From: a virus
DNA: 21,171 nucleotides
Virus record (IMG/VR): IMGVR_UViG_3300029989_000174
Span: 1 to 21,171 of that record
Reading direction: 5' to 3' (one strand)
The translations under genes were made by a program, and so were the position numbers. Each line of letters begins with the position of its first letter. Within the stretch, counting starts at the first letter, position 1. Shown here piece by piece: positions 1 to 21,171 of the stretch. The notes beneath the pieces were generated by a model, which did not search any database, was not told the DNA's origin, and saw only the letters and a program-made list of their open reading frames with translations.

Positions 1-350
1 TGAGCTTCACCGTTTACGTTGATACCGCTTAGTTCATTGCCATTACCCATTTTAGCGTAAGAAATGTTTACCGCTCTTTGGAAGATTTGAACTACGTTAT
101 AAGCTTGCGCTCTAACGAAAGAGGTAGCCGTTGGCGCTGTTGCTGAACCTGTTTCAGTAATTGCCGGTTGTGCCGGATTTTCCATCGCGCTAGTTTGGCT
201 CATTGCGAATTTAGTAGTCTTAACTACTCTTCCGCCGTTCATTCCACCAATCATATTTAAGAATGGTGTTTGAACTTGTCCTAATTGTAGGAATTCACCT
301 ACTAAATTAGGTGCGTTGTAAATTGTTGCTTGTCCTGCTACGTTTGCCAT
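1..350 (-). CDS. Major capsid protein, N-terminal part (cut by window edge)
   Basis: Only the first 116 codons are in the window; the gene continues past the left edge. The start ATG (348-350) has an AAGGAG ribosome site about 8 bases upstream. The protein begins MANVAGQATIYNAPNLVGEF, then TPFLNMIGGMNGG, then a PAQPAITETGSATAPTATSF stretch and a QIFQRAVNISYAK segment. This pattern (TPFLxxIGG, then an AQPxIxE/TAPTxT region) is one I associate with HK97-fold major capsid proteins of the SU10/DUF5309-like group, which form the phage head shell. Its place right after a coiled-coil scaffold-like gene and downstream of terminase, portal and MuF genes fits this role. The exact family is from memory and the assembly domain itself is not visible here. 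Confidence 0.8.
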   Translation of the reverse strand, partial: MANVAGQATIYNAPNLVGEFLQLGQVQTPFLNMIGGMNGGRVVKTTKFAMSQTSAMENPAQPAITETGSATAPTATSFVRAQAYNVVQIFQRAVNISYAKMGNGNELSGINVNGEA

Positions 351-362
351 GATTGTTTCTCC

Positions 363-965
363 TTATTTTTTGCTTGCTAATTGTAATTTCAAGGCAATTG
401 AAGAAGTGATGTCGCCTTTTTTAAGCGCCTCTTTTTGCTTATCTAATATAGTTTGGACAGCCTCACCACCTAACCCATGATATGAGTTACCGGCGGATAT
501 AGGTTTAATCCAATGCTTTTTAGTTTCCGCAATATTCTTAATTTGCCCTTCGATGTCCTCGTTGTTCCAGTCTACTTTCGCCAAAACATCTTCTACATCG
601 ATAAAGTTGTACCCTTGAGCGATTTTCTCCGCACCGATTTGTTTTTCTCTAAGAGCGATTTTCTCTTCTTTTGAACTCAAATCGTTTTGTAGTTGCTCGA
701 TTGTTTGATTTTGTTTAGCTAATGTTTCTTTAACTAAATCAATGTCACTTTTACCATCTTCTTTAGGTACTCCCAATGCTTCGAGAATTTCACTAGAGGA
801 TAGTTTTTTGTTTTTAAGTTCTTCAACTTCTGCTTTTAGCGTTTTGCTTTCGTCTTTGTACTTGAGCATATCGCTTTTCATTGCATCGAAATTTTCTTTT
901 TTAATCTCGATTTTGTCGGTTTCTACCGGTTTTTCGCCTACTGGCGGTTTTTCTTCGTTTGTCAT
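363..965 (-). CDS. Probable capsid scaffolding protein
   Basis: A 200-residue, strongly charged protein. Residues about 25-110 are rich in Lys and Glu with heptad-like spacing (for example LKAEVEELKNKK and IEQLQNDLSSKEEK), so a long coiled coil is likely. The C-terminus is basic (LKLQLASKK), as in scaffold proteins that contact the capsid protein. No enzyme motif is visible. It lies 12 bases upstream of the major capsid gene and after the minor capsid gene, the usual place for a scaffold. The start has AAGGAG about 10 bases upstream. The call rests on position and composition rather than on sequence identity. Confidence 0.7.
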   Translation of the reverse strand: MTNEEKPPVGEKPVETDKIEIKKENFDAMKSDMLKYKDESKTLKAEVEELKNKKLSSSEILEALGVPKEDGKSDIDLVKETLAKQNQTIEQLQNDLSSKEEKIALREKQIGAEKIAQGYNFIDVEDVLAKVDWNNEDIEGQIKNIAETKKHWIKPISAGNSYHGLGGEAVQTILDKQKEALKKGDITSSIALKLQLASKK

Positions 966-978
966 TCTTGACGTCTCC

Positions 979-1143
979 TTAATATTTGAGTGTTACTAAA
1001 CTTGATTCCAAGTGCTTTATACCTTGCCATTTAAGGTATGGATGTTCGTTTATATGCTTTTGTACGGCTTCTTTTGCCTCCGTTGAGCTAATCGTACCGA
1101 TATATTCAACTTTTACCGTAAATTCGTGTTTAATCCCCTCCAT
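979..1143 (-). CDS. Small structural-module protein, unknown
   Basis: A 54-residue protein starting MEGIKHEFTVKVEYIG and ending SLVTLKY. I chose the ATG at 1141-1143 because AAGGAG lies 8 bases upstream; longer readings extend further into the preceding gene without such a site. It overlaps the end of the minor capsid gene by 14 bases, so the two are probably translationally coupled. The alternation of beta-prone stretches (FTVKVEYIG) and one helix (SSTEAKEAVQKHINEH) suggests a small alpha/beta fold. I do not recognise the family. Small proteins between the MuF and scaffold genes are common in siphoviruses, mostly without known function. Confidence 0.7.
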   Translation of the reverse strand: MEGIKHEFTVKVEYIGTISSTEAKEAVQKHINEHPYLKWQGIKHLESSLVTLKY

Positions 1144-1948
1144 CGATAAGCTCCTTATTCTTTTCGCTCCAAGCAAGAGAGTGTACGCAATTGGGATGTA
1201 AAAACCCTTGCGCTTTTGCCTCTTCGAGTGCGATAAATCCTTTTGTATCTCCGCTTATGCTTAAATCCTTGCCTTGATATGGGATGCAAGGGCTATTCGG
1301 ATAGCTAGAATGCCCATAAACTTTGACTAAATCGCCGCCATACTCTTGTATTCTTTGAATTGTAGCCATTCGGTGAGCTTCCGCCGATGTTGTCCGGGCT
1401 ACCATCTCCGTATAAACTTGGCATGGTACTTTTCTTATAGTGCCGTCTTTTAACTTATAATCAATACTAAAGAACTTCTTAGCCTTTAAGTCCTCTATCA
1501 TTGATTTACTCGCTTGTTTCCAAGTATCAGAGCCAAATATAACGCCTTGAGAATACTTTAAGCCGACTTCCCTAAGAAAGTCGTTTGCTTTTCTACCCAT
1601 AAACATCGTCATTTTAATGCCGCTCTTACGAGTGTTTTGAGCGAGTATATTGATTGCGTTTTCGTTGGGTTTTCCGATGTTGGCTTCGATGCCGCTCTCG
1701 AAAACTTGCTTATCGACTTCTTTTACTTGCTCGGTATACATTCCCTTGAGCCTTTTAGAGTAATAGCCGAATTGTTTATCGATTGTGCTTATTTCTTGTT
1801 GGATTTCTAAAAGAATTTTTGCAAGATATTCGCCGTCATTGCCTCTTTCGAGTGCTAGTTCTAACTTTGCCTTTATTTTAATTTCTTGTTGGGTGTAGAT
1901 TCCTTTTAATCGTCTTGCTTCGGATTTGGTTAAGTCTACAATTAGCAT
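1130..1948 (-). CDS. Phage minor capsid / MuF-type head morphogenesis protein
   Basis: A 272-residue protein downstream of the portal gene, with a one-base overlap of stop and start (TAATG). The N-terminal half is helical and charged. The C-terminal part has RTTSAEAHRMATIQRIQEYG, then a PCIPYQGKDLSISG segment and a final HPNCVHSLAW motif. A Cys-rich end with HPNCxHS after a helical ARTE-like region is characteristic of the phage minor capsid protein 2 / SPP1 gp7-MuF group. These proteins attach to the portal inside the head and act in head assembly or DNA ejection. I see no fused toxin domain, which some MuF proteins carry. Position between portal and scaffold agrees. Confidence 0.82.
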   Translation of the reverse strand: MLIVDLTKSEARRLKGIYTQQEIKIKAKLELALERGNDGEYLAKILLEIQQEISTIDKQFGYYSKRLKGMYTEQVKEVDKQVFESGIEANIGKPNENAINILAQNTRKSGIKMTMFMGRKANDFLREVGLKYSQGVIFGSDTWKQASKSMIEDLKAKKFFSIDYKLKDGTIRKVPCQVYTEMVARTTSAEAHRMATIQRIQEYGGDLVKVYGHSSYPNSPCIPYQGKDLSISGDTKGFIALEEAKAQGFLHPNCVHSLAWSEKNKELIDGGD

Positions 1949-3375
1949 TATTTAATCTGTCCTGTGTCTTGATTAACTAAATCGTCAACGCTTGAAACAT
2001 CCAAAGACTTGTCATCTTTAATCTTCTTGACTTCCGCCGCAATTTGCGCCGGCGTATAACGAGGATTAATATCGGTTACGGCTCTTTCTATTGAACTAAT
2101 CCCGCTTCTAGCTTCGGATTGAACTCTATTAGAAATATCTTCAAGTTGATTAAACGAACCGACCTCAAACTCAACGTTTACCTTTGAGGGTTTACCATTG
2201 AGAGCCAAAACGCATTCTAGCGCTTTCTCCGCCGCTTCTTCTTCCGCTAACACCATTTCCTTAGTCTTTGATATAGGCATTAATAAAATCTTCGCCAAAG
2301 CATCACCGCTAAGGTTTCCCGCGATGTCTTTACCAAACATTTGAGAGTTAGTGCCGGAAATCATATAGAATAAATCCATAACCTTGTCTATTTGAGCCAT
2401 TGAAGAATCGATATTGCCATCCCATGTTAAATAACTAGGGGAATGACCGTCTTTATCCATAATCAAGGCTTGATGTCTCTTATAAATCCATTGATTTGTG
2501 GTCTTATCATGCTCTAAAGCCGATTGAGGAGTAATAATTTGAGGGTCGGCGTGTTCATCGAGTATCTTAGAGTTATTTGATATTCTAACAACCAATTCAT
2601 CAATCAAAGGAATAATGTCGGCATATTGGCTCATACCATAAGTACGCCACGATGGAGTACCATAGTTAAAAGGAAATACCGCGAAATCATCCCATTTATC
2701 GAATTTATTTACTTCTTCTTCGGGTTTTGAGATACGTTCAGTAATTATATTGAAGTAATCAAGCTTATAAAGCCTTTTTTCGTAGTATCCTTTATAATGA
2801 ACCTCAATATCAAGATATTTATCAACAAAAACTTGAGTCGTGCCGTACCAAGTAGAAGTTTGGTTATCTACCTCGTAAATATAACCAACGACATGACAAT
2901 CGATTTCGTCCATATTGTTAGGATTATAAACCGGTATCCATAGCTCGGGATTAACCGAACTTACGCCGATTGTGCCGTCTGTTTTAGTATAAACCTTTAA
3001 AACTCCATCACCTTGAGCGTGTGCGGAAATAAAAGCCTGTTTCATAGTTGAAATAAAACTATCGTTATTAAAAACGTCTTCATCTATTTTTTTGCCATCT
3101 TCTAGCGTTATTTCCGGCTCTTTAGAGAAAGCAAGTATTTTAAACGTTTCCGTTAGTGTTCTAAATAGATTAATATTGATAAGGACTTGTTGAGCTTCTT
3201 CCCATGTCGTACCGTATCTTGTCGCCATGGCTTGCCAAACTTCGCCGAATACGTCTACAAACTTGCCGTCGTACAATAAACGACCGTCATTATAATTCTT
3301 TTGACGTTCGGCATAAACAGCGTTATTCGGTATCCATTTTTTACCAATATTTAAAAAGTCTAAATTAGTGAACAT
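1948..3375 (-). CDS. Phage portal protein (SPP1 gp6-like)
   Basis: A 475-residue protein between the large terminase and the minor capsid gene. Length and order match portal proteins, the dodecameric ring at the head vertex through which DNA is packaged and ejected. Supporting stretches are an N-terminal NDGRLLYDGKFVDVFGEVWQ region, the helix around FRTLTETFKILAFSKEPEI, and a late YMISGTNSQMFGKDIAGNLS segment followed by SGDALAKILLMP, typical of the portal stem and wing of the SPP1-type family. The start ATG (3373-3375) lies inside the last codons of the terminase gene (11-base overlap) with only a weak AGGAAA ribosome site, so coupling to terminase translation is likely. The acidic tail (SVDDLVNQDTGQIK) varies in this family. 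Confidence 0.88.
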   Translation of the reverse strand: MFTNLDFLNIGKKWIPNNAVYAERQKNYNDGRLLYDGKFVDVFGEVWQAMATRYGTTWEEAQQVLININLFRTLTETFKILAFSKEPEITLEDGKKIDEDVFNNDSFISTMKQAFISAHAQGDGVLKVYTKTDGTIGVSSVNPELWIPVYNPNNMDEIDCHVVGYIYEVDNQTSTWYGTTQVFVDKYLDIEVHYKGYYEKRLYKLDYFNIITERISKPEEEVNKFDKWDDFAVFPFNYGTPSWRTYGMSQYADIIPLIDELVVRISNNSKILDEHADPQIITPQSALEHDKTTNQWIYKRHQALIMDKDGHSPSYLTWDGNIDSSMAQIDKVMDLFYMISGTNSQMFGKDIAGNLSGDALAKILLMPISKTKEMVLAEEEAAEKALECVLALNGKPSKVNVEFEVGSFNQLEDISNRVQSEARSGISSIERAVTDINPRYTPAQIAAEVKKIKDDKSLDVSSVDDLVNQDTGQIK

Positions 3376-4597
3376 TTATTTTCCTATTTAACTTGTAGCC
3401 AAAACTCGTCTCGTAGTTGAATATCGCATAGCCGCCGCTATCCATTAAATCGTCGTTTTCCTTTAATGGCTTATCCTCGTCAAGTTTCTGTCTTAAAAGT
3501 TCATCTTGAGTAGGATAGCGATACATTCCAAATTCTTCGAGTGTTTCGGGGCAATTATCACAAACTATTATGTTTCCGCCATTATTTAACGACCTAAATT
3601 GAGCTATACGGTCTTTAACTTCGGGCTTTTCTTCGTAAACAATGAAGCCGCCCTGCCTTAATATATGATTTTGTTCCGGTCTTGAGTTGTCCGCGTTACC
3701 TTGTCTAAAGTAGCGCTTATGCTCTTCTTGAACTTCTCTTAACCATTGGATAACGTGTTCGGCTTGTATATGATTCTTTTTAAGCTCTTTAAATAGCCAA
3801 TAACGACCTTCTCTATCCACCGCCCAACAAGTGATTGCCGTCGGGTGATTCCATCCCCAATCCACGCCATAAAAGAAGTCGATAAACTCGTCTTTTTCTA
3901 CTGCATCTAAGAACTCTTGATAAGGTTTTATAATTGGCTCGTCATAGACAAGGCCTTCGGCGATTACCCATAAACCCTCAATATAACGTTGATAAAAAGC
4001 GCCTTTATTGGTGGATTTTAAGAAATTTTTGTACTCGTCCGTTAATGTTAAATTATCATCAAGTCCGAAGTGGAAGAGTGATGTAAACTCGTCGGTTGCG
4101 TAAGGCTTACCGATTAGTTCTTTATAAGTCTTATACATCCAATGGTTAGGACTTGCGGGGTTTGTCGTTCCATCAAAGCAAGCGTTAGGCGTTCTAAGAC
4201 GAGTCATAACCATTTTAAAGTGGTCTTCCATCCATTCGGTTATTTCATCGCCTAGAGCATAACATAAGGTCATACCCTTGATTTTAGATACGGCTTTAAC
4301 GTCGTTTAATCCGACAATCCAAATTCTATGACCTAAAAATTCTATACCACCTTCAATATTCTTATAACAATTGTTACCGAGTATTTGTTCATAGGTTGAT
4401 AAAATATTCCGCTTTATAGTGTCTTTAGTTTTGCCAAATATCGCTTTATCAAAGTTCTTAGGAAGTGAAGCGAGCCTATTGATGGATTTAACGGAGGTAA
4501 TATAAGTCTTTCCACTACTTACGCTCCCTTCCGTTAAGTTTATCTTCTTATTGGCATACTTTAGATATTGAAGTTGCTTTTTACTAAATGTCGCCAT
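3365..4597 (-). CDS. terL: Terminase large subunit (packaging ATPase and nuclease)
   Basis: A 410-residue motor protein that cuts phage DNA concatemers and drives DNA into the prohead. A Walker A loop GSVSSGKT is at residues 24-31. A Walker B with catalytic Glu, CYALGDE, is at about 112-118. TTNPASPNHW at 144-153 fits the coupling segment. The RNase H-like nuclease domain starts with GVDWGW near 244-249, whose Asp is the first metal ligand; a second acidic cluster lies near the C-terminus (ENDDLMDSGGYA). I chose the ATG at 4595-4597, which has purine-rich GGAAG just upstream. The longer reading starts with TTG at 4618 and lengthens the overlap with the small subunit gene. It is related to SPP1 G2P-type terminases. 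Confidence 0.93.
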   Translation of the reverse strand: MATFSKKQLQYLKYANKKINLTEGSVSSGKTYITSVKSINRLASLPKNFDKAIFGKTKDTIKRNILSTYEQILGNNCYKNIEGGIEFLGHRIWIVGLNDVKAVSKIKGMTLCYALGDEITEWMEDHFKMVMTRLRTPNACFDGTTNPASPNHWMYKTYKELIGKPYATDEFTSLFHFGLDDNLTLTDEYKNFLKSTNKGAFYQRYIEGLWVIAEGLVYDEPIIKPYQEFLDAVEKDEFIDFFYGVDWGWNHPTAITCWAVDREGRYWLFKELKKNHIQAEHVIQWLREVQEEHKRYFRQGNADNSRPEQNHILRQGGFIVYEEKPEVKDRIAQFRSLNNGGNIIVCDNCPETLEEFGMYRYPTQDELLRQKLDEDKPLKENDDLMDSGGYAIFNYETSFGYKLNRKINVH

Positions 4598-5168
4598 GCT
4601 CTTCCATATCCTTACCAATTGTTTGAGCTAGAATATCCAAAGAACTAGCGACGTTTGCGCTATTGTTACTTTCTTTATCGTCTAACCCTTCGTTTTTCCT
4701 TGAGGTTTCGTTCGCTTTCGCTAAACCGTCTATCGCTTGTTTCAATATAGGGGCATTAACAAAAGGAATATCCACAATCTGAACACTTTTAATCATAATA
4801 GGTCGACCCTTGGGGTCAAACACTAAATCGCCGTCCGCATTCTTGTAAGGCTCGGTTGTTTCCACTAGGCAACGTTTATAATCACCGTTATTAAAATACT
4901 CTTCACAAGCTCCAACAGCCTTGTCATTTATAGCAAGTATTCTCTCGTTTCGTTTTAATTCGTTTTCCTTAACGTTTTCTTTTATCGATTCGCTAATTTC
5001 TTCGCTTATATTCGTTTTGTCTTGCTTCCACTTTTCTCGATAAGCTTTATCCGATATTTGTTTCGGGCTTTTTAAAAAAGACGAATATTCGTTAAAGATG
5101 TCAATAGGCAAAATACCCATAAGATATTTAGTTTTAATTTCCGTCCAAGGGATATTCTTCTTTGCCAT
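4584..5168 (-). CDS. Probable terminase small subunit
   Basis: A 194-residue protein directly upstream of the large terminase gene and overlapping it by 14 bases. The N-terminus (PWTEIKTKYLMGILPIDIFN, then SPKQISDKAYREKWK) reads like the DNA-binding region of TerS proteins that recruit the pac or cos site. A coiled segment follows (ISESIKENVKENELKRNE), and a helix AILKQAIDGLAKANETSR fits the oligomerisation part. No strong ribosome site precedes the start; AAAGATGA is the nearest. It is the first gene of the late leftward block, with a hairpin terminator of the preceding unit about 125 bases upstream. Position is the strongest evidence. Confidence 0.75.
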   Translation of the reverse strand: MAKKNIPWTEIKTKYLMGILPIDIFNEYSSFLKSPKQISDKAYREKWKQDKTNISEEISESIKENVKENELKRNERILAINDKAVGACEEYFNNGDYKRCLVETTEPYKNADGDLVFDPKGRPIMIKSVQIVDIPFVNAPILKQAIDGLAKANETSRKNEGLDDKESNNSANVASSLDILAQTIGKDMEEHGDI

Positions 5169-5282
5169 AAATTCATCTTTGCAACCTTTAAATCATACTT
5201 AATAATATTTGTATCTTGACCCCCTCTAACCCTTGCCAAACTCTCTAGGGAATAGGGTCGGATTTTTAAGGGTGTTTAATAT

Positions 5283-5312
5283 TTAAAGCAAAAGGGGTAA
5301 TTAATACCCCTT
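5283..5312 (-). terminator. Rho-independent terminator after the 5335 gene
   Basis: A perfect 8-bp stem AAGGGGTA/TACCCCTT (5292-5299 with 5305-5312) has a 5-base loop. Read leftward it is followed by TTTTGCTTT. It lies about 22 bases beyond the stop of the 70-residue gene, so it probably ends the middle transcript before the packaging genes. A separate late promoter would then be needed for TerS; I see no clear one in 5169-5283. Confidence 0.65.
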
Positions 5313-5334
5313 CGCCACTCTTGGGAGGAGAGTT

Positions 5335-5547
5335 TTATCTTTTAGGCTTATTAACCGTTATGTGAATAGCGCCCATATCTTTACTAAAATCAATCTTATT
5401 TATTTCGTAATCGTGTTCTTTAAAAGTAGCCTCTAACTTCGTGAATAGCTCCATATCTGATTTATCCGACATAACATACCCCTTTAATAATTCATTTTGT
5501 AACGACATATAAGTGTTAAATGCGATTAGTCTCGCTATAAAATCCAT
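5335..5547 (-). CDS. Small phage protein, unknown
   Basis: A 70-residue reading starting MDFIARLIAFNTYMSLQNEL. A second possible start is the ATG at 5472 (MSDKSDMELFTKLEATF), preceded by AAAGGGG at good spacing; that version is 45 residues. The better ribosome site favours the shorter form, but the upstream start has AGGGA and cannot be excluded. The C-terminal half (EHDYEINKIDFSKDMGAIHITVNKPKR) looks like a compact beta-alpha-beta unit. I do not recognise the family. The gene stands alone before a terminator at 5283-5312. Confidence 0.6.
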   Translation of the reverse strand: MDFIARLIAFNTYMSLQNELLKGYVMSDKSDMELFTKLEATFKEHDYEINKIDFSKDMGAIHITVNKPKR

Positions 5548-5579
5548 ATATCCAATTCCCTAATTATTACTATTTAAAC

Positions 5580-5642
5580 TCAACAAGGCCGTCTTATTGC
5601 TTCAATTTGTTTTTTAGATTTGTCTGTGAATTTAATTATCAT
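5580..5642 (-). CDS. Possible 20-residue peptide overlapping the preceding stop
   Basis: The ATG at 5640-5642 overlaps the TGA of the upstream 89-residue gene (ATGA), a classic coupling arrangement. The peptide is MIIKFTDKSKKQIEAIRRPC, basic and probably one helix. There is no strong ribosome site of its own. It may be a real micro-protein or chance; I know of no family. Confidence 0.3.
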   Translation of the reverse strand: MIIKFTDKSKKQIEAIRRPC

Positions 5643-5908
5643 TCTTCTACAAACTCTATATACTTCCCGATGTTCTTTTGTAAAAAGTCATCCATATAAC
5701 CCGACATAATATCCGCTTGAAGATGTCCGACCGCTTCTTGCTTCTCGCATAAGTCCATGCGGAAATACCCGGTAACAAATTCACCGTCTGCAGTCTTGCC
5801 CGCGATTAAAAGAGTCTTACACCCTTGCTCTTTGCAAAAATTAAAGCTTTCCTTGAACCATTCGGCAAGTTTTTGCTCTTTACTTTTAAAGTTAATTATC
5901 TTAGCCAT
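5639..5908 (-). CDS. Small phage protein, unknown
   Basis: An 89-residue protein starting MAKIINFKSKEQKLAEWFKE with a GAGGA ribosome site 6 bases before the ATG. The middle (CKTLLIAGKTADGEFVTGYF) looks like two beta strands joined by a turn, followed by an acidic helical tail (YMDDFLQKNIGKYIEFVEE). The part SFNFCKEQGCKTLLIAGK resembles small phage-encoded accessory proteins seen before, but I cannot name a function. Its leader carries a GGGG/CCCC hairpin (5924-5943) immediately before the ribosome site, which may influence its expression. Confidence 0.7.
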   Translation of the reverse strand: MAKIINFKSKEQKLAEWFKESFNFCKEQGCKTLLIAGKTADGEFVTGYFRMDLCEKQEAVGHLQADIMSGYMDDFLQKNIGKYIEFVEE

Positions 5909-5917
5909 AAATCCTCA

Positions 5918-5943
5918 AAGAAAAGGGGCGGTGTGTTGCCCCT
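5918..5943 (-). terminator. Hairpin with T-run in the leader of the 89-residue gene
   Basis: The stem AGGGGC/GCCCCT (5924-5929 with 5938-5943) has an 8-base loop. Read leftward it is followed by TTTTCTTTG and then by the GAGGA ribosome site of the next gene. It could be a terminator for readthrough from 6038 or an attenuator in the leader of the 89-residue gene. Confidence 0.5.
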
Positions 5944-5984
5944 AGGTTTCAGTACAAATATATAGTTGGAGGTTGAAAAAGCAA

Positions 5985-6008
5985 AATAAAGGGGCTTTGA
6001 TAGCCCCT
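5985..6008 (-). terminator. Rho-independent terminator after the 132-residue gene
   Basis: The 7-bp stem AGGGGCT/AGCCCCT (5990-5996 with 6002-6008) has a 5-base loop and is followed leftward by TTATTTTGCTTTTT. It lies 29 bases past the stop of the gene ending at 6038. Strong GC stem, short loop and T-rich tail make it a good intrinsic terminator. Confidence 0.7.
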
Positions 6009-6037
6009 ATGCACCTTAATAAATAGCCGAAATATAA

Positions 6038-6436
6038 TTAAGCAGTAATTAAACTCTTCTCTTCCCAAATATTAGGCGATATAACTCGCCCTCTAGCCTT
6101 TTTGTTTAAATCGTATCTTCGGTTATTACGTCCAAAGAACCAATTTGCTAAACTTTTTGAACCGGTTTCTATTTTAGTATTGAAAATCTCGGTCTTATCG
6201 AGTCCGATTAAATAGAAATCCGCGTGCTGATTACAAAGCTTTTCAGTGTATGTCTTTAGTGTTCCGTTTTCTTTCTTACAAAGTCTTGTACGAACAATAA
6301 TCAATTGACCGCACTTAGGGCAAATACCCATTTTAAATTCTTCTTTTAATACACCTTGTAAATAAGGCTTAACGCGATAACGTTTAACTAAAAACTTACC
6401 GCAACATTCTAATAAGAAATCCGAAAAATTAGACAA
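6038..6436 (-). CDS. Zinc-ribbon-like phage protein, unknown
   Basis: A 132-residue protein starting MSNFSDFLLECCGKFLVKRY, with GGAGA about 8 bases before the ATG. It has a CPKCGQ knuckle near residue 39-44, with further Cys and His downstream (RLCKK near 52, LCNQHAD near 68), enough for one zinc site of the treble-clef or ribbon kind. The C-terminal part is basic (FFGRNNRRYDLNKKARGR), consistent with nucleic-acid binding. I do not recognise a named family. It forms its own unit, with a terminator at 5985-6008 downstream and a 126-base gap upstream. A role in DNA or RNA binding is inference only. Confidence 0.68.
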   Translation of the reverse strand: MSNFSDFLLECCGKFLVKRYRVKPYLQGVLKEEFKMGICPKCGQLIIVRTRLCKKENGTLKTYTEKLCNQHADFYLIGLDKTEIFNTKIETGSKSLANWFFGRNNRRYDLNKKARGRVISPNIWEEKSLITA

Positions 6437-6542
6437 TCTCCACCCCTCCGCCGATTTTAATCGTACAGGTAATTCAACAACAAGGCGAGCGCCTAAGCCA
6501 AATTAACCTAAATTCAATATAACATACTTTTTGCCTTTTGTG

Positions 6543-6558
6543 TGAGGGTAAACCCTCA
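6543..6558 (-). terminator. Hairpin just past the LuxR-type HTH gene
   Basis: The inverted repeat TGAGGGT/ACCCTCA (6543-6549 with 6552-6558) starts 5 bases past the stop codon at 6563. The bases that follow leftward are ACACAAAAGGC, without a T-run, so it may stabilise mRNA or cause only partial termination. Confidence 0.35.
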
Positions 6559-6562
6559 ACTT

Positions 6563-6763
6563 TCAGAGCATCCCGGCGTTTTCCATTCTTAGTATTTCAA
6601 CTATGAAAGATGTTCTATTTTCCGCTCCGAATATATTGTACAAATCCGTTAGCCTACGCTCAATCGTAGCAAGCGATACAAACATTTCTTTCGCAATTCT
6701 AGCGTTTGTTTTGCCTTCTTTTAGCAATTGTATTATATTTCTTTGTTCATTCGTTAATTTCAT
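6563..6763 (-). CDS. Stand-alone LuxR/GerE-type HTH regulator
   Basis: A 66-residue protein that is almost entirely a LuxR-type helix-turn-helix: LTNEQRNIIQLLKEGKTNAR, then IAKEMFVSLATIERRLTDLY and NIFGAENRTSFIVEIL. These match the four-helix GerE/NarL DNA-binding domain, including the typical Glu of TxxE, the N-x-x-I-A turn and the dimer-helix region. No receiver or sensing domain is present. The start has AAGGAG about 11 bases upstream. It is the last regulator gene before the virion block in leftward order, so it may activate late transcription; that part is inference. Similar short GerE-like proteins act as activators in sporulation and in some phages. Confidence 0.85.
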   Translation of the reverse strand: MKLTNEQRNIIQLLKEGKTNARIAKEMFVSLATIERRLTDLYNIFGAENRTSFIVEILRMENAGML

Positions 6764-6777
6764 ATCCCCAAATCTCC

Positions 6778-7041
6778 TTAATATCTATAAATAAAGTCCA
6801 TAACCATCATCCACCCTAAGACCGGGCTACAAAAGACAATTGCGATATTATTATCTTTTATCTCATGTAGAAGTGCGATTCTAAAGTCTGATAAAGCGAC
6901 TTGCAACTCACAAGTCCGCAAGTAAAGAGTTTCGTATTTTTCGCTTGTGAGAACTAACCCCTTTTTTGAAAAATTTTCGATAACCCAGCTTTGATATTCC
7001 CATTCCCGGTATATTAACCTTTTAACTCCTAATTTAAGCAT
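6778..7041 (-). CDS. Small phage protein with hydrophobic C-terminus, unknown
   Basis: An 87-residue protein from the ATG at 7039-7041 (MLKLGVKRLIYREWEYQSWV). I prefer this start over one at 7086 because AGGGGG lies 5 bases upstream and because the 28-residue membrane peptide gene ends at 7050, immediately before it. The last 25 residues are hydrophobic (IAIVFCSPVLGWMMVMDFIY), a possible membrane segment. The middle is helical (TLYLRTCELQVALSDFRIAL). I do not recognise a family. It is followed after 14 bases by the HTH gene, so the two are probably cotranscribed. Confidence 0.65.
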   Translation of the reverse strand: MLKLGVKRLIYREWEYQSWVIENFSKKGLVLTSEKYETLYLRTCELQVALSDFRIALLHEIKDNNIAIVFCSPVLGWMMVMDFIYRY

Positions 7042-7049
7042 AAATCCCC

Positions 7050-7136
7050 CTACATTGTTATTAATTGCACTAGACTTATAATCCAAAGTATAATTACAAT
7101 TAATCCTATTACTCCCAAAAATATTACAAATCCCAT
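7050..7136 (-). CDS. 28-residue single-pass membrane peptide
   Basis: The reading MGFVIFLGVIGLIVIILWII, then SLVQLITM, is one uninterrupted hydrophobic helix long enough to span a membrane. AGGAG lies about 10 bases before the ATG (7134-7136) and its stop sits against the ribosome site of the next gene. The tight packing between neighbours and the clean membrane helix argue for a real gene. Function is unknown. Small phage membrane peptides include holin-like, superinfection-exclusion and inhibitor proteins, but nothing here picks one of them. Confidence 0.6.
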   Translation of the reverse strand: MGFVIFLGVIGLIVIILWIISLVQLITM

Positions 7137-7188
7137 TATCTGCAGTCTCCTATTCCTAATCTATTCTTCTTTTGTTATTGGCTCCATG

Positions 7189-7302
7189 TTATTCCCCTTC
7201 CTTTATTTCTAGTTCCGCTATTTTTGTCTCTAACTTATTTATGATAAAAAGCAATTTATAAGGGCTTTCGCTTAATATCTTGTCGAATTTTTCTTTAGTC
7301 AT
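7189..7302 (-). CDS. 37-residue coiled-coil-like protein, unknown
   Basis: The peptide MTKEKFDKILSESPYKLLFI continues INKLETKIAELEIKEGE. The ATG (7300-7302) is two bases past the stop of the cytosine methyltransferase, with GGGGG at a spacing of about 6. The C-terminal half has heptad spacing (INKLETKIAELEIK). It is probably a real small gene in the operon. No function can be read from it. Confidence 0.55.
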   Translation of the reverse strand: MTKEKFDKILSESPYKLLFIINKLETKIAELEIKEGE

Positions 7303-7303
7303 T

Positions 7304-7459
7304 TTATGCCCCCATAACCTTAATTCGTAATTTACCCGGGAAGTCGAAAGTCTGTTTTTCGATGTCTACCAATCTAACCAAATTTCCACAAGTTATTAAA
7401 ACTTCTTCGCCGTTTTTAAGATTATTTTTAATCGCTTTTAGTTGTTCTTCATTTAACAT
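7304..7459 (-). CDS. Internal in-frame start: possible separate 51-residue product
   Basis: Inside the methyltransferase frame, the ATG at 7457-7459 is preceded by GGAGG with 5-base spacing (GGAGGATGACATG), a near-ideal initiation site. The product would be MLNEEQLKAIKNNLKNGEEV, then a beta-rich part (LITCGNLVRLVDIEKQ) and FPGKLRIKVMGA. This segment lies after motif X and is not needed for catalysis. It may be made alone as well as fused. Either a small gene fused to the methylase by stop loss or a nested gene would explain it. Confidence 0.4.
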   Translation of the reverse strand: MLNEEQLKAIKNNLKNGEEVLITCGNLVRLVDIEKQTFDFPGKLRIKVMGA

Positions 7460-8734
7460 GTCATCCTCCATTGATTGTTTAAATAATTGTTTGAATATTT
7501 TTTCGAGAACTTTTACTACTATCGAATTCCCGGCTTGCTTATACAATTGGGAATCAGAGACACCCGATTTTTTAGCTTTATAAAAGGCTAAGTCGTCAAA
7601 ACCCATAAAGCGCCAACACTCCAAAGGTGTTAGTCTACGGATTCTTTCTTCTATCGACACTTTTAAACCGCTTCTGCTTGCTCTTAGGGTTGGTGTGTAG
7701 TCGTTATAAGTTCTTACTCCATCAAAACCTTGTGTATCGTCAATTATTTTAGGCTGTATAACAATATCCCAAGCGTGACGGTCTAAACTACCGCGGCCGC
7801 CGCACCGTATGGTGTTTTGAACCTGTTTATTATTGCTCTCTACAAGATAATTATTATATTGATATTCACTAGAGGTTATTGTTGGAACGGTGTCCTTTAA
7901 GCCTCCGTTATTTTTTCCTCGAGGAAGTTGCAAGATTTTAGGCTGTCTGCCTCCGCCTTGCATTGTATCCAAAGTAGGGCATATTCCATTAGTGCCGTAT
8001 ACTCTAGCTCTTGACTCGTTGCCCTTCACTTCCAAAGAGCCTATTTTTACTATTTCGCTTTTTTGTATGATGTTTTGTGAGATTTTTATTTTTTTTAATA
8101 ATTCCGTCGCTTTTTCTTCGGAAATATAATATTTTTCATCTACATTTAGCTCTAGCAAATCATCAATACATTTAGTTAAAGGCTTCGGCATCGGAAAAGA
8201 AAAATCTTTATTTAAACCTTTTCTTACACTCATTGCGAAGACACGCTCTCTATTTTGCGGTATTCCGTAATCCTTTGCGTTTAAAACTTGCCAGTATGTA
8301 TCATATCCTAATTCCTCGAGGTATTTTACCCACGCGTCGAATTGGTCTTTAAATTGTTTACCTACAAGGTTTTTAACGTTTTCCAATAATAAATATTTTG
8401 GTAATTGATTTTCATTTTTTGCAATTTCCAAAAGTCTTTGGACTTCGTACAAAAGCCCAGACCGGGTATTTTCGCTTATGCCCCTTTGCTTCCCCGCTAC
8501 AGAAATATCTTGACAAGGAAAAGAGTAAGTCCATAAATCAGCGTAATTTAAGCGGTTGACCTTTGTTATATCGCCATAATTATAGGTTTTTCCAAAAATA
8601 GCCTCGTAACTTTGTATTGCGTATTTGTCAATCTCGCAAATTCCTACAACTTCGTGAGCAATCCCCAAGTTTTCTAACGCTCTTCTTTGCGCGCCGATTC
8701 CGCTAAATAGTTCATTTACTTTAAGTTTTTCCAT
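7304..8734 (-). CDS. DNA cytosine-5 methyltransferase
   Basis: A 476-residue enzyme that transfers a methyl group from S-adenosylmethionine to C5 of cytosine in a specific site. Motif I FSGIG is at 10-14. Motif IV PCQDIS is at 73-78 with the catalytic Cys74. Motif VI ENV is at 118-120 and motif VIII NRERVF at 161-166. A long variable target-recognition region follows, and motif X QAGNSI comes near residue 405. The ATG at 8732-8734 has GAGGTG upstream; the longer reading starts with TTG. No restriction endonuclease gene adjoins it, so it is an orphan methylase, plausibly protecting phage DNA from host restriction. The last ~55 residues lie beyond motif X and contain a second start (separate entry). 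Target site cannot be read. Confidence 0.95.
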   Translation of the reverse strand: MEKLKVNELFSGIGAQRRALENLGIAHEVVGICEIDKYAIQSYEAIFGKTYNYGDITKVNRLNYADLWTYSFPCQDISVAGKQRGISENTRSGLLYEVQRLLEIAKNENQLPKYLLLENVKNLVGKQFKDQFDAWVKYLEELGYDTYWQVLNAKDYGIPQNRERVFAMSVRKGLNKDFSFPMPKPLTKCIDDLLELNVDEKYYISEEKATELLKKIKISQNIIQKSEIVKIGSLEVKGNESRARVYGTNGICPTLDTMQGGGRQPKILQLPRGKNNGGLKDTVPTITSSEYQYNNYLVESNNKQVQNTIRCGGRGSLDRHAWDIVIQPKIIDDTQGFDGVRTYNDYTPTLRASRSGLKVSIEERIRRLTPLECWRFMGFDDLAFYKAKKSGVSDSQLYKQAGNSIVVKVLEKIFKQLFKQSMEDDMLNEEQLKAIKNNLKNGEEVLITCGNLVRLVDIEKQTFDFPGKLRIKVMGA

Positions 8735-8738
8735 CAAT

Positions 8739-8999
8739 TTACACCTCTACCATTTCGCAAAATTCTTTTAATTTTTGATAATCTTTAAAGAAATATCTAA
8801 TCTCCTTGTAAACTGTCGAGCATAAATAAGCTTTTAAATGCTCTGAATATTCATCCTCTGATAATCCGTTTATTTCTCCGTAGCTGTCCATCCCTTGATT
8901 TTCGAATGGGTAGAAATGCGCCGCACATATTCCGAATTTCTCCCATTGCTCTCTTGGTGAATAATCTTGATAGTTAAATTTTTTATCTTTAGTTTCCAT
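8739..8999 (-). CDS. Small phage protein, unknown
   Basis: An 86-residue protein starting METKDKKFNYQDYSPREQWE. The ATG directly follows the stop of the preceding gene, so the two are coupled. Aromatic and acidic residues are frequent (FGICAAHFYPFENQGMDSYG, then SEDEYSEHLKAYL). The C-terminal half is helical (STVYKEIRYFFKDYQKLKEF). No motif for a known fold is evident. It sits directly before the cytosine methyltransferase with a 4-base gap. Confidence 0.7.
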   Translation of the reverse strand: METKDKKFNYQDYSPREQWEKFGICAAHFYPFENQGMDSYGEINGLSEDEYSEHLKAYLCSTVYKEIRYFFKDYQKLKEFCEMVEV

Positions 9000-9335
9000 T
9001 TATGCACCCTCCAAAGCTTCGTCATGTTCGTGGATTTTATTTATTCTCTCAATTTCACTATGAGATGTGGCGATAAACGGCGGGCAATATCTTGAAGCCT
9101 CTGCACTGTTTGAGCCTATTTGATGTCCTTTTGTTTTGTGAAACAATGCGGATTCTTGTTTAACCGCCTCACCCTCTTTTTTGTCATATCCCATAGTCCA
9201 ACCGTTCTCTTTTGGCACACTCGACAAATCAATACGCCAATATTTTTTGGTTTCACCTATGATTTGTACTTTTACATTTGGATAACCTAAACTACAAAAA
9301 AGTGTTTCGTCGCCGATGTTTAATCCATTTTCCAT
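9000..9335 (-). CDS. Phage protein, unknown
   Basis: A 111-residue protein. The N-terminal half looks like a small beta barrel (IGDETLFCSLGYPNVKVQII, then GETKKYWRIDL), as in SH3-like folds. The end is helical and acidic (SEIERINKIHEHDEALEGA). The start overlaps the previous stop by one base. I do not recognise a family. The run of small cassette genes between 8739 and 10,225, all end-to-end on the same strand, is typical of exchangeable early or middle phage genes. Confidence 0.7.
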   Translation of the reverse strand: MENGLNIGDETLFCSLGYPNVKVQIIGETKKYWRIDLSSVPKENGWTMGYDKKEGEAVKQESALFHKTKGHQIGSNSAEASRYCPPFIATSHSEIERINKIHEHDEALEGA

Positions 9336-9643
9336 TACTCACCGTCCTTACTTGCTCTCGCTAGATATTCGGTTTTACTTATCCCTAATTGTTCCGATGC
9401 ATGTTCAACATGCGGCGCAAAATACTTTACCAACTCAACAAGCTTAATAGGGATATTTACTTTATCCGCTCTTTGATGCACTTCTTCTTCTGTATAAAGT
9501 TGGCATTTATTAAGGTCGGGGTAATATCCACAATTTTTTTTACCCCAAAATAGTAGCGAATTGTAAGCATACCCATGCTTCGGGGTCGCGCATAAAACCC
9601 ATTTATCTTTGTGTTCTTCTGGTATTTCTATCGTTATATTCAT
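9335..9643 (-). CDS. Phage protein, unknown
   Basis: A 102-residue protein starting MNITIEIPEEHKDKWVLCAT. It has a Trp- and Tyr-rich core (PKHGYAYNSLLFWGKKNCGY, YPDLNKCQLYTEEEV) that suggests two beta strand pairs, then a helical C-terminus. A motif of the type KHGYxYNSLLFWG..YYPDL.KCxLYT reads like a conserved phage family I have met without a function. It overlaps its downstream neighbour by one base. Confidence 0.7.
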   Translation of the reverse strand: MNITIEIPEEHKDKWVLCATPKHGYAYNSLLFWGKKNCGYYPDLNKCQLYTEEEVHQRADKVNIPIKLVELVKYFAPHVEHASEQLGISKTEYLARASKDGE

Positions 9644-9646
9644 AGA

Positions 9647-9955
9647 TTAATTCTCCATTTCTTCAATTTTTACGCCAGTTACGGCTTCTATGTACTCGAA
9701 TCCTTTTTGAGAGACATAATACCAAATTCCGCCGCCCCATAACTCGCTTACTTCTTTTTTTGTCATAAACCCTTGATACACAAGCAAGTCAAGCGATGTA
9801 TTGCCACCTTTGCCGGCATCGAAATAATTTCTAAAAGCCGTATAAGTCAATTGACCTTTTTTCTTTTTGCATCTATCAAGGCTAAAGCCTATTGTGTGCT
9901 TCATATCCTTTAGTTGCTCGACCGTTACCATAATAGTTTCATTTGTTACTGCCAT
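9647..9955 (-). CDS. Phage protein, unknown
   Basis: A 102-residue protein starting MAVTNETIMVTVEQLKDMKH with AGGGA just before the ATG. The block TYTAFRNYFDAGKGGNTSLD, then LLVYQGFMTKKEV and WYYVSQKGFEYIEAVTGV, alternates helix and short strands and could be a winged-helix-like fold. WYYVSQKGFEYIE recalls the wing and last helix of such domains. This is a shape argument only. It follows the MazG-like gene by 21 bases. Confidence 0.65.
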   Translation of the reverse strand: MAVTNETIMVTVEQLKDMKHTIGFSLDRCKKKKGQLTYTAFRNYFDAGKGGNTSLDLLVYQGFMTKKEVSELWGGGIWYYVSQKGFEYIEAVTGVKIEEMEN

Positions 9956-9976
9956 AATTCCCTACTTTCTTTCTAA

Positions 9977-10225
9977 CTATTTTTTAATCCGTTGCATTTG
10001 TCTTTTTCGTTTTTCTTCAACAACGACGTAAATTTTTCCATCGTTCCAATGTTCCGAAAATTGTTCTATAAGATTTTGGCAATCTCCCATCTCTTCTTGA
10101 ACGTGGTCTAATGTATCTTTTGCATCCAAGAAATCATTAATCGCGTGAGCTAATTCTATTGCTTCTTTGGCTAATTGTTGCATTTGAGCCTTTTCGCCGT
10201 AATGATTTATAAAAAAATTGCCCAT
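9977..10225 (-). CDS. MazG-like nucleotide pyrophosphohydrolase
   Basis: An 82-residue all-helical protein with the metal-binding pattern of the MazG/all-alpha NTP pyrophosphatase superfamily: ExxE at residues 21-24 (EAIE) and ExxD at 45-48 (EMGD), 20 residues apart. The tail VVEEKRKRQMQRI matches the closing helix of this group. These enzymes cleave NTPs or dNTPs to the monophosphate and pyrophosphate, removing unusual nucleotides or altering alarmone and nucleotide pools. Phages often carry one. A strong AGGAG site lies 3 to 4 bases before the ATG. The substrate cannot be told from sequence. Confidence 0.85.
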   Translation of the reverse strand: MGNFFINHYGEKAQMQQLAKEAIELAHAINDFLDAKDTLDHVQEEMGDCQNLIEQFSEHWNDGKIYVVVEEKRKRQMQRIKK

Positions 10226-10241
10226 AACTCCTGTTTCCCTC

Positions 10242-10925
10242 CTAACTATTTGCTACAAATAAATTTAATTGAGCTTGGGCAATTTCTAGCCTCTCTACGC
10301 TCGTTTTCCAGTACCCTACATCTTTCTCTATGCAAATAAAGTTTTTGCTTTGATTATGGCAAGCTATTGCCGTTGTGCCGCTACCGGAAAAGCAATCTAA
10401 AACTATCGCATCCTCGTTTAGTTTTGCCCTTTGCAAGCACCATTCGATTAACTTAACCGGTTTTTGGGTTGGATGTTCCCTAATTTCCTCGTTTAATTGC
10501 TTCGCTCGGGCATAGTCAAAGATTCTTAAAGCCCTATTGTAAGAAGTCCATGCTAGCTCACCATCTGCGAGGCTAAAGTTTCTTTGACCTTTGTTCCAAA
10601 CGAACCAACCTTGAGAAGAAGATAAATACTCGATAAAATAGTTGCCGCCCCAAATTATTTGATTTTTTGATACTCTTAGCATTTCATCGAAATATTCTTT
10701 TGAAGGGCGTTCCTTATCCCAATCTTTTAATTCAACTTCGCGCCATCCCCACCCTTTGTTTTCAAGATTTCTAGCTTTTGTCTTATCAAATCTTTGTTTT
10801 ACAAAATCGATTCCGTAAGGTGGGTCTGTTAGCAACAAATCAATGCTTTTATCGGGAATGTTTTTCATAATATCCAAGCAATCGCCTAGAATTATTGTAT
10901 TTAAGTTCTCCTCTACCCAAGTCAT
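10242..10925 (-). CDS. DNA methyltransferase, DPPY type (N6-adenine or N4-cytosine)
   Basis: A 227-residue class-beta amino-methyltransferase. Catalytic motif IV DPPY is at residues 34-37, near the N-terminus, and the S-adenosylmethionine motif I (DCFSGSGTTA) comes near residue 176. HPTQKP, usual between them in this class, is present around residue 151. The order motif IV then motif I defines the beta group. It acts on DNA at a site set by the region between motifs, which I cannot decode. The start overlaps the preceding stop (TAATG). No endonuclease gene is adjacent. With the cytosine-5 methylase this makes two orphan DNA methylases in one prophage, probably anti-restriction. Confidence 0.92.
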   Translation of the reverse strand: MTWVEENLNTIILGDCLDIMKNIPDKSIDLLLTDPPYGIDFVKQRFDKTKARNLENKGWGWREVELKDWDKERPSKEYFDEMLRVSKNQIIWGGNYFIEYLSSSQGWFVWNKGQRNFSLADGELAWTSYNRALRIFDYARAKQLNEEIREHPTQKPVKLIEWCLQRAKLNEDAIVLDCFSGSGTTAIACHNQSKNFICIEKDVGYWKTSVERLEIAQAQLNLFVANS

Positions 10926-11395
10926 TATTTTTTTACCTTCTTCTTAGATTTTTTATTTTTAGGAATAATTACCGTTCCTTTTTGTTTCTCGAATGCCTCG
11001 TCATATATGGCTTTTTCTTCCTTATGGCTTTTCATCAAAGCGGTAAACCCTACAGTTTTAATCAATAAATGTTCTTTTAAATCTCTAATCTTCATGTCGA
11101 GTGATAATTCTATTTGTTTTCCGTTGAACCAAATACAAATAACTTTCTTCCAACAAAAAAGACCCAAGTAATCTTCTCTACCTCTACTTGGAATATCATT
11201 CTTTTCAAGAACAAAATTAAAAATCTCGGAAATTTCAATAATTCTATAATTTTTAAAGATTTCGGTAAATTTCTGCAGAGAAAAATCGTTCTCCTCTTTA
11301 AATTTGTCCGTAATAACTTTAAGCTCATGCTTAAATTCGAGTGTTTTTACCCTTTTCTCTAGGGTTGCTAATTTTTCTTTGTTGTTGTTAAACAT
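10925..11395 (-). CDS. Charged phage protein, unknown
   Basis: A 156-residue protein from the ATG at 11393-11395, which has AAGGAG about 9 bases upstream; a longer start at 11437 lacks one. The N-terminus forms a coiled coil (KEKLATLEKRVKTLEFKHEL). A central strand-rich part (YLGLFCWKKVICIWFNGKQI) is followed by helices and a very basic tail (NKKSKKKVKK) that may contact nucleic acid. It overlaps its upstream neighbour by 28 bases and its downstream methyltransferase by one, so all are in one operon. No family recognised. Confidence 0.7.
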   Translation of the reverse strand: MFNNNKEKLATLEKRVKTLEFKHELKVITDKFKEENDFSLQKFTEIFKNYRIIEISEIFNFVLEKNDIPSRGREDYLGLFCWKKVICIWFNGKQIELSLDMKIRDLKEHLLIKTVGFTALMKSHKEEKAIYDEAFEKQKGTVIIPKNKKSKKKVKK

Positions 11396-11751
11396 TTTTC
11401 TTTCTCCTTTTCTACTTCGTAATATCCCTCGCGCCATTTAAGGCGACTAAAAACTAAATCTAACTTATCCATCCCCCACTTATCTAAAAAGCTCTTCTCG
11501 CTCATTCCTTCTAGGTCTAAATTCATTTCTGCCGGCATTAAGATAAGTTTTTGTAAGTGTTCCACCTTTGCGTAAAACTCCGGGCTATTTTTCCTTATCG
11601 ATTTGCGTACAAAATGATGCATATTTAAAAATATGTGATTATAATCCTCTGTGCTGTTAACTCCAATTGCCGGAACTAATTTTTTGCCACGAATTATAAA
11701 AATCTTATCTTTGTACTTTTCGATGTCTTGATTCATTGTCGGCTGTCTCAT
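11368..11751 (-). CDS. Phage protein, unknown
   Basis: A 127-residue protein starting MRQPTMNQDIEKYKDKIFII. The ATG overlaps the TGA of the upstream gene (ATGA), which fixes the start by coupling; a second ATG lies 5 codons in. It has an N-terminal strand pair (DKIFIIRGKKLVPAIG), a long helical middle (MHHFVRKSIRKNSPEFYAKV) and an acidic/basic tail. Its place after the initiator and HTH genes suggests a replication-module accessory. I recognise no motif. Confidence 0.65.
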   Translation of the reverse strand: MRQPTMNQDIEKYKDKIFIIRGKKLVPAIGVNSTEDYNHIFLNMHHFVRKSIRKNSPEFYAKVEHLQKLILMPAEMNLDLEGMSEKSFLDKWGMDKLDLVFSRLKWREGYYEVEKEKEKCLTTTKKN

Positions 11752-12032
11752 GCGGATAAACCGTCTAACTTTTCAAGAAAATATCTCTTGTATCTATCTG
11801 TCACCTTTTGAAATTTACCGTCGATTTTTACGCGCTTTGTCTTAGTGATGTACTCGTCTAAGATGCTGATACCGTAGATGTCTCTTAAATTATCAATAGT
11901 CCGGTAGGGGCAATTTAGCCAAAATGGCTTTATTTCCATTTCTCTAGTTGTTATATCCCCTTTTGTTTTTAAATGATTAAGAACTCTTGCGGTCTTACTC
12001 CCCGCTCTCGGTGTTTTTTCCATACTCAACAT
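11748..12032 (-). CDS. Winged-helix-like HTH protein, unknown role
   Basis: A 94-residue protein. After a short basic start it reads GSKTARVLNHLKTKGDITTR, EMEIKPFWLNCPYRTIDNLR and DIYGISILDEY. This matches the pattern of small phage helix-turn-helix proteins: helix, turn with a conserved Pro/Trp, recognition helix TIDNLRD, then a strand wing (KTKRVKIDGKFQKVTDRYKR). The basic wing suits DNA binding. It follows the initiator gene by 5 bases with GGGAGG upstream. It may help replication or control the operon; neither can be read here. Confidence 0.7.
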   Translation of the reverse strand: MLSMEKTPRAGSKTARVLNHLKTKGDITTREMEIKPFWLNCPYRTIDNLRDIYGISILDEYITKTKRVKIDGKFQKVTDRYKRYFLEKLDGLSA

Positions 12033-12037
12033 ACCCC

Positions 12038-13012
12038 TTATCCTCCCTTATTTTCTTTTAACTTGTCGTAACATTGTTCTTTTGTTATTTTGTAAGTTCC
12101 TTCTAGTTCGATAACCCATGTACGCTCCCAAAACTCGCCCTCTCTTGTACAATTGCCGATTATCGGAAGCAATCTAGCACATATAAAGTCAAGAGCTTGC
12201 TTGCGATTTTTAATTTGTCCGAAAGCTTTTTTTAATTCTTCTTGTTCTCTAGCTTGTTTTTCTTCACGAATTTTTAGAACCGGAATAAAATCTCCCTTGC
12301 TACCTGTGTCTTTCGGGGTACTCTTTATCTCAAAAATACCCTTCCAATCATTAGCCATAGAAGTTTCTATAATATCGTTAGCCGTTGTCGGACTATTGTT
12401 CGAAATTTTTATCAATCGATTAATGAACGCTTTTAAACCTTTTTCACTTTTATAAGTTTCTTTTCTATTTTTTTTGTATTCTAGCCAATCCTCTATAACC
12501 GGCATAAATTCTTTTTGAATTTCAAAACCACCTTGTATTAATTTATGTAATAAATTAATACCTTCTTTACATTCTTGTTTATGTCCGTTTAGTGTTCGTT
12601 TAGTGTTCGTTTTATTGCCTGTTTTACTGCTCGTTTTAGTGTCCGTTCCTTGATACTCTTCATACTGTATAACCTTGATAACACTACGATTTAAGGTGTC
12701 CATTTTACTGCTCGTTTTAGTGTCCGTTTTGATGTCTATTATTGATATCATTTTTTCGTCTTTTAGCGAAAGCAAGAACCTGTCTACCTTTCCGCGACTC
12801 CATCCCCAACGGTCAGCTAATCCAAGAATTGAATAACCGCACTCGCCACGTTTTACCGGGAAAGTTAGCCCATTCTTGACTTTAACAATTCCCTTTTTGT
12901 GATTTGTGATTAATAGTAAATCAACCCAAGCTTGACCCTTTGAAAAAGGCTTCTCAAGCCATAGGTCATTCTCTGTTAATGTTCTATATAGTTTTACCCA
13001 TCCCTCAAGCAT
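12038..13012 (-). CDS. Phage replication initiator (replisome organiser)
   Basis: A 324-residue protein. The N-terminal ~85 residues (GWVKLYRTLTENDLWLEKPF, then GQAWVDLLLITNHK and GLADRWGWSRGKVDRFLLSL) form the winged-helix domain of phage replisome organisers, which bind the origin and load the helicase. A Thr/Lys/Ser-rich linker (about residues 90-145) is coded by iteron-like repeats, see separate entries. A helical middle (EFMPVIEDWLEYKKNRKETY) and C-terminal part follow. There is no adjacent helicase or helicase-loader gene, so it presumably recruits host DnaB. The ATG is 13010-13012. Carrying the origin inside the initiator gene parallels gene O of lambda. Confidence 0.85.
   Translation of the reverse strand: MLEGWVKLYRTLTENDLWLEKPFSKGQAWVDLLLITNHKKGIVKVKNGLTFPVKRGECGYSILGLADRWGWSRGKVDRFLLSLKDEKMISIIDIKTDTKTSSKMDTLNRSVIKVIQYEEYQGTDTKTSSKTGNKTNTKRTLNGHKQECKEGINLLHKLIQGGFEIQKEFMPVIEDWLEYKKNRKETYKSEKGLKAFINRLIKISNNSPTTANDIIETSMANDWKGIFEIKSTPKDTGSKGDFIPVLKIREEKQAREQEELKKAFGQIKNRKQALDFICARLLPIIGNCTREGEFWERTWVIELEGTYKITKEQCYDKLKENKGG
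12535..12561. repeat. AT-rich 12-bp inverted repeat inside the initiator gene
   Basis: 12535-12546 (GTATTAATTTAT) is the exact reverse complement of 12550-12561, with a 3-base centre. It is almost pure A+T and lies 20 bases from the iteron array. This is where an unwinding element or a replication hairpin would be expected if the array is the origin. Confidence 0.6.
12582..12744. repeat. Iteron array, candidate replication origin
   Basis: Repeats of 11-12 bases with consensus TGTCCGTTTTAG. A first block has six units starting near 12582, 12593, 12604, 12616, 12628 and 12640. After about 50 bases a second block has four units at exact 12-base steps from 12697, 12709, 12721 and 12733. The identical pair TGCTCGTTTTAG followed by TGTCCGTT occurs in both. 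The repeats encode the TDTKTSSK-type linker of the initiator. Arrays of this kind inside an initiator gene bind the initiator in lambdoid phages. Confidence 0.65.
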
Positions 13013-13048
13013 TAATCTTTATCCCTTTTACTTCCGTTCACTCAACTT

Positions 13049-13213
13049 CTACGCTTGTTTTAAAGCCCACTCAACAATAGGCTTGTCTTTGCCGATTAAG
13101 GCATCTCTAATATCGTCTAATTCCCCTGCAGTCTCGATTATTTGACAAATAGTGAACGCGATACATTTTTCATCATTTGCAAATCTGCATTTTTCACACT
13201 TCTTCAAGTTCAT
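13049..13213 (-). CDS. 54-residue four-cysteine protein, unknown
   Basis: A short gene starting MNLKKCEKCRFANDEKCIAF, then TICQIIETAGELDD and a helical C-terminus. Four Cys (CxxC, then two more within 15 residues) could hold a zinc ion. The ATG 13211-13213 has GAGGT 7 bases upstream; an ATG two codons earlier is too close to it. It lies between the initiator and the 80-residue gene, on the same strand. It probably belongs to the replication module. No family recognised. Confidence 0.65.
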   Translation of the reverse strand: MNLKKCEKCRFANDEKCIAFTICQIIETAGELDDIRDALIGKDKPIVEWALKQA

Positions 13214-13270
13214 ACTCATTACCTCAACATACTTTTTCTACCCCTAAGAACTTCCTATATTCCCCATATA

Positions 13271-13319
13271 AGCCCTTAATGAAGGGGCGTGTCTAGATGA
13301 CCTCTAGTGTTTAGCCCCT
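13271..13319 (-). promoter_or_regulatory. Alternative hairpins in the long leader before the replication genes
   Basis: In the leftward transcript, AGGGGC (13314-13319) can pair with GCCCCT (13283-13288) around an inner CTAG/CTAG pair. The same segment can instead pair as CCCTT/AAGGG (13273-13277 with 13282-13286). Mutually exclusive stems in an untranslated 235-base stretch (13214-13448) resemble an attenuator, but no T-run follows either stem. I see no convincing gene in this stretch. Confidence 0.3.
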
Positions 13320-13448
13320 CGATAAAAGCTTGTTTTGATGGCTTTAAGTTTTACGTTACGTTTTACCAAAACATAACAACCACCGCATAATTAGCCTCCG
13401 TCTTCTTTTTTGTAGTAATACATTCGACAATTCCGGCTAGCATAAATT

Positions 13449-13691
13449 TTAATTTAGCGTTTCGTCCTCGGGTGTTTGAGTGTCTTCGCTAGTGGCTACT
13501 TGCTTCTTTGAAAGAACTACATCCCAATGCGGAGAGTTTTCGCTTTTTCTGTCCTCTTTTGGAATATGCCAAAAGGTTAAAATCTTGTCTTCGCTTATGG
13601 TGAGCGGTAAAGCCTCGTCCATTAAGCTAATTGAGATAAATTGTTTTCCTGTTTTTTCGGACTTCTTCGTCCATGCACTTCCTACTTTCAT
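13449..13691 (-). CDS. DUF736-like small phage protein, probable single-strand DNA helper
   Basis: An 80-residue protein: MKVGSAWTKKSEKTGKQFIS, ISLMDEALPLTISEDKILTF and WHIPKEDRKSENSPHWDVVL, then an acidic tail (TSEDTQTPEDETLN). The GxAWxKxSxxxGxxFIS start is like the DUF736 group of small phage and plasmid proteins. Its stop/start overlap with the RecT gene (TAATG), a beta-rich body and acidic tail suggest a small OB-fold-like protein working with the recombination genes. The acidic tail resembles those of single-strand-binding proteins, but the role is inference. Confidence 0.6.
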   Translation of the reverse strand: MKVGSAWTKKSEKTGKQFISISLMDEALPLTISEDKILTFWHIPKEDRKSENSPHWDVVLSKKQVATSEDTQTPEDETLN

Positions 13692-14332
13692 TAATTTTCC
13701 TCCTCTGTGATTTCTACTTCTACTACGTTTGATAACTTTTCCTCTAAAGTTCTAGTTTGTGTCGTTCTGCCGGGCTTGATGTCTTCTTGCTCAAATTCAT
13801 CATGTAACCCCATTAATTTATCGGGGCAATAAACACGAGCAAAGAACGCAAACGCTCTATATTGCAACATTTGAACCGGCATTGTTTTCCATTTTGAACC
13901 GTCTTTGTCAATCCAACCCTCAAGCTTTGCCATTTTAAGAGTTATCCAAGTGCCGATACATTCGTTGCCGTTCTTATCGATTGCAACAACTCTACACCCC
14001 TTTTCTTCTTGGGTTTCGCTATTTTGCCATTCTACTTTTACGTTTTTGAAATTAGAATGCACGATAGCGGCGGTATATTGACCGCTCCAACTTGGTTTAC
14101 CAAGAACAATATAAAGATTTTGCATAACAAACAAAGGGCTTCTAGCACCTATCTGTCTAGCTATATCAATGGCAATTAAGCAATTTTCGGGTTTGTTTTT
14201 GTAATTGCTTGGTACTAATTCGGATTTGCTTAAACTCTCCGCCATTTTCATAAATTGTCCGTATTGGTCTATATTGCTATAAACACTAGGTTGTGTTCCT
14301 GTTTGTTCATAGGTTATAACTTCATTTTGCAT
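13691..14332 (-). CDS. recT: RecT-family single-strand annealing protein
   Basis: A 213-residue protein. KMAESLSKSELVPSNYKNKP, then ENCLIAIDIARQIGARSPLF, then VMQNLYIVLGKPSWSG matches the RecT core: xLVPxxY....N..IA....xxG..PxxVMQNLYIVxGK. A later MLQYRAFAFFARVYCPDKLM segment is also typical. RecT binds single strands and anneals complementary DNA, working with an exonuclease in phage recombination. It lies right after a RecE-like nuclease, forming the usual pair. The length is short compared with E. coli RecT (269 residues), mainly at the C-terminus, which ends in an acidic tail (VVEVEITEEEN). It may be the annealing factor for concatemer formation. Confidence 0.85.
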   Translation of the reverse strand: MQNEVITYEQTGTQPSVYSNIDQYGQFMKMAESLSKSELVPSNYKNKPENCLIAIDIARQIGARSPLFVMQNLYIVLGKPSWSGQYTAAIVHSNFKNVKVEWQNSETQEEKGCRVVAIDKNGNECIGTWITLKMAKLEGWIDKDGSKWKTMPVQMLQYRAFAFFARVYCPDKLMGLHDEFEQEDIKPGRTTQTRTLEEKLSNVVEVEITEEEN

Positions 14333-14343
14333 TGTTTACCTTT

Positions 14344-15474
14344 CTAATATTTCAACAATTCACTATCGACCCAACGAGGGGCGTAAGCGATTGCATTTTC
14401 TACGTCAAAGTTTCCAATTAAATCATCCGGTTTAGGACTCAAGGACATTTCAATAATATGGTCGGAATAGTTATCCCAAAAGCCTTTTTCGATACATTCT
14501 TGATGAATATTAATTGCTTTTCTAATACCTTTTTGTCCGTAGTCAACAATGTTCATATCGGGCAAATAAGGCTGTGTAATATAAGGCGCTTCTTTTTCTT
14601 GCACTATAAAGAAGAAGCTTTCTACTTCGATACCTTTACCAAATAAGAACTTAGTCACTTGGTAAATACCTTCTCTATAATTAGCCGCTTGAAAATGATA
14701 CCCGAACTTAATAAAGTCGCCGTAAAAAGTCTGTGGATTAGCACTCGTGCAAGTTTTATAATCGGGTACTAACTTACAATCATAAGGTAAGAAGTCCGGG
14801 CGACATTTTAGCCACAAGCCGGTTGCTTCATCAATCCAAAATAGACTTAATTCGCTTTCGCCTTTTTGACTAAAAGCATTTTTCGCAAATTTATTATTAT
14901 TTATTGCACGTCCTACGCCTATTACTTGGTTTAATTCGTTGCTATCAAGCTCTATTCCTCTTGTATCCGTTCCGTCAAGAATAAATAAAATAGGTGTTAA
15001 ATCAGAAACATTATAATCTTTTATAGATTTATTTTTACCGTATTTATCGAACATTTTAGACATATATCTCATAAGTCTTTTATAGTTAAATAGTCGGCTT
15101 CGACCGCTTAACGGCATAAACTTTAAATCGGGTGAAAACAATAATCGGCATCTATCTCTTAAAACGTTTAAAATATCTTCTTTCAAGAGTTTCTTATAAG
15201 GATTATGCCAATATGTAGCCTCAAAAGACTCCGCACCTTCTAAAATATAAGTGTGGCAAGCTTTACCAATTTTAAAGCAAGGTTTTTCTTTTGGCTCATA
15301 TTCACCACTTAAATACTTATAGTAGTATTTTGCCGGGCAATCTAGCAACATTTTAAGCCCACTGGTAGATAATCCAATAGTTGAGTGATAAACCTCGTTT
15401 GGCATCCCTCTGATGATGCAAGGCTCTGTTATTTTCATATCTTTTTTATAATCTATAATTGAATCTTTAATCAT
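14344..15474 (-). CDS. RecE-like exonuclease, PD-(D/E)XK fold
   Basis: A 376-residue nuclease. From the N-terminus: a YHSTIGLSTSGLKMLLDCPA region (typical start of the RecE C-terminal domain family), the GKACHTYILEG His motif near residue 80, ESELSLFWIDEATGLWLKCR, the catalytic PDFLPYDCKLVPDYKTC block with the Asp and DxK residues, and FGYHFQAANYREGI with the conserved Gln and Tyr. It digests one strand of linear double-stranded DNA to give the tails used by RecT. The start chosen is the ATG 15472-15474, which overlaps the stop of a 53-residue gene (TAATG). The earlier ATG at 15507 would overlap that gene by 34 bases. The length matches stand-alone RecE cores. Confidence 0.85.
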   Translation of the reverse strand: MIKDSIIDYKKDMKITEPCIIRGMPNEVYHSTIGLSTSGLKMLLDCPAKYYYKYLSGEYEPKEKPCFKIGKACHTYILEGAESFEATYWHNPYKKLLKEDILNVLRDRCRLLFSPDLKFMPLSGRSRLFNYKRLMRYMSKMFDKYGKNKSIKDYNVSDLTPILFILDGTDTRGIELDSNELNQVIGVGRAINNNKFAKNAFSQKGESELSLFWIDEATGLWLKCRPDFLPYDCKLVPDYKTCTSANPQTFYGDFIKFGYHFQAANYREGIYQVTKFLFGKGIEVESFFFIVQEKEAPYITQPYLPDMNIVDYGQKGIRKAINIHQECIEKGFWDNYSDHIIEMSLSPKPDDLIGNFDVENAIAYAPRWVDSELLKY

Positions 15475-15635
15475 TATATTTCTCTTTCGTCTATTTCGAG
15501 AACCCATCTCAAGGTGTTAATCATTGTATTGTTTTGGATTTTGTCTTTTTTAGTAACTTCTTTGAAGTTCTTTGTAATTTCTTTTATCTCTTGACAATTT
15601 GCTAACATTTCTCTTATTTCTTTTTCAAGTCTCAT
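15474..15635 (-). CDS. 53-residue helical protein, unknown
   Basis: A short gene: MRLEKEIREMLANCQEIKEI, then TKNFKEVTKKDKIQNN and TMINTLRWVLEIDEREI. It begins directly after the stop of the 61-residue gene and ends in a TAATG overlap with the RecE-like gene, so three genes are packed without a gap. It is charged and helical, with no visible motif. The tight coupling on both sides supports it as a real gene. Confidence 0.65.
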   Translation of the reverse strand: MRLEKEIREMLANCQEIKEITKNFKEVTKKDKIQNNTMINTLRWVLEIDEREI

Positions 15636-15821
15636 TTAATTACCGCTCAATCTGTCGTAAGCATCGTGGTCGCCGTCATCATCTGCTAATTCGTTTATAT
15701 ACTTTTCGTAATCGTCGGGGTCGCTTGGGTCTAGCCCTTCCTCAACCATTTTACGAGCGATTTCTTCGTACTTTTCTTGGTCTTCGTAGTATTGATTTAA
15801 TGTGTAATCGATATAATCCAT
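15636..15821 (-). CDS. Acidic 61-residue protein, unknown
   Basis: MDYIDYTLNQYYEDQEKYEE begins a very acidic, Tyr-rich protein ending in DDDGDHDAYDRLSGN. AAAGGA lies about 9 bases before the ATG. It is the first gene after the promoter at 15,932-15,960. Acidic small proteins near recombination genes can act as DNA mimics or as inhibitors of host nucleases, for example lambda Gam (not related in sequence); that is only a suggestion. The family is not known to me. Confidence 0.65.
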   Translation of the reverse strand: MDYIDYTLNQYYEDQEKYEEIARKMVEEGLDPSDPDDYEKYINELADDDGDHDAYDRLSGN

Positions 15822-15931
15822 TGACTTTGTTCCTTTTGTTAATAAGTGCCGTCTTTTCGGCTGTCAGATACTAATTGTTATGGCGTGTTATTAGCATCAC
15901 ATCACCCGCCTTTTCCTACCTTAAAAGTGCT

Positions 15932-15960
15932 AAAATATCGTTGTCTGTTCCAACTGTCAA
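15932..15960 (-). promoter_or_regulatory. Sigma70-type promoter for recombination and replication genes
   Basis: Read leftward: TTGACA (15955-15960), 17-base spacer, TATTTT (15932-15937). The -35 is perfect, the spacing ideal and the -10 fair. Transcription would start near 15925, about 100 bases before the 61-residue gene. The untranslated region 15822-16018 contains nothing else convincing. Confidence 0.7.
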
Positions 15961-16018
15961 CGTTCTATGTTTTTAAGCCGACCATCAAGAACTGTAAAGA
16001 ACATTAAACGGCTTTCTT

Positions 16019-16276
16019 TTATGCAATCAAACCGCTTTTGACCATAAGCCTATACTTTTTGTCGATTTGGTTGTTATCGATAATTTCTTGTAAAAATTCT
16101 TTGACATCGTCTCTTTGAAAAGTTGGGATATTGATTTCGTCTGTGATATTGTCCATATCTTCAAAGAAGCTAATTACTTGCGCTTTTACCAAAATAAAAC
16201 GTCTTTTCTTTTCGGCTTCGTCTTCTAGTTTTTTTGTTTCGATAAAATCTTTGATTTTAATTAAATTGCTCAACAT
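16019..16276 (-). CDS. Helical 85-residue protein, unknown
   Basis: MLSNLIKIKDFIETKKLEDE starts a charged helical protein; AAGGAG lies about 8 bases before the ATG. Middle part RRFILVKAQVISFFEDMDNI; end KKYRLMVKSGLIA. The N-terminal 30 residues look like a coiled coil. No motif recognised. It ends about 60 bases before the promoter at 15,955, so it is the last gene of the first early unit. Confidence 0.65.
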   Translation of the reverse strand: MLSNLIKIKDFIETKKLEDEAEKKRRFILVKAQVISFFEDMDNITDEINIPTFQRDDVKEFLQEIIDNNQIDKKYRLMVKSGLIA

Positions 16277-16294
16277 ATCTTTACTCCTTTTGTT

Positions 16295-16432
16295 TTATAC
16301 AAGTTCAGAGGTCAAAGCATAGATAAACTGTGCTTTTAGTCTTTTTTCTTCCTCGGGGGTGTATTCCGTATCGTCTATATTTACTTCTACTTCTACACCG
16401 CATATTACTTTTCTAAATAAATTTTGTATCAT
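16295..16432 (-). CDS. 45-residue protein, unknown
   Basis: A short gene: MIQNLFRKVICGVEVEVNID, then DTEYTPEEEKRLKAQF and IYALTSELV. AAGGA lies about 8 bases before the ATG at 16430-16432. A beta pair followed by one long helix is likely. It is the upstream neighbour of the 85-residue gene. The good ribosome site and coding-like composition support it; function unknown. Confidence 0.55.
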   Translation of the reverse strand: MIQNLFRKVICGVEVEVNIDDTEYTPEEEKRLKAQFIYALTSELV

Positions 16433-16460
16433 TTCGTCATTCCTTATTAAGTAATGTGTT

Positions 16461-16577
16461 CTATTCCCACCGCCACTTAGCTTTTATCGGATTTGAACTT
16501 TGCAGAACCGGCTCTATATGCGGATACACGCTCTCGATTTAGTGTTTTATGTCGTGGTAATCGAGCAAATCTGACAT
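16461..16577 (-). pseudogene. 39-codon frame interrupted by an in-frame TAA
   Basis: The ATG (16575-16577) directly follows the stop of the 61-residue gene. The frame reads MSDLLDYHDIKH, then TAA (codon 13), then IESVYPHIEPVLQSSNPIKA and KWRWE before TAG at 16461-16463. The part after the TAA looks protein-like. It may be a decayed gene, a stop-codon readthrough, or a separate short ORF starting at the GTG (codon 17) with GAGAG upstream. Chance cannot be excluded for so short a frame. Confidence 0.3.
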
Positions 16578-16763
16578 TTAAGCGGTTAAGCCTAAATCTT
16601 GTATTTCTTCTTGCATAATCTCGTTATAGTGTACGCAATCTTTCATCTCGCAAAATTCGCAATTGTACATAAAATCGTCTGTAACAATAGCCGGGAAACA
16701 TTCTATTTGTACTTTTAAATCCATTCCTGTTTGTGGGTCTTTATCGGTTAAATATGTTTTCAT
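16578..16763 (-). CDS. 61-residue Cys-rich protein, unknown
   Basis: MKTYLTDKDPQTGMDLKVQI begins the protein and ECFPAIVTDDFMYNCEFCEM follows, then KDCVHYNEIMQEEIQD. The CEFCEMKDCVH cluster (four to five possible ligands) suggests a zinc site. AAGGAG lies 6 bases before the ATG. It is the second gene of the leftward early operon, after the RHH gene. Function unknown. Confidence 0.68.
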   Translation of the reverse strand: MKTYLTDKDPQTGMDLKVQIECFPAIVTDDFMYNCEFCEMKDCVHYNEIMQEEIQDLGLTA

Positions 16764-16826
16764 AGTTTCTCCTTTTGTAAATTTTTTGGTACTAAAATTA
16801 AGCCCCTATCCATGTGGCTATTGATT

Positions 16827-16855
16827 TGTTAATTTTGTTGTGTTAATTTGTTAAT
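16827..16855. repeat. Three TGTTAAT repeats between RHH gene and next gene
   Basis: TGTTAAT occurs at 16827-16833, 16841-16847 and 16849-16855 (14 and 8 bases apart). Its complement ATTAACA also occurs at 17061-17067, on the other side of the RHH gene. Such short spaced repeats could be operator sites. The region 16764-16890 has no other clear element. Confidence 0.35.
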
Positions 16856-16890
16856 GAGATTTAAATAGGGGGTAAACATAAAATTTTATT

Positions 16891-17025
16891 TTATGCTGCC
16901 TCCTTTTGTTTCTCAAGCCAAAGCCCAAAAGCTTCGGTCGCGATTTGGCTTCTGTTTAAGTCTTTATGTATATAATTATCGACTTCTTCAACCATCTCGC
17001 CGGGTACGTTAATTGAAATTATCAT
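16891..17025 (-). CDS. Ribbon-helix-helix (CopG/Arc-type) regulator, first lytic gene
   Basis: A 44-residue protein: MIISINVPGEMVEEVDNYIH, then KDLNRSQIATEAFGLW and LEKQKEAA. An N-terminal strand (IISINVPG), helix A (EMVEEVDNYI), the NRSQ turn and helix B fit the ribbon-helix-helix fold, which binds DNA as dimers through the strand. AGAGG lies 5 bases before the ATG (17023-17025). It is the first gene downstream of the leftward promoter and opposite the CI-like repressor, the place held by Cro in lambda and by Arc in P22. It may lower repressor expression or autoregulate. Binding sites are not proven. Confidence 0.8.
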   Translation of the reverse strand: MIISINVPGEMVEEVDNYIHKDLNRSQIATEAFGLWLEKQKEAA

Positions 17026-17042
17026 TACTACCTCTCGTACAA

Positions 17043-17066
17043 TTATTAAGTTATTAAGTTATTAAC
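17043..17066. repeat. Three tandem 8-bp repeats in the lytic leader
   Basis: TTATTAAG, TTATTAAG and TTATTAAC are contiguous at 17043-17066. They lie between the leftward transcription start (about 17066) and the RHH start codon. This is a likely regulator-binding site, possibly of the RHH protein itself. Confidence 0.45.
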
Positions 17067-17067
17067 A

Positions 17068-17101
17068 TTTACATTGTAAACCAACTACACTACAATGTCA
17101 A
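17068..17101. promoter_or_regulatory. Overlapping divergent promoters of the lysogeny switch
   Basis: The rightward promoter is TTTACA (17068-17073), 17 bases, TACAAT (17091-17096). The leftward promoter is TTGACA (complement of 17096-17101), 17 bases, TACAAT (complement of 17073-17078). The element is an inverted repeat with 11-bp arms (10 of 11 matching) and a 12-base centre. Each arm holds the -35 of one promoter and the -10 of the other, so polymerase can occupy only one at a time. Each arm also holds a TACAnTGT motif that may be the repressor operator. Confidence 0.7.
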
Positions 17102-17107
17102 GTACAA

Positions 17108-17124
17108 GTCGGTAAAATACCGAA
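17108..17124. promoter_or_regulatory. Inverted repeat in the repressor leader
   Basis: TCGGTA, AAA, TACCGA is a 6-bp inverted repeat (about 17109-17123) between the rightward transcription start and the repressor ATG at 17138. It could be an operator or a small RNA hairpin. No good ribosome site precedes the ATG (AAAGTGA). Confidence 0.4.
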
Positions 17125-17137
17125 CAAAGTAAAGTGA

Positions 17138-17581
17138 ATGAACATAAATCAAGCTATAATTGAATTATATAGATTTACAAAACTTAACGAAGGACTGTTG
17201 AGTTATGCTTATCTTGCAAAAATTTTCGGGTGCAGTCGCTCTTATGTTTCGGAAATGGCAAAAGCAGATAAAGACCTAGACGAGAACAAAATAGCACTAT
17301 TAGAGCATCGTTATAACTTCTCTTTTTTTGATAGGGAAAATGCAAAAAAAAGATTAATCGAGGTGGCTGATTGCTTAGCTATAAAGTTACATGATTATGA
17401 AGAATTTACTTTGTTTGACTTAGATGAATTGGTAAAACTTTACAATGTCAACCTAAATTATATTCTTTGTGGCGTAGGCGATATGTTCATCGCAAAAGAC
17501 CCCACCTCAAATAAAGATGAAGATTTAGATACAAAAATCGAGAACCGGATTAACGAGATTTTGGAAAAACGAGGTTTATAA
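17138..17581 (+). CDS. CI-like phage repressor, short form without protease
   Basis: A 147-residue DNA-binding protein. HTH: LSYAYLAKIFGCSRSYVSEM at about residues 20-39. A second conserved block LDELVKLYNVNLNYILCGVG then DMF, at about 93-115, is the pattern (xxLYxVxxNYxLxGxGxMF) usual in CI-type repressors. The end (DTKIENRINEILEKRGL) is a likely coiled coil for dimerisation. There is no S24-type peptidase domain, so it cannot be cleaved by RecA-type autoproteolysis as lambda CI is; induction must work otherwise. It is driven by the rightward half of the overlapping promoters. A TACAATGTC site lies inside the gene (17441-17449). Confidence 0.78.
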   Translation: MNINQAIIELYRFTKLNEGLLSYAYLAKIFGCSRSYVSEMAKADKDLDENKIALLEHRYNFSFFDRENAKKRLIEVADCLAIKLHDYEEFTLFDLDELVKLYNVNLNYILCGVGDMFIAKDPTSNKDEDLDTKIENRINEILEKRGL

Positions 17582-17663
17582 CTTTTTGGATTATAATGTC
17601 TGCGACCTGTGGATAAACCAAGACTAAAGCCTTGTAAACCAATTTAATGTCTTCTTTTGTCAT
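17550..17663 (-). CDS. 37-residue protein convergent with the repressor gene
   Basis: Antisense to the end of the repressor gene: MTKEDIKLVYKALVLVYPQV, then ADIIIQKVINLVFPKSR. AGGAG lies 7 bases before the ATG (17661-17663), a strong site. It is hydrophobic and basic, perhaps membrane-associated or a short helical toxin- or regulator-like peptide. It overlaps the repressor's last 32 bases tail-to-tail. Its transcript would run against the repressor mRNA. No family recognised. Confidence 0.5.
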   Translation of the reverse strand: MTKEDIKLVYKALVLVYPQVADIIIQKVINLVFPKSR

Positions 17664-17703
17664 ACTTTTACTCCTGTAAGACTCTACATATATATAAAGG
17701 CGT

Positions 17704-17723
17704 TTTGATTGTGTTTGATTGTG
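17704..17723. repeat. Tandem decamer TTTGATTGTG, two copies
   Basis: Two perfect 10-bp repeats, one helical turn apart, between the two regulators. They are also upstream of the convergent 37-residue gene and could be a regulator site. An imperfect inverted repeat CGTTTT/AAAACG brackets them. Confidence 0.35.
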
Positions 17724-17768
17724 TTTTTACGCTTAAAACGTATCAAGCATGGCACTTTTGGCTTAATA

Positions 17769-17785
17769 TACTCTATTCCTAGAGT
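17769..17785. promoter_or_regulatory. Palindromic operator at the promoter of the Xre regulator
   Basis: ACTCTA, TTCC, TAGAGT (about 17770-17785) is a perfect 6-bp inverted repeat. It overlaps a TATACT -10-like element (about 17767-17772) that would drive the gene at 17821. This is the expected layout for autoregulation. Confidence 0.45.
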
Positions 17786-17820
17786 GTAGAAAATATTTTC
17801 ACAGCCTTTAAAATGGCTAT

Positions 17821-18033
17821 ATGAAAGATTTTAAAAAGATAATAGGGCGTAGAATTTCAATAGAACGTAGAAAGCTCGGATTAAGCCAAGAAGACCTCGC
17901 GGAACTTGTCGGCGTTCATAGAACGTACATCGGAACGGTTGAACGAGGCGAAAAGAATATCTCGTTAATGACTGTACGGAAATTCGCTCTAGCTATGGAT
18001 TTGCCCCTAGAAATTTTGTTCAAAGGATATTAA
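17821..18033 (+). CDS. Xre-family HTH regulator, resembles C proteins
   Basis: A 70-residue protein that is one Xre/Cro HTH domain: RRKLGLSQEDLAELVGVHRT, then YIGTVERGEKNISL and a last helix. The VHRTYIGxVERGEKN motif is typical of controller (C) proteins of restriction-modification systems and of related phage regulators. No classical ribosome site precedes the ATG: the sequence AGCCTTTAAAATGGCT forms a small hairpin directly before it. C-protein genes are often leaderless or poorly led. A palindrome lies upstream. Target genes may be itself, the convergent gene or the conversion genes. There is no endonuclease gene beside it, so the C-protein resemblance is sequence-level only. Confidence 0.82.
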   Translation: MKDFKKIIGRRISIERRKLGLSQEDLAELVGVHRTYIGTVERGEKNISLMTVRKFALAMDLPLEILFKGY

Positions 18034-18040
18034 ATAAGTT

Positions 18041-18088
18041 TACATTGTCCACCGGGAACTTGTTTTTTAAAAGCCTGTTGTTTATAAT
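18041..18088 (+). promoter_or_regulatory. Promoter with operator-like site for the secreted-protein genes
   Basis: TTGTTT (18060-18065), 17 bases, TATAAT (18083-18088). The -10 is perfect and the -35 weak. TACATTGTC (18041-18049), matching the TACAnTGT motif of the switch, lies about 10 bases upstream of the -35. This suggests that the repressor may act here, positively or negatively. Confidence 0.55.
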
Positions 18089-18126
18089 ATCAGTGTGTAT
18101 CGAAATATTTAGAATTAGGGCATTGA

Positions 18127-18636
18127 ATGAAAAAACCTATTGTTATATTGCTTATGGCAATACCAATATTTATTAACTTGATAGCTTGGGCAGAGCCAAT
18201 CGGCTTTAGGTCTTTGCAATGGGGAGAGCATGTCAACCATAGTCAATTTAATTGTACAATATACGAAGACGACAAAAATTTAGCAAATTGTAGTAAAAAA
18301 GGTGAAAATTTAAGTATAGGTGGCGCTGAATTAAAGCACATAAGCTATTTTTTGTATAAAGATATGCTCGAAAGTGTTTTTATAACGGTCGGGGGTTACG
18401 ACAATAGCCAACAAGTTTTTAAATCTTTTCAAATGAATTACGGCGAAGGCTACCCGAAATATAAAAATACTTATAGTCAAGATGATTGGCAATGGAATAC
18501 TAATGACGTTTTTATATCATATACATACGATACTTATAAATGCCAATCTGTTTTTATAATCTTATCGAAAAAAATGTCCGAATTTAAGAAACACGATTTA
18601 GATAATGCTATAACTAATAGCTCAAAGGATTTTTAA
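18127..18636 (+). CDS. Secreted protein of the prophage cargo, unknown
   Basis: A 169-residue protein with a Sec signal peptide: Lys-Lys at residues 2-3, a hydrophobic core IVILLMAIPIFINLIAWAEP and a probable cut after AWA. The mature part is polar, with Trp and Tyr residues and three Cys (NCTIYE, NCSKKG, YKCQSV), perhaps one disulfide. It has a beta-rich look (YFLYKDMLESVFITVGGYDN; DVFISYTYDTYKCQSVFIIL). It stands in the rightward, lysogeny-side group with its own promoter and so is a likely lysogenic-conversion (moron) gene that changes the host envelope or surface. No family recognised. Confidence 0.75.
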   Translation: MKKPIVILLMAIPIFINLIAWAEPIGFRSLQWGEHVNHSQFNCTIYEDDKNLANCSKKGENLSIGGAELKHISYFLYKDMLESVFITVGGYDNSQQVFKSFQMNYGEGYPKYKNTYSQDDWQWNTNDVFISYTYDTYKCQSVFIILSKKMSEFKKHDLDNAITNSSKDF

Positions 18637-18637
18637 A

Positions 18638-19132
18638 ATGAAAAAAATTTTATTGATTACATTATTGTTCTTTTTATCACCTGTTTACGCCGAAGAGCTA
18701 CAAGGTGGCGTTACCTATGATGTAAATTCCGCAAGGGCTTACGTCCAAGATGGGCAAATTAGTGACATAGGGCAACAAAGCAACCTTTATTATAGTAATA
18801 ATGGCTCGACTGACGATATTATTTACGGATATAGCGCTAACAATGTACCCGAATGCTTTACCGTTCGGTACAATGATGATTTAACAAGGGATTATATTTA
18901 TGGAATGAATAATAAACTACTTTACGTTATTAAAAATGATAGACCGACTACAGAATTCCCGCATAGAGGGTACAGGTATAATACAAAAGGAAAATTAATA
19001 AACACTACTTTGATGACCTCTAAAAACAACGGATTTACCTTTTCGCCAAGTGGTAAACTTTTAGGGCGCTTGATTGGTGGCGTGGGGTATCTCGGTAATA
19101 CGAATATAGTTATAGGTAGCCAATCAAATTAA
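18638..19132 (+). CDS. Secreted repeat-rich protein of the prophage cargo
   Basis: A 164-residue protein with a Sec signal peptide (MKKILLITLLFFLSPVYAEE, cut after VYA). The mature part has repeated aromatic beta-hairpin-like units: YDVNSARAYVQDGQISDIGQ, then TVRYNDDLTRDYIYGMNNKL, then YRYNTKGKLINTT and FTFSPSGKLLGRL. The pattern Y/F-x-x-x-G-K-L recalls MORN- or YD-type secreted repeats. ATG follows the upstream stop by one base, with AAAGGA upstream, so the two cargo genes are one unit. The role is unknown. Exported and envelope-located is the only supported statement. Confidence 0.72.
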   Translation: MKKILLITLLFFLSPVYAEELQGGVTYDVNSARAYVQDGQISDIGQQSNLYYSNNGSTDDIIYGYSANNVPECFTVRYNDDLTRDYIYGMNNKLLYVIKNDRPTTEFPHRGYRYNTKGKLINTTLMTSKNNGFTFSPSGKLLGRLIGGVGYLGNTNIVIGSQSN

Positions 19133-19147
19133 TAATAAAGGTAAGAA

Positions 19148-20719
19148 ATGCAAAAAGCCGTAATATACGTTAGAGTCTCAACGGACGAGCAAGCAAAGCA
19201 TGGGTATAGCATTGATATGCAACAAAACCAATGTTTAAATTTTGCACAAAGCAATAATTATCAAGTAACCAATATTTATATTGATGATGGGTATACCGCC
19301 AAAAATATGAATAGACCACAATTAAAAAAGATGCTTGAGGATGTTAAAAAACGAAGTAACGGAATTTCTGCGGTTATCGCTTGGCGTTGTGATAGGGTTG
19401 TAAGGAATAATAGCAATTATTTTGCAAAAATAATACCGCATTTCGAAAAATACGGCATTTTGTTGCTCTCTGCTACTGAAAATAACGATATGAATACGCC
19501 CTATGGACGTTATATCCGTAATAACCAAATAAATAATGCAGAATTAGAATCGGGCTTAACTTCAATTCGTACAATCGAAAATTTAAAGGAAAAAGCAAGA
19601 CAGGGATATTATCCGGGGGCAATAGTGCCAATAGGCTATAAGCGAATCGAAAAAAATCGAAAAAAGATTATTATTCCGGATGTAGAAAAAGCTCATTTTG
19701 TTAAACAACTTTTTGAACTATACGCCACAGGACTCTATACCCAAAAATCCCTAGCCGTTGAAATGAGCAAACGAGGATTTACAACAAAAAAAAATAAACC
19801 TTGCGACCGAAAAGTTGTAGAAAATATTTTAAATAACAATATTATGTTTTATATAGGTAAATTCTATTGGACTTCCACCGACCCTCTTACCATGGGGAAA
19901 GTACAAAAACTATATCCCGGCAAACACGAAGCCATTATCCCTTTCGAATTATATAAAACCGTGCTTAGCGTAATGGGAGAAAACACAAATTTAAAAGTTA
20001 ATACCCATGACTTTTTATATAAAGGCTTAGTAAAATGTCAACAAACAGGAAAATTATTCGTGGGCGAAAAACAAAGGGGTGAGCATAAAAGTAGTGAATA
20101 TAAGTATTATAGATGCCATCATTGTGATTTAGAGTGTGCAAAAGAATGTAAGAAGATAATTAAAGAAGAAGTTATAACAGAGACTATACTAGAAATATTT
20201 AAAAGCTTCCATCTTAGTGATGAAGAGCTTAAAAATACGAAAGCAGATTTAAAAGGTATTTTAAATTATAGTGAACAATTGAACGAAAAACGAAAAAGCC
20301 AAATAGAAGGTCAATTAACTAAATTAAAAAATAGATTAAACATGCTTTATGAAGATAAATTGGATGATGTTATAACGGAAGAAATATATTTTAATAAACG
20401 CGAAACATATCAAAATCAGATAGACGATTTGACACTTGAATATACTGCATTGATGAAAACAAACACCGAAATTATGTCAAGATTAGATATGATGCTCGAA
20501 CTCTGTAAAGACCTTTACGGAACGTATTTACGCCTTAGTGATGAGAAAAAGCGCGAATTAATAAAAATCCTCTGCTCGAACCTTTTTTGGGATGGCTCAA
20601 AGCTAATAATAACAATAAAAAGCGCGTTTTCGAGCTTGCTCAAATTCGCGCTTTTAAAAAATGGGGCGGGAGATGGGGTTCGAACCCACGTATATCGGCA
20701 CCACAAGCCGAGGTCTTAA
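19148..20719 (+). CDS. Large serine integrase
   Basis: A 523-residue site-specific recombinase. Resolvase domain at 1-150: VIYVRVSTDEQ with catalytic Ser11, then RCDRVVRN with the conserved Arg. The recombinase DNA-binding domain follows (GAIVPIGYKR at about 158, then LYATGLYTQKSLAVEMSKRG). The zinc-ribbon is unusual: KCQQTGK has only one Cys and is followed by CHHCDLECAKEC. A long coiled coil spans about 365-460, as in large serine integrases. The last ~17 residues (GDGVRTHVYRHHKPRS) come from antisense tRNA-His, so the end changes when the prophage leaves. It integrates and, with a directionality factor, excises the prophage. No excisionase gene is recognised. AAAGG lies before the ATG. Confidence 0.95.
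   Translation: MQKAVIYVRVSTDEQAKHGYSIDMQQNQCLNFAQSNNYQVTNIYIDDGYTAKNMNRPQLKKMLEDVKKRSNGISAVIAWRCDRVVRNNSNYFAKIIPHFEKYGILLLSATENNDMNTPYGRYIRNNQINNAELESGLTSIRTIENLKEKARQGYYPGAIVPIGYKRIEKNRKKIIIPDVEKAHFVKQLFELYATGLYTQKSLAVEMSKRGFTTKKNKPCDRKVVENILNNNIMFYIGKFYWTSTDPLTMGKVQKLYPGKHEAIIPFELYKTVLSVMGENTNLKVNTHDFLYKGLVKCQQTGKLFVGEKQRGEHKSSEYKYYRCHHCDLECAKECKKIIKEEVITETILEIFKSFHLSDEELKNTKADLKGILNYSEQLNEKRKSQIEGQLTKLKNRLNMLYEDKLDDVITEEIYFNKRETYQNQIDDLTLEYTALMKTNTEIMSRLDMMLELCKDLYGTYLRLSDEKKRELIKILCSNLFWDGSKLIITIKSAFSSLLKFALLKNGAGDGVRTHVYRHHKPRS
20618..20655 (-). terminator. tRNA-His terminator inside the integrase reading frame
   Basis: AAAAGCGCG (20618-20626) pairs with CGCGCTTTT (20647-20655), with an inner GAGC/GCTC stem. 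Read leftward from tRNA-His it is followed by TATTGTTATT, with T-run TTTTT. It sits 7 bases past the tRNA 3' end and within the last 30 integrase codons. In the rightward direction the T-run is short, so it may serve weakly there. Confidence 0.6.
20662..20719. other. Attachment site region (prophage-host junction)
   Basis: The integrase frame enters the tRNA 3' half and stops at TAA 20717-20719. The true junction lies at or left of this point. The partner copy would be past the left end of the window and is not visible here. Confidence 0.5.
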
Positions 20720-20738
20720 CCACTTGACGACACCCGCC
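20662..20738 (-). tRNA. tRNA-His (anticodon GTG), phage integration site
   Basis: A full cloverleaf, 77 bases with the encoded CCA: acceptor 5' end GGCGGGTG with the extra G-1 of tRNA-His, D arm TCAAGTGGTTAAGACC, anticodon arm TCGGC-TTGTGGT-GCCGA with anticodon GTG, T arm GTGGG-TTCGAAC-CCCAT, acceptor 3' end CTCCCGC, discriminator C73, CCA. One T-T mismatch is seen in the acceptor (pair 6-67). Its 3' end faces the integrase, as usual for phages that use tRNA genes and rebuild the 3' part. The crossover point cannot be fixed without the other prophage end. Confidence 0.93.
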
Positions 20739-20855
20739 ATTTGTTCGTAGTCTGAGCGAAGCGAAGATAATATACGACGTACGCTTTTGACTTTAAGTTT
20801 TCAAGCTGAAATGTCCAACTTCGTAGCCCGAGCTTGCACTAGTGACTACACTTTT

Positions 20856-20883
20856 ATTATAGTATAAAAATTTTAACTGTCAA
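20856..20883 (-). promoter_or_regulatory. Promoter of tRNA-His
   Basis: Read leftward: TTGACA (20878-20883), 16-base spacer, TATAAT (20856-20861). Both boxes are perfect consensus. Transcription would start near 20849, about 110 bases before the tRNA, and end at the terminator inside the integrase gene. Confidence 0.85.
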
Positions 20884-20946
20884 AGCTATGTTTTTAATCC
20901 ATCCACCTCGCCCCATCCCACAAGGACGACAAAACATAAATAAACC

Positions 20947-20979
20947 CAAAAAAATCCCGCATCATCTGCGAGATTTTTT
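20947..20979 (-). terminator. Intrinsic terminator of a host gene to the right
   Basis: AAATCCCGCA pairs with TGCGAGATTT (20951-20960 with 20966-20975, approximate) around a short loop. In the leftward direction the stem is complete with one G-U pair and is followed by a long T-run; in the rightward direction one mismatch arises. It probably ends a host transcript entering from the right. Confidence 0.55.
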
Positions 20980-21171
20980 AATCTTTATCTTGGCTCCAAT
21001 AAGTTCAGGATACGCATATCCGTATGACCTAAAGGTCTACGGCTTTTGCTATAGCAAATTGATTATACTTTACGTCATCCTGGCTTGAGCTGTAGGCGAG
21101 CACCGAGCCGTACAGATCAGGATCAGGGTTTCCGTGGAACTTGTTTCAGGATCGCATAAGCGAACGACAAT
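20980..21171. repeat. Host intergenic palindrome-rich repeat (REP-like)
   Basis: Short palindromes stand close together: ATACG/CGTAT, GACCT/AGGTC, TTTGCTATAGCAAA (14-bp palindrome), and CATCCTG with CAGGATC repeated (near 21080, 21120 and 21150). The phrase AACTTGTTTCAGGATC resembles interspersed intergenic repeats of many bacteria. No gene is convincing in 20739-21171. The segment 20739-20848 is the tRNA leader, in which I see nothing specific. Confidence 0.4.

Follow-up and report, generated by a model that had tools for sequence, protein, structure and literature searches.

A divergent control region with overlapping promoter motifs and candidate repressor operators in a temperate phage of Candidatus Gastranaerophilales

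Background

Within 34 bases of a phage genome (positions 17068–17101), two promoter motifs of opposite orientation overlap, one directed towards a repressor gene and the other towards an early lytic operon. The initial annotation read this arrangement as a lysogeny switch, which raises the question of whether two RNA polymerases competing for the same bases could decide between lysis and lysogeny, or whether the motifs are simply contained in the operators of a repressor. The sequence analysed, hereafter referred to as the window, is the entire IMG/VR virus record IMGVR_UViG_3300029989_000174 (21,171 bases). We favour the second answer: with a probability of about 0.58, the 34 bases form the central part of a divergent control region in a temperate phage of Gastranaerophilales, in which a strong leftward promoter (PL) lies inside the operators of an HTH repressor and polymerase exclusion is a by-product.

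Results

The window is a temperate phage record. A serine integrase gene (19148–20719, + strand; phrog_95, 2e-84) is the final gene of its rightward module, and relatives of this integrase (47–58% identity) were found in six genome contigs, five of them titled Candidatus Gastranaerophilales and one Fusobacterium sp. CAG:439, the latter with the same prophage type. The host was therefore placed in the order Candidatus Gastranaerophilales, little-studied gut bacteria on whose prophages a literature search yielded almost nothing. Open reading frames and family matches gave a leftward set of genes for a ribbon-helix-helix (RHH) type protein, an exonuclease VIII-like protein (14344–15507, − strand; phrog_412, 5e-66), a RecT-like annealing protein (13691–14332, − strand; phrog_561, 3e-56) and DnaD-like proteins, and the last three identify this direction as lytic. 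The rightward genes encode the repressor, a 70-aa Cro/CI-type HTH protein (17821–18033, + strand; also present 3′ of the repressor in the related loci L007 and L041), two putative exported proteins and the integrase. The layout is of the divergent cI/cro type, with the repressor gene at 17138 (+) opposed to the early lytic operon (−) and an intergenic region between them.

A tRNA-His gene (20662–20737, − strand) overlaps the 3′ end of the integrase gene, and the integrase C-termini of L002, L003 and L007 end in almost identical residues (GIRTHAYRNHNPRS); the attachment core therefore probably lies inside tRNA-His and helps to encode the integrase C-terminus.

Both promoter motifs of the initial annotation were recovered exactly, as parts of one symmetric element. 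On the + strand, TTTACA (17068–17073) is followed after a 17-bp spacer by TACAAT (17091–17096), with a consensus score of 10/12, and on the − strand TTGACA (17101–17096) is followed after 17 bp by TACAAT (17078–17073), with a score of 11/12, the top promoter match in the 3.5 kb scanned. The 11-nt arms (17068–17078 and 17091–17101, with 12 nt between them) match at 10 of 11 positions (91% complementary), and each combines the −35 of one promoter with the −10 of the other, the left arm holding the rightward −35 and leftward −10 and the right arm the reverse.

In this A+T-rich DNA, single promoter matches were no more numerous than chance predicts (13, against 14.0 ± 4.3 expected from shuffled sequences). 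When the 112-bp gap was simulated 20,000 times with a Markov model, overlapping divergent pairs with a combined score of at least 21 and an offset of at most 6 never arose, and 100 simulated sequences of 21 kb contained no pair with both scores at least 10, a sum of at least 21 and an offset of at most 8; the coincident divergent pair is poorly explained by chance. The two motifs are not independent, as a near-palindrome with a promoter on one strand nearly has one on the other, and this coupling by symmetry makes them one coincidence rather than two.

Repressor-divergent gaps were compared between the window and L002, L003/L006, L007, L041, L044 and L046/L102, the last two being near identical in the switch region and therefore counted as one switch. 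PL (17073–17101, − strand; predicted start near 17066) came out of this comparison as the best-supported element of the region, and the earlier proposal of a leftward lytic promoter is well supported by sequence conservation. A perfect leftward TTGACA, 17–18 bp from an acceptable −10, is present in five other distinct repressor gaps (L002, L007, L041, L044 and L046/L102), and the L003/L006 pair has the hexamer at a spacing of 19 bp; in every gap compared except that of L003/L006, the perfect TTGACA belongs to the best leftward promoter. L046/L102 align with the window through the PL −10, parts of the spacer and TGTCAAGT, and the flanks are homologous. TAAATTGTCAA is kept in L007 and L041 although the adjacent operator-like sequence differs, and in other relatives the conserved PL −35 is surrounded by their own dyads or repeats, as would be expected if operators follow the repressor.

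The first gene of the lytic operon (16891–17025, − strand; AGAGG precedes its start) encodes a protein of 44 aa, which by itself had no Pfam or PHROG match and no match in 286 genomes of the order. A profile made from this protein and two divergent RHH proteins (of L046 and L002) matched solved nickel-responsive regulators (2e-4), and the structure model consists of an extended N-terminal stretch followed by two helices (pLDDT 68); the product is thus an RHH protein by profile and model only. Between this gene and the PL −10 box, three tandem octamers of period 8 (TTATTAAG twice and TTATTAAC) occupy positions 17043–17066, approximately +1 to +24 of PL. A 16-mer within them (17046–17061) is identical, on the opposite strand, in the L046 gap (0 of 60 shuffles, mean 8.7) and recurs in L102, at a distance from the lytic −10 box of 12 bp in the window and 13 bp in the L046 switch. 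The RHH proteins of L046 and L102 have a common N-terminal ribbon (KNKISVSVSISLDLL) and differ in the remainder, the L102 copy of the 16-mer thus being accompanied by an RHH protein with the same ribbon. Given the shared 16-mer at a matching distance from the lytic −10 box, the octamers look like the operator of the RHH protein, and their position at the PL start suggests negative autoregulation: the RHH protein probably regulates its own promoter, PL, instead of opposing the repressor promoter in the manner of Cro. Among the loci that contain the 16-mer, most were unrelated.

These observations bear on the reading that the near-palindrome is mainly a protein-binding site, with neither promoter used as drawn and transcripts starting elsewhere in the A+T-rich gap. 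The chance-level number of single promoter matches is compatible with it, but relatives share the position and −35 of PL, and the spacing between the 16-mer and the PL −10 box is maintained, and we regard this reading as very improbable.

The putative rightward promoter (17068–17096, + strand; predicted start near 17104) is a motif that relatives did not corroborate to the same extent. Neither of its hexamers survives in the homologous L046/L102 switch, where the aligned bases are not promoter-like, and no comparable promoter overlap was found in the repressor gaps of L003/L006, L007, L041 and L044. The search for the same arrangement in related prophages did return one analogue, in L002, where TTGACA-18-TATTTT overlaps the leftward promoter with a shift of 7–7.5 bp, but its geometry is different. 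The exact 34-bp pattern, allowing up to two mismatches, was matched in 12 of 286 genomes of the order, no more than for the reversed-pattern control, and the arrangement is therefore not a widespread element. The single viral match to the pattern, L055, was rejected, as it lies between co-directional genes with no divergent gap.

Near-palindromic overlapping promoter motifs of identical geometry also occur at L059 1446–1479, L066 1501–1534 and L064 1501–1534, in the gaps that separate an HTH-like gene from a divergent 96-aa gene, close to a resolvase-like gene. These loci were retrieved by searching with that very pattern and lend no independent support.

Since the rightward hexamers are lost in L046/L102, the overlap recurs only in L002 and a rival extended −10 exists (see below), the rightward promoter at 17068 remains a weakly supported motif. 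Of the proposed lysogeny switch, the divergent control region with a real leftward promoter was retained, but not the rightward promoter as its established second half.

Were both overlapping promoters active and of comparable strength, exclusion between two polymerases might itself constitute the lysis-lysogeny switch. Motif quality, a coincidence beyond chance and the overlapping pair in the L002 repressor gap agree with such a scheme, and plasmid pLS20 offers a precedent, its coinciding promoters Pc and Pr forming a switch together with a regulator (PMC4207663). However, the two pLS20 promoters differ greatly in strength and the regulator is needed (PMC4207663), and bidirectional promoters tested in E. 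coli show no competition at basal activity, but only when one direction is strongly activated (PMC12825309). With the loss of the rightward hexamers from the homologous L046/L102 switch and the lack of a comparable overlap in L003/L006, L007, L041 and L044 also weighing against it, we consider this scheme unlikely. Two polymerases cannot share these bases, and exclusion would be unavoidable if both promoters work; as basal bidirectional promoters do not compete and pLS20 needs unequal promoters and a regulator, such exclusion is probably a side effect of sharing an operator and not what decides the outcome, forming at most a secondary layer.

The promoter of the repressor might lie elsewhere, for example at a conserved element at 16838–16851 (− strand; ACAAATTAACACAA). 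Its sequence ACANAWTAACACAA is invariant in six prophages (the window, L002 6691–6708, L007 5337–5354, L041 4196–4213 and L003/L006), where it is present once per phage, 5′ of the early lytic genes, and it was found in no unrelated locus among 67 loci searched. This element could be a nut-like antitermination site in the lytic leader or, read on the opposite strand, a promoter of the extended −10 type: the conserved TTGTGTTAWTNTGT reads rightward as TGTGT plus a −10, with scores of 8–11, and on the lytic strand a hairpin follows the element in several of the phages (L003, z = −4.05; L002, z = −2.24; others weak, including the window with z = −0.68). An inverted repeat, AGACAAN...NTTGTCT, lies beside the conserved element at L007 5318–5337 and at equivalent places in L041 and L003, and the L003 change GTTGCCT within it leaves pairing intact in the lytic RNA by way of G-U.

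On the promoter reading of the 16838 element, PL would be the only promoter in the 34 bases, and the repressor would be expressed from the extended −10 (TGTGTTAATTT) at 16838–16850, rightward through the RHH gene, the two promoters facing each other as in P2-like phages and the rightward match at 17068 being a by-product of operator symmetry. The invariance and specificity of the element, its promoter scores and its place in relatives, to the left of PL and within the gap, are in line with this; in the window, however, it lies beyond the RHH gene, approximately 290 bp from the repressor start, and has a poor −10 (TAATTT). With a hairpin following it on the lytic strand in several relatives, it could equally well belong to the leader of the lytic RNA, and an origin of the repressor transcript at this element seems distinctly unlikely.

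The preferred reading, in which PL lies inside repressor operators, draws on the symmetry of the 34 bases. A perfect 13-bp dyad, O1 (TTTACATTGTAAA; 17068–17080, centre 17074), covers the rightward −35 and the leftward −10, and O2 (17089–17101, centre 17095), an inverted imperfect copy of O1 (10 of 13 identical) and a poor dyad when taken alone, covers the leftward −35 and the rightward −10. The centres are 21 bp, or two helical turns, apart. The −35-like TTTACA and a reversed −10 are inherent in the O1 dyad, and two inverted copies at this spacing give rise to both promoter motifs automatically. O1-like sites were also identified inside the repressor gene (17439–17453, + strand; TTTACAATGTCAACC) and immediately 3′ of the second HTH gene (18039–18053, + strand; TTTACATTGTCCACC). 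The 15-mer TTTACATTGTAAACC recurs at both with at most two mismatches (expected 0.013 per 2 kb, for a length of 15 letters chosen after the sites were seen). Because of this recurrence, O1 looks like a repressor operator; as the 15-mer was picked post hoc and the site at 17439 may partly reflect codons of the conserved NVN motif, and thus coincidence, the support for the left-arm dyad as a candidate operator is good but not final.

Another dyad, TCGGTA-AAA-TACCGA (17109–17123, centre 17116), is located just 3′ of the putative rightward start. Its centre is exactly 21 bp from that of O2, the same distance as between O2 and O1, and its sequence is unrelated to theirs; the 70-aa HTH protein may bind there.

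The repressor itself (17138–17581, + strand; 147 aa) gave a weak HTH_3 match, and a domain search found in it no S24 peptidase domain of the kind present in the repressors of L002 and L003, which is why induction by self-cleavage is not expected for this protein. Short HTH repressors from other Gastranaerophilales elements match it in the C-terminal third, where residues 96–147 are 42% identical to the L044 repressor. No close relatives were found in viral contigs, genome contigs or phage records, and only partial matches were obtained in the 286 genomes of the order. A separate scan of viral contigs by recombinase alignment confirmed nothing. The structure model was of low confidence (pLDDT 59).

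Discussion

The locus is best read as a divergent lysogeny region of the ordinary kind, in whose operator both promoter motifs happen to lie. PL, the O1 dyad with its copies and the octamers shared with L046/L102 come from the sequence and its comparison with relatives, and from these elements we infer the protein-binding steps. The repressor would bind O1 and O2, covering the −35 of one promoter and the −10 of the other, and would thereby shut PL and, if active, its own weak rightward promoter, leaving the lytic genes silenced and the repressor self-limited. The RHH protein would bind the octamers at the PL start and restrain its own operon.

In a bolder version, the one operator pair, 21 bp apart, amounts to two fully overlapping opposite promoters: the bound repressor pair would silence both, and free DNA would be left to a coin-flip between polymerases, biased by the RHH protein towards the repressor side through a block of the lytic start. 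We consider this regulated coin-flip unlikely.

Several known systems resemble parts of the ordinary divergent region favoured here. In the immI region of phage P22, a secondary immunity region, the promoters Pant and Pmnt are associated with the RHH repressors Arc and Mnt; the likeness would lie in control of divergent phage promoters by a repressor of the RHH type. As at lambda OR, repressor operators here would govern divergent lytic and repressor promoters. In lambda, PR and PRM are adjacent, the operators number three, and the regulators are Cro and a CI that can be cleaved (see also PMC4557955); the window differs in its full promoter overlap and in a repressor without an S24 domain. The switch of mycobacteriophage BPs shares with the one proposed here a short repressor, a palindromic operator within the lytic promoter and further operator sites elsewhere in the genome, but it is depicted with PR and Prep as a divergent pair, each promoter having an operator of its own, and its immunity is integration-dependent (PMC4557955).

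In promoter arrangement the locus resembles pLS20, where divergent coinciding promoters serve a regulator (Rco) and a large operon and the regulator motif lies over the core promoters (PMC4207663). That system controls plasmid conjugation, with tetrameric Rco looping two operators and with peptide signalling (PMC4207663), whereas the window belongs to a phage, and its operators and promoter activities are predicted. The pseudo-symmetrical bidirectional promoters of E. coli permit, through their symmetry, two polymerase orientations of which one binding excludes the other, but transcription from them begins next to or inside a −10 element common to both directions (PMC12825309), whereas here each −35 overlaps the opposite −10 and the predicted starts are approximately 38 bp apart. 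Each ingredient is thus known, be it a divergent lysogeny region, an operator lying inside a promoter or a switch of overlapping divergent promoters, and the combination is a variant.

The present analysis mainly contributes comparative evidence for PL, together with the operator repeats and the 16-mer linked to the RHH protein; new are the O1 dyad with its recurrences, the octamers with the 16-mer shared by L046/L102, and a repressor devoid of the S24 domain, which offers a starting point for studying prophage induction that does not depend on S24 cleavage. If both promoters are active, the locus would represent a minimal lysogeny switch without promoter separation in Gastranaerophilales. The conservative reading still yields candidate operators for a repressor lacking a cleavage domain and for an RHH autoregulator.
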